Assembly (NCBI GenBank): GCA_022226935.1
Contig: CP092081.1
Coordinates: 1,771,820 to 1,835,819 of the forward strand
DNA: 64,000 nt
Direction: 5' to 3'
From: Nitrospira sp.
GTDB lineage: Bacteria; Nitrospirota; Nitrospiria; Nitrospirales; Nitrospiraceae
The notes under the pieces were generated by a model. The model was not told where the DNA came from. It saw only the letters and a program-made list of their open reading frames with translations, and made no database searches. The translations under genes and the position numbers were made by a program. Positions 1 through 64,000 of the stretch are shown here, in pieces (positions within the stretch are counted from its first letter, which is position 1; each line of letters opens with the position of its first letter).

Positions 1-116
1 AGGATCAAGAGACCGACTGCGATCAGGAGAACCCCGATCACTTCGCGCTTCACATGAGAGGAACGGGAAGGGGCTGAGCGGGCGTCACCGCGCTTTGCCG
101 TGGTGGATACACCCAT
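1..116 (-). CDS. ftsK: DNA translocase FtsK, N-terminal fragment
   Basis: The reverse strand opens with ATG at 116 and reads 38 codons to the window edge. After a basic, Ser-rich start comes KREVIGVLLIAVGLLIL, which looks like the first membrane segment of FtsK/SpoIIIE DNA translocases. FtsK anchors at the septum and pumps DNA during chromosome dimer resolution. Only the cytoplasmic tip and the first membrane helix are visible, so the ATPase cannot be checked. It lies 99 bp downstream of ksgA on the same strand. Another membrane protein with a similar first helix cannot be excluded. Confidence 0.5.
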   Translation of the reverse strand, partial: MGVSTTAKRGDARSAPSRSSHVKREVIGVLLIAVGLLI

Positions 117-215
117 GCGGCGGATCGTAGCACAGGGAAAATACCTTTTCAAACAAAGCGGCAATGTTGCACAGGGCCGTCATGCCACTCCTCCTGCCCA
201 GTGGGAATGTCATGA

Positions 216-1022
216 TCACGCCGACTCGTCGTCGCCGAACGCCGTCGCGAGGGCGCGATAGTCATCGAGTGTCAGTGTCTCCGCGCGAGCCTGCGACGGA
301 ACTCCGACGGTTTGCATTGCCCAGGCAATCCGCTGAGCCGGATACCCCTCGTCACGCAGTGAATTCACCAGCGTCTTCCGCCGATGAGCAAAGGCGGCCC
401 GAACCAATTGCCGGAACCGCTCATATTGTTCCGGCTTGATGCCCTCATGAGTCTTAAGTTTCAGATGGACGACCGCCGATCCAACGGTGGGACGGGGGCG
501 GAAACAATTCGCCGACACGCGAAATGCCACCTCCACCTCTGCGGCCTCTTGCGTCAGAACTGACAGCACTCCGTAATCCTCGCTGTTCGGTTTGGCTGCC
601 AGCCTCAGCGCGACTTCTGTTTGCAGCATCAGCACCAGACGATCGAGGTGGGCACGGGCATCGAGTAACGCGAACAGGATCGGCGTGGACACATAATACG
701 GCAGGTTGGAGACGACCACCGTCCGCGGCGGCAAACTGTCGAAGGGAAACTCCAGCGCATCCCCGATCCGAAGGTCGAGGTTGCGGCAATGGCTGAGCGT
801 GTTCTGTAACTGGGGCTGCAGTTGCGGATCGATCTCGACCGCGATCACGCGTCCGGCTTCGGCACACAACCCGGCCGTCAGGGCGCCACGCCCCGGTCCG
901 ATTTCCAACACCGTATCCTCCGGACGAAGCGCTGCCAGAGACACGATTTTGCGGATGATGTTCGGATCGATGAGAAAATTCTGACCAAGCCGTTTCAGGG
1001 CGGGAGGAAAGGAAGCAGCCAT
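216..1022 (-). CDS. ksgA: 16S rRNA dimethyladenosine transferase KsgA/RsmA
   Basis: This enzyme dimethylates two adjacent adenines (A1518 and A1519, E. coli numbering) near the 3' end of 16S rRNA during small-subunit maturation. The 268-aa length is normal for the family. Visible motifs are QNFLID at 14-19, the SAM-binding VLEIGPGRGALT at 38-49, the acidic EID at 63-65 and the catalytic NLPYY at 106-110. The C-terminal helical domain (FRQLVRAAFAHRRKTL) is present. The ATG at 1022 sits 16 nt after a small unknown gene, so it probably belongs to one transcript with pdxA upstream. Confidence 0.95.
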   Translation of the reverse strand: MAASFPPALKRLGQNFLIDPNIIRKIVSLAALRPEDTVLEIGPGRGALTAGLCAEAGRVIAVEIDPQLQPQLQNTLSHCRNLDLRIGDALEFPFDSLPPRTVVVSNLPYYVSTPILFALLDARAHLDRLVLMLQTEVALRLAAKPNSEDYGVLSVLTQEAAEVEVAFRVSANCFRPRPTVGSAVVHLKLKTHEGIKPEQYERFRQLVRAAFAHRRKTLVNSLRDEGYPAQRIAWAMQTVGVPSQARAETLTLDDYRALATAFGDDESA

Positions 1023-1038
1023 GGTTTCACGCGGCTTT

Positions 1039-1359
1039 CTATCCGGCGTTGGGAGGAACTGCGGCCCGCAGACGTTTGGCCAATGTCACGAGATAGGACC
1101 GGTAACATTCAACCTCATCGCTGAACTCTTCGATCAAATCGTTGGTGAACGACATCCCGGGAGTCTTCCGGGACAGGCCATCCGCCTCGGCTTGTCCGGC
1201 ATGCTGCTGAAGCAACGCCACCGTACGAATTTTCCACTGGCCCACACGTTCTGTGCCGAGGGTGGTATTGAAATCCTGGATGGTCCGCTTCTCGATTCCG
1301 TCCAACTCCTTTACCTGCTGGTCAATGATGGTTGCTACGGAAGAGCCTACTTCTGACAT
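1039..1359 (-). CDS. Small hypothetical protein between pdxA and ksgA
   Basis: A 106-aa soluble, charged and probably helical protein with no signal peptide or membrane segment. I recognise no family. The start ATG at 1359 is preceded by a purine-rich AGGAAAGAGG about 10 nt upstream. It lies 18 nt after pdxA and 16 nt before ksgA on the same strand, so co-transcription is likely. Its middle part (TERVGQWKIRTVALLQQHAG) has no catalytic motif I can name. The coding call rests on the tight operon spacing and the RBS. Confidence 0.6.
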   Translation of the reverse strand: MSEVGSSVATIIDQQVKELDGIEKRTIQDFNTTLGTERVGQWKIRTVALLQQHAGQAEADGLSRKTPGMSFTNDLIEEFSDEVECYRSYLVTLAKRLRAAVPPNAG

Positions 1360-1377
1360 GGAGATAATGCCTCTTTC

Positions 1378-2421
1378 CTATCGGGATGATGATTGAACGG
1401 GGGTCCAGGACCGCGCCAAACGAGCCGCGACCTTTACCGCCTCCAACAGACTTCCATGCTCGGCGACCCCTTTGCCTGCAATGTCGTACGCCGTTCCATG
1501 GTCGACCGAGGTGCGGATGATCGGCAGGCCCACCGTCAAATTCACGCAGGTGCCGAAGGCCACCAACTTGAGGGGAATCAAGCCCTGATCATGGTACATC
1601 GCCACGACGCCATCATAATCGCCGCGGGCCGCTTTGCCGAACAGGGTATCGGCGGGCAGTGGATCGCTGGCCTTGATCCCGGCCGCCCGGGCCAACTTGA
1701 TGGCTGGCGCAATGCTGGTCTGTTCCTCATCCCCAAACAACCCATGTTCGCCCGCATGGGGATTTAACGCCGCAATGCCGATCTTCGGGCGCGCGATGCC
1801 GAAATACTTCGTCAGGCCAAGATGGGCAAGACGAATGGCTTTGGCAATACGCTGTGTAGTCAAGAGCGGAGACAAGGCATGGATCGCGACATGGGTCGTC
1901 GTGAACATAATTTTCAATGGCCCGCCCACGATCATCATCCCGAACTCTTTTGTCCTGGTCAGATCCGCCAATAGTTCCGTGTGCCCCGGGTAATGAAAGC
2001 CGGCCATGTTCATCGCTTCTTTGTTAATGGGCGCCGTGACGATACCGCCTACGCTCCCCGCCTGCGCCAATTCAACGGCCTCTTTGATAAATGCGATGGA
2101 CGCCGCCCCCGTCACTGCCGACGCCACGCCCATGCGAAATTTTGGCAGCGGACGTTCGAGCGGATCAGCGACAGCGACCTGTCCCGGTTTCAATCGTGCC
2201 CCACTGGCCGGATCAAATGTCACCACGTCCAACGGTAAATCCAGGCATTTGATCGTGCGGTCCATGACCGGACGAGAGCCGATCACCACCGGCTGACAGA
2301 GCCGCGTCAGTGCCTTGTCAGCCAAGGCCTTAGCAATGACCTCGGGGCCGATGCCAGCTGGATCTCCCATCGTGAGACCCAATACCGGGCGGACTGATCG
2401 TGGTGAGGGGTTACGAGCCAT
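1378..2421 (-). CDS. pdxA: 4-hydroxythreonine-4-phosphate dehydrogenase PdxA
   Basis: PdxA oxidises 4-phosphohydroxy-L-threonine in the DXP-dependent pathway to pyridoxal phosphate. The N-terminal LGLTMGDPAGIGPEVIAKA is diagnostic. Metal and substrate ligands appear in HYPGHTEL, in the THVAIHAL segment and in SVDHGTAYDIAGKG. The ATG at 2421 gives 347 aa, normal for the family, and overlaps the end of the cation-exchanger gene by 11 nt. A longer reading from 2448 only adds residues encoded inside that gene. Confidence 0.95.
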   Translation of the reverse strand: MARNPSPRSVRPVLGLTMGDPAGIGPEVIAKALADKALTRLCQPVVIGSRPVMDRTIKCLDLPLDVVTFDPASGARLKPGQVAVADPLERPLPKFRMGVASAVTGAASIAFIKEAVELAQAGSVGGIVTAPINKEAMNMAGFHYPGHTELLADLTRTKEFGMMIVGGPLKIMFTTTHVAIHALSPLLTTQRIAKAIRLAHLGLTKYFGIARPKIGIAALNPHAGEHGLFGDEEQTSIAPAIKLARAAGIKASDPLPADTLFGKAARGDYDGVVAMYHDQGLIPLKLVAFGTCVNLTVGLPIIRTSVDHGTAYDIAGKGVAEHGSLLEAVKVAARLARSWTPVQSSSR

Positions 2422-3424
2422 GGGTGTACAAAAATAATGTGTAGCCAAGGTACAGCAGCGCGCTGCCGCTGAGCAACCAGGGGCGCCAGTGCCCGGACCA
2501 CAGGACCTGTAACAGACTCATGCTCATGGCCACGACCGCAAGGACCATCGTCGCCAGCGCCGTTGTACCCAGAGTCCATTCGGTCCCCAGCAACCCGACA
2601 GAGACAGGAATCGAGCCTTGAAACACCATCGCCCCGGTCACATTGCCCACCGCCAGCCGATCTTTTTTCCGGTACAACCATAAAAAACTATTGGACATCT
2701 CGGGCAATTCCGTGGCCAGCGGAGCGATCAGCAATGCAAGGATGAGCGGCGAGACCTGCAGTTCGGCAGAAATGGAGTTGGCCGCCGTGACAAACAGATG
2801 GGCTCCTCCCACCAATCCCAGCAACCCGACGATGCCTTGCGCCCCGATCACCAGATAGGAAGGTTTGGCCGAGCGGCGAGCGAAGAGCAGCGGCTCCAGT
2901 TCGTCCCCCCCCTCACTTTCTTCGTCCTCGGCCGAAAACTTGAGCTTCATGTAATAGACGTACATGGCCAGCAGGACGGCCGCCACCGCCACATGCAAGA
3001 CCCGCGAGGGGATCATGGCGCAGGTCAGCGCCAGCACATAACTGACAAGAAAGAAGCTGATATCGACCCGCACCTCGCTATAATTGAGTTTGAAGGTTGC
3101 TGTCCGCTTCCCCAACTTTGCATAGAGTACCAGCAGCAGCGCCAAGATCGGCAACACCAACGTGCTCAGCATGAAGGGCGCCCCAAGAATCGCCCCCAGA
3201 CCCACTTCCATCTGTTCGCGGCCAGCCCCGAAAAAGATGGCTATAATCGGAATCGATGTCTCAGGTAACGTCGTCCCGACGGCAGCGAACACACTCCCGA
3301 CAGCGCCTTCAGAGATGTTCAGGCGTTTGCCGAGCCACTCAATGCCGTTCGTGAAGAGATGACACCCAGCAAGGGTGATGACGACGGAAGCCACGAACAT
3401 TCCCACATAGAGGAGAACCGTCAC
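2411..3424 (-). CDS. Sodium/calcium exchanger (CaCA) family membrane protein
   Basis: A 337-aa polytopic inner-membrane protein with about ten hydrophobic segments. The two inverted alpha-repeats of the CaCA superfamily are visible: AVGTTLPETSIPI about 50 residues in and PLATELPEMSNSF about residue 245. The paired PE glutamates are the expected cation-binding residues. A short acidic loop (SAEDEESEGGDELEP) separates the halves. Translation starts at GTG 3424 behind a strong GGAGG. The gene lies 58 nt after larC and overlaps pdxA. Na+/Ca2+ or H+/Ca2+ exchange is likely, but the ion cannot be read from sequence. Confidence 0.85.
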   Translation of the reverse strand: MTVLLYVGMFVASVVITLAGCHLFTNGIEWLGKRLNISEGAVGSVFAAVGTTLPETSIPIIAIFFGAGREQMEVGLGAILGAPFMLSTLVLPILALLLVLYAKLGKRTATFKLNYSEVRVDISFFLVSYVLALTCAMIPSRVLHVAVAAVLLAMYVYYMKLKFSAEDEESEGGDELEPLLFARRSAKPSYLVIGAQGIVGLLGLVGGAHLFVTAANSISAELQVSPLILALLIAPLATELPEMSNSFLWLYRKKDRLAVGNVTGAMVFQGSIPVSVGLLGTEWTLGTTALATMVLAVVAMSMSLLQVLWSGHWRPWLLSGSALLYLGYTLFLYTHGS

Positions 3425-3482
3425 CGGCGCCTCCGGGGGGCAAGAGGAGAGAGGAAGGAGGGAACAGGCACGATTTCGTGAA

Positions 3483-4691
3483 TCACGCGCGCCCTTTTCT
3501 TCTGGAGCGTGCGCCTTGTTTCTGCCGATACACCATCATGGCCTCGTCGAGAATGTCTTTGACGGGACGACCACTCATTTCGGCGACGCGTTTACAATCT
3601 TCATATTCCGGAGCAGCCTTGCTGCGCCCCGGTCGAATATCAGCGAGTTTCATGCGCACATCCTGTCCATTGACCCGCACTGAAGCAAACCGGCGCGGCA
3701 AGACACGGCGCTCCACCTCGCCAATCCGCACACCAAGAGCCGTCGTCTCGGCAAACAGCACAGCCAACACTGCCTCTGTGTGCTCCCGCGGCGCAAGGAC
3801 AGATAGGACATTTCCAGGCCGGCCCTTCTTCATGATCACCGGCGCCAGCGTGGCATCCACGGCCCCCGCGGCAAACACCTGGTCGAACACGGTGTCGTAC
3901 ACTTGCGGGTTCACATCGTCGAGATTCGTCTCGAGCTCAACGATCGTTTCCTCCGCCCCGCTCGCGGGCGCTGCTTCACCGATGAACACGCGCAACACAT
4001 TCGCCCACTGCGGTGGATCAGCAGTCCCAGCTCCATACCCCACCTGGTGTACTTGCAGGGATGGCAGGCCGCCGAATTCGGTGGTCACGGTTTTCAGCAA
4101 GGCCATCCCGGTCGGCGTCGTCAGTTCCCGTTCAGGCCCCTTGGCATAAATCGGCACGCCGACCGCGAGAGCCGCCACGGCTGGTCCCGGTACGGGCAAC
4201 GCGCCGTGCGCCGACTGAAGCATGCCGGATCCGACATTGATGGCCGAGGCCGTCACACACTGGATGTCGAGAAGATGCAGGCCCAGGATCCCACCGACGA
4301 CATCCATAAACGAATCGATCACGCCTACTTCATGAAAATGGACGTGCGACGGCTCAACACCGTGGGCCTTCCCTTCGGCGTCTGCCAGCACATCGAATAC
4401 CGCCTGACTTCGTTCTTTCACCACCGGCGGGAGGCCGCTTTTATGAAGAATTCTGGCAATTTGTGCCAGGGTTAACGGGGTGCGAAAGCCCTTGTCTATC
4501 AGAACATCGACCTTGGTCGCCGTGATGGCTCCGCGCTCAACTTTCTTGCGCGCCAGCCGATAGCCATCGATCTTCAGCGAAGCAAGGCCACGCACGAGAT
4601 CTTTGAACGGCAACCCCGCATCGACCAACGCACCCAATGTCATGTCGCCGCTGATGCCGGAAAAACAATCGAAATGCAGATGCCTCGCCAC
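3483..4691 (-). CDS. larC: Nickel pincer cofactor biosynthesis protein LarC
   Basis: LarC inserts nickel into the pyridinium-3,5-bisthiocarboxylate mononucleotide used by lactate racemase and related enzymes. The N-terminal HLHFDCFSGISGDMTLGA is the family hallmark, and the motif HVHFHEVGVIDS is a likely metal-binding site. The chosen GTG start at 4691 has AGGAG four bases upstream and gives 402 aa beginning right before the hallmark; a TTG at 4721 would add ten residues. It is one continuous frame, unlike the lactobacillar version made by programmed frameshifting. larB is 1 kb away; larE and larA are not in the window. Confidence 0.92.
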   Translation of the reverse strand: MARHLHFDCFSGISGDMTLGALVDAGLPFKDLVRGLASLKIDGYRLARKKVERGAITATKVDVLIDKGFRTPLTLAQIARILHKSGLPPVVKERSQAVFDVLADAEGKAHGVEPSHVHFHEVGVIDSFMDVVGGILGLHLLDIQCVTASAINVGSGMLQSAHGALPVPGPAVAALAVGVPIYAKGPERELTTPTGMALLKTVTTEFGGLPSLQVHQVGYGAGTADPPQWANVLRVFIGEAAPASGAEETIVELETNLDDVNPQVYDTVFDQVFAAGAVDATLAPVIMKKGRPGNVLSVLAPREHTEAVLAVLFAETTALGVRIGEVERRVLPRRFASVRVNGQDVRMKLADIRPGRSKAAPEYEDCKRVAEMSGRPVKDILDEAMMVYRQKQGARSRRKGRA

Positions 4692-4775
4692 GTCACTCCT
4701 ACGATTGACTCGTTCGCGCAAACGAGCGGCATCTTACCGGAGCCGCACCCAGACAGCAATCATTCCGCTCGTTCG

Positions 4776-4804
4776 TTGACAGCCCTGCCATGCTGTGTTA
4801 TCCC
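4776..4804 (+). promoter_or_regulatory. Possible sigma70-type promoter for the 4860 gene
   Basis: A perfect TTGACA at 4776-4781 is followed after 17 nt by TATCCC at 4799-4804, a weak match to TATAAT. It faces the plus-strand gene starting at 4860 in the divergent gap from larC. The -35 and spacing are good and the -10 is poor, so this is tentative. Confidence 0.35.
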
Positions 4805-4859
4805 CAATCAAGAGACGCATTCCATCGGCCACCAGCCACCACCTGCGACACCGACACCC

Positions 4860-5429
4860 ATGACCAATTCAACACCAGCTCCCCGGATCAGCGTCAAACG
4901 CGCACCGACAGGAATGACATTCGGCCTGCTGCTTCTGTTCAGCGGCATCTGCTTACTGGGGGAGCCAAATGTGCTTCTCGCCAAAACCAAAGGCAAAAGC
5001 AGTGTCCCGCGCCCTGAGCCGGATCTAAAAATTCTCTCGCTGCAAGCTGCGCCCATGCCGTATCGGCCGCAGGAGGGCCCCTTCCATTTCATCGCCACCG
5101 TGCAATTGCCGAAGGAAGTCGATGAACATCTCATGCTGGAGGTCTCCGCCCTCGTCACCTCTTCCTCCATGACCTCGCTGCGCTTTCTCTCGATTCGCCA
5201 ACCGGTCAATGAACATGTCCAGACCACGCCAAGCGCGAACGGCGATACGCCGCAAAAACATGTGCAGGTCGACCTCGAATGGGACGGGCTGGATCACAAC
5301 AAACAACAGATCCCGATCGGATCGTATGAGTATGAAGTGCGGGTCAAGCTGTTGAGCAACGGAGAGAAGGGCCAGCGCACCCAAATGCTCTCTTGGCCCA
5401 AACGCGGCAAGATCGTCGTCAAGAACTAG
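4860..5429 (+). CDS. Hypothetical membrane-anchored or secreted protein
   Basis: A 189-aa protein of unknown family. About 20 residues after the start at 4860 comes a hydrophobic stretch (TFGLLLLFSGICLLG), which is either a signal peptide or a membrane anchor. The rest is soluble with a beta-rich look and may be an immunoglobulin-like periplasmic domain: it has alternating hydrophobics, FHFIATVQLP and IPIGSYEYEVRVKLLSNGE. An earlier in-frame start at 4674 would overlap larC. The stop codon at 5427-5429 touches the first structured repeat element. Function unknown. Confidence 0.7.
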   Translation: MTNSTPAPRISVKRAPTGMTFGLLLLFSGICLLGEPNVLLAKTKGKSSVPRPEPDLKILSLQAAPMPYRPQEGPFHFIATVQLPKEVDEHLMLEVSALVTSSSMTSLRFLSIRQPVNEHVQTTPSANGDTPQKHVQVDLEWDGLDHNKQQIPIGSYEYEVRVKLLSNGEKGQRTQMLSWPKRGKIVVKN

Positions 5430-5553
5430 CAGGATCGTGAAAAAGGCCGCCAGCTTTGTTCTCGCGTCGCTCTGGGCCTCAACGTACCGCAAGGGTACGC
5501 CTCGCCCCCTCGCTCGCTGCGGCCGCGTTGGACGGCCTTTTTGACGATCCTGC
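5429..5553. repeat. Structured intergenic repeat element, copy 1
   Basis: A 125-bp element whose ends form a 21-bp inverted repeat: GCAGGATCGT, one mismatch (G5439 against G5543), then AAAAAGGCCG. The left end starts on the last base of the preceding stop codon. In the middle CGTACC-GCAAG-GGTACG makes a second hairpin at 5482-5498. Read on the minus strand, the interior (GGCCGCAGCGAGCGA, GGCGAGGCGTAC, GCGAGAAC) matches copies 2 and 3. It lies between convergent genes, so it could act as a bidirectional terminator. Confidence 0.8.
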
Positions 5554-5642
5554 AAACGCTCTGAATATCTTCCCAAACTTACGTATCAGTTTTTTGGCCC
5601 CAGCATCGCAATGGTCCGTGAGCGCTGCCGAGTGATCGGGGA

Positions 5643-6437
5643 TCACCCCCGGACTCGATTCTTCTTGCCTTTGGGCTCCTCACTGTCCATTCCACTCACC
5701 ATGTTGATGCGGTGAGCCAGGCAGCCGGCGCCGAACCCGTTATCGATATTCATCACGCCGACCCCCGCCGCGCAGGAATTCAGCATCGTCAATAACGCGG
5801 CCAAGCCGCCGAAATGTGCGCCATATCCACGACTCGTTGGCACCGCAATCACCGGTTGCCGGACCAATCCACCGACGACGCTCGGAAGCACACCATCCAT
5901 CCCGGCCGCCACGATGATCGCCCGCGCGTCATGTAACCGGTCTTGTTGGCCAAGCAGCCGATGTAACCCCGCCACGCCCACATCGTACAAGGTGTCAGTC
6001 TTGCTGCCCATGATATCGGCCGTCACGCGCGCTTCTTCGGCGATGGGTATATCAGCCGTTCCCGCCGTGACAATGAGCACGGACCCTCGACGCGCCAGCT
6101 TGGGGGGCACAATGGCCACCACCCGCGCCGCCTCGTGATAGGTCGCCCGCTTGCTCATCCGCAACAACGCGCGCGCGACGGAAGGCTCCACTCGCGTCGC
6201 GAGCAACGAATTATTCTTCAGCAACAGGGTCTTGGCGATGGCCACCACCTGCGCCACAGTTTTTCCTTCGCAAAAAATGACTTCCGGGAAACCCTGCCGC
6301 AGGGCGCGGTGGTGATCGAGCGAGGCAAATCCTAGGTTCTCATACGGCAGCGTGCGTAACCGATGCAGCGCATCCGGCACCGCCACGGCTCCCTGTTGAA
6401 CCTCCAGGAGCAATGCCCGCAACTGATCTTGATTCAT
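5643..6437 (-). CDS. larB: Nickel pincer cofactor biosynthesis protein LarB
   Basis: LarB carboxylates the pyridine ring of nicotinic acid adenine dinucleotide and hydrolyses it, the first step toward the nickel pincer nucleotide. The C-terminal half resembles PurE-type AIR carboxylases: VTAGTADIPIAEEA, AAGMDGVLPSVVGGL and VPTSRGYGAHFGGLAALL. The 264-aa length is normal. The ATG at 6437 overlaps the gpsA stop by 4 nt (ATGA), implying translational coupling. The gene converges on the 4860 gene across repeat copy 1. larC lies just beyond; no larE is present here. Confidence 0.92.
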   Translation of the reverse strand: MNQDQLRALLLEVQQGAVAVPDALHRLRTLPYENLGFASLDHHRALRQGFPEVIFCEGKTVAQVVAIAKTLLLKNNSLLATRVEPSVARALLRMSKRATYHEAARVVAIVPPKLARRGSVLIVTAGTADIPIAEEARVTADIMGSKTDTLYDVGVAGLHRLLGQQDRLHDARAIIVAAGMDGVLPSVVGGLVRQPVIAVPTSRGYGAHFGGLAALLTMLNSCAAGVGVMNIDNGFGAGCLAHRINMVSGMDSEEPKGKKNRVRG

Positions 6438-7459
6438 GACAGGGCCTTCTCTTCCTTCGCTTCGCGTTCCATCAAGTCACCAACGGCCTGGCGGCAGGGT
6501 TTGTCGGCAAAGAGGACGGCATTGACCTCCTGCACGATCGGCATATCCACACCGCACCGTTGCGCCAAACCCAACGCCGCCTTGGCCGTACGTACTCCTT
6601 CGGCTATGGCCTGCATACTCGCGAGAATGTCCTCCAACCGTTCGCCTTTTCCCAATCGTACTCCGACTGAATGGTTGCGACTCAATGGGCCGGTGCAGGT
6701 CAGGATGAGATCTCCGACCCCGGACAAGCCGTAAAACGTCCGCGGGTCCGCGCCCATGGCCATACCGAGCCGAATCATTTCGGCCAGCCCGCGCGTGATC
6801 AAGGCCGCGCGCGCGTTATGACCGAGTTCCAGCCCATCCACTACGCCGGCAGCCAAGGCCATCACATTTTTTAACGACCCGCCGAGCTGAACCCCGATCA
6901 GGTCGTCATCCGCGTAGACCCGAAATGTGGGCGTCATGAAGAGCGTCTGGATGGCTTTAACGGCTCCGGCATCCTGACCGGCGAGGCAGAGCGCGGTCGG
7001 TTTTCCTTGGCTGACTTCGCTGGCGAAACTAGGGCCAGACAAGACCATCAACGAACTCCGCATCTGTGGAGGCAGGACATCCTGCATCACCTGCGTCATC
7101 AGTTCGAGCGTAGCTTCTTCGATACCCTTGGTCGCGCTGACGAAAGGAACTGACTGCGACAGGAGAGGGCCGATCCGGCTGAGGACCAGTCGCGCCACGT
7201 GGGAAGGCACGGCAAAAATTACGCAATCGGCCCCCGCCAGGGCGTCGGACAGGTGGCTCGTGGCGGTTAAGGTGGTTGGTAGCCGCACGCCCGGCAAAAA
7301 CACGACGTTTTCACGCCGTTGTTCAATGGCCTGCACGACCTCCGGCTCATGCGCCCACAGACGCACGGATATCTGCTTCTCGGCCAGATGCCGGGCCAAT
7401 GCGGTGCCCCAGGCGCCGGCGCCGATGACGGCTACACGTTGACTCACTGGTCTCGTCAT
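6434..7459 (-). CDS. gpsA: Glycerol-3-phosphate dehydrogenase [NAD(P)+]
   Basis: GpsA reduces dihydroxyacetone phosphate to sn-glycerol-3-phosphate for phospholipid synthesis. The N-terminal Rossmann motif GAGAWG spans residues 13-18. Further family motifs are FAVPSH, SATKGIE, LSGPSFA and the catalytic-lysine segment GGSLKNVMALAAG. The 341-aa length is typical. The gene leads a two-gene unit with larB, overlapping it by 4 nt. Its 5' side faces the plus-strand gene at 7581 across a 121-bp gap. Confidence 0.96.
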   Translation of the reverse strand: MTRPVSQRVAVIGAGAWGTALARHLAEKQISVRLWAHEPEVVQAIEQRRENVVFLPGVRLPTTLTATSHLSDALAGADCVIFAVPSHVARLVLSRIGPLLSQSVPFVSATKGIEEATLELMTQVMQDVLPPQMRSSLMVLSGPSFASEVSQGKPTALCLAGQDAGAVKAIQTLFMTPTFRVYADDDLIGVQLGGSLKNVMALAAGVVDGLELGHNARAALITRGLAEMIRLGMAMGADPRTFYGLSGVGDLILTCTGPLSRNHSVGVRLGKGERLEDILASMQAIAEGVRTAKAALGLAQRCGVDMPIVQEVNAVLFADKPCRQAVGDLMEREAKEEKALS

Positions 7460-7580
7460 GGACGCGGATTATAGGAAGGGGTCTGGAAGGGTGTCAACGA
7501 AAGCATCCGGCAGATTCACATCGGCACTGGAATTCCATTCGCGCAGACGGTAGGCTGCAGGTCCACGAGGAGCCGGAGTC

Positions 7581-7940
7581 ATGAAGCCCTGTCCATCCTG
7601 CGGGCATGCCCTGCCCGAAATCAATCGCTACTGCACGTACTGCGGGACCGCCCTAGCCGGCGGCACGAAAAGGTCGGCGACGCCGCAAGCTTCTGAGTCA
7701 ACCAGAGACCAGCTCAATCTACATATCTTGTATGGCATGGTCACGGTGTTGATCGTGTCAGTCATCATGCCGCCCTGGGAAACGCCGCCCTCGCAACCGG
7801 CAGCCTTTCTGGGCTTTCACTTCATCCTTTCCCCGCCGCAACCAGATGCCATCGTCAGCCGATTGCTGCTCACGATCGAACTCACCACGACCGCGATTGC
7901 CGGGCTCTACCTGTCGTTTCTTTTTCGATCGAAGGGGTAA
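7581..7940 (+). CDS. Small zinc-ribbon membrane protein
   Basis: A 119-aa protein starting with two CxxC pairs (CPSCG at 4-8, CTYCG at 18-22), a zinc-ribbon typical of small membrane regulators. A short linker is followed by two hydrophobic segments (LYGMVTVLIVSVIM and TIELTTTAIAGLYLSFLF), giving a probable cytosolic ribbon and a membrane hairpin. A purine-rich RBS (GAGGAG) precedes the ATG. It is monocistronic and converges on the arginine-dihydrolase gene 31 nt away. No specific function is known; the same plan occurs in the 52052 gene. Confidence 0.75.
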   Translation: MKPCPSCGHALPEINRYCTYCGTALAGGTKRSATPQASESTRDQLNLHILYGMVTVLIVSVIMPPWETPPSQPAAFLGFHFILSPPQPDAIVSRLLLTIELTTTAIAGLYLSFLFRSKG

Positions 7941-7971
7941 CGGTACGGCACTCAGGCGGGGGACCGTTCTG

Positions 7972-8772
7972 TTAGTCCAGCGCGAGAGTCAGGCATTTGG
8001 CAGCGCCGCCTGATTTCATGAACTCCCCCAACTCCACCTCATGGGTACGATACCCCCGGGATTCCACGAGCCGCATCGTTCTGGGACAGCCGGCCGGAAT
8101 GACGATGTGCTTGCCGACGCAGACAGCATTGCAGGCGAACCGAATCGCTTCGTCTTCCGGCACAGCAAGCCGCTGTTCCTCAGGTATCCGTTGTGCGATC
8201 GCAGCCAGGCCATAGGCATCGAAGGCGGAAGGAACGTACAACAACTCTCCGCCGCTGAGCGGACAAAAACAGGTATCGAGATGGTAGAACCGGCCATCGA
8301 TGAGTTCGAGAGGAATGATCTCACGCTGAAAGATTTCGCTCAGCTTCGGAAACGACCGAATGTCCGATCGCTGGCGATACCCACCGAACCACGTGTCCGG
8401 AAATCCCAAGAGGTCGCCGGCTCCTTCAAAATACAGGGACTCCTCGAGCGTCAGGACTTCATACCCGTGCTCGCGGAACCATTGCGCAAAGTAGACTTCT
8501 TCACGTCGGCGTTCGGGATAACGAAACCGGCTGATCACGACGCGGTGACCGGCAACCACCCCGGCATTGGCCGTAAAAACCAGATCCGGCAGGCCGGGCA
8601 CCGGCTGCATCCGCTCGACGCCCACTCCCACGTCCTGCTCCAGCACCTGCACCAGCGTCTGCCATTGACTGACCGCGCGCGAGGGAACCACCGCATTCTC
8701 GCGCCGCATCCAGGGATTGATTTCGTAATCGATCTGGAAATATTCGGGAGGACAGACCAGCAACCGGCTCAT
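7972..8772 (-). CDS. Arginine dihydrolase-like (DDAH/ArgZ superfamily) protein
   Basis: A 266-aa guanidine-modifying enzyme of the amidinotransferase fold. Expected catalytic residues are visible: acidic E116 and D120 (FEGAGD), H164 with D166 (YHLDTCF), and the C-terminal nucleophile C260 (GGAAKCLTL). FTANA with N69 matches the segment carrying the asparagine linked to arginine dihydrolase activity in cyanobacterial ArgZ/AgrE. The ATG at 8772 overlaps the previous stop by 4 nt, preferred over 8781. Its partner gene encodes the LOR/SDH-type domain that is fused to this domain in AgrE, so arginine to ornithine plus ammonia is likely. Dimethylarginine hydrolysis is the alternative. Confidence 0.82.
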   Translation of the reverse strand: MSRLLVCPPEYFQIDYEINPWMRRENAVVPSRAVSQWQTLVQVLEQDVGVGVERMQPVPGLPDLVFTANAGVVAGHRVVISRFRYPERRREEVYFAQWFREHGYEVLTLEESLYFEGAGDLLGFPDTWFGGYRQRSDIRSFPKLSEIFQREIIPLELIDGRFYHLDTCFCPLSGGELLYVPSAFDAYGLAAIAQRIPEEQRLAVPEDEAIRFACNAVCVGKHIVIPAGCPRTMRLVESRGYRTHEVELGEFMKSGGAAKCLTLALD

Positions 8773-10013
8773 AGACGCCACCCGAGTTCACGCGCCAGTT
8801 CTTTGAGGAAGGAAGCGGCGTCCATCACGAGGCCGACGGCTTGAAAACTGCCGCGGTCCGCCAGTTTGGTCGGCACGGAAGGATTGACATCGACGCACAC
8901 GGTGGGGACGGAGGCGGGCAACAAATTGCCGGTCGCGATCGCGTGCAATGTGGAGGCTACCAACAGCGCAAGGCCGACGCCCTGGACTTCCGCGCGCATC
9001 GCCTCTTGGGCTTGCATGGAATCCGTCACCACGCCGGGCAATGGGCCGTCGTCACGAATCGTCCCGGCCATCACCATCTTGACGTCGTGGTGTACACAGG
9101 CCGCCATGATGCCTTCCGTGATGACACCGGAGCGCACGGCTTCATGAATGCTGCCGATCGCGCGAATCCGGTTGATCGTCCGCAAATGATGTTCATGTCC
9201 GTGCGGCACCGAACGACCAGCGGTCAAGCCATACCCGAGGGACGTGCCGTACAATGCGGCTTCCATATCGTGCGCGGCCAGCGCATTGCCGCAGAACAAG
9301 ACGTGGATGAAGCCGGCTTCGATCAACCAGGTCAATGCTTGCCGCCCTCCGGCATGTACAATCGCCGGCCCGCCCGCCAGCAGCACCTTGGTGCCGGCCT
9401 GTCCCTGCCGATAACCTGCGCGTAACTTCAGCATCCGTTGCGCGATATCGGCGATGACCGGCTGATGCGGCCGCTCTGAGGACACCACAGATTCCATGAA
9501 ACCGAACACATCCCGCTCGGCCGGACGGGCCAGCGGCGTCACCCTGATGCCTTCTCTCCCCGTCACGATCAAGTCCCCGGCTTTCACCGATCCCATGGGC
9601 AGCGTTCTAGCACGAGCCTTTGCTGGATCGACGCAAATGCCGAGATCCATCTCCATACCCTCAACCTCGACCCAATCGCCATCAAGGCGGATCTGGGTCG
9701 GCAAATGCGTCGTGGCATAGAAGTCATCCGGGAATATCCCCTCCGCCGGAGCCGGCTCGAACCGGCAATCGGAGTCTCGCTCGACGGCGGCGCCATGCGG
9801 TTGAATGGCTTGAAGAATCTCGGCCAACAGCCGGCTGGAATGGGCGCGCACGACAATCCGCGCCTGCGAGGGTGCGTCTCTCGTCGTACCAATGTTCACA
9901 TCCTGCAGATCAAAGGTGCCGCCCATCATCAGAATCGTGTCCAGCACCTTGGCCAGGATCAACGAATCGATGATGTGGCCTTGGAGAAAGACCGTTTCCT
10001 GCACTGCCGTCAT
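8769..10013 (-). CDS. LOR/SDH-type protein, probable ornithine cyclodeaminase
   Basis: A 414-aa protein matching the TIGR00300 family, which resembles the C-terminal part of cyanobacterial AgrE and an archaeal ornithine cyclodeaminase. The N-terminal half carries conserved HIIDSLILAKVLD and FYATTHLPTQIR. The C-terminal half has KVLLAGGPAIVHAGG, LFCGNALAAHDMEAA and GLALLVASTLHAIATGN, a probable dinucleotide-binding region. The ATG at 10013 has GAGGG seven bases upstream; an ATG at 10076 would add 21 unconserved residues. Coupled by ATGA to the dihydrolase gene, it probably converts ornithine to proline plus ammonia. Confidence 0.82.
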   Translation of the reverse strand: MTAVQETVFLQGHIIDSLILAKVLDTILMMGGTFDLQDVNIGTTRDAPSQARIVVRAHSSRLLAEILQAIQPHGAAVERDSDCRFEPAPAEGIFPDDFYATTHLPTQIRLDGDWVEVEGMEMDLGICVDPAKARARTLPMGSVKAGDLIVTGREGIRVTPLARPAERDVFGFMESVVSSERPHQPVIADIAQRMLKLRAGYRQGQAGTKVLLAGGPAIVHAGGRQALTWLIEAGFIHVLFCGNALAAHDMEAALYGTSLGYGLTAGRSVPHGHEHHLRTINRIRAIGSIHEAVRSGVITEGIMAACVHHDVKMVMAGTIRDDGPLPGVVTDSMQAQEAMRAEVQGVGLALLVASTLHAIATGNLLPASVPTVCVDVNPSVPTKLADRGSFQAVGLVMDAASFLKELARELGWRL

Positions 10014-10114
10014 GACCGAACCCTCTGGACTCACATCGGCGCGGGAGAGGCAGGCGTTGCGGAGTAACACCTGCATATGTTGATTCTACCATTAGTCAGG
10101 AAGGATGGCCCGCG

Positions 10115-11167
10115 CTATGCGTTCGTCTTCACGATCTCTCGCAGCACGCTCGTGGCATAGGAACCGGGGGGAAGCCAGAACGAGAGGGTCAGCACCGATC
10201 CCTCAACCGACCAGACCAGATCGTTGAGACGCACGCGCAGAGCCCGCCGCTCACCGCGAAATCCGCATTCCGCGCCGGCTTTCGAGAGCAAATCCGGAGT
10301 CGTGCCCAATTCGGCAATGACCGCTCGTTCAATGTCGCCCGGCACACCGGTCGCCCAAGGGGCACGGGAACCAAACAGCGGCCCCGTTGGGCTGATTTCG
10401 AATCGATCCGCCCGCAGCTGCTCCACCTCCGGCTGTTCCACGGGAAAGCAGGCGCCGTTTTCAGATTTCATGGCCCAGTCACCGAGCAACACTCGGTCGA
10501 TACTGTCGATTCGCCTCGCGACAATGTGATTGAACACATACGACTGATAGGCGTTCATGAACCAGATGCGTTTGGAGCGCGGCATCTTATTGCGGCGCGC
10601 CGCGTCCTGCAGCAACTCAGCGCCCAGTTGGAAATTCGTCCCCGAGCGTCCTTGCCGTTGCGGGCCGAAATAATTGGGCACCCCCCGCCGTACCAGTTCA
10701 TCAAACAATCGGCTCAGCGGTTCCTCGCTCCCCTCGCGCACATCCCGCACGACCAGCCGAAATTGGTTCCCGGCATGGTGCCCTTTGCGCAGTCGATTGC
10801 GATGGCGCCCCAATACCTCGACGCTCAACAGCCGTTCGTCGGTCGGCAAGGCCGCAACCGCTTCGGCCTTCACGCCCTGCAAGGACAACATCTGCGTCGT
10901 CACGGCCTGCGCGTCCTTGAGCCCGGCCACGCCGATCGTTTGCGCCTTCACATGGAGCTGCGACGAGAGTCGCAGCACAAGATCAGGAGTAGACAACCCT
11001 CGCTTGGTAATTTTGATGTACAGATGCTCTCCCTCCCCGCAGGGCAGATACAGAGGGCGCTCGTCCACGCAGAAATCTTCCGGCATACTGCGAATGCGTC
11101 CGCCGAGCGCAGGGACGGACGCGGTCAAATAGGGCACCGTCTCATCGAGCCAGGAGGGTGTCGGCAT
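10115..11167 (-). CDS. truD: tRNA pseudouridine(13) synthase TruD
   Basis: TruD makes pseudouridine at position 13 of tRNA. The catalytic aspartate is D85 in GLKDAQAVTTQ, and two further family motifs are GNQFRLVVRD and NAYQSYVFN. PNYFGPQRQGRSGTN is also typical. At 350 aa it is normal length, including the TRUD insertion domain. It starts at ATG 11167 and shares the divergent gap 11168-11290 with a plus-strand secreted protein. The downstream LOR/SDH gene is about 100 nt away and unrelated in function. Confidence 0.95.
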   Translation of the reverse strand: MPTPSWLDETVPYLTASVPALGGRIRSMPEDFCVDERPLYLPCGEGEHLYIKITKRGLSTPDLVLRLSSQLHVKAQTIGVAGLKDAQAVTTQMLSLQGVKAEAVAALPTDERLLSVEVLGRHRNRLRKGHHAGNQFRLVVRDVREGSEEPLSRLFDELVRRGVPNYFGPQRQGRSGTNFQLGAELLQDAARRNKMPRSKRIWFMNAYQSYVFNHIVARRIDSIDRVLLGDWAMKSENGACFPVEQPEVEQLRADRFEISPTGPLFGSRAPWATGVPGDIERAVIAELGTTPDLLSKAGAECGFRGERRALRVRLNDLVWSVEGSVLTLSFWLPPGSYATSVLREIVKTNA

Positions 11168-11290
11168 GAGTTTCCTTGGTCGTTCCTGAAAGATTACACT
11201 TCATGTCATTTGGATAGGCGCGGCGACCACCCGTGTTATACTGCTTTCAGATAGTCTCCGCCGCCAACTATCCTGCTGGATGCGATCTCC

Positions 11291-11953
11291 ATGCGCAGAA
11301 ACGTTGTTCCTGCCAGCTGTGCAATGCTCCTCTTTTTCTGTGCGATCACGCTCGCACAGCCCCTTTCAGTGACGGCAGCTGGCCGGTTAATCGGAATCGA
11401 CGTCTTCGCGCAGCTTACCCAGCACATCAAACGCCAGGCTGACACCGACAAACAGGCCTTTGCGATTGCCAGCCAATGCATGAACTGGTTTTACAAACAA
11501 CAACGGCAGAAGCCTGCCCCGCCCGCCGTGCAACAGATCTCCTGGATCCCCTCGGAGTCCTCTGCGCTCCCCGCCGCGGACTCAGACGCGCAGGAGGCCG
11601 ATTGCCGCAAACGGTACCCCGAAGGACTCGATGCGGTGCGCACGGATTTTCAACGCACACAGGCGCTGCTCTCCCTCAGCCTGACCTTCTACGAATTCGC
11701 CCTGGTCGGTGACGGCGACGACAATTCGCTGTACAACGCCCGTGAACTCCACGACATCCTTGTGGCATTGAACCTCGCCGCCGATCCATCCCTGGGAGCT
11801 GCGGCCCATCTGCGTTCACTGACTGCACAATTCGACTCCCTGCACGACGCCCGGGGCATGGAAGCGCTCATGGCCGGTATGGGCAAACTCTACGATCAGG
11901 GCTATCGCGTTACCACTGCGGACAAAGCGCACTTGAATCGAGTGATGGAATGA
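11291..11953 (+). CDS. Hypothetical secreted protein
   Basis: A 220-aa protein with a clear Sec signal peptide: basic MRRN, the hydrophobic AMLLFFCAITLA and cleavage near SVTAAG. The mature part is mostly helical and has one pair of widely spaced cysteines that might form a disulfide. I do not recognise the family. Its ATGA end overlaps the phosphoesterase gene by 4 nt, so the two are coupled. The context (envelope-associated phosphoesterase) suggests a periplasmic role but nothing more specific. Confidence 0.75.
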   Translation: MRRNVVPASCAMLLFFCAITLAQPLSVTAAGRLIGIDVFAQLTQHIKRQADTDKQAFAIASQCMNWFYKQQRQKPAPPAVQQISWIPSESSALPAADSDAQEADCRKRYPEGLDAVRTDFQRTQALLSLSLTFYEFALVGDGDDNSLYNARELHDILVALNLAADPSLGAAAHLRSLTAQFDSLHDARGMEALMAGMGKLYDQGYRVTTADKAHLNRVME

Positions 11954-12783
11954 TCTCCACGGTGATGCGATGGCAAGAGCTCGCGCGCGTCTGGATCGGC
12001 CATTGGCTCAGTCGCCCGTTTCACCATCTGTTCAATCTGATGCCGGGCGTGGAAATCGGGGTATCGACGCCGGCCACGACGCGGCTTCCGCTCACCCATG
12101 CTCCTCTGGCCGGGCGACGAGCCGTCCATTTGAGCGATCTGCATCTGGATCGCTACCGCCCGCGGCATCGCGCCCTGATTCGCGCGGTGGCGGACCTGAA
12201 GCCGGATTGGATCTTCATCACCGGCGATCTGGTCAACGTCCGCGATGGACTCCCCCATCTGCTGCGCTTTCTCACGGAATTGCGCCGGTTAGCCCCCATC
12301 TATGTCACTCTCGGAAACCACGATCACTACAGCGGCATCCGTATCGATGAGTTCGCCGAACAATTCGACCGCCGCAAGGTGACTCTGCTCGTCAACCAAG
12401 TCACGTTCATTCGGGTGGCCGACGGCGAACTGGCGATTGTCGGGTTGGACGACCCGTCACTCCATCGCGCGGACCTACGCTGTATTCCATCACCTCAGCC
12501 GGGGCGTTTCACCTTGGTGCTGGCCCACGCGCCGAACATTCTGGACCAACTGACGCCCGAGCCGCACACCGATCTCACGCTCTGCGGCCATAGCCATGCC
12601 GGCCAATGGCGCATTCCCGGCATCCCGACCTTCTGGTTGCCGCCCGGTTGTCACGGACGGACGCACGGCCTGTATGAGAAAGGCGGCCATCGCCTGTATG
12701 TCAATCGCGGTATAGGGTGGTCGGTCCTTCCGATGCGGCTGAATTGCGCACCCGAAATTGTGCTGCTCGAATGGGCCGCTTGA
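11950..12783 (+). CDS. Calcineurin-like metallophosphoesterase (YkuE/YaeI type)
   Basis: A 277-aa protein with the full dinuclear metal motif set: HLSDLHLD (about 58-65), GDLVNV, LGNHDHY, LAHAP and CGHSHAGQ. The order and spacing match the YkuE/YaeI group, often membrane-associated enzymes acting on phospholipid-type or nucleotide substrates. The N-terminus has an amphipathic stretch (RWQELARVWIGHWLSRPF) but no clear signal peptide. It is translationally coupled to the secreted-protein gene upstream and ends 37 nt from the convergent HEAT-repeat gene. The substrate cannot be read from sequence. Confidence 0.88.
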   Translation: MISTVMRWQELARVWIGHWLSRPFHHLFNLMPGVEIGVSTPATTRLPLTHAPLAGRRAVHLSDLHLDRYRPRHRALIRAVADLKPDWIFITGDLVNVRDGLPHLLRFLTELRRLAPIYVTLGNHDHYSGIRIDEFAEQFDRRKVTLLVNQVTFIRVADGELAIVGLDDPSLHRADLRCIPSPQPGRFTLVLAHAPNILDQLTPEPHTDLTLCGHSHAGQWRIPGIPTFWLPPGCHGRTHGLYEKGGHRLYVNRGIGWSVLPMRLNCAPEIVLLEWAA

Positions 12784-12820
12784 ACCATCGACTTCCCGTC
12801 CCTGTCTTCCTGCCTCGGCA

Positions 12821-13465
12821 TTAACGAATGCGCTCCAACGCTTCGCGGGCCCGGCTCCGCACCGTTTGATCCCAATCTTCCTTACTGACATAGGCCAGCT
12901 TGTCCTTGGCTGCCGCGGCGCGCAGGCGACCGAGTCCCAAGGCGGCACTGGAACGCACATAAGCATGGTCGTCTTCCAACGCCGCCAGAAGATGTGGCAC
13001 GACCGTCTCATCTCCGATCACGCCCAAGTGGCTGGCCGCCATGCCTCGAACCTGATGTTGCTTGTCACCCAACGCGCGCTTGAGCGTCGTGAGAAACAAT
13101 TCCTGAAAGCGCGGTGCAATGGCCTCAAGGCCGGCGCGCCGGTACTCATTCACCTCAATCACGGCAAACGCCAGCTGCAGTTGTTTGTCGGCCTTGGTCT
13201 GGCTCTCGAACAACGTGATCAACCGAGCGCGCTGCTGAATTCGCTTGCGGCGTGTGCGAATTTTTCCGATCAGTACCCATGCCACCGCCAATACAGCAAG
13301 GACCGCCGCCGCCAGAGGAAGAGCCTGATCGATGATCAGATCCTGGATATCCGGCGACAGGCGCTTCCACACCCAGACTCCGGACACAACAAGCCCCAGC
13401 AGGAGAAACACGGCAGTCAGATTGGCTTGACCGGATTGCAAACGACGAGGCATGGCAGGCGACAT
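12821..13465 (-). CDS. HEAT-repeat protein with two N-terminal membrane segments
   Basis: A 214-aa protein. Two hydrophobic segments near the start (TAVFLLLGLVVSGVWVW and LAAAVLAVLAVAWVLIG) anchor it. A basic linker (RTRRKRIQQRAR) follows, then about 120 residues of helical repeats with the HEAT pattern, for example VRGMAASHLGVIGDETVVPHL and AYVRSSAALGLGRL. HEAT arrays usually bind proteins, so it may be a membrane-bound scaffold on the cytoplasmic side. It is monocistronic and divergent from the MarR gene; a shared regulatory gap of 88 bp lies between them. Confidence 0.75.
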   Translation of the reverse strand: MSPAMPRRLQSGQANLTAVFLLLGLVVSGVWVWKRLSPDIQDLIIDQALPLAAAVLAVLAVAWVLIGKIRTRRKRIQQRARLITLFESQTKADKQLQLAFAVIEVNEYRRAGLEAIAPRFQELFLTTLKRALGDKQHQVRGMAASHLGVIGDETVVPHLLAALEDDHAYVRSSAALGLGRLRAAAAKDKLAYVSKEDWDQTVRSRAREALERIR

Positions 13466-13514
13466 GATAGGGGGGCGGTCTGTGCGGCGTCAACGCAAGC
13501 CGCGTGAACGACTC

Positions 13515-13543
13515 TTGACAGCTAGCCTCACGGATGACTAGTC
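13515..13543 (+). promoter_or_regulatory. Candidate promoter/operator of the marR-MBL pair
   Basis: TTGACA at 13515-13520 is a perfect -35 box about 40 nt before the MarR start. The matching -10 region (around 13538-13544) overlaps the perfect 8-bp palindrome GACTAGTC at 13536-13543. A palindrome over a -10 box next to a MarR gene suggests autoregulation, but this is inferred only from position. Confidence 0.35.
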
Positions 13544-13553
13544 TTCGCCCGCG

Positions 13554-14012
13554 ATGGACCTTCCGGACCTGAAAGACGATCCTCACCTCAAAGTGCTTCG
13601 TCCCCTGGTCGAGACCTATCTCGCGTTTTGGCGCACAGATAGCCGCCACGTGCGCTCGCTGCGGCTCACTCCGTCACAATTCGACGTGATCGCGACCCTC
13701 GGTGACACGAAGGGACTGACCTGCGCCGAACTTTCGACCGCCACGTTGGTAACCAAGGGCACACTCACCGGCGTGCTGGACCGGCTGGAGGCCAAAGGAC
13801 TGATTCGTCGAACGCCGGTGGCCGATGATCGGCGAAGCACTCGTATCTGCTTGACCGCCAAAGGCAACAAGCTGTTCCAAACCACCTTCGCCGCGCACAT
13901 CGCGTTCCTTCGTCCCTTCTTCCAACGCGCGCTCTCGGCCGCCGAAGCCGATCAATTGCGCACCCTGCTCCTGCGTCTCCATCAGAGTTTTCAGGAGAAA
14001 CCGGGCGCATGA
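13554..14012 (+). CDS. MarR-family transcriptional regulator
   Basis: A 152-aa winged-helix regulator. LTPSQFDVIATLGDTKG begins the DNA-binding domain, followed by the recognition helix region LVTKGTLTGVLDRLEAKGLI and the wing RRTPVADDRRSTRICLT. Terminal helices provide dimerisation. These proteins usually repress a neighbouring gene until a small ligand binds. The stop overlaps the next gene's ATG by 4 nt, so it is co-translated with the beta-lactamase-fold hydrolase. The ligand cannot be read from sequence. Confidence 0.92.
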   Translation: MDLPDLKDDPHLKVLRPLVETYLAFWRTDSRHVRSLRLTPSQFDVIATLGDTKGLTCAELSTATLVTKGTLTGVLDRLEAKGLIRRTPVADDRRSTRICLTAKGNKLFQTTFAAHIAFLRPFFQRALSAAEADQLRTLLLRLHQSFQEKPGA

Positions 14013-14767
14013 TTCGCCTCACGGTGCTGGGGTCAGGCACGAATGTTCATCCCACGCGCGCGGCAGCCGGGTACCTGATCCAAACCGATCAGACATTTCT
14101 GTTGGATTTCGGACCACGCACCCTCTCCAATTTGATCAAGAGCGGAGTCGATCGCCACAGCATCACGCACATTCTCTTTTCCCATTTCCATGCGGACCAT
14201 TTCGCCGACTTTATTCCGTTCTTCTTTGATGCCGTGATCTTCTGCAAATACCAGGGTGGGACCAGACCGCCGCTGACGCTCATCGGTCCGCGTGGCACCG
14301 CCACCTTGATGCGAGCGATGATGACGACGTTCCCGAGTTTCGATCGCGCGCCCTTCCGAGTCACGATCCGCGAGGTATCTGATCGCAGCTTCCGGATCGG
14401 CGAGACGCGCATCATACCCGCCACCGTCACCCATGCGCCCAAACTGCATTGTGTGGGGTACCGGCTCGAATATCAGAATCGCGTGGTGACCTATTCGGGT
14501 GATTCTCAATATTGCGAGAGTCTGGTGCGCCTCTGCCACGAGGCGGACTTCGCCGTGCTCGACTGCTCGTTCCCTGAGAACCGGCCCGGGGCCGGGCATT
14601 TGCATGCGGGCCTGTGCGGGCGCGTCGCCCAGGAAGCCGGGATCGACCAGTTGATCTTGTCTCATTTTTACCCGATTGCCGAACAGTATGACGTCCGCGC
14701 GCAGGCGAAAGAGTATTTTGCGGGAAAAGTTCGAATGGCGCGAGACCTGCTCAAACTGCGGGCTTAA
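14009..14767 (+). CDS. RNase Z-like MBL-fold metallohydrolase
   Basis: A 252-aa protein of the metallo-beta-lactamase fold. The N-terminal TVLGSGTNVHPTRAAAGYLI resembles ribonuclease Z-type enzymes, and the metal motif is SHFHADHFADF (about residues 52-62). Further ligands are in VTHAPKLHC, YSGDS, DCSFPE with HLHAG, and LSHFYP. It lacks the long exosite arm of true tRNase Z as far as I can tell, so the substrate is open (phosphodiester or small-molecule ester). The preceding MarR gene overlaps it by 4 nt and probably controls it. Confidence 0.85.
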   Translation: MIRLTVLGSGTNVHPTRAAAGYLIQTDQTFLLDFGPRTLSNLIKSGVDRHSITHILFSHFHADHFADFIPFFFDAVIFCKYQGGTRPPLTLIGPRGTATLMRAMMTTFPSFDRAPFRVTIREVSDRSFRIGETRIIPATVTHAPKLHCVGYRLEYQNRVVTYSGDSQYCESLVRLCHEADFAVLDCSFPENRPGAGHLHAGLCGRVAQEAGIDQLILSHFYPIAEQYDVRAQAKEYFAGKVRMARDLLKLRA

Positions 14768-14815
14768 GTTGCTGCATGACTCCGCACGCGTTCAGCGAAG
14801 AACAAGGACGGCGCA

Positions 14816-15000
14816 GAGCGCTCAAACAGACTGTCCATCAAGGCCGCAGCGAAGTCCACGGCGCGAAGCATCATGAGCGCCACGTTTGTGGACGCCGGCG
14901 AGTCGGTGAGCCGGCAGTGTCGTGGGACAAGGCGTCCCCTCGCGGTATGTTGAGGATCTGAACGAGACGAGAACGCCGCCGGCGGACTGTTTCAGCGCCC
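14816..15000. repeat. Structured intergenic repeat element, copy 2
   Basis: A 185-bp element between the convergent hydrolase and SirB1-type genes. Its ends pair as GCGCT, a C-C mismatch (14823 against 14993), then AAACAG, with a few more pairs inward including wobbles. The interior has AAGGCCGCAGCGA at the left and CGAGAAC at the right, as in copy 3, but carries an extra insert of about 60 bp. Its central hairpin is degenerate. The right end is 4 nt from the stop codon of the minus-strand gene. Confidence 0.7.
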
Positions 15001-15004
15001 TAAG

Positions 15005-15865
15005 CTAGAGCCCCTCTTCGCGCTGCTCACAGCCCAGGATCTCCACGAACCGCGGCAAGCGATTCTTTTTCAGCGGCTCGTCGAGCTTATTGTAGATAGC
15101 GAGGAGATTTTTGATCATGCGAGCCAGAATGGCTCGGGTCGGGCTCTTCTGCAGAAAACGATCTTCAAAGCCGTAGCCGGCTTCGGTCAGGAACCGCGCG
15201 CAGTTCTTTTCCGTCAGCAGCGCGCCGCCGTTGAAACAGTCGATGAAAATTTTGTACCGATCCGAATCGAACTTGACCAGGAAGTGGCCGGGCATCCCGA
15301 TACCGTGCACCGGCAACTGTAACCGCCGGCCGATCAGAAGATAGACCGTCGAGAGACTGATCGGAATCCCAGTCCGGCGATCGATGACGCAATTCAGATA
15401 ACTGTTTTCGACCTCATAGTAATTCTTGGTGTTTCCTTTGAATCCGGCCTCCGTAAACAGATAACGGTTGAGCGCCTTGACCGTCTCTTCGCCGGACACA
15501 CGGGACCCGATTTGTTCCCGGACATCCTGCGCCATACGATCCAGCTGCCGCCGGTACGCCTGCACGTCCAGCGTGGGATAGGCGTAGCGGGCGAGGATAA
15601 ACGCGCCGGCTTCCAGATCGACTTGATCATCGGGAAACGCGATCAGATCGCGAAGCTCTTCTTCCAACCTCGCGCCGCGGATTTCCTCCAAAACGGTAAC
15701 GATGCGATCGGCCATCTCCGGCTGCTCAATTTCCGCTTCCTGAAGCAGCGGGACCGCGCAGTCGCCGAAATCGATCAGCTTCCCGCTGATCGTTTTGACG
15801 ATCCGTTCATCCTCGTCACCGAGGAGCCGGATCAGGGCGCGGATTTGGCTTTCGTTCACGAACAT
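15005..15865 (-). CDS. SirB1-type transglutaminase-like protein
   Basis: A 286-aa protein of the SirB1/transglutaminase-like family. Helical repeats fill the first 80 residues (IRALIRLLGDEDERIVKTISGK). The catalytic-type core shows NSYLNCVIDRRTGIPISLS with a cysteine, and VHGIGMPGHFLVKF with a histidine. The ATG at 15865 was chosen. A GTG at 15895 overlaps the exporter stop as GTGA and would add ten residues. It ends an operon with an ABC exporter and a LON-domain protein. The enzymatic role is unknown; some members look like non-catalytic binding proteins. Confidence 0.85.
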   Translation of the reverse strand: MFVNESQIRALIRLLGDEDERIVKTISGKLIDFGDCAVPLLQEAEIEQPEMADRIVTVLEEIRGARLEEELRDLIAFPDDQVDLEAGAFILARYAYPTLDVQAYRRQLDRMAQDVREQIGSRVSGEETVKALNRYLFTEAGFKGNTKNYYEVENSYLNCVIDRRTGIPISLSTVYLLIGRRLQLPVHGIGMPGHFLVKFDSDRYKIFIDCFNGGALLTEKNCARFLTEAGYGFEDRFLQKSPTRAILARMIKNLLAIYNKLDEPLKKNRLPRFVEILGCEQREEGL

Positions 15866-15891
15866 GGAGGATCCCCGGGGCGTAACCGTGC

Positions 15892-16671
15892 TCACCCGAT
15901 CGCCCGTCGGAAGGCCCGCGCACCACCATACAGACACAGTGCATCGAACACCACCATCACGCCGATCACCATGCCCACATGAGGTAATGCCTCGGCCCAT
16001 CCCTGGAGAATGAGCGGGCGGACGGCATCAATGGCCCAGGTCATCGGATTGAACTGCGCGAGAAATCCCATCCAGCCCGGCATGGCTGCCAGGGGCACTA
16101 AGGCGGAGCTCAGGAAAATCATGGGCAGCGAAAGGAAGCCGAGCACGGAAAAGAAGTCGCCGTGACTCTTCACGGAAAACGCCATGGCCATGGAGATGGC
16201 CGTCAATCCCACTCCGAACATCATGCCGATGAGCAAAATCGTCGCCACCCCCGCCAAGCCGGTCACCGGGTGCACCCCGAACAGCCAGGCCACCGCCAGA
16301 ATAACCAAGACCTGCAGCGACGTGATGGTGGTCACAAAAATGAATCGACTGAGAATGACCGAGGTCCGATGAATCGGCGTGGACATCAGGCGTTCGAGAA
16401 AACCGTTCTCCTTATCGAAGAGGAGATCGACGCCGCCGGCCAACCCGTTATTGAGCACCGTCATGACGACGACCCCGGCGGTCAGAAAACTGATGTAACT
16501 CGACGACTGGGTCACTTGCATGTCCGCCGCGCGTTGAAACAGGTTGCCGAAGAAGATCAGCCAGAACAACATCGGCTGCACGAGCGTAAACAGCATGCTG
16601 AACTTTTCCCGGCTCAGCCGCCGTACCCAGCGCATCGTCAACGCCCGAATCTCCTGCGAATATTCCTTCAT
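15892..16671 (-). CDS. ABC-2 type transporter permease (DrrB-like)
   Basis: A 259-aa membrane protein with six hydrophobic segments typical of ABC-2 permeases such as DrrB. Conserved features include FSMLFTLVQPMLFWLIFFG near the start, the cytoplasmic GVDLLFDKENGFLERLMSTP that contacts the ATPase, and FLSLPMIFLSSALVPLAAMP. It lies 29 nt after the DrrA-type ATPase gene and slightly upstream of the SirB1-type gene. Substrates of this class include drugs, lipids or polysaccharides; nothing here decides between them. Confidence 0.9.
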   Translation of the reverse strand: MKEYSQEIRALTMRWVRRLSREKFSMLFTLVQPMLFWLIFFGNLFQRAADMQVTQSSSYISFLTAGVVVMTVLNNGLAGGVDLLFDKENGFLERLMSTPIHRTSVILSRFIFVTTITSLQVLVILAVAWLFGVHPVTGLAGVATILLIGMMFGVGLTAISMAMAFSVKSHGDFFSVLGFLSLPMIFLSSALVPLAAMPGWMGFLAQFNPMTWAIDAVRPLILQGWAEALPHVGMVIGVMVVFDALCLYGGARAFRRAIG

Positions 16672-16700
16672 ACCCCGTTCTGCATGCTCCTCGGCGACAG

Positions 16701-17672
16701 TTATGTGTCTTCGGCCTTCGGCTGGTCGTCCTTGATGGATCGCCCGGTGTGGGCAATAAACACGTCATCCAACCGTGGTCGATGATAATCGATGAACTCC
16801 AGCTGACAGGTCAGGCGATTCGCCGCATCAAGGATGGCCGGCAAGGCTTTTTCAGGAGAATCCACACGAATATCCAGGCCGCTTGTGGTGGTCGTGACGG
16901 CACGAATGGCCGGAAGGTCCCTGATGGCAGCCGCGAGTTTCTCGACGCGATCATGTTCGCGCACCGTCAGCGAGACGAGATCTCCGCCCAACCCGACTTT
17001 CAGTTCGTTGGGAGCGCCCAACGCTTTGATCCGACCTCCGTCGATGATGGCGATCCGGTCGCACAGCTGATCGGCCTCATCCAAATAGTTGGTCGTCATG
17101 ACCACGGTGATCCCGCGCTCCCGCATAGCCCGCACATGGTCCCAAATGCGCAAACGACTTTGGACGTCCAGCCCGAGCGTCGGCTCATCGAGAAAGAGGA
17201 TTTTGGGATCAGGCAAGAGCCCGCAAGCAATGTCCAGCTTGCGCTTCATCCCGCCGGAATAGGTCTTTGCGGGACGGTCCGCCTGCTGTTCCAATTCCAC
17301 CAATTTTAACAGCTGAGGGATTCGTGTGGCCGCATCGTCCGCGGAGAGGTGGTAGAGGTCGGCGAGCAATTCGAGATGTTCCCGGCCCGTGAGAAACCGG
17401 TCTATCGCCCGCTCTTGCGGCACATACCCGATGGTCTGCCGGACACGGTCCGCATCTTTCACCGAATCCAGGCCGAAAATCCTGGCCGATCCGGACGTGG
17501 GGTTCAGCAGAGTGATCAGAATGCGAAGTGTGGTGCTCTTGCCCGCGCCGTTTGGACCGAGCAGACCAAAAATTTCCCCGGTGTAGACTTGAAACGAAAG
17601 GTCCTCGACGGCCCGCACCTTGTCATACGTCTTCCCGAGGTGGGACACGTCAATAGCGACCGGCCGCGACAT
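16701..17672 (-). CDS. ABC transporter ATP-binding protein (DrrA-like)
   Basis: A 323-aa ATPase. Walker A is GPNGAGKST (about residue 38), the signature is YSGGMKRKLDIA, Walker B is ILFLDEPTLGLD and the switch region is VVMTTNYLDEAD. The C-terminal extension of about 90 residues is typical of DrrA-type exporters. The ATG at 17672 is preferred: GGAGG lies nine bases upstream and its ATGA overlaps the LON-domain stop. It pairs with the permease just downstream. Confidence 0.93.
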   Translation of the reverse strand: MSRPVAIDVSHLGKTYDKVRAVEDLSFQVYTGEIFGLLGPNGAGKSTTLRILITLLNPTSGSARIFGLDSVKDADRVRQTIGYVPQERAIDRFLTGREHLELLADLYHLSADDAATRIPQLLKLVELEQQADRPAKTYSGGMKRKLDIACGLLPDPKILFLDEPTLGLDVQSRLRIWDHVRAMRERGITVVMTTNYLDEADQLCDRIAIIDGGRIKALGAPNELKVGLGGDLVSLTVREHDRVEKLAAAIRDLPAIRAVTTTTSGLDIRVDSPEKALPAILDAANRLTCQLEFIDYHRPRLDDVFIAHTGRSIKDDQPKAEDT

Positions 17673-18361
17673 CAACTCCATCCTCCGGCGCCGCGCCGCT
17701 CCGCGAGCTTGAACTGAATCAAATCGCTCAGGCGGCGAGCCTGCTGCGGCACATGCTCCGCTTCCAGGAGGAATTGTTTTTCCAACGGCGTACAGTCAAG
17801 ATAGGTCGAGAGCGAATTCACAAACACCTCGTCGCTCACATCGGGCCGGATCAAACTGTGCAGCGGGGAGGCCTCTTCATCGGCTTTCAGATATTCATCG
17901 AGCACCCCCATCAGATACCGGCGCAGGGCTTGGTCCAGGGATAACGACCCGTCGCGCGGCTTCAACGTGATGCGGGCTTCGCGATAACTTTTCTCAAAGA
18001 ACTCTTCATGAATTTCGTAGCGCTCCAATCCTTGCAATAGGATGTTGGAGCGGCCATCGGGAAGCATTTGCACGCTCGCCAATCGTCCGACACAACCGAC
18101 GGAGAAAATCGGAGGGTTTCCTTCGTACTGTTCCTCCCAACCCTCCTTCAATAACGCCATACCGATGCATTGCCCTGCCGCAGCCGCATCCGCTACCATC
18201 TGGCGGTACCGCGGCTCGAATACATGGAGCGGGAGATAGGTCTTCGGAAAGAACACGACGTTAGGCAGAGGGAACAAGGGAATGCGTTCCGGGACAGGAA
18301 ACGGCTGGACCTTTCCCGATAACTCCCGGTTCGACGGCTCGCGTTCAGGCTCAGGAAACAT
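17672..18361 (-). CDS. LON peptidase substrate-binding domain protein
   Basis: A 229-aa protein made of the N-terminal LON substrate-binding domain alone, with no AAA+ or protease domain. IPLFPLPNVVFFPKTYLPLHVFEPRYRQMV-type sequence is unmistakable near residue 28. Stand-alone LON-N proteins are common, and their role is poorly known; substrate or peptide binding is assumed. It is the first gene of an operon and overlaps the ABC ATPase start by 4 nt. Upstream is a 177-bp gap to the divergent 18539 gene. Confidence 0.92.
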   Translation of the reverse strand: MFPEPEREPSNRELSGKVQPFPVPERIPLFPLPNVVFFPKTYLPLHVFEPRYRQMVADAAAAGQCIGMALLKEGWEEQYEGNPPIFSVGCVGRLASVQMLPDGRSNILLQGLERYEIHEEFFEKSYREARITLKPRDGSLSLDQALRRYLMGVLDEYLKADEEASPLHSLIRPDVSDEVFVNSLSTYLDCTPLEKQFLLEAEHVPQQARRLSDLIQFKLAERRGAGGWS

Positions 18362-18538
18362 GGCTCACGATAGCTGATGCTTTGCAAAATTGTCAACGCT
18401 GCCACCGAGCCACATCACATGACAAAACATCACAAACCATGCATGGACACTGGCGTTTTATCGACTGTCCATCAAAAAAAGACAGTGAAACCAGGCGCGG
18501 TCGCGAAATGACAGACAGGACTGGTCGCTGATCTTCCC

Positions 18539-19678
18539 ATGACGAAATTGCGTCTCGCATATGTGATGGCCCTTCTGCTTCTGGCGGGACTGCCCGCATT
18601 CACCGCGCTGGCCGTTGCGACGGTGGAGACGTCTCAGGTCTTCGACATGGCCGCACCGGGATATCAGTATTGGTTTCCTCGCGATCATGGCGCGCACGAA
18701 CGGTTCCGGACTGAATGGTGGTATTACACCGGCCACGTCACCGCTGCCGACGGCCGCCGGTTCGGATTTGAACTCACCTTTTTTCGCCGGGGCATTCCTC
18801 CTGACCAGGTGCAGACGCTTCCGTCCAGATGGTCCATTCAGCAACTCTACCTGGCCCATTTCGCTCTGACCGACCTGAGTACCGAACGATTCTATTATGC
18901 CGACAAAGTCAGCCGCGAAGGACTCGGCAAGGCCGGCGCCGAAACAGGCCGATTGCACGTGTGGGTGGACCGTTGGTCCCTACTGATGGATGATCGGACG
19001 ACACCAAGCCACCGGCTTCAGGCGGCGACCGACGACGTGGCGATCAACCTCATGGTCACCCCGGAAAAACCGCCGGTCATACATGGGGGGGACGGCATCA
19101 GCCGAAAAGGCACCGATCCCGGACAGGCCTCTCACTACTATTCGCTCACTCGTCTTGCGACCGAAGGGCAGATTCGAGTCGGCATCGAAACCTTTACCGT
19201 CACCGGTCTCAGTTGGATGGATCATGAATTCGGCTCCGCCGATCTGGGGCAAAATGTGGTGGGGTGGGATTGGTTCAGCCTCCAGTTAAGCGACGCCACG
19301 GAACTGATGTGGTATTCTCTGCGCCGCGCCGATGGATCGAGCGACCCGGTCTCGAGCGGCACCTTGGTCCTGGCCGACGGGCGCGTACAGCCGCTCGACT
19401 CGCAGGACCTCACCATCGCACCATTGGCCTACTGGACCAGTCCACGATCCAAGGGCCGGTACCCCCAACGATGGCGACTCACCAGCCCTGCACTCGGCAT
19501 GGATGTGACTGTGGATTCGCTGCTCGCAGACCAGGAATTGGATACATCCCGCAGCACCCGGGTCACCTATTGGGAGGGGGCCGTGTCTGTCTCCGGTCGG
19601 GTGCGAGGCGCGCCCGTGACGGGTCGCGGCTATGTCGAAATGACCGGCTATGCCGAACGGTTCACGCCGAAACTCTAA
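18539..19678 (+). CDS. Secreted lipocalin-like (CrtC/AttH domain) protein
   Basis: A 379-aa exported protein with a signal peptide (LAYVMALLLLAGLPAFTALA). The body matches predicted secreted hydrolases with tandem lipocalin-like CrtC/AttH domains: FRTEWWYYTGHV near residue 57, GFELTFFR, the central LSWMDHEFGSADL and VSGRVRGAPVTGRGYVEMTGYAERF at the end. CrtC relatives hydrate carotenoids, but most bacterial members are uncharacterised. The gene stands alone after a 177-bp gap, with the BNR-repeat lipoprotein gene 72 nt downstream. Confidence 0.85.
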   Translation: MTKLRLAYVMALLLLAGLPAFTALAVATVETSQVFDMAAPGYQYWFPRDHGAHERFRTEWWYYTGHVTAADGRRFGFELTFFRRGIPPDQVQTLPSRWSIQQLYLAHFALTDLSTERFYYADKVSREGLGKAGAETGRLHVWVDRWSLLMDDRTTPSHRLQAATDDVAINLMVTPEKPPVIHGGDGISRKGTDPGQASHYYSLTRLATEGQIRVGIETFTVTGLSWMDHEFGSADLGQNVVGWDWFSLQLSDATELMWYSLRRADGSSDPVSSGTLVLADGRVQPLDSQDLTIAPLAYWTSPRSKGRYPQRWRLTSPALGMDVTVDSLLADQELDTSRSTRVTYWEGAVSVSGRVRGAPVTGRGYVEMTGYAERFTPKL

Positions 19679-19750
19679 CGCTTCTGGCCTCTGGATGATG
19701 TCTCACCTTGACTCAGTCGCGACGCTGTGGTTAGGTCTGCGACCACGGTG

Positions 19751-20803
19751 ATGTCCCTACGAATTCGAATGGCGACCCTGCTTCGGCGGTCGATTTGCCT
19801 CATCAGCTTCTTCCTGCTTCTGGCCTGCGGCAGTCGTGAATCGGCCGTGGTGTCGATCGCGCTCCATCCGTCCAATCCCAACATTGTCTATGTCGCCACG
19901 AACGATGCCGTGCATAAGACGCGGGACGGCGGGGCAACGTGGGAGCAGTTTCCGGCCTTTACCGCGCGCCGCGTCACCACCTTGGCCATCGACCCGAAGC
20001 TCCCTGCCACGGTCTACGCCGGCACCATGGGCGATGCCATTTATAAAAGCCCCGACGGCGGCCAGCATTGGCTGCCCCACAACGTCGGGCTCAAGGAGCA
20101 CGTCTCGTTCATCAATGAAATCATCTTTCATCCCGAGAATACCGAACTGATCTACCTCGCCACGACCGTCGGCGCCTTCATCTCCAAAAACGGAGGGCGC
20201 GAATGGGAAGAACGGATGGCCGGGATGAAGGAAGTGCACATCGTGACCTGCATCACGATGGATCATCAACACCCCCGCATCTTATACGCAGGAACGACGG
20301 GCGGCACGTATCGCAGTGAAGACGGCGGGACGAGCTGGCAAAAAAAGAATAATGGGCTCATTCCCGACGAGGTCTTGAACGCCGCGATGGCGCTCGGGGT
20401 GAATGTGCTGGCAGTTGACCCGCGGAATTCCGACATGGTCTATGCCGCCACCACCAAAGGCCTGTTTCGATCCGGCAATCGTGGAGAGCATTGGGAACAG
20501 ATCGGACAAGGATTGTCGAACCAATTCATCAGCACACTGGCGCTGCATCCCACAGATGCCAATATTTTCTACATCGGTGGCCCTGATGGTGTGCAGAAAA
20601 CCACCGATGGCGGAAAAACCTGGCATGTGCAGAACGAGGGACTCACGACGACGAATATCCGCACGATCAGCCTCAGCGCCAGTGATCCCCAGCTGCTCTA
20701 CCTCGGTACCAATGGAAGCGGGTTATACCGATCGACCGACGGGGCTCAACATTGGGCACCGATTCCACTCACGGGACCACAGCCACCTGCGCCCGCGCCA
20801 TAA
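19751..20803 (+). CDS. BNR/YCF48-like beta-propeller lipoprotein
   Basis: A 350-aa exported lipoprotein. A basic start is followed by a hydrophobic run ending in the lipobox LLLAC. The rest consists of about six propeller blades of the sortilin/YCF48 type, each with an HPxxPxxxY-like strand and a TxDGGxTW-like Asp-box: KTRDGGATWE, KSPDGGQHW, RSEDGGTSW, KTTDGGKTW. These fold as a beta-propeller used for binding or assembly. The ATG at 19751 is preferred over GTG 19727. The histidine-phosphatase gene follows after 20 nt. Confidence 0.85.
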   Translation: MSLRIRMATLLRRSICLISFFLLLACGSRESAVVSIALHPSNPNIVYVATNDAVHKTRDGGATWEQFPAFTARRVTTLAIDPKLPATVYAGTMGDAIYKSPDGGQHWLPHNVGLKEHVSFINEIIFHPENTELIYLATTVGAFISKNGGREWEERMAGMKEVHIVTCITMDHQHPRILYAGTTGGTYRSEDGGTSWQKKNNGLIPDEVLNAAMALGVNVLAVDPRNSDMVYAATTKGLFRSGNRGEHWEQIGQGLSNQFISTLALHPTDANIFYIGGPDGVQKTTDGGKTWHVQNEGLTTTNIRTISLSASDPQLLYLGTNGSGLYRSTDGAQHWAPIPLTGPQPPAPAP

Positions 20804-20823
20804 ACACGCTCGCTGGATTACCG

Positions 20824-21432
20824 ATGCCGATCCTCCTGCTGATCCGACATGGAGAAACCGACTGGAATCGATCGGGTCAAGTCATGGGAAATCAGCCGAT
20901 TCCTCTGAACCAGACTGGCGAACGACAAGCCCTCGCGTGCGCCGAGATGCTGGCGCAGACGCCGATTACAGGCATCGTGACCAGCCCGGTTTTGCGAGCG
21001 GTACAAACCGCCCACATCGTCGGACGTAGCCATGCAGCACCGGTGCATCAGGCTCCGGGACTGAGCGAGATCGGCGTGGGCGCCTGGATCAATCGGTACT
21101 GGAAGGACCTGGCGGAGGATCCGGCCAAGCGCGACTGGTATGCGCACCCGGACCGGGCCAGGCCTTCAGGTGGTGAAACGCTCCGCGAAGTGCAACAGCG
21201 TGCCGTCGCAGCCGTCGAACAGACACTGCAAGTCGCGCAAGACGGACCCTATGTGTTTGTGTCCCATGGCGACGTCATTCGCGCGTTGCTGGCCCATTAT
21301 CTCCGGCTCGACTTGAATGCGCTGCGTCAGGCGCGCATCGACCATGCAGGGGTCAGCGGCATCGAAGTGACCGAAGCCGCCACCCACCTGCTGTTTCTCA
21401 ACCATCGCCCCGGCCTCCACAGGCTGGCCTGA
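20824..21432 (+). CDS. Histidine phosphatase family protein
   Basis: A 202-aa phosphoglycerate-mutase-like phosphatase. The catalytic RHG is in LLLIRHGETDWN at the start, the second arginine is in SPVLRAVQTA, the acid is in GLSEIGVGAW, and the second histidine is in VFVSHGDVIRAL. The substrate is unknown; members act on sugar phosphates, cobalamin precursors or others. The ATG at 20824 gives a family-typical N-terminus, whereas the longer frame from 20752 runs inside the lipoprotein gene. It converges on the 21447 gene after 14 nt. Confidence 0.9.
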   Translation: MPILLLIRHGETDWNRSGQVMGNQPIPLNQTGERQALACAEMLAQTPITGIVTSPVLRAVQTAHIVGRSHAAPVHQAPGLSEIGVGAWINRYWKDLAEDPAKRDWYAHPDRARPSGGETLREVQQRAVAAVEQTLQVAQDGPYVFVSHGDVIRALLAHYLRLDLNALRQARIDHAGVSGIEVTEAATHLLFLNHRPGLHRLA

Positions 21433-21446
21433 ACCACACCACGCCG

Positions 21447-21926
21447 TTATTGGTGCGCAGGCGCTCCCTCTGCGCCTTTTCCGTAGTAGCGGCTGCCATA
21501 CCGCTTCAGCTCTTCGGACAAGGCGGTCCACTCCTCGGCCGTCAACAAGGCTTTCATCTTGAACCGAAGCCCCAGAATTTTTGCGGAGGAGCGCATCCGG
21601 CTGTTATTTAATTCGTCGAGGATTTTGGTGAACTCCTCGGGTGCAGCCGAATAGTTCGCGTTCAACTCATAGAGCACGCGATGAAACTGGCGATGTTGTT
21701 CCCGAGCCGACTTGATCTCGGCGATCATCTCTCCCATCACCACGTTGACCTGCTTGACGGTCTCCGGATTCTTGACATGTTTTTCCACCAGACCGCTCAC
21801 ATCCTGAGAGGCCTTCCCCCAATAGTAGTCTCCCTTGGCATGCTCATAACTTCCATGGTGGTGGGAACAACCGGTCAGTCCGGCAAGCAGCACACCGACA
21901 AGAAGACACAGGGATCGAACGCTCAT
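21447..21926 (-). CDS. Hypothetical lipoprotein, Spy/CpxP-like
   Basis: A 159-aa lipoprotein. The ATG at 21926 has GGAGG five bases upstream; the signal peptide SLCLLVGVLLAGLTGC ends in a lipobox. A His-rich patch (SHHHGSYEH) follows. The mature part is all-helical and charged, with FTKILDELNNSRMRSSAKILGLRFKMKALLTAEEW, which resembles periplasmic Spy/CpxP-type chaperones with the LT-x-EW end motif. A metal-responsive or chaperone role is possible but not shown. Confidence 0.75.
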   Translation of the reverse strand: MSVRSLCLLVGVLLAGLTGCSHHHGSYEHAKGDYYWGKASQDVSGLVEKHVKNPETVKQVNVVMGEMIAEIKSAREQHRQFHRVLYELNANYSAAPEEFTKILDELNNSRMRSSAKILGLRFKMKALLTAEEWTALSEELKRYGSRYYGKGAEGAPAHQ

Positions 21927-22032
21927 CACAACCTCCATTGAAAAAATGACCATCTTGCATGAAAACGCGTTGCGCCGCAGCGCCTTCCTCCCGTAAGCTT
22001 TCCGAACACCTGACAGGGCAAGGAGTACGGGC

Positions 22033-22389
22033 ATGGGCGAACAGAAGGTCCCTCAACGCGGAACAGGGCCGGTCGAAGCACTCCGGGATGAATTCCGCAG
22101 ACACCTCGATGTCTTTTACAGCCGCCTCAAATTGGCCGCTCCCTACGACAGCGTCGAAAAGGCCTTGGGTACCCTCACCGCCACACTCAAAGCCTTACCA
22201 CCGGAGGAACTGCAACGCCTGGGCATGAACGAGACCCAGCGATGGGCCCACTTTCGGCAGGCCTTCATCGAATCAGGCCTGATCCAGAAGCACCGAGGGA
22301 TTATTGCGGGCCTGGCACGATCCGATGCCCCACTAGACTTGCCGCCGGAATTCAATCATCTGCTCGATCTGTATCGCGCCAAAGCTTAG
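22033..22389 (+). CDS. Small hypothetical protein
   Basis: A 118-aa soluble, helical protein without signal or membrane segment. AAGGAG lies five bases before the ATG. It has charged helices (PVEALRDEFRRHLDVFYSRL) and a proline-rich end. I recognise no family. It diverges from the lipoprotein gene at 21926 and converges on the 22439 gene. A small hairpin ACTCAG...CTGAGT at 22416-22435 lies just after the stop and could be its terminator. Confidence 0.65.
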   Translation: MGEQKVPQRGTGPVEALRDEFRRHLDVFYSRLKLAAPYDSVEKALGTLTATLKALPPEELQRLGMNETQRWAHFRQAFIESGLIQKHRGIIAGLARSDAPLDLPPEFNHLLDLYRAKA

Positions 22390-22438
22390 TGGGCAAGCTC
22401 ACGAGGGCGTGCCGGACTCAGGCGTCCTTCTGAGTGCA

Positions 22439-23068
22439 TCATGGACGCGATGCGGCTCCTTCATTGGCCATCGCCACATCTCTGAGTTCCGTATACACGA
22501 GCATCAGCCGCGTGTTTTCGATGCGGTAGGCCACCGTGACCGTCAGCAACCCAAAGGCGACGACGATCAATCCCACCCCGGTCACGCCAACACCCAGCAG
22601 CACACTTCCCAATGATTTGAGCCCGCCCTGAAGCACGTAGGTGATGAGGAACCCGAGTGTTCCGAACCCCACGAGACTGAACCAGAGGAACGTCAAGATC
22701 GAGGATGACCAGGGCACCCGCTTCGTGCACACCATGCGGAGGCCTTCAGGGTCCGATGCCAATTCGATGCAGCCCTTCAGCGGCCAGGCCGTGCGGAAAC
22801 GCATCGAGAACAGGCGATGGGTGGGCCGGATGATCATCCGATTCGCTTCAGGGAACACCCGCGCGACTCCGTGAGGCAAACTCAAAAACCCATTCGTGTC
22901 GAATGCGCGAAGCAGCTTCGGGAGGGTGAGGGCGACGAACCGGTCCTGCACCTGCCCAATTCCATAGCCGTACCGGGTGGCATCGGACGACAGGCGGGTA
23001 AAGTACATCCAGTCGCCGACGACCAATCCGATAAACAGCACGATGGCAAACGCACCGGCGAGCATCAT
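22439..23068 (-). CDS. Hypothetical membrane protein
   Basis: A 209-aa protein with one N-terminal hydrophobic segment (MLAGAFAIVLFIGLVVGDW) and two near the end (ILTFLWFSLVGFGTLGFLITYVL and LLGVGVTGVGLIVVAFGLLTVTVAY). The central region of about 90 residues is soluble. No family recognised. The double ATG at 23068 with GGAAG upstream is the likely start; a TTG at 23131 would add 21 residues but has no RBS. It is divergent from the methyltransferase gene. Confidence 0.65.
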   Translation of the reverse strand: MMLAGAFAIVLFIGLVVGDWMYFTRLSSDATRYGYGIGQVQDRFVALTLPKLLRAFDTNGFLSLPHGVARVFPEANRMIIRPTHRLFSMRFRTAWPLKGCIELASDPEGLRMVCTKRVPWSSSILTFLWFSLVGFGTLGFLITYVLQGGLKSLGSVLLGVGVTGVGLIVVAFGLLTVTVAYRIENTRLMLVYTELRDVAMANEGAASRP

Positions 23069-23148
23069 AGCCGAAACTTCCCACAGGGCTTTACGGAGAA
23101 TCAAGCCTGAACCGACGGTAACGGCAGGCAAAAACCGGGAGGAACCTG

Positions 23149-23178
23149 TTGACTAGCCATCCGTGCATTGGCTACATT
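23149..23178 (+). promoter_or_regulatory. Possible promoter for the 23325 methyltransferase
   Basis: TTGACT at 23149-23154 and TACATT at 23173-23178 are separated by 18 nt, matching five and four of six sigma70 consensus bases. They imply a leader of roughly 140 nt before the ATG at 23325. There is no second support beyond position. Confidence 0.3.
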
Positions 23179-23324
23179 AAGCCCGTTCTTATCCGGCGGG
23201 TGAGGACGAGTCATCCGAGTTGCGTTCCCGCCTTCATAGATTTTTCCACGCCACACTTCTTATCGCCGTCACTTCTGCACTGCAGAGTTGTGCGGGCAGA
23301 GCGGCGTGATTTTGCGGAGGGACG

Positions 23325-24011
23325 ATGGATATCGCCAAAGTCGAGCGTGTGTACACCAGTTATTCCGGCGTGTACGATCATATCTTCGGAAAAATTTTCC
23401 ACGAGTCGCGCGAGGCCTGCGTGCGCAACCTCCGAATCCGGCCGGAAGAAAACATCCTCGAAGTCGGCGTGGGAACGGGAATCGCCCTCGAATATTATCC
23501 CAAAAACTGCAACATTACGGGCATCGATCTCTCCTCAGGCATGCTGGCCAAGGCCAGACAACGCCAGTCGCACTATCATTTGGACCATGTTCGGCTGATG
23601 TTGATGGACGCCGGAAAAATGGAATTCCCCGACGACAGCTTTGATACAGTGATGGCGGCGTACGTCGTCACCGCGGTGCCCGATTATCGCAAAGTCGTCA
23701 ATGAAATGATCCGCGTGTGCAAGCCGGGCGGCCGCATCATCATGTTGAATCACTTCAGCAACGGCAATAAGCTGATCGCCGCCGTGGAAAAAGTCATTTC
23801 CCCGCTCTGCAAGCACATTGGATTCCGTACGGATCTCTCATTGAACACGGTGCTCGAAGGCACCGACCTCCATGTGGCCCGCAAAGAAAAAGTGAATCCG
23901 ATGAAGTTTTGGCACTTGGTGGAATGTGTCAACCGGAAGGGCTCTAAGAGCGGCAATGGGAACGGGAGCGTGAACGGAAATGGCAACGGTCGGCACGGGC
24001 ACGTTAGTTAG
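23325..24011 (+). CDS. SAM-dependent methyltransferase, possibly phospholipid N-methyltransferase
   Basis: A 228-aa class I methyltransferase. The SAM motif I is ILEVGVGTGIALEYYP (about residue 44), motif II GIDLSSGMLAKA, and motif III MAAYVVTAVPDYRKVVNEM with RVCKPGGRIIMLNHF. Sequence character is UbiE/PmtA-like, so phosphatidylethanolamine N-methylation is plausible. The last 25 residues are low-complexity Gly-Asn repeats, unlike the rest. GGAGG lies just before the ATG. It is monocistronic after a long divergent gap, and the substrate is not certain. Confidence 0.85.
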   Translation: MDIAKVERVYTSYSGVYDHIFGKIFHESREACVRNLRIRPEENILEVGVGTGIALEYYPKNCNITGIDLSSGMLAKARQRQSHYHLDHVRLMLMDAGKMEFPDDSFDTVMAAYVVTAVPDYRKVVNEMIRVCKPGGRIIMLNHFSNGNKLIAAVEKVISPLCKHIGFRTDLSLNTVLEGTDLHVARKEKVNPMKFWHLVECVNRKGSKSGNGNGSVNGNGNGRHGHVS

Positions 24012-24072
24012 TGTGTATGGTCGCTTGAAATACGGATCCAACCCATCAGCCGAATCCTGAACTCGTCGTTTC

Positions 24073-24846
24073 TCACCACTCGCTCGAAACAACCCTTTCT
24101 CCAGTCAGGCAAGTGCCTGCATACCGCTGTGTGAGAACTTCGGTCACCGCACTCAACAACCGGCCACTGATGCGGCCACTTGCCAGTCGCGGCTGCAGCC
24201 TGATTCCAAACCCGCCCCCGTCGATAGGTCCATACGCCCGCACTGTCAGCGCTGCCGTCGAGCCGGCATGCACGTCGGCTGCGGTTACCAACTCACCCGC
24301 CCAACACAAGGTTCCCCGAGTTCCAGTCCGCCGCGGCGTCGATTTCCATATGCAAGGAACCCCCGCCTGATCCAGTTCGTTCAGCAGCCAATCGACCGTG
24401 GGTGGGTCGCCGGATTCAGCTTGAAAGATCCAGGGAGTGGCTCCCGGGTGTATGTCCATATCGCAGTGCGGTACTGACACCTCTTCTAGTAGCGCCTCTT
24501 CGCACACCACGTACAGGTTCCCCTGCGGATCGAACCAGAAGCGCAGGAGGCCTTCATGTACCTCCACCTGAATCGTCCCGAGAACCGCACAGTCCACGCC
24601 ATCCTGCTCAAAAATGGATAAATCGGACACTCCTTGCAAAGTCAATTTGGCAATCCTGAGGATGCCCTGCAGATGATATCGTACCACCACCGTCACGATG
24701 CTCCCTGCCGTCACATCCCGACCTGATTCCTCGTCGAACATCCAACGTTTGGCCAGGTGCACGTCCATCACCCGACCGCCACAAAATCCTTGCGTGTGCG
24801 TCAGCAACCAGCGAACGTCGTCGGCCGTCTTCAGTGAATGTGTCAT
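24073..24846 (-). CDS. Hypothetical protein
   Basis: A 257-aa soluble protein, apparently two-domain, with no signal peptide or membrane segment. The first ~130 residues look like a beta-rich domain (VTVVVRYHLQGILRIAKLTLQGV; FWFDPQGNLYVVCEE). I recognise no family and see no catalytic motif. It starts at ATG 24846 and precedes nothing on its own strand until 23068. Convergent to the methyltransferase, with 61 nt between stops. Confidence 0.6.
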   Translation of the reverse strand: MTHSLKTADDVRWLLTHTQGFCGGRVMDVHLAKRWMFDEESGRDVTAGSIVTVVVRYHLQGILRIAKLTLQGVSDLSIFEQDGVDCAVLGTIQVEVHEGLLRFWFDPQGNLYVVCEEALLEEVSVPHCDMDIHPGATPWIFQAESGDPPTVDWLLNELDQAGVPCIWKSTPRRTGTRGTLCWAGELVTAADVHAGSTAALTVRAYGPIDGGGFGIRLQPRLASGRISGRLLSAVTEVLTQRYAGTCLTGERVVSSEW

Positions 24847-24974
24847 GGCACCGTGAAGGTCCTCAGCTGGGTGCCCGTCTATCGGTACCCCACCGCACTA
24901 CTGTACCACGCGGACGCTGCGGAGAAGAGCCTGAAATGCCTGTTGCAGGGAGAGGGAGACATGTGGAAAGGAGA

Positions 24975-25178
24975 CTAGAACAGCACCTGCTGCTGCTTGG
25001 CCTCTGCCAGTTGGCGCTCTAATTCTTCCACACGTTCCTGGAGGCGCTGATTATCGAGGCGGAGAAGGTCGAGGCGATCCAACAATTGTTCGCGTTGAAT
25101 ATTGGTCCATTTCAACGTGCGCCTCAAACCGGCCAGTTCGAGCTGCGCCTGCTGTCCCTCTTCAAACGCGGAGCCCAT
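24975..25178 (-). CDS. Small coiled-coil protein
   Basis: A 67-aa protein that is almost entirely one coiled coil: heptads run through LRRTLKWTNIQREQLLDRL to ERVEELERQLAEAKQQQ, with Leu at regular spacing. It resembles short leucine-zipper proteins such as ZapB or SlyX-like, but no firm assignment is possible. It lies 150 nt downstream of wzt on the same strand. Confidence 0.6.
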   Translation of the reverse strand: MGSAFEEGQQAQLELAGLRRTLKWTNIQREQLLDRLDLLRLDNQRLQERVEELERQLAEAKQQQVLF

Positions 25179-25327
25179 GCGTACGCCTCAGTCGATCGCC
25201 ATCGGAAGTGATAGAGCAAATCGTAGCGCACTCTTTGCCAGTTGCGGAGCGATTAGTGATTTATCGACGAGAGACGCGCGGGAACTGCGCGCATGTGCAT
25301 GGGTGAGACGAGAATCTCTTGAAAGGC

Positions 25328-26626
25328 TTATTTTTCGCGCGCTCGAAAGGGCAAGGTGCTGCTTTCGGGGTCGTCGCTGGACTCCCAACGATAACGAACC
25401 AGCACGCCGTTGGCTTCCCAACCCGGCGGGCACAGGTTCCCCGTTCCGTAGAAGTCGGCATCAAGCACTGAAAACGGCACGACGTTCTTGATCCAGTCCT
25501 GTGCATGGCCGTTCGATTCGATATAGGACTGTAAAAAGTACGCGCCGCCGGTCAACGGCAGGTCGGGCAGAATAAAATCGATATATCCGGTTCCGCGCAA
25601 GGTCAACGGCGTCGGATCGACGATATCCGTCGACAAGACGAACAGATCCTGTCCCTTCCGCCCATTGACGGACACACTGACCCGGCAGTTGCGGAATTCC
25701 TTACCGTCCGCGCAACGGTAGTGCATGCGGATGATCACATCCCGACCCGTCATGGCAGCGACAACCGAGTGCCGATCCTTGTCCAGCAGATCAATCTCGG
25801 TGAGCAGGATTTCTCCTAGACCGATTCGATCCGGGCGGTCGCCGATCGGCATACTCGCTTGACTGCGAATCGCATCGGCATATCCTTCGACCACTGTTTG
25901 CGTTTTGCCGATTTTCGCGATCCGCCCCTTTTCCAGCAAAATCGCCCGTTCGCAGAGCCCTTCGATGATACCCATGTTGTGACTGACGATAAGGACCGTG
26001 CGCCCGCTTCGGCTCACTTCTTCCATTTTCCCCAGACACTTTTGCTGAAAGCTCGCGTCGCCCACTGCCAAGACTTCGTCCACAATCAAGATTTCCGGTT
26101 CGAGATGCGCGGCGACGGCAAAGGCCAAGCGTACGTACATGCCGCTCGAGTACCGCTTCACCGGCGTATCAATGAAATCTTCCACGCCGGAAAAAGCGAC
26201 GATCTCATCAAATTTTCGCCGGACTTCGTCCCGACGCATGCCCAACATCGCCGCGTTCAAGAAAATATTCTCCCGCCCGGTCAACTCCGAGTGAAAGCCC
26301 GTTCCGACTTCCAACAACGAGCTGACGCGCCCATAGATATCCACGGTGCCTTTGGTGGGCTGAGTGATGCGCGACAGAATCTTGAGGAGGGTGCTTTTTC
26401 CAGCTCCGTTGTGCCCGATGATCCCCAGCACCTCTCCTCGCTTGACCTCGAACGAGACGTCCTTCACGGCCCAAAACGAGGGATCGGGCTCAGACCGGCC
26501 GGAGCCCCATTGGGTGAGGGACTTGAGGCGATGCATGACCTGATCGCGCAGCGTATTGTGCTGAACGGCTGCCCCGAGTCGGTAGTGTTTCGACAGCCCT
26601 TCTGCGCGGATCGCGACGGTACTCAT
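25328..26626 (-). CDS. wzt: Polysaccharide ABC export ATP-binding protein Wzt
   Basis: A 432-aa ATPase of the Wzt/TagH class that exports surface polysaccharide (O-antigen type) with Wzm. Walker A is GHNGAGKSTLLK, the signature RYSSGMYVRLAFAV, Walker B LIVDEVLAVGD and switch VSHNMG. After about residue 280 comes a C-terminal beta-sandwich (RVSVSVNGRKGQDLFVLST), which in Wzt binds the modified glycan end. The ATG follows the wzm stop with no gap (TAAATG). Confidence 0.93.
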   Translation of the reverse strand: MSTVAIRAEGLSKHYRLGAAVQHNTLRDQVMHRLKSLTQWGSGRSEPDPSFWAVKDVSFEVKRGEVLGIIGHNGAGKSTLLKILSRITQPTKGTVDIYGRVSSLLEVGTGFHSELTGRENIFLNAAMLGMRRDEVRRKFDEIVAFSGVEDFIDTPVKRYSSGMYVRLAFAVAAHLEPEILIVDEVLAVGDASFQQKCLGKMEEVSRSGRTVLIVSHNMGIIEGLCERAILLEKGRIAKIGKTQTVVEGYADAIRSQASMPIGDRPDRIGLGEILLTEIDLLDKDRHSVVAAMTGRDVIIRMHYRCADGKEFRNCRVSVSVNGRKGQDLFVLSTDIVDPTPLTLRGTGYIDFILPDLPLTGGAYFLQSYIESNGHAQDWIKNVVPFSVLDADFYGTGNLCPPGWEANGVLVRYRWESSDDPESSTLPFRAREK

Positions 26627-27484
26627 TTAAATGACATCCGCAAAGGTACGCTCCATCGAACGGAAATAGATCAATCCGCCGATGAATACGACAAAGACAA
26701 TGCCCAGGCTGGGAAGCGCCATTGAAAAGTCGACCTGAAACCCCGGAATCAATGCCCACCGAAATCCCTCCACGACGCTCACCACTGGATTCAATGCGTA
26801 GATGGCGCGCCACGATTCCGGCACCTTACTCACGGGGTACAGAATAGGTGACACGAACATCCCCAGCTGAATGAACATGGGGAGGATATGGCCGACATCC
26901 CGGTACCTGACGTAGAGCGCCGAGACCCAGAGCCCCGCGGCCAAGGTGATCATCGCGCCCAGGCCGGCAAAGAGCGGCAAGAGCAGAATGCGCCAGGTCG
27001 GCATGACTTGGAACCAGGCCATAAGGCCGAGGAACGCAATAAACGCCAGAAACAAATCAACCAGCGGCGCAATCGTCGCCGAGAGGGGAAGGATAAGCCG
27101 CAGGAAATACACCTTGCTGATCAGGGGAGCTTCTCCGACTAGGCTGGTCCCTCCACGGCTCAACGCCTGAGAGATATAAAACCACGGCAGCAGCCCTGCG
27201 TAGAGAAAAACAGGATAGGGAAAGCCGTCGGAGGGAATCTTCCCCATCACGCTGAACACGACCGTGAAAATCACCATGGTCGCCACAGGCTGGAACATGG
27301 CCCAGGCCACACCCAGAAGCGTCTGCTTATACCTGACCGCCACATCACGCCAGACGAGAATATGAATGAGTTCGCGATACTGCCAGAGGGCAACCAGATC
27401 TAATTCCAGCAAACCCTTGGCCGGCTGAATTCGAACATGGGGCAATACCGCCGGGTGTCGCTGGTCGACATTTACGACAGACAT
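26627..27484 (-). CDS. wzm: Polysaccharide ABC export permease Wzm
   Basis: A 285-aa permease with six membrane segments, including VAWAMFQPVATMVIFTVVF and ILYPVSKVPESWRAIYALNPV, the classic end motif of Wzm/TagG permeases. The short N-terminal cytoplasmic region ending in YRELIHILVWRDVAVRYKQTLLG is family-typical. It is the first gene of the wzm-wzt unit. The 366-bp gap upstream is AT-rich near its start and probably holds the promoter. No glycosyltransferases are in the window, so the polymer is unknown. Confidence 0.93.
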   Translation of the reverse strand: MSVVNVDQRHPAVLPHVRIQPAKGLLELDLVALWQYRELIHILVWRDVAVRYKQTLLGVAWAMFQPVATMVIFTVVFSVMGKIPSDGFPYPVFLYAGLLPWFYISQALSRGGTSLVGEAPLISKVYFLRLILPLSATIAPLVDLFLAFIAFLGLMAWFQVMPTWRILLLPLFAGLGAMITLAAGLWVSALYVRYRDVGHILPMFIQLGMFVSPILYPVSKVPESWRAIYALNPVVSVVEGFRWALIPGFQVDFSMALPSLGIVFVVFIGGLIYFRSMERTFADVI

Positions 27485-27850
27485 TTCGTTTCAGTGATCC
27501 CTAAAGGCTCTGCGCGGACATATAAATTATGACCGGAGCATGACGCCTCCGAGAGGCCCCCTCCGTGCGCCGACACAATTAATCCTAACTCGTACTGAAA
27601 CACTCTCAGTTATGTCAAATTTATGACGCTCGGTCAAGCACGCCAGCCAGGAACCTTGATCTTTTAGAGCTGCAAGTCTCCCTGTCTCAGCGTCCTCGAT
27701 GTATCAACCTTCGCCATGGATAACCGAGCGGACCGCTGCCGTCAGAAACGCGAACGCCACCGGTTCGTTGACTTCCCCAGCCTCAACGGGACAATAGATA
27801 CAACGGAGTGATGTAGGACCTTACAATCGCTTCAGCCGGCAGGAGTCCGG
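27485..27850. other. 366-bp intergenic stretch upstream of wzm
   Basis: No credible gene is seen. The part nearest wzm is AT-rich (around 27518-27531) and, read on the minus strand, contains a CATAAT-like -10 box but no good -35. A promoter for wzm-wzt is likely here. The other half is GC-rich, with nothing recognised. Confidence 0.4.
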
Positions 27851-28396
27851 CTATGGCGCGGAGGGAGAGGGCGTGGGAACGGGCCGCATTTCTTCTGCTG
27901 AGAGATATCGAATCGCTAAACCAGACATATGAAGCATCCAACCTTGTCCGCCGCCAGCACCTTGAGTAAAACTCCACGCGTCCATCCGGAACGGGTTCCA
28001 ATACCCGCTGCGGTAGGAATTACTCGATACCCCACCCGGTACGGCCGTGCCCATCGTCGATTGAAAGGTGGGGCCGCTGTCGGACAGGCGGCGGACATCC
28101 GCGTCGCCTAATACGACCGCGTCTGCCCCCAATTGTTTGGCACGCTCGAGAATGCGGTCACGCAAGGTATCTTCACTGGCATATTCACTCGTAGCGATAA
28201 TGCGAGCGATTTGCACATGGCCATGGTTTGGCTCGCGCTGTAACGTCGTCACGGCCTCTGCTCCGGATCGGGGTTCGAAGGCCTTGGTCGTCAACGGATC
28301 AACCTGAACGGAGACACAGGCGCTCGACAGGGCTAGACACAGGACGGCCGTGAGGTGGATCGCTCGTTTGATCACAACAACGCCTCGGGTATTCAT
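27851..28396 (-). CDS. Hypothetical lipoprotein
   Basis: A 181-aa lipoprotein. IKRAIHLTAVLCLALSSAC ends in a lipobox with Cys at about residue 27. The mature domain has VQIARIIATSEYASEDTLRDRILERAKQLGADAVVL, an alternating strand-helix-strand pattern seen in YbjQ/heavy-metal-type or DUF4156-like small domains. A Gly/Ser/Tyr-rich middle and Pro-rich tail (PTPSPSAP) follow. Function unknown; likely periplasmic. Confidence 0.7.
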   Translation of the reverse strand: MNTRGVVVIKRAIHLTAVLCLALSSACVSVQVDPLTTKAFEPRSGAEAVTTLQREPNHGHVQIARIIATSEYASEDTLRDRILERAKQLGADAVVLGDADVRRLSDSGPTFQSTMGTAVPGGVSSNSYRSGYWNPFRMDAWSFTQGAGGGQGWMLHMSGLAIRYLSAEEMRPVPTPSPSAP

Positions 28397-28539
28397 GGAT
28401 ACTGAACGACATGGTGTTCATGCCGCGCTTGCCACCGTGCATCTTGACGGCTCAGGTCGACCAAATCAACCACAAATCGACCGCCGGAAGCTTCTCGTGG
28501 CAAATTCCGCATCGGTGGCTCGGACTGTCCAATTTCGCA

Positions 28540-28896
28540 CTACAATTTCCCTTCGACCAGGGCGCGGATTTCCTCCATGCGCCGTCGATTGACGCCAAGG
28601 TCGCTATAGCCGGTCCTGGAGGCTGATCGAAAGTGAATCGTCTTCGTTGCCTCCTCAAAGACAAATTCCACATCATCGACGAATCGCAGCAAGAAGCTGG
28701 TGAATTCATAGTGGAGATACCCATCGATCTCCTCGACCAGTCGAGTACGAGGCAACCGATTGACGATGGTCTTCAGCGTGTCTTTTGCAACAGCCAGACT
28801 TTGCTGATACCGATAGGGCGCGATCTGGCGACTCTGATCCGTCGCTTGGGTGGACACACAGTTGGGACTCGACGGGCAGGGCGCTAGTATTTTCAT
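28540..28896 (-). CDS. DUF1499 family protein
   Basis: A 118-aa protein matching DUF1499: the N-terminal CPSSPNCVST, the middle EIDGYLHYEFTSFLLRFVDDVEF and the end HFRSASRTGYSDLGVNRRRMEEIR are all family landmarks. Other members carry a signal or are fused to membrane proteins; this one has neither. The function is not established. It lies 89 nt downstream of the acyltransferase gene on the same strand. Confidence 0.88.
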   Translation of the reverse strand: MKILAPCPSSPNCVSTQATDQSRQIAPYRYQQSLAVAKDTLKTIVNRLPRTRLVEEIDGYLHYEFTSFLLRFVDDVEFVFEEATKTIHFRSASRTGYSDLGVNRRRMEEIRALVEGKL

Positions 28897-28985
28897 GACA
28901 TCATGGTGAGGATGGTTGGAACGTACCTTGAACTCTAATAACCCTCGCCTGCTCTGTCAACCGGCCGCCCATTGCAAACCCCGCC

Positions 28986-30188
28986 TCACTGGCGGCCCGA
29001 CGGCGCCGAATGGACACTTGTGTCCGCTCGGCGAGCGACCAGCCACGCGTGCCAACGGGGCACGGCCTCCATGCCCGGCTTCTCCACCCAGCGAAACGTC
29101 GCAAAACAGAGGAGAATTAAGGCAGGAACCTGGCACAGCACCATGGCCCAATGCTCGACGGAGGACAACGTGGCGGCCGATTCGGCCAGCAGCAGGCGAT
29201 AGGTCACAAACAACATCCCACTATGCAGGAGATACAAGCTATACGCCATTTCACCCAGTACAATCGACGCCGGCCATTCGAGAATGCCGTAGAGAGAATT
29301 CCCGCAGGCAATAATGAGAAAGCCGCCTGCCAAGAGCAGAACGGCCGGAACCGTATACGCCGTCGGGAACACCAAGAAGGTCGTTGCCAAGCAGAGGATC
29401 GCGATGGCGCCCCACACACCACGGGCCAGCATCATCCGGATGGCAGCAATACGCACCAGCCCGGCGGCCGCAATTCCACCGGCAAACGCATACAACATCG
29501 GGAACCGAATCTGCGGCATCACCATCACAAGGATCATCACAGCCACAACACTAACGATCACCCAGTGAATCGGAGGGCTCGTCCGAAGACAGAAGGCAGC
29601 GAGAGGCAACCAGGCATAGAACAACCATTCATACGGCAGCGACCAGACGGCTCCCGCCAGAGGCACCGTTTCCGTAAATCCATTCACGGGCACGATGCCG
29701 GGAATCGTAAACAGCAGCCATTGCACCGTCTGTTCGGCCACAACCGCCGGGGCCTCGCGCAAGTGAAAACCCGCGCGCCCGAACGACATGAGCAATACAC
29801 AGGCAACCGCCACGAGATACAACGGTCCCAGTCGAAGCACTCTGGACAGATAGAGCCGCGTCCAATCGATCGGTTGCCGTCGTCCATCGAGGAGCTTTGA
29901 CCAAAATAGAAACCCGGTGATCATAAAGAAGAGGGTGACGCTGCCTTGCCCCAGCTGTGTATACACATTGGAGGGTGGCACATCCCAGGTGCCCGATCGC
30001 AAATAGAAGTACCAGATGGAAGAATGGCTGATAAACACCGCCAGCGCCAGATACCCTCGAAGCCCATCGAGCGACGGATAACGCGGGGTTGACGAGGTCT
30101 CCTGAAGAGCGGCTCGAGGGAGAAACATGGCAGTGGCGAGCGCGACAATCACCACACCCGCTGCAGGCCACAAACTTGTCGCATCCAT
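28986..30188 (-). CDS. Acyltransferase 3 (OafA/YrhL) family membrane protein
   Basis: A 400-aa polytopic protein with about ten membrane segments. The family start motif SLDGLRGYLALAVFISH (near residue 38) carries the catalytic histidine, and FMITGFLFWSKLL is also conserved. WSLPYEWLFY is the third landmark. It transfers acyl groups to surface sugars, consistent with the wzm-wzt export genes nearby, though they are separate units. The substrate is unknown. Confidence 0.9.
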   Translation of the reverse strand: MDATSLWPAAGVVIVALATAMFLPRAALQETSSTPRYPSLDGLRGYLALAVFISHSSIWYFYLRSGTWDVPPSNVYTQLGQGSVTLFFMITGFLFWSKLLDGRRQPIDWTRLYLSRVLRLGPLYLVAVACVLLMSFGRAGFHLREAPAVVAEQTVQWLLFTIPGIVPVNGFTETVPLAGAVWSLPYEWLFYAWLPLAAFCLRTSPPIHWVIVSVVAVMILVMVMPQIRFPMLYAFAGGIAAAGLVRIAAIRMMLARGVWGAIAILCLATTFLVFPTAYTVPAVLLLAGGFLIIACGNSLYGILEWPASIVLGEMAYSLYLLHSGMLFVTYRLLLAESAATLSSVEHWAMVLCQVPALILLCFATFRWVEKPGMEAVPRWHAWLVARRADTSVHSAPSGRQ

Positions 30189-30348
30189 GGACTCACGACA
30201 TCATAGGATCGAACATTTGTCTAACCTTTCTGAGAACAAAACCAACCCGTCGTGAGACAGCACTATCATTCGCGACCGCTTATCCCCATCAGCTGGTCTG
30301 CGATGCGGCTTCTTTGGCACTGACTCCGTTGATTGCGAGAGTGGTCCT

Positions 30349-30428
30349 GGGGTACGCTAACCCCTTCCGATGCCTAATTGGCGGCTGCCAGCCGCCGGAT
30401 GTCGTACACCGCTGAGCCCGCCGCTCAG
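30349..30428 (+). promoter_or_regulatory. Three tandem hairpins in the dapL leader
   Basis: Three perfect short inverted repeats follow each other within 80 nt: GGGGT-ACGCTA-ACCCC (30349-30364), GGCGGC-TGCCA-GCCGCC (30380-30396) and CTGAGC-CCGCC-GCTCAG (30412-30428). The last ends eight nt before the AGGAG ribosome-binding site of dapL. No T-tract follows any, so they are not simple terminators. A lysine riboswitch (much longer) is not recognised. They may fold as a regulatory leader or stabilise the mRNA. Confidence 0.5.
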
Positions 30429-30450
30429 GTCAACAAAGGAGTGCTCTCGC

Positions 30451-31626
30451 ATGGCCGGTTTTCCGATTGAAGTCGCAACTCGCATTAAGACGCTGCCTCC
30501 CTATCTCTTTGCCGCCATCGACAAAATGAAACAAGAGGCACTCGCGCGCGGGGTCGATATCATCAACCTTGGCATCGGAGATCCTGACCTGCCGACACCG
30601 GCGCCGATCATCGAGAGCCTCTGTCAAGCGGCCAAGAATCCGAAACATCATCAATATCCTTCCTACGAGGGTATGCTGTCGTTCCGCAAAGCCGTGGCCG
30701 ACTGGTACAAGCGACGGTTTACTGTCACCCTCAATCCGGCGAACGAGGTGCTCACCCTGATCGGCTCCAAAGAAGGGATCGGGCACGTCCATCTGGCCTT
30801 TATCGATCCAGGCGACATCGTCCTGGTGCCCAGCCCCGGCTATCCGGTGTATCCGGTCGGTACAAGCTTCTGCGGCGGCGTCTCGCACATCATGCCGCTC
30901 ACGAAAGCCAACGGCTTTCTGCCTGATCTCAATGCCATCCCGAAGGATGTGGCGAAGAAGGCCAAATTGATGTGGCTGAACTCCCCCAACAATCCGACAT
31001 CCGTCATCATGAGCAAGGACTATTTCAAGCGGGTCGTGGAGTTTGCGCAGGAGCATCAGATCATTGTCTGCCACGATGCCGCCTATTCGGAAATTTTCTA
31101 CGATGGCAAGCGGCCCGCCAGTTTCATGGAAGTCGACGGCGCCAAAGACGTGGGCGTCGAATTTCATTCCCTCTCGAAGACCTACAACATGACCGGCTGG
31201 CGCATCGGATTCGCCGTCGGCAACAAAGACGTTCTGGCCGGGCTCGGCAGAGTGAAAAGCCAGTTGGATTCAGGCGTATTCGAAGCCGTGCAAGCGGCCG
31301 GCATCACGGCACTCGGGCTCGACGACTCCGTGACGGACGAGTTGCGCACGATCTATCAAGAACGGCGCGACACCCTCGTTCCAGGCTTGAAAAAACTTGG
31401 GCTGGAGGTCGATCCGCCTCCCGCGGCCTTCTACATCTGGGTCGCGGTGCCAAAGGGATATACGTCGGCGTCTTTCACCGCCCATCTGTTGGAAAAAGCC
31501 GGCATTGTCACGACACCGGGGAACGGCTTCGGCGCGCCTGGCGAGGGGTATATTCGCATGACCGTCTGCACGACGAAGGAGCGTCTCGCGGAAGCGGTGG
31601 AACGAATTCGCAAGGCGGGATTCTAG
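30451..31626 (+). CDS. dapL: LL-diaminopimelate aminotransferase
   Basis: DapL converts tetrahydrodipicolinate directly to LL-diaminopimelate in one step, using glutamate and PLP. The 391-aa protein has INLGIGDPDLPTP, the PLP-binding NSPNNPTS, and the lysine motif SLSKTYNMTGWRIGF. The ATG at 30451 has AGGAG nine bases upstream; the longer frame from 30370 runs through the hairpin leader. It is the first gene before folK and panC. dapA and dapB are 13 kb away, completing most of the route to lysine and peptidoglycan. Confidence 0.9.
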   Translation: MAGFPIEVATRIKTLPPYLFAAIDKMKQEALARGVDIINLGIGDPDLPTPAPIIESLCQAAKNPKHHQYPSYEGMLSFRKAVADWYKRRFTVTLNPANEVLTLIGSKEGIGHVHLAFIDPGDIVLVPSPGYPVYPVGTSFCGGVSHIMPLTKANGFLPDLNAIPKDVAKKAKLMWLNSPNNPTSVIMSKDYFKRVVEFAQEHQIIVCHDAAYSEIFYDGKRPASFMEVDGAKDVGVEFHSLSKTYNMTGWRIGFAVGNKDVLAGLGRVKSQLDSGVFEAVQAAGITALGLDDSVTDELRTIYQERRDTLVPGLKKLGLEVDPPPAAFYIWVAVPKGYTSASFTAHLLEKAGIVTTPGNGFGAPGEGYIRMTVCTTKERLAEAVERIRKAGF

Positions 31627-31715
31627 AGTTCCGGCTATCCCGGGTGTCTGTCTCCGCACGTGGCTAACGCAGTCGTGAGCGCGCTGCGTGCAGGACGCTG
31701 AGGCGGCTTCAGACT

Positions 31716-32279
31716 ATGGCAACAGCCTTTATCGGTTTCGGCTCTAACCTGGGCAATCGGATCGATTTTTGTGATCGGGCCGTCACCCTCCTCGGCCTCC
31801 TGCCGCATTCACGGCTGGATGCGGTCTCGTCGCTCTATGAGACCGAACCAATTGAGGACGGAGCGGTTCCGGGACCCGCATGGTTTCTCAATGGCGCCGT
31901 GCAAATCGAGACGAACATTACGCCCAAGAGCCTGCTGGACATCTGCCGCGAAATCGAACGGGCACTCGGACGGGATCAGGACAATCGCAAGGGACCGCGC
32001 ACGCTCGATCTCGACCTCCTGCTGTACGATGGCTGTGTGCTGAATGAGCCGGGCCTCATCGTTCCCCATCCTCGCCTCCATCAGCGTCGATTCGTGCTGG
32101 CGCCTCTCGTGGAGATCGATCCTGATCGGCGCCATCCGGTGATCGGGCGAACTCTTCGTGAACTCCTGGAGCGGCTCGAGGATCCTTCAATTGTCCGCCT
32201 GCTCGATCCGCAACCGAACTCCCGTTACGGTTCGAGACCGGCCTGCAGTCCACCCCCTGCGCAGAGTCCCCGGGCGTGA
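31716..32279 (+). CDS. folK: HPPK, 6-hydroxymethyl-dihydropterin pyrophosphokinase
   Basis: FolK transfers pyrophosphate from ATP to 6-hydroxymethyl-7,8-dihydropterin in folate synthesis. Visible motifs are FIGFGSNLGNR near the start, FLNGAVQIET, and the metal/ATP motif RKGPRTLDLDLLLYDG, then VPHPRLHQRRFVLAPLVEI. The 187-aa length is slightly long, with a Pro-rich tail. The stop overlaps the GTG of panC as GTGA, so the two are coupled. Confidence 0.95.
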   Translation: MATAFIGFGSNLGNRIDFCDRAVTLLGLLPHSRLDAVSSLYETEPIEDGAVPGPAWFLNGAVQIETNITPKSLLDICREIERALGRDQDNRKGPRTLDLDLLLYDGCVLNEPGLIVPHPRLHQRRFVLAPLVEIDPDRRHPVIGRTLRELLERLEDPSIVRLLDPQPNSRYGSRPACSPPPAQSPRA

Positions 32280-33133
32280 AGCTCATCCGCACGACTTCGG
32301 CCATGGCCGACTGGAGCCGCCGCCTGCATCGAGAAGGAGTGACGATCGGGTTTGTCCCGACGATGGGGGCCTTGCATGAGGGGCATCGCGCCTTGATTCG
32401 TGCCGCTCGCTTGGCCTGCGATGCCGTGGTCGTTAGCATTTTTGTCAATCCGACACAGTTCGGACCGACGGAAGACCTGGCGAAATATCCACGCCAACTG
32501 CGACTCGACCGTGCGCTTTGCGCGAAAGAAGGAGTCGACGCGATCTTCGCCCCTACTGCCGGGGCCATGTACCAGCCAGGGTTTCAGACCATCGTCTCGG
32601 TCCCGACCCTGGCGCGGCTCTGGGAAGGCGAGGCGCGCCCGCATCACTTTCAGGGCGTAGCCACCGTCGTGGCGAAACTCTTGTCGTTAGTCCAGCCTGA
32701 TATTAGTTGGTTCGGCCAAAAAGATTTTCAGCAGGCCGCGCTGGTCCGTCAGCTTGCAAAGGACCTCAACTTGCCGGGGACGTTAAGGGTTCATCCGACC
32801 GTCCGTGAACGTGACGGCCTGGCACTCAGTTCACGGAACGTGTACCTCTCTGCCCAGCAACGGGAAGCCGCACCTGTGCTCTATCGCGCACTGCAGGCCG
32901 GCGCTGCAGCTATTCGGGGCGGCGAACGGCGAGGGGCATTTATACAACGCCTCATGGCGCACGTCGTCAAGACAGAGCGGTCAGTCACACCGGAGTATCT
33001 CGCCGTCTGTGATCCGTCCACTCTAGAGCCGTTGCAGACCATCCAGCGCCACGCCGTTCTCCTTGGCGCCGTTGGCCTCGGAACCGTCCGACTCCTGGAC
33101 AATATGCCGGTGACGATCAGGCCCAAGTCCTGA
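32276..33133 (+). CDS. panC: Pantoate--beta-alanine ligase
   Basis: PanC condenses pantoate and beta-alanine with ATP to pantothenate, a coenzyme A precursor. Motifs are PTMGALHEGHRALI at the start, FVNPTQFGPTEDLAKYPR, FGQKDFQQ, and the KMSKS-like VRERDGLALSSRN. The 285-aa length is normal. Translation starts at GTG 32276 overlapping the folK stop. A 17-nt hairpin (33159-33175) follows the stop. Confidence 0.95.
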   Translation: MKLIRTTSAMADWSRRLHREGVTIGFVPTMGALHEGHRALIRAARLACDAVVVSIFVNPTQFGPTEDLAKYPRQLRLDRALCAKEGVDAIFAPTAGAMYQPGFQTIVSVPTLARLWEGEARPHHFQGVATVVAKLLSLVQPDISWFGQKDFQQAALVRQLAKDLNLPGTLRVHPTVRERDGLALSSRNVYLSAQQREAAPVLYRALQAGAAAIRGGERRGAFIQRLMAHVVKTERSVTPEYLAVCDPSTLEPLQTIQRHAVLLGAVGLGTVRLLDNMPVTIRPKS

Positions 33134-33158
33134 ACAAGAAGGTGAGGGCATTCCTCAA

Positions 33159-33175
33159 CCTCGCATGGAGCGAGG
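33159..33175 (+). terminator. Hairpin after panC
   Basis: CCTCGC-ATGGA-GCGAGG lies 26 nt after the panC stop, in a convergent gap to the PilZ gene. The stem is perfect, but no T-tract follows, so terminator function is uncertain. Confidence 0.35.
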
Positions 33176-33213
33176 CTATTCCACCGTGAACGCAGTCCGA
33201 TGCTGTCTTGCGA

Positions 33214-33723
33214 TTATACGGAGATGCGGGGAGGCGCTTGTTGATAGGCAAGCAGTTCGAGAATCAATTGCCCCATGCGCTGCTTGTCTTGAGGTTGGAA
33301 TTCCAGAAATTTCATCCCGATCGTTTGGGGCTGAATCGAGCTGATCATTGCCGCATCCACCTTGATATCCGGTTGTCCGGACGGGCCGTGCAGCACGAAT
33401 GTGACGAACGTGCCACGGGGAAGCGTCGTGGTCGCCTGCAGTGTACAGCCGCCCATTGAAATGTCGGTGACGACGCCTCCGGCTGCCGGGTGATCCAGAA
33501 TCAGGGTCGCCGCAAAGTTGGCGGACAGCCGACGATATTCACGGCGATCGAATTCCTGCGTCGTCAGCCGGTTTCCCGGCCTGCGCGCTTGAAAGCGAGT
33601 CGTGCAGAGCTGGCAACGTACCTGAAAAATAGACAGCCGGTTCAACGTCTTCTCGATAAGACTGGTCCCCGACGTCACTCTGACGCAGGGCGTGCCGCAC
33701 GCCGGACAATACAACTCTTTCAT
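33214..33723 (-). CDS. Zinc-ribbon plus PilZ domain protein
   Basis: A 169-aa two-domain protein. Residues 1-48 form a zinc ribbon: YCPAC (C6, C9) and VRCQLC (C37, C40), followed by TTRFQARRPG. Residues about 55-160 form a PilZ domain that binds cyclic-di-GMP; the binding motifs are RREYRR and DISMGG. The ATG at 33723 lies one nt after the MazG-like stop. The zinc-ribbon module is close in pattern to the free-standing 47-aa proteins at 59141 and 59465. Confidence 0.88.
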   Translation of the reverse strand: MKELYCPACGTPCVRVTSGTSLIEKTLNRLSIFQVRCQLCTTRFQARRPGNRLTTQEFDRREYRRLSANFAATLILDHPAAGGVVTDISMGGCTLQATTTLPRGTFVTFVLHGPSGQPDIKVDAAMISSIQPQTIGMKFLEFQPQDKQRMGQLILELLAYQQAPPRISV

Positions 33724-33724
33724 A

Positions 33725-34159
33725 CTACGCTTCTGACTCCTGCACCCCGGTTTGCACATGCGAGGTGGAGCCCACGCCTCCGGACAACTGTCTTGCGAGC
33801 AGGGGTGTGACGTCAGCCGGAGAATAGGTAGGCGGTTTCACCCACTTTCCATCCTCCCGCTTATAGCCGCCGACCTTGCTCAAATTCGATCGATGAACCT
33901 CGCGAAAAACCGGATCCATATCCACCCCGTAGGACACCGCCGTACCATAGACGACATACAACAGATCAGCCAGTTCCTTCGCAACCCCAGGAAGGTCCTG
34001 GGCAGCCATGGCTTCTTGGAGTTCGGCAAACTCCTCTTGAATCAGTCGCACCCGCAATTGCCGAGTGGCCTCAGGAGGGATCAATGGCCTGTCGCCGATC
34101 GGAATATCGAACTTGCGGTGAAATTCGGCCACCATGTCCTGCGGTTGCATCATCCTCAC
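33725..34159 (-). CDS. MazG-like nucleotide pyrophosphohydrolase
   Basis: A 144-aa all-helical protein of the MazG/PRA-PH superfamily. The metal-binding helices are EEFAELQEA and KELADLLYVVYG (ExxE and ExxD patterns). MVAEFHRKFDIPIGDRP at the start and NLSKVGGYKREDGKWVKPPTY are typical of the subgroup that acts on noncanonical or phosphoribosyl nucleotides. The ATG overlaps the rmuC stop by 4 nt. Housecleaning of nucleotides is likely, but the substrate is not known. Confidence 0.88.
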   Translation of the reverse strand: MRMMQPQDMVAEFHRKFDIPIGDRPLIPPEATRQLRVRLIQEEFAELQEAMAAQDLPGVAKELADLLYVVYGTAVSYGVDMDPVFREVHRSNLSKVGGYKREDGKWVKPPTYSPADVTPLLARQLSGGVGSTSHVQTGVQESEA

Positions 34160-35565
34160 GTCCTCATATCCTCCGCTGCAAAGGAAAGCCCTGCCCTCGG
34201 CTCGATACCGGTGGCTTCCAGCATTGCGAGGTCTTTCTCAGATGATATCCCGAGGTCTTTGAATTTTCTAGCGGCAGGCAACACCCTCGTTTCCAACGAA
34301 GCCACCGCCTTGTTATAGGCCCCGACACTTTTCCCCAACGCTTGGCCAATATCATTGAGATGGTCGGTGAGGACCGCCATCCGCTCGTACAGATCCTTCC
34401 CCAGCCGGCCCGCCTGTTCGGCATGTTCGGTCAATTGTTCCTGCCGCCATCCGTAGGCGACGGCGCGCAGCAGCGCCATCAGCGTGGTCGGCGTGGCCAG
34501 GACGACCCCCTGCGCAAAACCATCCTCGATCAGTGTGGGATCCTGCTCCAGTGCTGCGCCGAGAAACTGCTCGCCGGGCAAAAACAACACAACAAACTCC
34601 GGTGTCTGCCCGAATTGGCTCCAATAGGCCTTTAGGCTCAACGCATCCATCCTGGTTCGCACTTGGCTCGCATGGCGACGTAAATGCCCCTGCTGCTGCT
34701 GCTCATCCTGAGCTTCGTACGCATCGAGATAGGCGGCCAATACCGTTTTGGCATCTACTACGATCTGTCGCCCCGCAGGCAGATAGACGACCATGTCGGG
34801 ACGGAGCAGTCCTTCCATTGAGTCGACCGAGTCCTGCTCCAGAAAATCGCAATGTGCCACCATTCCCGCCAGTTCAGCCACACGACGGAGAGTCATTTCT
34901 CCCCACCGACCGCGCACAGCCGGGGCCCGTAAGGCCTTCACCAGATTGCTGGTTTCCTGCTGGAGCCGCTGGTGTGATTCGGCCATGAACTTCAACTGCT
35001 GGTCCAGCCCGCCGTATTCCCGCTGGCGAACCTGTTCGGCCTGTTGTAATTGCTCCCGATAGCGTTGGAGCGATTCTTCCAGCGGCTTGACCAGCTCGCC
35101 TATCGCTTGGTGGCGCTGAGATAACTCGCCTTTGGCTTCCGCGTGCAAGGTTTCAAATGACGCGCGGGCGAGGGTCAGAAACGCGTCATTGTTTTGTTTC
35201 AGGGCTTGTCCGGACAGAGCCTCGAAGGATTCGTGCAACTCCTGCCGTGCCTGACTTAACATCGCCTTTTGGTCTTCCACGCTCCGACTGATGACTTCCA
35301 TCCGCGTTTCGGCTTTCGTTCGACCTTCTTGAGATTCCGCCAGCGCCTGCCGCAACTGCCCGACTTCGGACTGTTGCGTGTCGAGCCGCTGTTGCAACGC
35401 CACCGCCAAGGCATCAGCTCTCTGTGCGCGCTCCCCGCTTTCGAGCAACTGTGCTTGGAATCGGGATTGTGTGCGAGTCGTCACCCACCATCCGGTGACC
35501 AAGGCACCAATTCCAAGGCCGGCCACGCCACCCGCGACAAAGGTCGCCGAGGTGAGATCGATCAT
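34156..35565 (-). CDS. rmuC: DNA recombination protein RmuC
   Basis: A 469-aa protein with an N-terminal membrane helix (FVAGGVAGLGIGALVTGWWV), a long coiled coil of about 200 residues, then the RmuC nuclease-like domain: RAPAVRGRWGEMTLRRVAELAGM, ...VDAKTVLAAYLDAYE and FLPGEQFLGAALEQDP. RmuC limits inverted-repeat recombination and restricts foreign DNA in E. coli. The ATG at 35565 has AAGGA upstream; a TTG at 35664 would add 33 residues. It is coupled to the MazG-like gene. Confidence 0.93.
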   Translation of the reverse strand: MIDLTSATFVAGGVAGLGIGALVTGWWVTTRTQSRFQAQLLESGERAQRADALAVALQQRLDTQQSEVGQLRQALAESQEGRTKAETRMEVISRSVEDQKAMLSQARQELHESFEALSGQALKQNNDAFLTLARASFETLHAEAKGELSQRHQAIGELVKPLEESLQRYREQLQQAEQVRQREYGGLDQQLKFMAESHQRLQQETSNLVKALRAPAVRGRWGEMTLRRVAELAGMVAHCDFLEQDSVDSMEGLLRPDMVVYLPAGRQIVVDAKTVLAAYLDAYEAQDEQQQQGHLRRHASQVRTRMDALSLKAYWSQFGQTPEFVVLFLPGEQFLGAALEQDPTLIEDGFAQGVVLATPTTLMALLRAVAYGWRQEQLTEHAEQAGRLGKDLYERMAVLTDHLNDIGQALGKSVGAYNKAVASLETRVLPAARKFKDLGISSEKDLAMLEATGIEPRAGLSFAAEDMRT

Positions 35566-35660
35566 GATGCATCCTTCTGAATACAGAGCATCGCCGCTGT
35601 GCCTCTCACCCGCCCGTTGTAGGGAAATCGCGTAGAGGGTACGAGAAACCGGCTCAAACG

Positions 35661-38291
35661 TCAAGGGACCAATCGGCTGACTGTGCCTGTCGAACTCGCA
35701 ATTTGGACCTGCTCATCTTCGCGCAAGAGGGTCGTGGCATAGGGCACATTGACCAGGACCGGAAGGCCGTATTCCCGCGCGATAATGGCGCCGTGCGAGA
35801 GTGTGCCACCCATTTCCGCGATGAGGCCGGCCGCGACACCAAATAGAGGGGCCATCCCCGGATCGATGACCGGAACGACGAGAATGTCGCCCCGCCGCAC
35901 TCGTTGCCAATCGTGGATGGAACGGACGATGCGGACCGGGCCAGTCGTCGTTCCCGCGCTGACGGCAATGCCTCGCAGCAATCCGCCATTGACTTGGCCG
36001 GTCATGGACATTCCTTGCTCAAGAACCGCTTCCCAATCTCGAACGGTGTCAGGCACCTGCAATGCGTGGTGATGCGCCCATTCCTCCCGGCGGTCTTGGA
36101 CGAGCCGTTGCCAATCCCGTGGTGCCCCCTCACTCAGTGCGGCACGCTCATTCATGGTCAGATAAAACATGTCGTCCCGCCGGGCCAACACTCCTTGCGC
36201 CACCATCCGTTCGCCGAGTTGAAGAAGGAGATGGCGAACGGCCGTGGAGTAGTACAGTAAGTGATGGCGATTCGCCTCTCGCAGCGCGCAAAAGCGGCTA
36301 AGCCGCCGGTACCACCAGCGAAAAACCACCCCTCGGTGACGCCTCCAGCCGAACCGTCGATGAATCTCTGCGAACGCCTCTTGGCGCCGCTGCGTCTGCT
36401 GAGCCATGACGTCGCCCGGCGGAACAGCCTTCCCGTCACGCAACTGCGTCTGCAAGAGAATCAGAACCGCATTGGGATCATCAGCAATGCGCGGGGACAT
36501 GATGTCTGACTCTCCGACTGCGCGATGCCCATAGTCCGACAGATATTCTTCGAACCGTCGCAGAAACGTGGTCCCTGCAAGAGCCTCACGGAATCCGGAC
36601 GCCGCCCACTCCTCTGAGAGAAACCACTGCTGGACAACAATCTCACTCCTCGCGACCTCGACCAATTCCGCAAGACACAGAATGTGCTGTGCGCTGATCA
36701 CGCTCCCCTGACCTTGCAAGGAGGCGTTCAACAACTCGCGCCAGTCTTCTCCCAGCCACCCGGGCAGAAAGGTGCCTATGGCCTGAAGACTCTGCGCGAC
36801 TCCTCCCGCGATGCCGAACGTCACCTCGTGCGCATCAAGCCATTGCCCGAGACGGTCCAGCGTCGCCGCCAGTTCCTTTGCGGAAAGGTTCCGGATACGG
36901 TCGGGCTGATAGGTCTCCGCCATGTGTTTCATGGCGATAAAATTTGCTGGCCCCTCCCGCACCACTCTGCGCCATTCTCGCATCATTAAGAGGCCGGCGC
37001 GAATAAGCGCGAGACCGCGCAGGGGACGCACCGACGGCCTAAAACCCAATGGTTCCCCGCCCATCTGCTCGGTTAAGAATGAGGGATTGCCGTGGAGTTG
37101 TGTCACCAGAGTGTAAAACAAGGTCACATTGAGATAGGGACGGCCGTGCATGACGCGAACGGATGATAGTCCGGCAGGAACCGTGCAGCCGAGGCGCCGA
37201 TAGGGCGCGACGATATAGGCATCCATGAACCGCTCAAGAAACGAGAGCCCCAATGGGCTGGGCAATTCCGGCATGGTTTCTTTCAAATTCGCTCGCGTCC
37301 ACTCGCATTCATCGTTCGTCAGCGCCGAAGAGGGTTGCACCGCAGTGATCGGCCGAGCTTGTACCACCCATACCTTGTCAGCGTCCCACACCCATTCGAG
37401 GTCGATGGGGTGTCGAAACGCAGCTTCGATGTGCTTCGCCAATCTGGCCAATTGGAAGAGTTGCGCATCGGACAATGAGGACTGCTTCTGCGCAGTTTCA
37501 GAAATCGTCTCAGTGAGGACTCCAGCAGGAGTGGCCAGCAATTTCTGCGGTTTCGTGGCCAGCAGACTCCGCCGAATACGAAGCGGTCGCCCCTCGTCTT
37601 CCGCCACTTCCACGACATACTGGTCCGGCGTCACCTCGCCGCTGACCAGGGATGAGGCGAGACCGGGCACTGCATTGATGACGACCTGAGAGGTACGTCC
37701 CGTGACTGGGTGAATCGAATATGCCACACCTGCGGTAGTGGCTTGCAGCAGCGGCTGGATCACCACCGCCATGGAAGGGCAGGCTATTTCGCCTCTGGTT
37801 CGGAGGGCATACTCGACCGAGGCCTCCGTCCACAACGACTGCCAACAATCGCAGATCCCTCGCAAAATCTCGGCAGACGACAGGCCAAGAGACGTGCGAT
37901 AGAGGCCAGCCGCGCTGGCTTGCTCGACATCCTCGTTCGTCGCGGACGACCGCACGGCCCATCGTGTTGCCGGATCGTGCGTGAGTTCAGCGAGCCGTCG
38001 TTCCAACGCGAGCTGAAATCCTGCAGGCCACGCCTGCTTCAGCAGGCAGGCGTGGACTCGTGACAGTTCCTGACTCCGTTCTTCCTGTGATGCCTGCAGG
38101 ACTCTGCGCCAGACTTCTTCTGCATTGATGCCGCCTGCGGCCAGAGCATGACTGTATACCGTTGTTGGGACGCACAAGCCTCGCGGTACGGCGAAACCAG
38201 CCGCCAGCAAGCGGCCCAAGCCAGCGGCCTTGCCCCCGACCAGACTTGGATCGCGGCTCTCCTCCAGAGAGAGAATCAGTGGCGGAGTCAT
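35661..38291 (-). CDS. PEP/pyruvate-binding phosphotransferase, rifampicin phosphotransferase-like layout
   Basis: An 876-aa protein with three parts. The N-terminal ATP-grasp domain has SLVGGKAAGLGRLLAAGFAVPRG and WAVRSSATNED. The middle ~450 residues resemble no domain I can name. The C-terminal swivelling domain has the phosphorylatable histidine in GGTLSHGAIIAREYGLPV. It lacks the PEP-binding barrel of PEP synthase. Length and order fit rifampicin phosphotransferase (about 867 aa), so it may phosphorylate a small molecule. Glycerate kinase precedes it by 15 nt. Confidence 0.78.
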   Translation of the reverse strand: MTPPLILSLEESRDPSLVGGKAAGLGRLLAAGFAVPRGLCVPTTVYSHALAAGGINAEEVWRRVLQASQEERSQELSRVHACLLKQAWPAGFQLALERRLAELTHDPATRWAVRSSATNEDVEQASAAGLYRTSLGLSSAEILRGICDCWQSLWTEASVEYALRTRGEIACPSMAVVIQPLLQATTAGVAYSIHPVTGRTSQVVINAVPGLASSLVSGEVTPDQYVVEVAEDEGRPLRIRRSLLATKPQKLLATPAGVLTETISETAQKQSSLSDAQLFQLARLAKHIEAAFRHPIDLEWVWDADKVWVVQARPITAVQPSSALTNDECEWTRANLKETMPELPSPLGLSFLERFMDAYIVAPYRRLGCTVPAGLSSVRVMHGRPYLNVTLFYTLVTQLHGNPSFLTEQMGGEPLGFRPSVRPLRGLALIRAGLLMMREWRRVVREGPANFIAMKHMAETYQPDRIRNLSAKELAATLDRLGQWLDAHEVTFGIAGGVAQSLQAIGTFLPGWLGEDWRELLNASLQGQGSVISAQHILCLAELVEVARSEIVVQQWFLSEEWAASGFREALAGTTFLRRFEEYLSDYGHRAVGESDIMSPRIADDPNAVLILLQTQLRDGKAVPPGDVMAQQTQRRQEAFAEIHRRFGWRRHRGVVFRWWYRRLSRFCALREANRHHLLYYSTAVRHLLLQLGERMVAQGVLARRDDMFYLTMNERAALSEGAPRDWQRLVQDRREEWAHHHALQVPDTVRDWEAVLEQGMSMTGQVNGGLLRGIAVSAGTTTGPVRIVRSIHDWQRVRRGDILVVPVIDPGMAPLFGVAAGLIAEMGGTLSHGAIIAREYGLPVLVNVPYATTLLREDEQVQIASSTGTVSRLVP

Positions 38292-38306
38292 GGAAAGGGA
38301 TAGTAT

Positions 38307-39647
38307 CTAGAGTGCGAGGAGGAGGTAAAGATCGTTGACGTTGGTTCCGGTGGGGCCGGTGACAATATGACTGTGCAGTTTCTCAAAGAATGGATAGGCA
38401 TCGTTATCATGCAGGGCGTGAGACAGATCCAGCCCTTTTCGGCGCGCCCGCACCACCGTCTGGCCATCCACCACGGCACCGGCCACGGACGTCGGCCCAT
38501 CAGTCCCGTCGGTCCCAAAACCCGCCACCCACATATTTGCCAATCCGGCAATCTCCGGTGCGGCAGCGAGCGCGAACTCCTGCGCCCGTCCACCCGTTCC
38601 CTCGCCTCGAATGGTCACCGTCGGTTCTCCTCCTGCAATGATGCAGCAGGGGCGCGGGATGGGACGTCCATGCTCAGCAATCTCACGAGCCATGGCGCCG
38701 AACATTTTGGCGAGTTCCCTCGCTTCACCGGTCAGGGTCGTGGACAGGACCAATGTGCGTAGTCCTTGCTGCGTTGCAGCTCTGGCGACGGCATCGACTG
38801 CGGCTTGATTGTCTCCGATTAGAATGTTGTCCACGCGGCGAAACAGCGCGGCGCGGGGTTTGGGCGTCTCCCCCGCGCGGTGCTTCATGCCCATTTTCAG
38901 ACGGTTCCGCACGGATGCGGGAATGGTTCTGGCCACCCCGTATCGCTCGACAATCTCCCAAGCCTCTCGAAAGGTCGTCGCATCAGGGGCGGTGGGCCCG
39001 GATCCAATCGTACCCAGGTCGTTCCCGATGACGTCGGAAAGAATCACACTGACCACGCGTGCCGGAGTCGCCGCAGCGAGCTGTCCGCCTTTGACGCTGG
39101 ACAAGTGCTTGCGTACCGCATTGATTTCATGAATGGTCGCCCCGGACCGAAGCAATGATTTGGTCGTCTGCTGTTTATCTTGAAGCGTAATTCCAGAAGC
39201 AGGGGCAGGAAGGAGGCTCGACGCACCACCGGACAAAAGCACGATGAGCAGATCATCAGCCGTTAGCGTCTTTACCAGCGCCATGACCTGACGGCTGGCC
39301 TCAAGACCGGCGCCATCGGGAATGGGGTGCCCGGCCTCCACAATACGAATAGTGGTGGTCGGCGCGCCGTGACCGTACTTCACCACGACCAACCCCTCGT
39401 CGATCCGTGGCCCTACCTGCCGCTCCAGCGCCTGCGCCATGCGGGCCGACGCCTTCCCGGCGCCGATCACGACGATGCGCTTGAATTGATCAAGGAGGTA
39501 TTGATGCGAGCCGATGGTGAGATGCTTGCGTCCGATCCTGACCTGGCGCCGCACCGCCTCATAGGGATCGACCGCGTGCAATCCCGCTTGCAACAGCCTG
39601 GCGAGAAGGGCTCTGGTGCGAGGCTGCGAGACGCCGATTTTGATCAT
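38307..39647 (-). CDS. Glycerate 2-kinase (MOFRL/TtuD type)
   Basis: A 446-aa glycerate kinase of the class II family. Visible are IVVIGAGKASARMAQAL, the DLLIVLLSGGASSLL nucleotide region, VRKHLSSVKGGQLAAA and the MOFRL domain with GGRAQEFALAAAPE and GTDGTDGPTSVAGAVVD. It makes 2-phosphoglycerate (or 3-) from glycerate. It lies 5 nt after the lytic transglycosylase gene and 15 nt before the PEP-utilizing enzyme. Which carbon is phosphorylated cannot be told from sequence. Confidence 0.93.
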   Translation of the reverse strand: MIKIGVSQPRTRALLARLLQAGLHAVDPYEAVRRQVRIGRKHLTIGSHQYLLDQFKRIVVIGAGKASARMAQALERQVGPRIDEGLVVVKYGHGAPTTTIRIVEAGHPIPDGAGLEASRQVMALVKTLTADDLLIVLLSGGASSLLPAPASGITLQDKQQTTKSLLRSGATIHEINAVRKHLSSVKGGQLAAATPARVVSVILSDVIGNDLGTIGSGPTAPDATTFREAWEIVERYGVARTIPASVRNRLKMGMKHRAGETPKPRAALFRRVDNILIGDNQAAVDAVARAATQQGLRTLVLSTTLTGEARELAKMFGAMAREIAEHGRPIPRPCCIIAGGEPTVTIRGEGTGGRAQEFALAAAPEIAGLANMWVAGFGTDGTDGPTSVAGAVVDGQTVVRARRKGLDLSHALHDNDAYPFFEKLHSHIVTGPTGTNVNDLYLLLAL

Positions 39648-39652
39648 GCGAA

Positions 39653-40729
39653 CTACGGGAGCTTGTCTTGCTTGAAGCAGCGGTTCGGACAGGTTTGTCG
39701 CGGTACCTTAACCTGATAACTGCCCTTTGGCAAGTAGTCCTTCGTGAACTCCGGATTCAACATTTTCAATTCGAGGAAGTAGGTTCCATACTCTTCGGCA
39801 ATGGCCGTGAGTCGGCGTTGCGACTCCTTGATCGTCACTGTTACCGTTTCTGTTTCAAGCGGGGGGTAGAGATCTTTCTTGGTTAAACCAAGATATTTTT
39901 CCGGCTGTGAATAGATCTCCTTCGCCGCAATGATGCGCGCGACATACCGCATGGTTTCGCGCGGGCCATGCATACGCCAGAAATCCGTGACGTTCTGCTC
40001 CTTGAGTAGTTTTCGCACGCGGTCTTCTCCCGCATTGTAGGAGGCCATGGCCAGGAACCAGTCGCCCTGCAGCTCTCGAAGATAGCGGAGGTATTTGATG
40101 GCCGCTTCGGTGGACATCTCAAGGTTGCGACGTTCGTCGAGCCAGCGTTCATTGTGCAATTTGTAGCGCTTACCCGTGGAGTTAATGAATTGCCACGGAC
40201 CTGATGCCTTGGCTCGAGAATAGGCCGCGGCGATGCACTTGCTCTCGACCAGCAGCATATATTTCAGGTCATCCGGCAACCCGGCATCGGCTAGCTGCTT
40301 TTCGGCCGGCGCAAAGCACCGCCCCGTTCGTTTCGCCAAGATGATGCTCTCTCCTTGATCCTCCAGAAATTGGTAGAATTCATACTCGATGCGCTCACGC
40401 ACTTGCCAGTTATCCAATGGAATCGACTGCCCGGCGAAGGTCAACTTGTCGGGCAGTTTGAATGAACTCAAGAAGAACCGCTCGCCTTCTCGTTTGATTT
40501 CAGGAAGGATCACAAGGCGGTCTTCGAGTTCAGGCGCGCCCTCCGGTTCGGCTGCTAGGGAACCTGTTCCACGTTCGGGTGCTGGGACGCGAGAGTCGTC
40601 GCCCGAGCTCGGCGAAGAAGGCGCTGGAGCTTTCGAATCCAGGGATACTTCTGCAAACAAGGGTGCCAATCCCAGTACCATGGTGACACCAACGACAAAC
40701 GCCCGAAGCCCCCAGTCATTGTTCCGCAT
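39653..40729 (-). CDS. Lytic transglycosylase (SLT domain, MltD-like)
   Basis: A 358-aa exported enzyme cleaving peptidoglycan glycan strands. A signal peptide (RAFVVGVTMVLGLAPLFA) is followed by a low-complexity Pro/Ser/Glu linker. The catalytic domain shows the glutamate in YMLLVESKC, then ASGPWQFINSTGKRY and FLAMASYNAGEDRVRK. The C-terminal TVTVTIKESQRRLTAIAEEYG may be a LysM-like remnant. A purely structural or transport-related role is unlikely. It heads the minus-strand run reaching the PilZ gene. Confidence 0.9.
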   Translation of the reverse strand: MRNNDWGLRAFVVGVTMVLGLAPLFAEVSLDSKAPAPSSPSSGDDSRVPAPERGTGSLAAEPEGAPELEDRLVILPEIKREGERFFLSSFKLPDKLTFAGQSIPLDNWQVRERIEYEFYQFLEDQGESIILAKRTGRCFAPAEKQLADAGLPDDLKYMLLVESKCIAAAYSRAKASGPWQFINSTGKRYKLHNERWLDERRNLEMSTEAAIKYLRYLRELQGDWFLAMASYNAGEDRVRKLLKEQNVTDFWRMHGPRETMRYVARIIAAKEIYSQPEKYLGLTKKDLYPPLETETVTVTIKESQRRLTAIAEEYGTYFLELKMLNPEFTKDYLPKGSYQVKVPRQTCPNRCFKQDKLP

Positions 40730-40823
40730 GCCCGACGTATCCTTTCGTCACACTGAATGCCCTATGCTATCAACAAGCCCCTGATGGGACAAGAAACTCG
40801 TCGGTTTGCTACACTCCACGATC

Positions 40824-41531
40824 ATGTCGACACTTTCGATGCTCAACGCGGAAATCATTGCCTGCACGCAATGCCCTCGGCTCGTCAGTTATCGCGAATC
40901 CATTGCGGCCACCAAGCGCCGGCAATATCAGGCATGGCGGTATTGGGGAAAGCCGATTCCGGGATTCGGCGATCCACATGCCAGACTGTACGTTTTGGGG
41001 TTGGCGCCGGCGGCGCATGGGGGAAATAGAACGGGGCGAGTATTCACAGGCGATCGCAGCGGAGATTGGCTGTATGAGGCCTTGCATCGATTCGGGTTTG
41101 CGAACCAGGCCACGTCCACGGATGTCGATGACGGCCTTGCTCTCACGGACTGTTATATCGGAGCGACCGTGCGCTGTGCGCCACCAGCGAATAAACCTAC
41201 GCTGGATGAGTTCACAGCTTGTCGGCCGTTTGTGTTAGGTGAACTGCGCCTCCTGAAGCAGGTACAGGTGGTCGTCGTATTGGGCAAGATTGCGTTTGAT
41301 CACTATTTCAAAGCGTGCCGCGAGCTAGGGCGCACACTCCCCTCACCCCTTCCTAAATTCGGTCATGGCGTGGCGTATGAGTTGCCTTGGGGGGTAGCCC
41401 TGATCGGCTCCTACCATCCGAGCCAGCAAAATACCTTCACCGGCAAGTTGACCAGGCCCATGTTTCACCGTATTTTTTCCAATGCGGCAAAACGACTCGA
41501 GGGGAACCGCCTCAGGTCCCCCCCGGTTTAG
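40824..41531 (+). CDS. Type 5 uracil-DNA glycosylase (UdgB-like)
   Basis: A 235-aa DNA repair enzyme removing uracil and other deaminated bases. Four cysteines for an iron-sulfur cluster are expected: CTQCPR at the start, CAPPANKPT and the later TACRPF. The active-site motif GLAPAAHGGNRTGRVFTGD is typical of family 5, which has no catalytic Asp in motif A, and the second motif is SYHPSQQNTFTGK. The ATG at 40824 gives a family-normal start; no clear RBS is seen. Confidence 0.9.
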   Translation: MSTLSMLNAEIIACTQCPRLVSYRESIAATKRRQYQAWRYWGKPIPGFGDPHARLYVLGLAPAAHGGNRTGRVFTGDRSGDWLYEALHRFGFANQATSTDVDDGLALTDCYIGATVRCAPPANKPTLDEFTACRPFVLGELRLLKQVQVVVVLGKIAFDHYFKACRELGRTLPSPLPKFGHGVAYELPWGVALIGSYHPSQQNTFTGKLTRPMFHRIFSNAAKRLEGNRLRSPPV

Positions 41532-41537
41532 TGGCAA

Positions 41538-42185
41538 CTACTTTTTCCCCATGGCTTCCCAGTCCGCCAGGAACTTTTTCAGGCCGATATCGGTCAGCGG
41601 ATGTTTGACCAGCTGCTGAAATACCGAATAGGGCATCGTGCAAATATGCCCGCCTGCCAGCGCCGCTTCGACCACATGCTGCGGATGTCTGACGCTCGCG
41701 ACCAGAACCTGGGTCTTGTAATCATAGTTCTTATAAATCGTGACAATCTGCCTGATCAACGCCATTCCGTCTGAGCTGACATCGTCAAGCCGGCCGATAA
41801 AGGGCGACACGCACCAGGCGCCGGCCTTCGCAGCCAGCAGCGCCTGCGTGGGAGAAAAACACAAGGTCACGTTCACACGAATTCCTTCCGCGGAAAGCTT
41901 CTTGGTCGCTCGAAGCCCTTCAGGGATGAGCGGAACTTTCACGACGATATTTTTATGAACCTTGGCCAAATCCCGACCTTCTTTAATCATGGCCTCGGAT
42001 TCGACACCGACAACTTCCGCACTAATCGGACCATCGACCATATTGCAGATTTCCAGCAGCATTTCTTTAAAACTGCGCCCTTCCTTTGCCACCAAAGACG
42101 GATTCGTGGTCACCCCGTCAATAAGCCCAAGGTTGGCGCCTTCTTGAATCTCTTTGACATTGGCTGTATCGAGATAAAGCTTCAT
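41538..42185 (-). CDS. tal: Transaldolase (TalC/FSA-like)
   Basis: A 215-aa small transaldolase of the type that exchanges dihydroxyacetone units in the pentose phosphate pathway. [29 protein letters not shown] is the family opening. The Schiff-base lysine is in [11 protein letters not shown]. Distinction from fructose-6-phosphate aldolase depends on a single active-site residue that I cannot assign with certainty. Convergent with the uracil-DNA glycosylase; stops are 6 nt apart. A promoter candidate lies at 42232-42260. Confidence 0.92.
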
Positions 42186-42231
42186 GAAAAGTCCTTTCTT
42201 TTCTCTTCAAATTTCCACGTTCTTATGCCAC

Positions 42232-42260
42232 GTTTTATTTTAGAAGTAAGTCACAGGCAA
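42232..42260 (-). promoter_or_regulatory. Candidate sigma70 promoter for transaldolase
   Basis: On the minus strand TTGCCT (42260-42255) and TAAAAC (42237-42232) are 17 nt apart, each matching four of six consensus bases, about 47 nt before the transaldolase ATG. Confidence 0.4.
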
Positions 42261-42344
42261 GGCAACGGGTCAACCCTCCTATGATAGACTCGTTTCATAA
42301 AGCAGAATAGTGATCGCCAACAGGTTTTCGACATTGCGCCGTAT

Positions 42345-42360
42345 GTCCGCGCGAGCGGAC
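42345..42360 (+). other. GNRA-tetraloop hairpin before the 42383 lipoprotein gene
   Basis: GTCCGC-GCGA-GCGGAC is a perfect 6-bp stem closed by a GCGA (GNRA-type) loop, in the leader 22 nt before the ATG. The AGGAGG RBS follows a few bases later. Such loops stabilise mRNAs or serve as tertiary contacts; no riboswitch family is recognised. Confidence 0.4.
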
Positions 42361-42382
42361 CCCAATCAGGAGGACAAGCAAT

Positions 42383-42685
42383 ATGCGCGCACCAGTCTGG
42401 CTTCTAGCCATCGGCCTTCTCGCGGGAGCCTGCAGCCACAATCCCTACCTGGATAATTCATTGACCCGTTATCAAGGGAAAGATCGGGCGTGGATCGAAA
42501 AAGAATTGGGCCCTCCCGATGCAAAAACCACACGCTTCTTCGGAGGAGAGAAGTGGACGTACAATCGAATTGCCGGGGGAAAAGCAGGACCGCCGCTGTT
42601 TAACTTTAAGGCGAACGAATGCCAGATGATTTTGTTTTTTGATAAGGATGACATAGTTTCGGACTCGACCTATTCGGGCTGTTAG
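42383..42685 (+). CDS. Small lipoprotein
   Basis: A 100-aa lipoprotein: the signal VWLLAIGLLAGAC ends in a lipobox. The mature part contains IEKELGPPDAKTTRFFGGEKWTY, close to the SmpA/OmlA (BamE-like) fold in which a helix and GxP precede a short beta-sheet. AGGAGG precedes the ATG. A BamE relation is only a resemblance. Its stop overlaps the stop of the convergent YHS gene by 4 nt (TTAG). Confidence 0.75.
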   Translation: MRAPVWLLAIGLLAGACSHNPYLDNSLTRYQGKDRAWIEKELGPPDAKTTRFFGGEKWTYNRIAGGKAGPPLFNFKANECQMILFFDKDDIVSDSTYSGC

Positions 42686-42942
42686 CCCGAGAGTTGCTTT
42701 TCAAATGCGGTAGCACATCCGCGGCTGCAAAAAAAATAGGTTTGCCCGCCTATCTGTTCTCTCACGGCATTTTCGCGAGCAATAAAGACTCGGCAGACCG
42801 GATCTTGTATCATTTGTTTTCCTGACGCTCCGCCATCTTCCGAATTTTCTAGCGCGTCACCTTGCCCAATTTTTCTAATCGCCCGCCGGAGCAGGTAGTA
42901 GAGGATGACGAGCAGTACAGCAATCAGAATCAATCTATACAT
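42682..42942 (-). CDS. Membrane-anchored YHS-domain protein
   Basis: An 86-aa protein with one N-terminal membrane helix (LILIAVLLVILYYLL) and a C-terminal YHS-type metal-binding domain: QDPVCRVFIARENA, then TYFFCSRGCATAFEKQ with two clustered Cys. Similar small proteins are linked to copper or other metal handling. The overlap with the convergent lipoprotein stop is 4 nt. Confidence 0.8.
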   Translation of the reverse strand: MYRLILIAVLLVILYYLLRRAIRKIGQGDALENSEDGGASGKQMIQDPVCRVFIARENAVREQIGGQTYFFCSRGCATAFEKQLSG

Positions 42943-43156
42943 TGTGGTACGTGCCTACCTCACCCACGAAATGTTCGCTATGCGAACCTCATCAATCAAA
43001 GACACCTGGACAAGTTACGAGCTTGGAACAATCCCTTAAGGGCATTACTAGGACCAAATGGCCCAGATACTTTCATGTCTATGAGGGCCTTTTCCCCTTC
43101 TCGCACAGTACTTCAGATGGATGGTTTATCCTACAGCGTAATGTTATAAGCCATTC
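42943..43156. other. 214-bp intergenic stretch with a palindrome
   Basis: No credible gene is seen. GTTCGC-TAT-GCGAAC at 42973-42987 is a perfect inverted repeat and could be an operator or hairpin. Further right is an imperfect GGCCC...GGGCC repeat (43060-43090) followed by TTTTCCCC, a weak terminator-like element. Overlapping frames here look non-coding. Confidence 0.4.
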
Positions 43157-43309
43157 ATGCATAAATGTGACAAATGCCGCGGGACAATGTTACCGGAACG
43201 GGCGGTTGATCTGAATGCTGGTTTGGCGATCACAGTGCTGGCTTGCCTGAACTGTGGCCGCCGAAAAGCAGCTGATGCGGAACCGAGACCGATCACGTCA
43301 CGACATTGA
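43157..43309 (+). CDS. Small zinc-ribbon protein
   Basis: A 50-aa frame (ATG 43157 to TGA 43309) with CDKC at 4-7 and CLNC at 30-33, a spacing of 22 residues that suits a zinc ribbon. The rest is short and basic. It is below most gene-calling limits. A paired CxxC plus frame support the call; no RBS is obvious. It resembles, but is not closely matched to, the 47-aa proteins at 59141 and 59465. Confidence 0.5.
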   Translation: MHKCDKCRGTMLPERAVDLNAGLAITVLACLNCGRRKAADAEPRPITSRH

Positions 43310-43341
43310 ACCCGTTGCAGTAACAATCGACCGTAGAGTGC

Positions 43342-43509
43342 TCACATGCGATGAGTAGAGGGTGCCAGGAACACGCCCTCTACAGAGTACCGTCCTCCTC
43401 TGGACTCCCGTACAACCCCCATTGCACGATAAGCCTCCTGCTCTTCATCCGGCCAACGTATAGAGTCAACTGACAGTTTTGCCAGCTCGCGATCGATATT
43501 CCTCCTCAT
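43342..43509 (-). CDS. Possible small gene, or 3' part of a frameshifted one
   Basis: A 55-aa minus-strand frame with coding-like composition: KLSVDSIRWPDEEQEAYR and GGRYSVEGVFLAP. The frame just upstream (about 43440-43600), with no start codon, reads CLIVLRAETQVIPFDPVELN and EEEYRS, also protein-like, and overlaps this frame by some 70 nt. Together they look like one gene split by a frameshift. Alternatively only the 55-aa ORF is real. AGGAGG lies just inside the frame, at its second and third codons. Confidence 0.3.
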   Translation of the reverse strand: MRRNIDRELAKLSVDSIRWPDEEQEAYRAMGVVRESRGGRYSVEGVFLAPSTHRM

Positions 43510-43600
43510 TCAGTTCTACTGGATCGAACGGGATTACCTGCGTTTCCGCGCGCAGAACTATCAGGCATTTAGAACGAGACTGGACGCGTTGCAGAAACGA

Positions 43601-44404
43601 TTATTTGAGACTCAACACATCCAGCATGTCATAGAGACCGGGTGGCTGCTTCACCACCCATCGCGCTGCCCGTAATGCCCCTCGTGCAAATGTATCCCGA
43701 CTGCTGGCACGGTGAGTCAGCTCGATACGTTCGCCCATGGTCCCAAACATCACCGTGTGGTCTCCGACAATGTCGCCGGCGCGAATGGTCTGGATGCCAA
43801 TCTCTCCCTTTTTACGCTCACCGATCAGTCCCTTACGCGCATAGACTCCGACTTGCCCAAGGTCCCTATTGACCGCTCGAGCGAGCACTTCCGCCATTCT
43901 GAGAGCCGTACCGCTGGGGGCGTCCTTTTTGAGCCGATGGTGCGCTTCGATGACTTCGATGTCATAGTCCTCGCCGAGCGTCTTTGCCATTTCCGCGATC
44001 ACTTTATAGATGACATTGACCCCCACGCTCATATTGGGCGAGAACACACAGGGGATTTGCCTACTCACACTTCGAAGCTCATCCAATTCAGATGAAGAAA
44101 ACCCGGTCGTCCCAACTACAATCCCCCGGCGATGCTGCGCGACAATTCTCAAATGCCCGAGCGTCGCTGCAGGAGTCGTAAAATCCACGACCACTTCCCC
44201 TCGTTCCATCAGGCTTGAAAGATCTTCGACGATCGGCACGCCTGTCCGCCCGCAGCCGGCCACTTCTCCCGAATCTTCACCCAGAGCATGATGGCCCTTG
44301 CTCTCCACAGCTCCTGCCAGCGTCAGAAATGCTGAATCTTTGACCAAAGACACCAGACGAGAGCCCATTCGTCCGGCAGCCCCAGTGACAACAACCTTGA
44401 TCAT
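43601..44404 (-). CDS. dapB: 4-hydroxy-tetrahydrodipicolinate reductase
   Basis: DapB reduces hydroxytetrahydrodipicolinate with NAD(P)H in lysine and meso-DAP synthesis. The Rossmann start VVTGAAGRMGSRLV, the VVGTTGFS segment, FSPNMSVGVNVIYK, and the catalytic EAHHRLKKDAPSGTALRM are all present. The 267-aa length is normal. It is the last gene of the argD-to-dapB run, 29 nt after dapA. Confidence 0.96.
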   Translation of the reverse strand: MIKVVVTGAAGRMGSRLVSLVKDSAFLTLAGAVESKGHHALGEDSGEVAGCGRTGVPIVEDLSSLMERGEVVVDFTTPAATLGHLRIVAQHRRGIVVGTTGFSSSELDELRSVSRQIPCVFSPNMSVGVNVIYKVIAEMAKTLGEDYDIEVIEAHHRLKKDAPSGTALRMAEVLARAVNRDLGQVGVYARKGLIGERKKGEIGIQTIRAGDIVGDHTVMFGTMGERIELTHRASSRDTFARGALRAARWVVKQPPGLYDMLDVLSLK

Positions 44405-44433
44405 GGCATCATCCTTCAGAACGAACAGGCCAA

Positions 44434-45306
44434 CTACACCAGGCCGGCGGCCTTCAGCACGGTCAGCAGTTTTGCCTTATTGTCATGGCCCATGGGGCAT
44501 AGCGGCAATCGTATTTCCGGCGCGATCTTGCCCATCAGATGTAATGCTTCTTTGACAGGAATGGGGTTAGTCTCATAGAACAAGGCCGTAAAGAGGGGGT
44601 ACAACTCGTAATGCATCGCGCGCGCCGCCTCGAGTCGGCCCTCACGAAATGCATTGACCAGTTGAGCCATCTTCGTCGGAACGAGATTAGCCGTGACCGT
44701 AATGACGCCCTTTCCGCCAACCGCCATCATCGGCAGGGTCAGCGCGTCATCCCCGGCCAAGACGGTCAAACGTTCCCCGCAAAGCTGAATGATTTCGGAT
44801 GCCTGCTGAACCGCCCCGCTTCCTTCCTTAATCGCAACCACCGTCGGACAGACGGTCAGGCGCGCGATGGTGGACGGCAGCATGTTCACACCGGTTCGTC
44901 CGGGAATATTGTAGACAACGAGGGGAAGGTCGACCGCTTCCGCCACCGCCTTGTAATGCAGAAACAGGCCTTCTTGGGTGGGCTTGTTGTAATAGGGGGT
45001 AATCAGCAGGGCCCCATCCACGCCAGCTGCTTTTGCGTGCTTCGTCAGTGCAATCGCTTCTTCCGTGCTATTGGATCCTGTTCCCGCCACCACCGGGACA
45101 CGGCGCCTGACCACTTCCACGGTGAAGGCCACCACACGATCATGCTCGGCATGCGTCAGTGTGGCCGATTCGCCGGTGGTCCCGCAGGGAACAATCCCGT
45201 GGGTGCCGCTGGTGATTTGCCATTCGATGAGGTCACCGAGGGCGCGCTCATCCAGCTTGCCGTTCTTGAACGGCGTCACAATGGCAACTAAAGACCCTGT
45301 AAACAT
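44434..45306 (-). CDS. dapA: 4-hydroxy-tetrahydrodipicolinate synthase
   Basis: DapA condenses pyruvate with aspartate semialdehyde. The Schiff-base lysine lies in VVAIKEGSG, the tyrosine motif is VVYNIPGRTGVNM and the start is GSLVAIVTPFKNGKLDERAL, with GTTGESATLTHAEH. The ATG at 45306 has GGAG six bases upstream and gives 290 aa, normal for the family. It sits between lysA (33 nt upstream) and dapB. Confidence 0.96.
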   Translation of the reverse strand: MFTGSLVAIVTPFKNGKLDERALGDLIEWQITSGTHGIVPCGTTGESATLTHAEHDRVVAFTVEVVRRRVPVVAGTGSNSTEEAIALTKHAKAAGVDGALLITPYYNKPTQEGLFLHYKAVAEAVDLPLVVYNIPGRTGVNMLPSTIARLTVCPTVVAIKEGSGAVQQASEIIQLCGERLTVLAGDDALTLPMMAVGGKGVITVTANLVPTKMAQLVNAFREGRLEAARAMHYELYPLFTALFYETNPIPVKEALHLMGKIAPEIRLPLCPMGHDNKAKLLTVLKAAGLV

Positions 45307-45339
45307 GAGACGCTCCATCAAGGAAGATAAAAACCCAAT

Positions 45340-46602
45340 TTACGAGAGAAATTCCGGCACCTCTTCGCCCCGGACCAGGTCTTCGTAACTCTCGCGCGAT
45401 CGAATCACATGATACTGACCTTCATGCACCAAGACCTCCGGGACGCGAGGACGCGAATTATAATTTGAGGACATGACAAATCCGTAGGCGCCTGCGCTCA
45501 TCACCGCCATAAGATCGCCGGCGCCCATTGCCGGCATGACCCTATCCTTCGCCAAAAAATCTCCTGATTCGCATACGGGGCCCACGACATCGACGGTCTT
45601 CTTTTCCCCGTGCGTCACCTTTTCATACACCGGCCGGATATCGTGATACGCATCATAGAGACTGGGGCGGATCAAATCATTCATCGCCGCGTCCACAATC
45701 AGGAATCGTTTCGCTTCGCCGTCCTTTGCATACAGCACTTTCGTGAGCATCACCCCGGCGTTCCCAACAATCACGCGACCAGGCTCCATGATCAGCACAC
45801 ACTTCAGGTCGCGCACCAGCGGAGAAATCGCCTCGGCCAGGTCTTTCGGTTCCGGAGGCGTTTCATCGGAATAGGTAATGCCCAAGCCACCACCGATATT
45901 GACGTACCGAAGGGAAATCCCTTGCTCCGCCAGCGTTTGCACCATCGTCAAGACTTTCTTCAACGACTCGACAAATGGAGTCACTTGCGTCAATTGCGAT
46001 CCGATATGGGCATGCAGTCCTACCACTTTGATATGGCTGAATGCCGCGGCATTTTTGAATTCTTCAATCGCACGATCGGCCGCAATGCCGAATTTGCTCT
46101 TCTTCAAGCCGGTGGAAATATACGGATGCGTCTTCGGGTCGATATCGGGATTGATCCGCAAGGCGACTCGGGCCTTGACACCCATTGATGCCGCCACCTC
46201 GTTGATGGCCTGCAACTCCGCGGATGATTCGACGTTAAACATCAGGATGTCGGCATTCAGGGCTTCGCGAATTTCTTCCGGCTTTTTTCCCACCCCGGCA
46301 AAGACGATTTTCGAGGCGGGCACCCCCGCCTTCAGGGCGCGAAACAGTTCTCCGCCTGAAACGATATCCACTCCGCTCCCTTCCTTCGCCATGAGTCGAA
46401 GGACCGCCAGATTTGAATTGGCCTTCATCGCAAAGGCGACAATGTGCGGGATGTTCTTAAAGGCGCCGTCGTAGACCCGGAAATGCCGAACTAGAGTGTG
46501 GTGGCTGTAGACATAACAGGGCGTGCCCACTTCTTTCGCAATACGCGAAAGCGGCACATCTTCACAGTACAATTCTCCATTCCGATATTGAAAGTCATGC
46601 AT
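45340..46602 (-). CDS. lysA: Diaminopimelate decarboxylase
   Basis: LysA decarboxylates meso-DAP to lysine with PLP. The lysine is in AFAMKANSNLAVLRL, followed by the fold-type III signature HAHIGSQLTQ and GGGLGITY. The other catalytic segment is GPVCESGDFLAKDR. The 420-aa length is normal. It is separated from the upstream lptM-like gene by 105 nt. It is followed closely by dapA. Confidence 0.96.
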   Translation of the reverse strand: MHDFQYRNGELYCEDVPLSRIAKEVGTPCYVYSHHTLVRHFRVYDGAFKNIPHIVAFAMKANSNLAVLRLMAKEGSGVDIVSGGELFRALKAGVPASKIVFAGVGKKPEEIREALNADILMFNVESSAELQAINEVAASMGVKARVALRINPDIDPKTHPYISTGLKKSKFGIAADRAIEEFKNAAAFSHIKVVGLHAHIGSQLTQVTPFVESLKKVLTMVQTLAEQGISLRYVNIGGGLGITYSDETPPEPKDLAEAISPLVRDLKCVLIMEPGRVIVGNAGVMLTKVLYAKDGEAKRFLIVDAAMNDLIRPSLYDAYHDIRPVYEKVTHGEKKTVDVVGPVCESGDFLAKDRVMPAMGAGDLMAVMSAGAYGFVMSSNYNSRPRVPEVLVHEGQYHVIRSRESYEDLVRGEEVPEFLS

Positions 46603-46707
46603 GGTAATAATCCTCGATCAACAAGTCTACACCGGTCAGGAAAACGCGTTTCGCCAATAGTCGGGGCGAATGGAGATTCGCCGGAATAATTCGTGACAGT
46701 CTGGCGC

Positions 46708-47010
46708 TTATCTGGTCCCCATCGACCTCCACGGCGGAGTCGGCAATGGATCCGGATCGGGTGGAATCGGCGCCTCTTCGATCGTCAGCTCGCTCGGAGC
46801 GCTCGGCCGAGACGCTGATCCCCGAACACTCGCGCCTGATGCTAACAGCCCTTCCCGCCTCAACTGCCGTTCGATCACCGGTGCCACCCCGACATCCTCC
46901 GGTGGAATCGGCGCACCCAAGACTCCGCATCCCGCCAGCACAACGAATGAGAGGGTCGCCAGGAGGACAGGTGACTGAATGACCGCGCGCCTCGCACCGG
47001 CGGGCATCAT
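46708..47010 (-). CDS. Small lipoprotein, LptM-like
   Basis: A 100-aa lipoprotein with lipobox LAGC and the stretch CGVLGAPIPPED, similar to the Cys-Gly-x-x-Gly-Pro start of LptM (YifL), which helps LPS translocon maturation and is often encoded beside lysA. The rest is proline-rich and disordered. The location between argH and lysA fits. The ATG overlaps the argH stop by 4 nt. The length exceeds typical LptM, so the family call is tentative. Confidence 0.6.
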   Translation of the reverse strand: MMPAGARRAVIQSPVLLATLSFVVLAGCGVLGAPIPPEDVGVAPVIERQLRREGLLASGASVRGSASRPSAPSELTIEEAPIPPDPDPLPTPPWRSMGTR

Positions 47011-48461
47011 CCCTTCAGCGCCTTTTCGAGTTCCTTGATCCTCGCTTCTACACGGCGCCGCGCCGTCCCGCCGACCTGAGCTTTTCGGTCGATCGCGCCT
47101 CGCACAGTCAGACAGCTCAGCACATCAGCTTTAAAGTGCGACGAAAATCCCTGCAATTCTTTGAGCGTCAACCGTTGAATCGGCCGCCGCTGCTCCAGTG
47201 AGAATCGCACAATCTGTCCGGTAATGGAATGGGCCTCCCGGAATGGAACCCCCGTCGTCACGAGATAGTCCGCCAATTCCGTCGCCAGCATGCCACCACC
47301 TTCGGCCGCCTCAGCCAAGACGTCCCGATTGACGGCCAGCCGCCGCACCAGCTCGGTGCAGAGGACCAGCGACTGTCCGGTCGTATCCACCGCATCGAAC
47401 AGCGCTTCCTTATCTTCCTGCAGATCCCGATTGTAACTCAGCGGCAATCCCTTCAACAGGGTCAGGGTTCCCATCAGATGGCCATAGACCCGCCCGGTTT
47501 TTCCCCGAACCAACTCCGGCACATCAGGATTCTTTTTTTGCGGCATCATGCTGCTGCCGGTACAAAACGTATCGGGCAGGTCCACGTAGCGAAACTCCTG
47601 CGAGGCCCAGAGAATCAGCTCTTCACTCAACCGCGAGAGATGCATCATGATCAGGGACAAGGTACTGAGCACTTCCACGACGGCGTCACGATCCGACACG
47701 GCGTCGAGACTATTTTGCGTGACCGACGGAAATTCCAGCAGCGCGGCCGTATACCGACGGTCCACCGGATAGTTCGACCCAGCCAGAGCCCCCGATCCCA
47801 ACGGCATGACATTGAGCCGTTGCCGGCAATCGTGAAGCCGCGTCCGGTCCCGGTCGAGCATTTCGACATAGGCTAGAAAATGATGAGCCAAGAGCACCGG
47901 CTGGGCACGCTGCAAATGGGTATAGCCGGGCATGACGACATCCATGTGCGCCCGCGCCTGTGCCACCAGCACCCGCCGGAATTCCTGCACCTGCTTCATG
48001 AAGGTCGATAAGACATTGCGCAAAAACAGCCGCAGATCCAACGCCACCTGATCGTTGCGGCTTCGGCCTGTGTGGAGTTTTCCCCCCACGGGTCCGATCA
48101 GCTCCGTCAACCGGCGCTCGATCGCCATATGAATGTCTTCGTCCTGCGGCGAGAATGGAAACCGCCCGCCGTCCAGTTCCACCTTCACGAATTGCAAGCC
48201 TCGCACGAGCTGGGCCGACTCCCGGCCGGTCAGAACGCCCGCCCGTTCAAGGGTTTTGCAGTGCGCGATGCTGCCTTGGATGTCATAGGGATACAGTCGA
48301 CGGTCATAGGCGATCGACGAGGTGAATTGCTCTACTAAACGGTCCGTCTGTTCGGCAAATCGCCCGCCCCAGGCCTTCCCTTTGGGCAAGGCCCGGCCAG
48401 CCCGTTGTGGAGCACGTGCCGCTTTTCGCCCGCGAGTGCCGACAGGTGTGGATTTCGCCAT
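47007..48461 (-). CDS. argH: Argininosuccinate lyase
   Basis: ArgH releases arginine and fumarate from argininosuccinate. The signature is GSSMMPQKKNPD, and the N-terminal KAWGGRFAEQTDRLVEQFTSS and LHTGRSRNDQVALDLRLFLR are typical. The 484-aa length includes about 28 extra basic residues at the start (KSTPVGTRGRKAARAP...). Its ATG shares one nt with the argG stop. It is the last arginine gene before lptM-like and lysA. Confidence 0.96.
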   Translation of the reverse strand: MAKSTPVGTRGRKAARAPQRAGRALPKGKAWGGRFAEQTDRLVEQFTSSIAYDRRLYPYDIQGSIAHCKTLERAGVLTGRESAQLVRGLQFVKVELDGGRFPFSPQDEDIHMAIERRLTELIGPVGGKLHTGRSRNDQVALDLRLFLRNVLSTFMKQVQEFRRVLVAQARAHMDVVMPGYTHLQRAQPVLLAHHFLAYVEMLDRDRTRLHDCRQRLNVMPLGSGALAGSNYPVDRRYTAALLEFPSVTQNSLDAVSDRDAVVEVLSTLSLIMMHLSRLSEELILWASQEFRYVDLPDTFCTGSSMMPQKKNPDVPELVRGKTGRVYGHLMGTLTLLKGLPLSYNRDLQEDKEALFDAVDTTGQSLVLCTELVRRLAVNRDVLAEAAEGGGMLATELADYLVTTGVPFREAHSITGQIVRFSLEQRRPIQRLTLKELQGFSSHFKADVLSCLTVRGAIDRKAQVGGTARRRVEARIKELEKALKG

Positions 48462-49678
48462 TACCTGCCCGGCCTCTTCTTCCGTTGTGCGCGAATCGCC
48501 AACCGGAGCGCGTTGAGACGAATGAATCCCTCTGCATCCTTCTGCCGGTACACGTCATCTTCTTCGAACGTCGCCATGTCCAATCGATACAGCGAGCGCG
48601 GAGACTTTCGTCCGACGACCGTACAAGTCCCCTTGTAGAGCTTCACGCGAACAGTGCCTGTGACATCTTTTTGGGCCTCATCAAGGGCCACCTGCAACAT
48701 TTCACGCTCGGGGGCATACCAATACCCGTAATAGATCAGCTCGGCGTAGCGCGGAATGAGACTATCCCGCAGGTGCAGCACTTCCCGATCCATCGTCAGC
48801 GATTCCAAGCCCCGATGCGCCGCATGCAAAATGGTTCCTCCAGGCGTTTCATAGACACCACGCGACTTCATACCGACGTAACGGTTCTCCACCAGATCGA
48901 CACGACCGACACCATGCTCGCCGCCCAATTTATTCAGATGGCCCAAAAGCGCGGCCGGGCTCATCTTCTTCCCGTCCACCGCTACCGGATTACCCGCGAC
49001 ATATTCGATTTCGACTTCACGCGCCTTGGCAGGCGCCCGTTCCGGTGAAACCGACATCACAAAAATTTCTTCGGGCGGGGCCTCCCACGGATCTTCCAGA
49101 ATGCCACCCTCATAACTCGTATGGAATAGATTCATATCCATGCTGTAGGGCTTGGCCTTGGTCGCGGTGACCGGGATGCCGTGCTTCTCCGCATATTCGA
49201 TCAGCTCGCGCCGCGAGCGCATCGTCCATTCCCGCCACGGCGCAATAATCTTGATCTGTGGATGCAGCGCCATGTACGTCAGCTCGAACCGGACTTGGTC
49301 GTTGCCCTTACCCGTTGCGCCGTGGCAAACCGCTGCAGCGCCTTCCTTGGCGGCAATCTCGATTTGCCGTTTGGCGATGAGCGGGCGCGCAATGGACGTA
49401 CCCAAGAGATAGCTGCCCTCGTAGATCGCGTTCCCGCGCAACATGGGAAACACGTGATCCTTGACGAACGTCTCCCGCAAATCCTCGACATACACCTTCT
49501 TCACACCCAGGGACTGCGCTTTTTTCTTGATGGCCTTCAAATCCTCGCCTTGCCCGAGATCGGCACAAAACGCCACCACTTCGCAGCCATAGACTTCTTC
49601 CAGCCATTTCAGAATGACCGAAGTATCCAATCCGCCAGAATAGGCCAGCACCACCTTCTTGTACGACGACTGACTCAT
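48461..49678 (-). CDS. argG: Argininosuccinate synthase
   Basis: ArgG joins citrulline and aspartate with [21 protein letters not shown] near the start is the ATP-binding PP-loop; [14 protein letters not shown] and the [10 protein letters not shown] segment follow. The ATG at 49678 has AAAAGGAG upstream and gives 405 aa; the upstream frame from 49999 is not real. argF precedes it by 14 nt. Confidence 0.97.
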
Positions 49679-49692
49679 ACCACTCCTTTTCC

Positions 49693-50673
49693 TTACGTCT
49701 TCCGTGCGGTTGTCTTTCCGAGGAGCCTGACCAAAATCGCCTTCTGCATGTGCAGCCGGTTCTCGGCCTGATCGAACACGACGGACTGCGGGCCATCCAA
49801 TACCTCGGCGCTGATTTCTTCGCCGCGATGGGCGGGCAGGCAATGCATCACCAGCGCATCCGGCTTCGCGCATTTCAACAAGCGCGCATTCAGCTGATAC
49901 GGCGCAAGCGTTTTGAGGCGCTTGGCCTGCTCCCGCTCCTGTCCCATGCTGATCCACACATCGGTATAGACGACGTCCGCATCCTTGACGGCCACACACG
50001 GGTCGGAGCCGATTTCAATGACCGCTCCTGTTCGCTCCGCTTCGGCCAGAGACAAATCCACAATACGCCGGTCCGGCTGGTAGCCGGGCGGACAGCCCAC
50101 CGCGATGGTCATGCCCATCTTGGCGGCAGCCTCGATGAGCGAGTTCGTCACATTGTTCCCGTCGCCGACATAGGCGAGCTTGATGCCTTTCAGGCGTCGC
50201 TTCTTTTCCTGAATTGTCAGCAGGTCGGACAAGGCCTGGCAGGGATGGTTCAGATCGGTGAGCCCATTGATGATCGGAATGCTCGCTTCGCGCGCCCACT
50301 CCTCCGCGATGGCATGGTCAAAGGTCCGCAAGACAATCGCGTCGAGGTACCGCGACAACACATGCGCCGTATCGGCGATACTCTCCCCGCGGGACAATTG
50401 AATGTCGCCCATCGGCAACACCATCGCCTGGCCGCCGAGCTGGTTCATACCCGCCTCGAACGACACGCGTGTCCGGGTCGACGGCTTCTGGAACAATAAT
50501 CCCAACATGCGCCCCTGAAGGAGGGGATGGGGCAGGCCGCGGCGTTGTTTGACTTTCAACTGCGCCGCGAGACGCAACAATCCGTTCAGCTCTTCGATGG
50601 GGATCGAGAGCAAATCCAGAAAATCTTTCCCGAGGCCGGCCCGGGGAGTCGACCGACGAAGACGCCGCACCAT
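49693..50673 (-). CDS. argF: Ornithine carbamoyltransferase
   Basis: ArgF makes citrulline from ornithine and carbamoyl phosphate. The carbamoyl-phosphate loop is STRTRVSFE, then [13 protein letters not shown] and the ornithine motif [11 protein letters not shown]. The ATG at 50673 gives 326 aa, about 15-20 more than usual. A GTG at 50682 is an alternative; neither has a clear Shine-Dalgarno. argD ends 16 nt upstream. Confidence 0.95.
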
Positions 50674-50689
50674 ACGTGCCACGACACAA

Positions 50690-51895
50690 TTAATGGGTTG
50701 AAGTGGTTCGTTGACTCAAAATTTGCGAGAGCGAGGCTAGCAGGCGATCGATCTCGCGCTCCGTGATGATGAGCGCGGGCACGAAACGCAGCACCCGATC
50801 TCCGACGCAATTGATCAACAGCCCCCGCGTCAGACAATCGGCGACAACGGTCTTTCCGTCGAAATCCAATTCCATGCCCTGCAACAGGCCCATCCCGCGG
50901 ACCTCTTTGATGCAGCGATGCCGCTCTTTCAAGGTCGCCAACCCTTTCGCCAGATACTCGCCCATCCGCCGGCCCTGATCCAGGATTTTGCCGTCCAGCA
51001 AGACCCGCAACACGGCGAGCGCGGAGGCGCAGGCCAAGGGATTCCCGCCGAACGTCGAGGCATGGGTGCCGGGGCCGAAGGCACGGGCGACACTGTCGGT
51101 GGCGAGGCAAGCCCCGATCGGAACCCCGCCGCCCAGGCCTTTCGCCAGGGTCATGATGTCCGGCTGCATCCCGAATTGCTCATAACAAAACAGCGTACCG
51201 GTCCGCCCGATGCCGGTTTGCACTTCGTCGAAAATCAGCAGGACATCGCGTTCCCGGCACAACTCCCTCAGACCCTGCAGGTAACCCCGTTCCGCCACAT
51301 GCACTCCGCCTTCTGCCTGAATCGGTTCCAGCATGATCGCGGCGGTCTTCGGCGTGATCGCTCGCTCGACGGCCGAGAGATCATTAAACGGCACATAGGA
51401 AAAGCCCGGCATCAACGGAGCAAATCCTTTTTGGACTTTGTCCTGACCCGTGGCCGTCAGGGTGGCCATCGTGCGCCCGTGAAACGAGCTCGTCATCGTG
51501 ATGATCTCGTGACGATCGGCGCCGTACTTGTCGTACGAATATTTTCGAGCCAGCTTGATGGCCGCTTCATTGGCTTCCGCGCCGCTGTTGCAGAAAAATA
51601 CCTTCTGCGCAAACGAATGTTCGACCAGAGTCTGGGCCAGTCGCACTTGCGGCTCGGTATAATAGAGATTCGAGGTGTGGAGCAGATGCTGCGCCTGTTT
51701 CTGAATGGCCAGCACGAGATCCGGATGTCCATGCCCGAGCACATTCACGGCAATACCGGCCACAAAATCGATGTACTCCCGGCCTTCCAGGTCATAGACC
51801 TTCGAGCCACGTCCTCGCACGATCGAAATCGGCTGACGCTGGTAGGTATTCATCAGGTACTGTTCGGCATTGAGACGCAACTCACCCGTCGGCAT
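50690..51895 (-). CDS. argD: Acetylornithine aminotransferase
   Basis: ArgD transaminates N-acetylglutamate semialdehyde, or succinyl-DAP precursors when it doubles as DapC. A class III PLP fold is shown by FFCNSGAEANEAAIKLAR, LIFDEVQTGIGRTG and the lysine motif TLAKGLGGGVPIGA. The ATG at 51895 has GGGAGAGG upstream and gives 401 aa; the frame extends to 52288 only by chance. It leads the eight-gene block, behind a candidate promoter at 51929-51957. Confidence 0.96.
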   Translation of the reverse strand: MPTGELRLNAEQYLMNTYQRQPISIVRGRGSKVYDLEGREYIDFVAGIAVNVLGHGHPDLVLAIQKQAQHLLHTSNLYYTEPQVRLAQTLVEHSFAQKVFFCNSGAEANEAAIKLARKYSYDKYGADRHEIITMTSSFHGRTMATLTATGQDKVQKGFAPLMPGFSYVPFNDLSAVERAITPKTAAIMLEPIQAEGGVHVAERGYLQGLRELCRERDVLLIFDEVQTGIGRTGTLFCYEQFGMQPDIMTLAKGLGGGVPIGACLATDSVARAFGPGTHASTFGGNPLACASALAVLRVLLDGKILDQGRRMGEYLAKGLATLKERHRCIKEVRGMGLLQGMELDFDGKTVVADCLTRGLLINCVGDRVLRFVPALIITEREIDRLLASLSQILSQRTTSTH

Positions 51896-51928
51896 GGCAC
51901 ACCTCTCCCATCGTGAGTCGGCGAAGCT

Positions 51929-51957
51929 ATCATAGGGCACAGGTGAAAGCAACCGAA
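51929..51957 (-). promoter_or_regulatory. Candidate promoter of argD block
   Basis: On the minus strand TTCGGT (51957-51952) and TATGAT (51934-51929) are 17 nt apart, the latter matching five of six -10 bases. It would place the transcript start about 30 nt before argD. Confidence 0.4.
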
Positions 51958-52013
51958 CCAGCGCCCAGCGCGGCAGACGGATGGATCGAACGGGGGTTTT
52001 CGCAGAGCGTCCC

Positions 52014-52043
52014 TTGACGGGAAGAGATGGCGAATGGGATAAG
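52014..52043 (+). promoter_or_regulatory. Weak promoter candidate for the 52052 gene
   Basis: TTGACG at 52014-52019 and GATAAG at 52038-52043 are 18 nt apart. It lies in the divergent gap with argD, and the -10 is only a few nt before the ATG at 52052, which makes the placement doubtful. Confidence 0.2.
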
Positions 52044-52051
52044 GTGACGAT

Positions 52052-52693
52052 ATGAAATCCTGTACGCAGTGCCGGCAAGAAAACCGTGACGATGCCCGCT
52101 TTTGTCACCAATGCGGGGCCCCATTTACACTCGAAGCTCGCGCTGCCGCCATGGAGTCGGACCAGGTCGCTCCGCAGACCGATACAGAACTCTTGAAAGC
52201 CTTCATCGGCCCTAATGCCGATCGGTATCTGGAGACCTTCAAAAAATTCTCCGGCCCGAGCGGACCGCAATTCGCGTTGACCTGGCACTGGCCGGCCTTC
52301 CTATTCGAGCCGTTTCTCTGGTTTCTGTACCGGAAAATGTATGTCTACGCGCTCATCTATGCCATCGGGCCCGCCATGGCCTTTTACATCACCCAGGACT
52401 TGTCCGCCGACATCGTCTGGCGGGTCATTGCGGGGGGCAGCGCCAACTACATTTATTTCTGGCATGCCAAGGAGCAGCTCGCCAAAATTAAAAGCGAGCG
52501 GAACACCGGCGGCGAAACCCGTCAGCAGATGTTAGGTGAACTGGGGGGAGTACAGCCCTATGTCGTATGGGTCGGCGTCGGGTTGCTCGTGCTGAAAATT
52601 GGATTGGTCGTCGCGATGTTCAAAGAAGGCCCGCCGGGTGGACCGAAAGGCTCGCCTGCAAAACCACACCCCGCCAGCCTCACGCACGTCTAA
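52052..52693 (+). CDS. Zinc-ribbon plus DUF2628 membrane protein
   Basis: A 213-aa protein. Two CxxC pairs (CTQC at 4-7, CHQC at 18-21) make an N-terminal zinc ribbon. The next part is DUF2628-like: FALTWHWPAFLFEPFLWFLYRKMY, with hydrophobic segments ALIYAIGPAMAFYI and YVVWVGVGLLVLKIGLVV. Cys-ribbon plus membrane parts may sense a ligand and act inside the membrane. The stop overlaps the convergent 52690 gene stop by 4 nt. Confidence 0.8.
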   Translation: MKSCTQCRQENRDDARFCHQCGAPFTLEARAAAMESDQVAPQTDTELLKAFIGPNADRYLETFKKFSGPSGPQFALTWHWPAFLFEPFLWFLYRKMYVYALIYAIGPAMAFYITQDLSADIVWRVIAGGSANYIYFWHAKEQLAKIKSERNTGGETRQQMLGELGGVQPYVVWVGVGLLVLKIGLVVAMFKEGPPGGPKGSPAKPHPASLTHV

Positions 52694-53598
52694 CTACTCA
52701 CTGCATCTCCAGGGCCCCATGCCCCCGAGATCCGCTGTCGCTGCCATTCGATCCAGGACACGAACCAATCAAAATCCTGCTGGTAAGCCGCACCGCTGAG
52801 GTCGGGCGCCGCCTGCGTCTGTTCCAATTGCGTATAGGTGCGAGGCCAGTTCTTCTGCCACCACGACTTCAGCTCGTCCGGCCCATAGGGCTGTCCGTTG
52901 GGGTTGGCGATCCCGGCAGCCGCGCAGAGGCCAGCTACCAACGGCCAATAGCGATCCTTGCCCAGCCCGAGGCTCCGGAAATGCTCGCGCAACAGAAAGA
53001 CGACCCACAATTCGGCACTATTTTTCTTGTTGTGTTTAAAGGGCTGGGTCTGGCGCAAGGGGACGGGATCGAAGGTCTTGATCACCGACGTGTAATCCGG
53101 GCCCCCGTAGCTTCCGGCAGATTCCGCAATTCCCTGCAGCATATTGGCTAATTCGACCTCCACCATCGGTGGTCTGGCAACCGGCGGCTCAGCCGTGCCG
53201 GCACTCAATGGATTGGTCGCCGTCAGCAGTTCGATCAGCGGCTTCAATTCTCTCAAGCGTACTGCGGCCGCCTTCAAAATCTGTTCGGATTCCAGCCAGT
53301 AGTCCGGATCACCCTTGGAGGCCCGCTCCCGTCCCGGAGGCGGGAGCACGACGGGAATCCAGTACCGCACGAGCACGAAGAGGATATATTCGATCTCTCC
53401 GCCGACTTGCACCGCGCCGGCAAGAGCCTGGCTGACTCCCATCGCACGGCGGAAGAACGCCTCGACACGATCCTCGACGTGCAGGCGACGCCCCATAGCC
53501 TGCCACCATTGCTGCAAAGAAGACCAGTCCGAGGGGGAGACATCCGGCATCGAATAGGTTCCACGGGTGAGAACAACCACAGGAGAAATCGGCGGCAT
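52690..53598 (-). CDS. Hypothetical protein
   Basis: A 302-aa soluble protein without signal peptide. Parts look helical and acidic (VEAFFRRAMGVSQALAGAVQVGG; WESEQILKAAAV-like), and Trp-rich stretches near the end (KSWWQKNWPRTYTQLEQ). I recognise no family. The ATG at 53598 is the probable start; the longer frame to 54261 runs through gpmA antisense. An internal ATG at 53550 is also possible. Confidence 0.6.
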   Translation of the reverse strand: MPPISPVVVLTRGTYSMPDVSPSDWSSLQQWWQAMGRRLHVEDRVEAFFRRAMGVSQALAGAVQVGGEIEYILFVLVRYWIPVVLPPPGRERASKGDPDYWLESEQILKAAAVRLRELKPLIELLTATNPLSAGTAEPPVARPPMVEVELANMLQGIAESAGSYGGPDYTSVIKTFDPVPLRQTQPFKHNKKNSAELWVVFLLREHFRSLGLGKDRYWPLVAGLCAAAGIANPNGQPYGPDELKSWWQKNWPRTYTQLEQTQAAPDLSGAAYQQDFDWFVSWIEWQRQRISGAWGPGDAVSS

Positions 53599-53667
53599 GG
53601 TACTGACTGCCACGGCTGATTGCAACCGAGACCCATTCCTCAATGTGTGCTTGCGGAACAAGAGACC

Positions 53668-53696
53668 TTGACAGGGTGAAGGGGAAATCGCATAAC
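53668..53696 (+). promoter_or_regulatory. Sigma70-type promoter of gpmA
   Basis: A perfect TTGACA at 53668-53673 and CATAAC at 53691-53696, 17 nt apart, lie about 50 nt before the gpmA start. Confidence 0.55.
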
Positions 53697-53742
53697 CTGT
53701 CGCGACAAGGACGTATCCCCTCGGACAAGGAGACGAAGCACG

Positions 53743-54348
53743 ATGAGCAAACTGGTTCTCATTCGTCACGGCGAGTCGCAGTGGAATCTGGAAAACCGTT
53801 TCACCGGCTGGGTGGATGTCCCCCTCTCGCCGAAGGGGATCGAGGAAGCGAAAGCCGCGGGGAACAAGCTGGCAGGGTTTACCTTCGATCGCGCCTTCTC
53901 CTCCGTTCTCGCCCGCGCCAACGAAACATTGCGCTTCATTCTCGAAGCGATCGGACAGACGACCATTCCCGTTGAAAAAGACAAGGCGCTGAACGAGCGC
54001 ATGTACGGCGAGTTGCAGGGATTGAACAAGGCCGAGACGGCCAAGAAGTTCGGAGACGAGCAGGTCAAAATCTGGCGGCGCAGTTACGACGTGCGCCCGC
54101 CGGGAGGAGAAAGCCTCAAGGATACAGCGGAGCGGGTCCTGCCGTATTACGAGAGTCGCATCAAGCCCTATGTACTCAAAGGGGAAACCATCTTGATCGC
54201 CGCCCACGGCAACAGCTTGCGGGCACTGGTGATGCAGCTCGAACAGCTGACCCGCGAACAAGTGCTGGAGCTCAACATTCCCACCGGGGCGCCGTTGCTG
54301 TACGAACTCGACAACAACGGGAAGGTGCTATCACATCGCTACCTGTAA
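53743..54348 (+). CDS. gpmA: 2,3-bisphosphoglycerate-dependent phosphoglycerate mutase
   Basis: GpmA interconverts 3- and 2-phosphoglycerate. [16 protein letters not shown] at the start has the phospho-histidine; the second half has [14 protein letters not shown] and [12 protein letters not shown]. At 201 aa it is about 30-50 residues shorter than long-form GpmA because the C-terminal tail is missing, as in some other bacteria. AAGGAG lies ten nt before the ATG, and a good promoter is upstream. Confidence 0.92.
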
Positions 54349-54368
54349 CCACATTCGTCCTAGGCGCT

Positions 54369-54431
54369 GAGGCGAACAATCTGCGTGATGCCTTACAGGC
54401 CGCCGTTCGTGGAGGCCGATCTGTTTGCCTC
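54369..54431. terminator. Inverted repeat between gpmA and a convergent gene
   Basis: GAGGCGAACAATC (54369-54381) and GATCTGTTTGCCTC (54418-54431) pair with two irregularities and enclose about 36 nt. Lying between convergent stops, it may terminate both. It shares no sequence with the three repeat copies. Confidence 0.35.
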
Positions 54432-54443
54432 GTATGCTGAGGC

Positions 54444-54938
54444 TTACACACACTGGCTGAGCAATTCCTGATATTTGTCGAGCGGCACCAAATCAGGGAG
54501 CAGTACCAGTAACTTCGGCCGATCTTCGGGTTGGATCAATCCTTCGGCTTCAAGCAGATCTGAGATTTCTTCGGATGCTGCGATAGCGCCACCCTCGTAA
54601 TCTCCTACCGGCGCATACCGGGCGCGGCGATCTTCCACCTCATCGAGATACTCCTCCCATTTCACCGCCCCGAGCTTGTACTCGTGCTCCCAATCGGCGC
54701 GAACCAGATCCATCACGCGGTGAAATACCAGGTCGCGATACTTGCGCGGAATGTGCGCGTTGATGGCGGCCAGGACCCAGTACAGCGTAAAGGACAGCAG
54801 TTCGCGCGTCATGGCGTCCTCTTGGGATTCCTCCCCGTGAATTCCGTAGTCACCCAACATCTCCACGGTAATCCGGCGCGGAATCAATTTGTACAAGGCA
54901 TCCGCGGCCTGAGCCGGTGTCATGGATTCTTTTTTCAT
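54444..54938 (-). CDS. Hypothetical protein
   Basis: A 164-aa acidic, helical, soluble protein with no recognised family. It contains SFTLYWVLAAINAHIPRKYRDLVFHRVMDLVRADWEHEYKLG-like helices. Starting at ATG 54938, it is convergent with gpmA and divergent from the outer-membrane gene at 55082. Confidence 0.6.
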   Translation of the reverse strand: MKKESMTPAQAADALYKLIPRRITVEMLGDYGIHGEESQEDAMTRELLSFTLYWVLAAINAHIPRKYRDLVFHRVMDLVRADWEHEYKLGAVKWEEYLDEVEDRRARYAPVGDYEGGAIAASEEISDLLEAEGLIQPEDRPKLLVLLPDLVPLDKYQELLSQCV

Positions 54939-55081
54939 GCGATTCCTCCCTCAGGAGGGCCAGGATACTGGAGCCTCGAGCGCCTTGACAACCCTGAGGC
55001 GGGACAGTCCGTGAGCGGTGCTTGCTTGTCCGCGGCACAGGCCTATGCTACATACAGCCCATCACGACTCGCTATTGGACT

Positions 55082-55633
55082 ATGACGTACAGACAACGAC
55101 TTCAACTGTTTCTTGTCAGCCTTGCCTGCACGGGGCTGCTGTGGCCTTGCAGCGCCCAATCCGCTGATCCGCAGGATGCGCACTGGGGCTTTGCGACCGA
55201 TCTCGGGCTTTGGACCGGCACGACGAACAACACGACCTTCGCGCTCGGATTTGGTCTCGATTACTATATGGATCCCAATTTTTCATTCGGCGGGATGGCG
55301 CTCTTCACCCCGGTCGGAGACCTGACACAAATCGGCGTGGCCGGCGTGGCCAAATACCACCTGCGCTTGAACAGCGGGTTCAACCTTGTGCCCTTTGCCG
55401 GAATCGGAATCCTGCATGCCGATCTCAATCGCGGCAGCGGACCCACAAAAATCGACCGCAATGACACCAGCCATTTCATTCCCCTGGGCCTGTCGCTGGA
55501 ATATCAGGTCGGACCAAAAATCGCGTTCTCCACGACCCTCATGGTGAACTTGCACCACATCACCCTCTCGCCGCCCATCCCGAACGACAACACCAGCATC
55601 GCGCTCCTCTTCGGCATTCGCTGGGGGCCGTAG
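55082..55633 (+). CDS. Outer-membrane beta-barrel protein
   Basis: A 183-aa exported protein. The signal LQLFLVSLACTGLLWPCSA ends near SAQSA. The remainder is a chain of amphipathic strands, WGFATDLGLWTGTTNNTTFALGFGLDYY through TSIALLFGIRWGP, typical of small 8-strand outer-membrane barrels with an aromatic end. The ATG at 55082 is chosen; the longer frame begins at 55022. Function unknown. Its stop is 41 nt before repeat copy 3. Confidence 0.8.
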   Translation: MTYRQRLQLFLVSLACTGLLWPCSAQSADPQDAHWGFATDLGLWTGTTNNTTFALGFGLDYYMDPNFSFGGMALFTPVGDLTQIGVAGVAKYHLRLNSGFNLVPFAGIGILHADLNRGSGPTKIDRNDTSHFIPLGLSLEYQVGPKIAFSTTLMVNLHHITLSPPIPNDNTSIALLFGIRWGP

Positions 55634-55674
55634 TTTTCGCTCGATCGACGTTGAGCCGTAGCGATACCCTGTTC

Positions 55675-55797
55675 GCAGCCGCTCAAACGGGCTTCCAGCA
55701 AGGCCGCAGCGAGCGAAAGGCCGAGGCGTACTGCATTAAGTACGTCGAGGGCTTGAGAGAAGCGAGAACGAAGCTGGAAGCCCGTTTCAGCGGCTGC
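55675..55797. repeat. Structured intergenic repeat element, copy 3
   Basis: The best copy, 123 bp. The ends form a 25-bp inverted repeat with one C-C mismatch (55684 against 55788). The interior has GGCCGCAGCGAGCGA, the hairpin CGTACT-GCATTA-AGTACG, and GCGAGAAC. The right end touches the stop codon (55798-55800) of the minus-strand ATP-grasp gene. It lies between convergent genes, like the other two copies. Confidence 0.85.
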
Positions 55798-56820
55798 CTA
55801 TGCGGCTTGGGCGGGACGCCATCGAAGCCCCACATGCAACAATTCCTGCAGCAGGTCTTTGTAGGCGAGGTTGGCTTTTTCGGCCGAGTCGGCGAAGTCT
55901 TCACCGCTGGCGATTTGGGGATTGGGATTGGCTTCAATCACATAGACCGTTCCTGCTTGGTCCATCCGCATGTCGATACGCGCATAGCCGCTCAGTCCCA
56001 AGGCGCGATAGACACGTTTGGCGAGGTGCTGAATATCGTCGACCACTCCATCCGGCAAATTCCTCGCTTCACATGAACGGATGCCGTATTTGTCTTGGTA
56101 TTTGCGGCTCCATTTGACCCGCTGCGTCGCGATGCGCCGCGCCTCGTCTGGCATCTTATCCATGACCAATTCCCAGACGGGAAAGACCTGCAAATGGGCG
56201 TTGCCCATCACGCCGACATACAGTTCCCGCCCTTCGATATACCGTTCGACGAGCGCGCCGGTTCCCACATTGTCATGGATAAATGCCACCCGCTCGCGCA
56301 ACTTCACGTCGTCATCGACAATAGACGCTTGCGAAATGCCCAGCGAGGCTTCTTCGGTCACTGACTTCACGATCAAGGGAAAGGGCAAGTATTTGGGCCG
56401 ACGCACCATGCGATGCAGCGGGACCACCATAAATTCAGGATACGGAATCCGATGGTACGACATCACCTGCTTGGCTAAGGCCTTATCCCTCGCCAGCATG
56501 AGTCCGCGCGGATTGCAGCCGGTGTAAGGAATCCGCATCAATTCGAGATAGGACACGACATTCTGGTCGTACACCGCCACGCCGTCGAACTCTTCCAACA
56601 GGTTGAAGGCAATGTGCGGCTTCCAATCCTCCACCGCCGCGCGAATGACTTCCAGGTCACTTTTCACGCCGAGCGCCTGCACCTCGTGGCCAAGTTTGCG
56701 CAGCGTCGAGACCACGTCGTACTCGGTTTTCCATGCGGCGGTCTCCAGATCCTGTCCGTTGAGTTGCTCCGGAGGGACCAGATCTTTATGCATGAGCACG
56801 AGCACCCGCATTCGTCTCAT
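55798..56820 (-). CDS. ATP-grasp protein related to D-alanine--D-alanine ligase
   Basis: A 340-aa ATP-grasp ligase. The N-domain has YDVVSTLRKLGHEVQALGV and HIAFNLLEEFDGV; the ATP-binding part has LARDKALAKQVMSYHRIPYPEF, FPLIVKSVTEEASLGIS, and the metal-binding ARIDMRMDQAGTVYVIEANPNPQI. True Ddl would have other contacts, so the substrate is open (a peptide or amino-acid ligation). It is coupled by ATGA to the metallopeptidase gene. Confidence 0.85.
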   Translation of the reverse strand: MRRMRVLVLMHKDLVPPEQLNGQDLETAAWKTEYDVVSTLRKLGHEVQALGVKSDLEVIRAAVEDWKPHIAFNLLEEFDGVAVYDQNVVSYLELMRIPYTGCNPRGLMLARDKALAKQVMSYHRIPYPEFMVVPLHRMVRRPKYLPFPLIVKSVTEEASLGISQASIVDDDVKLRERVAFIHDNVGTGALVERYIEGRELYVGVMGNAHLQVFPVWELVMDKMPDEARRIATQRVKWSRKYQDKYGIRSCEARNLPDGVVDDIQHLAKRVYRALGLSGYARIDMRMDQAGTVYVIEANPNPQIASGEDFADSAEKANLAYKDLLQELLHVGLRWRPAQAA

Positions 56821-57878
56821 AATGCCACCTTATGTCTCCCGCTGTGCAGATAGTTCATGGTCTGCACGGTCAGCAGGATCGCGAAGTCGAGTTTGGCCTG
56901 CTCCTTCTGCTGAGTCAGATGCAACTTCGACGCATGGCACCGTTCGATCATCCCTTCCAGAACCTGATCGATCGTGTATTGATATTCTCCTGTCCACTCG
57001 GCGACCCGGCGGCGAATCTCCTTCCTCGTGCGACGGAGAAACTCGGCGGCGCTGGGATTTTTGGCATAGGCGGGCCCGGCCGAAAACAATTTGTGCAAGT
57101 CGGTGTCGTAGGAGGAGGCCCGGCCGATGCCGTAGTGCTTCCGCTTTTCCTCATAATGGTCGCGCAGCGTCTTGTAAATACGCGGCAACGGATCGAGTTG
57201 TTGCCGCCCCGTCACCAGGGGCGACACGCCGGCGAGTTCCCCCATGAGCCGTTCCATGAAATCCAGCTTCTTCATCACCGGCCAACCACGGTAGCGTGCT
57301 TTCCAGAGCGACCCGGCATCCAACCACACGGCAAACGTTTCGGCAAAGTCTTCATCCGGATGGCTCTGGGCGTACCAGACATCGAGATGGCGCACGAAAC
57401 TCCGGCTATAAGGCCGCGGCGTGTAATATTCGGGATAGGGTTGGGAGGAGCGGCCGAAGAGTTTTTGCCGGCGCCGGCGGCGCCGCAGCAAGAAGGCATT
57501 TTCAATCGCATGCCCGGCCTCATGCCGCAGGATGCGCATACACCAATCGTGAGTGCCGCCTTCCACTTCGAGCATCTGGCTGGCTTCCAGCTTCGCCAAC
57601 CGCGGATGCGCGAGGTAAAACGGCACCGCAATACCCGGCACCCCGTCCGGCGTAAACCATTCATCCGACAACCAGAAGTGCGGTCGGAAGACCAGCCGGC
57701 GCGCGTCCAACTCACGATACAGTTGCTCGATCGGCTGCTGATAGAAGGTGCCCTCGAGGCGCAGATCCAGATCACACATGCGGAGATCGAGCAGTTGTTC
57801 GTCGGTCCACTCCGCCCACACCGGAACATGGTCGCTCGCATCGGGCCTTCGTCGTCGCTGAATCTGTGTCCGCCCCAT
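56817..57878 (-). CDS. Putative zinc-binding metallopeptidase
   Basis: A 353-aa soluble protein with zincin motif [12 protein letters not shown] about residue 118 and a second acidic site in [15 protein letters not shown], about 50 residues later, which would supply the third metal ligand. The N-terminal [19 protein letters not shown] is basic. Probably an intracellular peptidase; a maturation role for the ATP-grasp product is possible. It overlaps the ATP-grasp gene by 4 nt. The plus-strand frame opposite is a shadow. Confidence 0.8.
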
Positions 57879-58154
57879 CGCGCAATCACCAAAAAGCCCC
57901 GTCCGGCGCCCTTTTGTCCTGTTTCAACTATAGCAGCTCGCAAAAATTGTGCTGGCGCCCACCGGAGAAGTTTCTTCGAGGATCAGGGAAAACCCTTGGG
58001 GGATGTCCTGTCCGGGATCGGTCGGAGACGGCGCGTCCTCCACGTCAGCGGCGTGAGCAGGAATCGTCCGGAAGAATGTCTGAATCCAGCATCGGCTGCG
58101 ATGGGCCGTCAGCCTATCCCATTCGAGCCCCTTCTTGAGCTAGAATGCCTCGCC

Positions 58155-59030
58155 ATGCAACCGACGAGTTCAAAATCCCTTCTTTCCCCGGCGCGGCCAT
58201 CGGCTCAATCCGAAGAGATCGAGCGGGTAGAGACCCGCCTCTGCCGTCTCGTGGGGCAAGCCATTGCGGATTACCGGATGATCGAGGATGGCGATAAGGT
58301 CATGGTGTGCCTGTCGGGAGGAAAGGACAGTTACGGACTCTTGGAAATTCTGCTGTCGCTACGCAGCCGGGCCCCGATTCACTTCGATATCATTGCCGTC
58401 AATCTCGATCAAAAGCAGCCCGGATTCCCCATCCATGTGCTGCCGGAATATCTCACTCGCCGCGGCGTCCCCTTTCACATTGAAACGCGCGATACCTATT
58501 CCGTGGTCAAACGGTTGATTCCGGAAGGGCAGACCACCTGCTCGCTTTGTTCCCGCTTGCGCCGCGGCCATCTGTATCGCCTGGCCACGGAATTAGGCGC
58601 GACCAAGATCGCGTTAGGGCACCATCGCGACGACATTCTCGAAACCCTGCTGTTGAATCTGTTCTTCACCGGCAAGATGAAGGCGATGCCGCCGAAGCTG
58701 CGTTCCAAGAGCGGCCGCCATGTGGTGATTCGACCGCTGGCCTATGTGAAGGAGGCCGACCTGGCCCATTATGCCGCCCTGCTCCAGTTTCCGATCATCC
58801 CCTGCGACCTGTGCGGCTCGCAGGAGGATTTGAAACGCAAACAGGTCAAGCAGATGCTGCAGGACTGGAATCAGCGTTTTCCCGGCTCCAACGACAGCAT
58901 GTTCGCCGCCCTTGGGAACATCGCGCCCTCGCTGCTCCTGGATCGTTCGCTCTTCAACTTCTCCGACCTGAAAGCGGACATCGCCTCCACTGAAGCCACC
59001 GTGAGCGATGCTGAGGAAGATCTGCTGTAG
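58155..59030 (+). CDS. ttcA: tRNA 2-thiocytidine biosynthesis protein TtcA
   Basis: TtcA thiolates cytidine-32 of tRNA with an iron-sulfur cluster. The PP-loop [24 protein letters not shown] with two Cys and PCDLCGSQ with further Cys are visible. The 291-aa length is normal. The ATG at 58155 follows a 276-bp gap in which I see nothing clear. It converges on two small zinc-ribbon genes. Confidence 0.93.
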
Positions 59031-59140
59031 CGGTCGATCTTTGCCGCGGTGCAAATTGAGCTCGAACCCGCAACAGGCGCACCGAGGTTACGGTAGACAT
59101 GGCTCGAACATTCAGAGGAAAACCGGGGCAGAAGAAACGG

Positions 59141-59284
59141 TCAGGCGCGCTGCCGCAGATGGGTTCGCCGACCACATCGCAAACAGCGGTACGGATAGTA
59201 GCCGATCAGGAAAAAGAAGAAGTCCAGCAGCCCCTGACGGCGTGAACGTTTGGTATACCCGGAGCATTTACCACAATACGACAT
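59141..59284 (-). CDS. 47-aa zinc-ribbon protein, paralog A
   Basis: A 47-aa frame from ATG 59284 (GTG 9 nt upstream is an alternative) to TGA 59141. CGKC at 4-7 and CLRC at 34-37 sit 26 residues apart around a hydrophobic middle (LLDFFFFLIGYYPYRC). It aligns end to end with paralog B at 59465. No RBS is clear. Function unknown; probably a zinc ribbon. Confidence 0.7.
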   Translation of the reverse strand: MSYCGKCSGYTKRSRRQGLLDFFFFLIGYYPYRCLRCGRRTHLRQRA

Positions 59285-59464
59285 ATCAGCCACTCATTTG
59301 GGTAGAGACCTAGACGGACGATCAAGGGAGAATCCTACTGAAAGACCCTAGGGCGATGCAAGTCAAGTTTCCACGACATGGTCGTCCTGTATAGCTCTGG
59401 GCATCTGTGGCAGATCGGCACAACACTGCACTCGGTTAGAACGACGACCGTGTCCTGACCGGCA

Positions 59465-59608
59465 TCAGGTGCGACGGCGCAAGCGGAAGCGATAGAGGCA
59501 CAGGGTACAGCGAAACGGATAGAAGCCAATCACACGCATCACGAAATCACGCCAGCCATGACGTGTCACTCGCTTGGCGCTACCGGAGCACATTGGACAA
59601 TACACCAT
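59465..59608 (-). CDS. 47-aa zinc-ribbon protein, paralog B
   Basis: A 47-aa frame from ATG 59608 to TGA 59465, same length as paralog A 180 nt away. CPMC at 4-7, CTLC at 34-37; the shared features are the MxYCxxCSG start, the IGxYPxRC segment and Arg-rich tail (RFRLRRRT). The same CxxC frame and FxRCxLCxxRF appear in the zinc ribbon of the PilZ protein at 33214. The longer frame to 59884 is not real. Confidence 0.7.
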   Translation of the reverse strand: MVYCPMCSGSAKRVTRHGWRDFVMRVIGFYPFRCTLCLYRFRLRRRT

Positions 59609-59732
59609 GGAGACTGTCGTCACGCGCCTTTCTCCTTCGCATCGGGTAAGATGACTCCGGTGCGGGGGGCGTGAGTGTGAAACAGTTTCCCCCTGGAAGC
59701 AAGTTCTATCGCATGGAGGCCCGTCGACGGGT

Positions 59733-60170
59733 ATGAGCCCGGTCAAACAGCTTTCCGGGCAGGGAGCGGAGCCCCCGCTGTGGTCCATTGCAGCCGCAGC
59801 AGCGGTCATTCTGTTGACGCCGATGCTGCTCTTTTCGCTCGCTCCCGATGGACCGATTCGCGATGGCGATACGGTCTTTTCCACCGGAGCCCATAAGGTG
59901 CCGCTCTTTAAACCGGAACAGCACCGTCAGGCCGGATATGACTCAACCTGCTTGCTCGATCCGAAGGACCCGATGATTGTTCTCCATGCCCCGGCAGAGG
60001 GATCGGACGAAGAAGACATCATCGCGCAGGTCCAAGGCAAAAACACGATCGAATGGCCGTTTTGCCCGCCGCAGGCTGAGCTCCTCATCAAGCCTCATCA
60101 CGTCACTCAGCAACCCAGCCTGATCAAAGACCTGCGAGACGGCATCACAAGGCTGTTCACCTCTTCTTAG
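59733..60170 (+). CDS. Hypothetical membrane-anchored protein
   Basis: A 145-aa protein with one membrane helix near the start (IAAAAAVILLTPMLLFSLA), then a soluble part with KVPLFKPEQHRQAGYDSTCLL and ...PFCPPQAELLIKPHHV. No family recognised. It diverges from the zinc-ribbon pair and ends 22 nt before msrA. Confidence 0.6.
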   Translation: MSPVKQLSGQGAEPPLWSIAAAAAVILLTPMLLFSLAPDGPIRDGDTVFSTGAHKVPLFKPEQHRQAGYDSTCLLDPKDPMIVLHAPAEGSDEEDIIAQVQGKNTIEWPFCPPQAELLIKPHHVTQQPSLIKDLRDGITRLFTSS

Positions 60171-60192
60171 CTCGACGCTCTGCCGGGAATGC

Positions 60193-60738
60193 TCAGGCCT
60201 TCCGCAAGGCCAGAAACCGCTGGCGGAATTTCGCGACCTTCGGCCCGACCACATAGGTGCAGTAGCCTTCGAGGGGATTACGAGCAAAGTATTCCTGGTG
60301 ATAGGCCTCGGCTTCATACCATTGAGTTGCCGGCACCACTTCGGTGACTACCGGGTTGGGATACAGGCGCTCTTGAGATACGGCCGCGATCATATCCTGC
60401 GCCGCCTGCTGCTGCTCCGGCGTATGGTAGAAGATCGCTGATCGATACTGGGTGCCGACATCGTTCCCTTGCCGATTCCTTGTCGTCGGATCGTGAATCG
60501 CGAAAAATATCTCGAGCAAGTCTCGAAAACCGACCACGGCAGGATCGAAGGTCACCCGCACGGCTTCGGCATGCCCCGTTCGCCCGCCACAGACTTGTTC
60601 ATAGGTCGGCGCATCCACCTGCCCGCCGATATAGCCGGATTCTACCGACTGCACGCCTTTGACCTGGTCATAAACCGCTTCCAGACACCAGAAGCAGCCT
60701 CCCGCCAAGGTCGCAACTTCCATCCCTGCCTGCGCCAT
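60193..60738 (-). CDS. msrA: Peptide methionine sulfoxide reductase A
   Basis: MsrA reduces methionine-S-sulfoxide. The catalytic cysteine is in GGCFWCLEAVYDQV, and the family motifs GYIGGQVDAPTYEQVCGGRTGHAEAV-like, FFAIHDPTTRNRQGND and GTQYRSAIFYH follow. The ATG at 60738 has GAGG upstream and gives 181 aa. It lies 31 nt after zwf, same strand. Confidence 0.96.
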   Translation of the reverse strand: MAQAGMEVATLAGGCFWCLEAVYDQVKGVQSVESGYIGGQVDAPTYEQVCGGRTGHAEAVRVTFDPAVVGFRDLLEIFFAIHDPTTRNRQGNDVGTQYRSAIFYHTPEQQQAAQDMIAAVSQERLYPNPVVTEVVPATQWYEAEAYHQEYFARNPLEGYCTYVVGPKVAKFRQRFLALRKA

Positions 60739-60769
60739 CACCAACCTCGCTTTCGATTCCAGCTGCTTC

Positions 60770-62281
60770 CTACGCCTGCCCGCCGTTCCACCACTCACGG
60801 CCCTCGCGCCGCAACAGCGCCTCGGCTTCCGGAGGGCCCCAGGTGCCACTCTGATAGTTCGGGAAGGCCGCCGCGCCAGGCAGAGACTTCCAGACGTCCA
60901 GAATCATCTGTACGACCGACCACCCCAATTCGATATTGTCCGCCCGTTGAAACAGCGTCGCGTCGCCGGCCATGGCATCGTGGAGCAGTGTTTCGTACCC
61001 CGTATGGGGAGCATTTCCGAAATAATCGGCATATTGAAAATCCATGTCCACTGTCCCGATCCGCACCGTCGGTCCCGGGACCTTCGCATCGAAACGCAGG
61101 GAAATCCCCTCGTCCGGCTGGATGCGGATGACGAGCACATTCGGGGCCAACTGATCGACCTGAGTTTTTCGAAACAACATGAACGGCGCTTGTTTGAATT
61201 GCACCACAATTTCGGTCAATCGCCGGGTCATGCGTTTTCCGGTCCGCAAATAAAACGGCACTCCGGCCCAGCGCCAGTTGTCGATGAAGAGTTTCATCGC
61301 CACAAAGGTTTCCGTCGTCGACTCAGCCCCAACGTGGGGCTCCGCGCGGTACTCGGCTACCGGCTTCCCGTCGATCGAACCGCCGCCATACTGACCGAAC
61401 ACCACAAAACGCAGGACGTCGAGCGAGCTGAGCGGCACGACACCGCGCAGCACTTTGGCTTTCTCGTCGCGCACGGCATCCGCGGCAAAAGAGTTCGGGG
61501 GCTCCATGGCTAAAAAGCAGAGCAACTGCAGGAGATGATTCGGCACCATATCCCGCAATGCGCCGGCCTGCTCATAATATCGACCCCGATGTTCGACCCC
61601 GAGGTTCTCGGCCACCGTGATTTGCACATGATCGATATACCGGCGGTTCCACAACGGCTCAAAAATACCATTGGCAAACCGGAACACCAAAATGTTCTGT
61701 ACCGTTTCCTTGCCGAGATAGTGATCGATCCGATAGATCTGCCGTTCCTGCAGCACTCGCTGCAGTTCATGATTGAGGGCTTTTGCCGAGTCCAGATCAT
61801 GCCCGAACGGTTTCTCGATGATGACGCGCCGCCAGATGCCGTCGCGCTCGACCGTCAGGCCGTATTCCCCGAGATGCGTCACAATCCGGCCGAACAATCC
61901 CGGGATGGTCGCCATGTAGAACATGTAATTGCCCTGCGTGCCGGCGGAGGCATCCACCTCTTGCAGCAGCTCATTCAGCCGGCGGTAGGTCGCGCCCTCC
62001 TGAAAGTCACCGGCCATATAATGCACGCGCCGCGACACCGCCTGCCAGACGGACTGATCAACTTTTTCGGACAGATACTCGGGCATGATTCGATCCAGCT
62101 TCGCGCGGAATTCTTCCGTCGTCATCTCCGAACGGTCCAAGCCCACGATGGCAAATCCTTCGGGGAGAAAACGCCCCGCCATCAGGTTGTAGAGGGCAGG
62201 CAGCAACTTCCGCTTGGCAAGGTCGCCATCGATGCCAAAAATGATCATGACGCAGGGCGTGCGCAGTTGTGCAAGGTCCAT
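60770..62281 (-). CDS. zwf: Glucose-6-phosphate dehydrogenase
   Basis: Zwf makes 6-phosphogluconolactone with NADP+ or NAD+. The active-site [14 protein letters not shown] and the [15 protein letters not shown] segment are present, with 503 aa. The ATG at 62281 has AGGA upstream. The N-terminal fingerprint reads [12 protein letters not shown], where most enzymes have G-A/G-S/T-G-D-L, so D18 replaces a residue near the 2'-phosphate of NADP. It precedes msrA. Confidence 0.95.
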
Positions 62282-62513
62282 AGCAGGATCCTGATTTATA
62301 TCCGAGTTTGTTGTGGGGACATACGGTATCCTGCCTGATCCCTCCCCTAACCGCAACCACGGCACCGGCTCGTCGTCGTTTTTTGTGCGGCCGTCGTGGA
62401 ATCTGACACAGGATCGTGCGGATCCGCTCATGCGGCGGGAAAGGTGATGACGAGGGGAACGGCGCACAGGTGTGCGAAGGCAACGCGCATGTGATTGACG
62501 GCGAGCGGCGGCA

Positions 62514-62834
62514 CTAGTTGTTCTGGGTCCGCTTCAACCAGTCGATGAACCGCTGCAAGCGCCCATGCTCTTCGTCATGCACATGCACGAACACCAGGCC
62601 GAAGCCCGTGGCATTCGTCCACCGCACTTCAGCCACTTCGACTGTCAGCGGTTCATAGGGCGAAGGTAATTGCACCTGCAACGACAAATTGGCGCGCATG
62701 GGAAGCGACTCTTCGCTCGTGACATGGCAGCCATCTTTGGAAAGACTGGTGATCATCCCGCTTCCGTCGATGGCCTGGCCGGAGAACGTGAGCGGTACTT
62801 TTATTTCATAACGTGGCGTATCGCGGCGCTCCAC
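62514..62834 (-). CDS. PilZ domain protein
   Basis: A 106-aa protein made of one PilZ domain. RRDTPR at the start supplies RxxxR; the second motif is SLSKDG, with Ser where most binders have Asp or Asn, so cyclic-di-GMP binding may be weaker or altered. Start is GTG 62834, with AAGG upstream. It is divergent from the second PilZ gene. Confidence 0.88.
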
Positions 62835-63182
62835 AGAAGCCTTTCATCTGATCGTTGGCACAGCGGTGAGTCGTGCACGCGTCCGGAGATGGATACGCTC
62901 TTCTGTCCATGAAATCAACCGCCTTTCGCCATGAGAGGTCGGCTCAGGCTGGTCTCTCCTGCTTGCCAATCCAATGGCCTATGCGTGCCGGCTGAAAAAT
63001 CCGGACGCTGCCGTGGGCGGTTCCCTGGAGGCCATTGCCGCCAGAGGAACTCCTAAGACGTTTCTCGTTTGGCCGACAAATGGATCGATTTCCCAGCCTT
63101 TCCGGCTAAAGTTCGGGAAATACCCTACCGAAAAGGTCTATATGCCCTCAGAAACAGAGGGCCAAGGCAAGGAGGCCTTCAC
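62835..63182. other. 348-bp gap between divergent PilZ genes
   Basis: No credible gene. At 63107-63134 TAAA-N16-ACCGAAAA resembles a sigma28 (flagellar) promoter, with a spacing one longer than usual, upstream of the 63183 gene. Overlapping frames look like shadows. Confidence 0.4.
63107..63134 (+). promoter_or_regulatory. Possible sigma28-type promoter
   Basis: TAAA at 63107-63110 and ACCGAAAA at 63127-63134, 16 nt apart; the second matches six of eight bases of GCCGATAA. Usual spacing is 15. Located 48 nt before the PilZ ATG. Confidence 0.25.
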
Positions 63183-63545
63183 ATGGACACGGATCTTCGT
63201 TCATCCGCTCGCGTCACCGTGACCTATCCCGTCCGCCTTTCCGGCGACTCGATGATCGGCCAAGGCACGGTCGTCAATCTCTCCGCCCCTGGTTGTGCCA
63301 TCGAAACGACCCTTCCCGTCCGGCCCGGCGATTACCTCGAATTACACGTCATGGCTCCGGACCAGGCGCGACCGCTGAATGTGGGGCTCGCGAAGGTGCG
63401 CTGGACCACTGAACAGAAAGCAGGTGTCGAGTTCATTCGCGTGCGTCGGGACGAACAGAGCCGCCTGCAACGATTGATCGGCCGGGTCCTCGAAGAGTCC
63501 ACCGTCGGACATGATGGAGACAAGCAGGAACTGACGGCGGCCTAA
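63183..63545 (+). CDS. PilZ domain protein
   Basis: A 120-aa PilZ protein with both cyclic-di-GMP motifs: RSSAR near residue 6 and NLSAPG near residue 31. AAGGAGG lies seven nt before the ATG. A perfect TCAGGC-ATG-GCCTGA hairpin follows the stop (63546-63560). It converges on the DUF3422-like gene. Confidence 0.9.
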   Translation: MDTDLRSSARVTVTYPVRLSGDSMIGQGTVVNLSAPGCAIETTLPVRPGDYLELHVMAPDQARPLNVGLAKVRWTTEQKAGVEFIRVRRDEQSRLQRLIGRVLEESTVGHDGDKQELTAA

Positions 63546-63560
63546 TCAGGCATGGCCTGA
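63546..63560 (+). terminator. Hairpin directly after the PilZ stop
   Basis: TCAGGC-ATG-GCCTGA, perfect, begins at the base after the stop codon; no T-tract follows. Confidence 0.35.
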
Positions 63561-63637
63561 AGGTCGGGAACTGCCGCCGGAACGTCTCTCACATATTACG
63601 GGGATGTTCGGTTCAGTGGAAGAAACTTGAAGCGGGG

Positions 63638-64000
63638 CTAGTGCCCGCCAGGATCCCCGGCAGGATTCGCCATCCGCTTGACGATGATCTTCCGCCCCAC
63701 GGTCATGAGGGTAAAGGAAATCCCGAAAGCGATCGGAACAAAAATCGCCGTAGCCACGTTGGCATTCTTCACCCATCCCATCTCGTAACAGGCCTTCAGC
63801 ACATAGCTGCCCAACCCCGTGAGATAGTACGTGATGACGATCACGGACAGACTTTCCACCGTGCGCTGCAGAATCGCCTGCGCCCGCGTCGTGGAATCCA
63901 CGCTGGCCAGCAACTTCATATTCTGATCCTGCAACTGGATATTCTGCTCCTGCAGCCGCAACTCGATGTGCGTGCGCAACACCGCCACGGTCGCTTCAAA
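63638..64000 (-). CDS. DUF3422-like membrane protein, C-terminal fragment
   Basis: The last 120 residues of a gene running off the right edge. LQRTVESLSVIVITYYLTGLGSYVLK and a second membrane helix (IFVPIAFGISFTLMTVG) match the C-terminal membrane part of DUF3422 proteins, preceded by a coiled coil. No start is visible in the window. Confidence 0.75.
   Translation of the reverse strand, partial: FEATVAVLRTHIELRLQEQNIQLQDQNMKLLASVDSTTRAQAILQRTVESLSVIVITYYLTGLGSYVLKACYEMGWVKNANVATAIFVPIAFGISFTLMTVGRKIIVKRMANPAGDPGGH

Follow-up and report, generated by a model that had tools for sequence, protein, structure and literature searches.

The hairpin-forming intergenic elements described here probably represent the right half of a MITE of the Nitrospirales, the hairpin of which has been selected after insertion and exapted as an mRNA 3′-end element, a reading to which we assign a probability of roughly 70%. 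Three copies are present in the window (the whole 64,000-nucleotide stretch of a Nitrospira sp. genome that was analyzed) at the positions named in an earlier note on this DNA (5429 to 5553, 14816 to 15000, and 55675 to 55797), and the internal blocks reported there are common to all three (Table 1). Convergent genes, called with a simple codon score, flank each copy. The earlier note also described outer stems that differ between copies yet pair within each. The arms do pair within copy 1 (5429 to 5449 and 5533 to 5553, a 21-nt inverted repeat, 95% complementary) and copy 3 (55675 to 55699 and 55773 to 55797, 25 nt, 96% complementary), but alignment of copies indicates that the stems are not free, being variants of one consensus, GCAGGATGNTCAAAAAGGCCGTCCAGC/GCTGGCGGACTTTTTCANCATCCTGC. 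Compared with shuffled sequence, folding gave z scores of about -5.7 for copy 1, about -9.3 for copy 3, and -0.7 for copy 2, which folds no better than shuffles because an extra internal module interrupts it. In none of the three was a clear left terminal repeat recognized 75 to 79 nt to the left of the hairpin, and the window copies are thus not complete MITEs. The boundaries first proposed are too small, as the complete form has ~75 to 79 further bases on the left side.

Table 1. Features of the three window copies and of their neighboring genes
Feature	Position	Strand	Remarks
Copy 1 target site CTAG	5426-5429	.	TAG (5427-5429) serves as stop codon for the + strand gene 4674-5429; from empty orthologous sites and gene calls
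Copy 1 hairpin element, right half of putative MITE	5428-5554	-	138 bits, covariance model; recent insertion, empty sites in near relatives
Copy 1 right arm, the right terminal repeat	5429-5454	-	CTAGCAGGATCGTGAAAAAGGCCGCC read on +; matches ends of complete units
Copy 1 left arm, internal near-copy	5528-5553	-	C for G (TCAAAAA)
AIR carboxylase domain protein	5643-6437		neighbor of copy 1
Metallo-beta-lactamase fold protein	14009-14767		neighbor of copy 2
Copy 2 hairpin element, enlarged by internal module	14812-15006	+	54.7 bits, covariance model
Copy 2 inserted internal module X	14854-14920	+	also in other long copies
Copy 2 CTAG	15005-15008	.	with stop codon of the - strand gene 15005-16000; gene calls
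Transglutaminase-like protein	15005-16000	-	neighbor of copy 2
Copy 3 hairpin element	55674-55798	+	118 bits; old, also retained by nine further species at this convergent site
Copy 3 CTA	55798-55800	-	TAG stop codon of the - strand gene 55798-56820; adjoins right end of hairpin
D-Ala-D-Ala ligase C-terminal domain protein	55798-56820	-	neighbor of copy 3

Family, complete units, and mobile origin

A search of this genome and its relatives with a covariance model, the check suggested in the earlier note, recovered many copies with strong covariation among them. The model (R1), built from 12 copies with 44 pairs, detected 74 copies at an E value of ≤0.001 in this 4.23-Mb genome (89 rows at ≤1, some of which are the opposite strand of the same copy). 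Most Nitrospira congeners contain 39 to 103 copies, one congener with a complete single-contig genome (G004) has only 2, and copy numbers are patchy in other families of the order. Among the matches listed, exact matches to the core pattern in named species were almost all from Nitrospira/Nitrospirae, including “Ca. N. defluvii,” N. moscoviensis, and N. lenta, and the pattern was also seen in two MAGs, one of Phycisphaerae and one of Acidobacteria (L311 and L338). Comparison of the window with Rfam gave zero matches above any family's gathering threshold, and searches for relatives in plasmids, phages, and E. coli gave no match. No report of the family in Nitrospira was found in the open-licence papers searched; RepRanger gives REP counts for N. 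moscoviensis and does not name this family there.

The earlier note reasoned that all copies of a transposon would share their ends and that these elements were hence not transposons. This reasoning does not hold. In one congener (G013), about nine near-identical copies have identical ends and lie in units of 207 bp that are bounded by terminal inverted repeats and by target duplications of 4 bp; they consist of the hairpin plus 75 to 79 bases to its left, starting CTAGCAGGCTGCGGAAAAAC, and are followed by unrelated flanks. A systematic scan of the collected loci yielded 43 complete units of 200 to 378 bp (mode, 207 bp) with GCAGGnTGnnGAAAAA at both ends, and the flanking 4 bp were identical in 32 of them (CTAG in 25, TTAG in 4, and CTAA in 3, i.e., YTAR). 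Copies with identical ends, which had been expected to refute selection on structure, do demonstrate mobility; the structural constraint is nonetheless real. One complete unit was nested inside another of the same family (L126).

Another relative (G001) carries a 1.3-kb IS5-type element whose terminal repeats and CTAG duplication are those of the MITE. It encodes a 363-amino-acid DDE transposase (NCBIfam IS5 family NF033581, 285 bits against a cutoff of 140; Pfam DUF772 and DDE_Tnp_1) and lacks the hairpin, and the MITE lacks the transposase gene. Because of its terminal inverted repeats, its YTAR duplications, and the IS5-type element with the same ends, the family is classified from sequence features as a MITE, putatively non-coding, short (mode, 207 bp), and present in many copies. 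The shared ends and duplication suggest that an IS5-family transposase acting on these ends would move the MITE; a search of this genome for a transposase with such ends found none. The complete element of ~207 bp comprises a YTAR duplication, the left terminal repeat GCAGGCTGnnGAAAAAC, a linker of ~58 nt, and a 125-nt hairpin, the outer right arm of which is the right terminal repeat and the left arm an internal near-copy.

Read on the strand on which the hairpin terminates in the right terminal repeat, the left arm has the sequence GCAGGATGnTCAAAAAGgCCGtCCAGC and the right arm the sequence GCTGGcGGaCTTTTTCAnCATCCTGC. The left arm has C where nearly all true ends have G (TGnnGAAAAA) and thus reads TCAAAA instead of TGAAAA. 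The presence of TCA in both arms creates a C·C mismatch within the stem, which is kept in 104 of 114 copies. The terminal repeats differ by subfamily (CGG, CTG, and TTG), and the left arm follows the right. The stems are therefore copy specific yet self-matching because one arm is the terminal repeat itself and the other its internal near-copy, and part of the covariation between copies does not reflect host selection. In addition to the TCA/TCA mismatch, the hairpin core has conserved unpaired motifs (GGCCGCAG and GAGAAC), tandem G·A pairs, and conserved G·T pairs.

Some copies contain further modules. In long copies, module X (GTTCACGACGCGC...CACGTTTGTGAACGCCG.CGAG..GGTGAG.CGGCAGTGTCTT) was found in window copy 2, at G000:C1:2824726-2824918, and in L124, L102, L106, and L133, on the 5′ side of some copies and the 3′ side of others, as if interchangeable. 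An apical module Y (TTCTTACCCGCCCGCCCC...GAGACA...TTTTCCCATG) takes the place of the loop at G000:C1:547921-548096 and 2906117-2906288 and in L129 and L130. Module Y is a high-copy repeat in its own right in G013 and G011 (about 40 matches each), with some matches ~150 bp apart.

Selection on the hairpin after insertion

At the orthologous site, copy 1 is missing from G002 (flank identity, 93%), G010, G005, G008, and G003. Where the site is empty in G002, G010, and G005, the gene has retained its terminal ...CTAG, the target containing the stop codon. A complete unit occupies the site in G011, and related sequence is found there in G006 and G009. The convergent site of copy 3 holds one or two hairpins, whole or partial, in nine further species, and the stems at this site differ by matched changes between species, e.g., GGATGTTCAAACGGG/CCCGTTTCAACATCC versus GGATCTTCAAAAAGG/CCTTTTTCAAGATCC. 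Judged from these alignments, copy 1 is a recent insertion and copy 3 an old, retained one. Insertion into preexisting hairpins, an idea raised by the TCA...TCA symmetry, was ruled out, as no such hairpin occurs in the copy 1 empty sites.

Changes after insertion were compared at 34 clean orthologous copies in one species pair, this genome and G010 (flanks about 85% identical). In the outer stem, 43 pairs had changed on both sides and still paired, versus 19.1 ± 2.6 in 2,000 permutations that held column composition fixed (0/2,000 reached this value). In a strict subset of 19 copies with hairpins ≥80% identical, chosen to rule out replacement by another copy, 12 compensatory pairs were found, versus 5.2 ± 1.4 (0/2,000). 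The excess was weaker in the inner helices (8 versus 4.0; 51/2,000). Compensations were mostly single isolated pairs (29 of 36 runs). Divergence was 0 to 9% at unpaired columns 31 to 37 and 95 to 100, versus 33 to 55% over most of the apical loop. Furthermore, among the 11 pairs with a left neighbor outside the coding alignment, mean identity was 84% for hairpins, 55% for the adjacent non-coding 70 nt, and 50% for shuffled sequence. With covariation across copies, a compensatory excess at orthologous copies, and a conserved hairpin beside an unconserved non-coding neighbor, selection on structure, as the earlier note had claimed, is borne out: the hairpin is shown to have been selected as a structure after insertion.

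The left terminal repeat is recognizable in only about 4 of 73 copies of this genome (0.7 expected by chance) because the neighboring DNA is nearly randomized. A decayed left end can still be made out at the appropriate distance in some copies, and the relatives suggest that the copies of this genome descend from complete units.

An asymmetry between strands (G·T over A·C) was considered as proof of a one-strand RNA and dropped, since it was too weak with the two special G·T pairs removed (36:19 in the inner and 47:40 in the outer helices). Either strand may therefore act, and a role of the hairpin at the DNA level is possible.

Stop codons, putative function, and alternative explanations

A gene converges on the hairpin right end in 59 of 72 copies. 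When open reading frames of at least 100 codons are considered, 44 of the 73 copies in this genome and 41 of the 61 in G010 have a right end that overlaps a stop codon, compared with 1 and 6, respectively, for the left end and 0 to 3 for shifted-position controls. In the complete, younger units, a stop codon is overlapped by the right end in 14 of 43 and by the left end in 4 of 43. Right-end overlap is commoner in the retained set (85/134 versus 14/43; P = 0.0007), although the right-to-left ratio differs significantly from that of complete units in this genome only (P = 0.02) and not in G010 (P = 0.44). The location of right ends at stop codons is attributed to YTAR insertion and retention of the useful orientation together.

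Hairpins close to one another had the same orientation in 17 of 22 cases. Co-oriented runs with several hairpins per few kilobases, in places one per intergenic gap, were observed at G000:C1:3581669-3585717, 876856-886309, and 3121494-3129468 and at G010 C2:385897-393703. Integron attC sites, suggested by such clusters and by the stop codon overlap, were rejected: RYYYAAC/GTTRRRY boxes were absent by eye from the aligned arms, and complete units are bounded by terminal repeats and target duplications.

In the proposed explanation, insertion at a CTAG or TTAG holding the stop codon would do little harm because the duplicated target preserves the stop. As the comparisons above show, the hairpin alone then persists: copies abutting stop codons are long retained, and their stems undergo compensatory change as linker and left end decay. 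Most likely, the hairpin acts in the RNA of the adjacent gene as a 3′-end element that would set the position of the transcript end and its stability. Plain intrinsic termination accounts for the data only in part, since T-runs are short and base pairing is preserved past the T-run as well; 3′-end processing or protection is favored over simple U-tract termination. Control of processing or stability by the hairpin, as reported for ERIC (PMC2229807, PMC10969869), would fit both position and orientation. A hairpin ≤15 nt from a stop codon can reportedly stall ribosomes in E. coli (PMC12306157), and an effect on translation is likewise possible. It is also conceivable, if rather speculative and unlikely, that the hairpin core serves as a specialized recognition site for some protein or RNA of the Nitrospirales, scattered by the transposon to dozens of gene 3′ ends and wiring a posttranscriptional regulon with interchangeable internal modules.

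The hairpins could instead be plain bidirectional intrinsic terminators carried by the MITE, with a GC-rich stem and A and T tracts ending convergent transcription and selection for termination only. The siting of all three window copies between convergent genes, the stop codons adjoining hairpin right ends, and a terminator-like score in copy 1 (5521 to 5537 plus TTTTT) agree with this, but a T-run of at least 5 is present in only 19 of 134 copies and is not conserved, compensation extends beyond it, many copies sit between tandem genes, and the conserved core motifs are unnecessary for termination. We regard termination alone as possible but doubtful. A mutational origin of the paired changes is less probable still. 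Template switching between arms during replication, a documented mechanism, corrects quasi-palindromes and can mimic compensatory change (PMC8794818); the arms are long, and the hairpins would then be neutral. Such correction would also remove the C·C mismatch, yet 62 of 68 orthologous copies retain it; most compensations are isolated pairs, and the conserved unpaired motifs, the identity of 84% in hairpins versus 55% in their neighbors, and the right-end siting at stop codons would be left unexplained.

Two further alternatives concern the origin of the hairpin. It may be an older host 3′-end element, or a separately mobile one, that an IS5-type MITE subsequently acquired as its right end, so that solo copies are not remnants of complete units. 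The core is far better conserved than the linker, most copies in this genome have no recognizable left end, and the IS5-type element of G001 has no such hairpin, all of which favors this order of events. However, overlap of CTAG/TTAG with stop codons is the outcome expected of transposon insertion, loss of the left end is expected where the DNA beside old copies is randomized, and decayed left ends at the right distance persist in some copies, which makes capture rather unlikely. A REPIN moved as single-stranded DNA by a Y1 (RAYT) transposase would likewise be a long imperfect palindrome at gene 3′ ends, and Y1 proteins are present in some congeners. This origin is very improbable, as Y1_Tnp (PF01797) has zero matches in this genome and in G002, G003, G005, and G010, the latter four with many copies, and terminal inverted repeats with 4-bp duplications are not expected from single-strand transposition. 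We therefore prefer descent from the MITE with selection on the hairpin after insertion.

Known elements and implications

The kind of element (a MITE; an ERIC-like 3′-end hairpin) is already known. ERIC/IRU of enterobacteria is similarly a ~125-bp imperfect palindrome of MITE nature, with tens to hundreds of copies at gene 3′ ends, and an orientation-dependent effect on the upstream transcript has been reported (PMC2229807, PMC10969869). However, the Nitrospira family has a 4-bp YTAR duplication, whereas ERIC has TA-type ends; the host phylum is different, and the Nitrospira hairpin makes up just the right half of a complete unit. In E. coli, which carries ERIC, the family consensus had no match among 5,426 genomes. 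Correia/NEMIS, RUP, and Coxiella QMITE2 are also bacterial MITEs with transcripts that fold into long hairpins; QMITE2 is mainly in 3′ untranslated regions, and NEMIS transcripts are cut by RNase III (PMC2229807, PMC10969869). They differ in hosts and ends, being set apart here by published descriptions. REP/REPIN sequences with RAYT resemble the family as extragenic palindromes near stop codons in high copy number (PMC3116915, PMC8266576) but have another mobilizer and another end structure, and this genome has no Y1 transposase. The autonomous IS5-family element (NF033581) of G001 shares the terminal repeats and CTAG duplication of the MITE but not the hairpin. The family, its host group, and measured compensatory evolution after insertion were not found in the open-licence papers searched.

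MITEs are usually regarded as neutral or mildly harmful. In Nitrospira, key nitrite oxidizers and complete ammonia oxidizers, what began as a selfish sequence appears to have turned into an element of gene ends across the genome. Because complete copies of young age, empty sites, and old copies at orthologous positions occur together in one group of genomes, the route from selfish insertion to a conserved structure at gene ends can be traced stepwise. Compensatory evolution was measured at orthologous insertions, not between paralogues alone, and the built-in C·C mismatch helps to tell selection from template-switch correction. The family also offers dozens of matched natural experiments on the effect that a 3′ hairpin at a stop codon has on expression.
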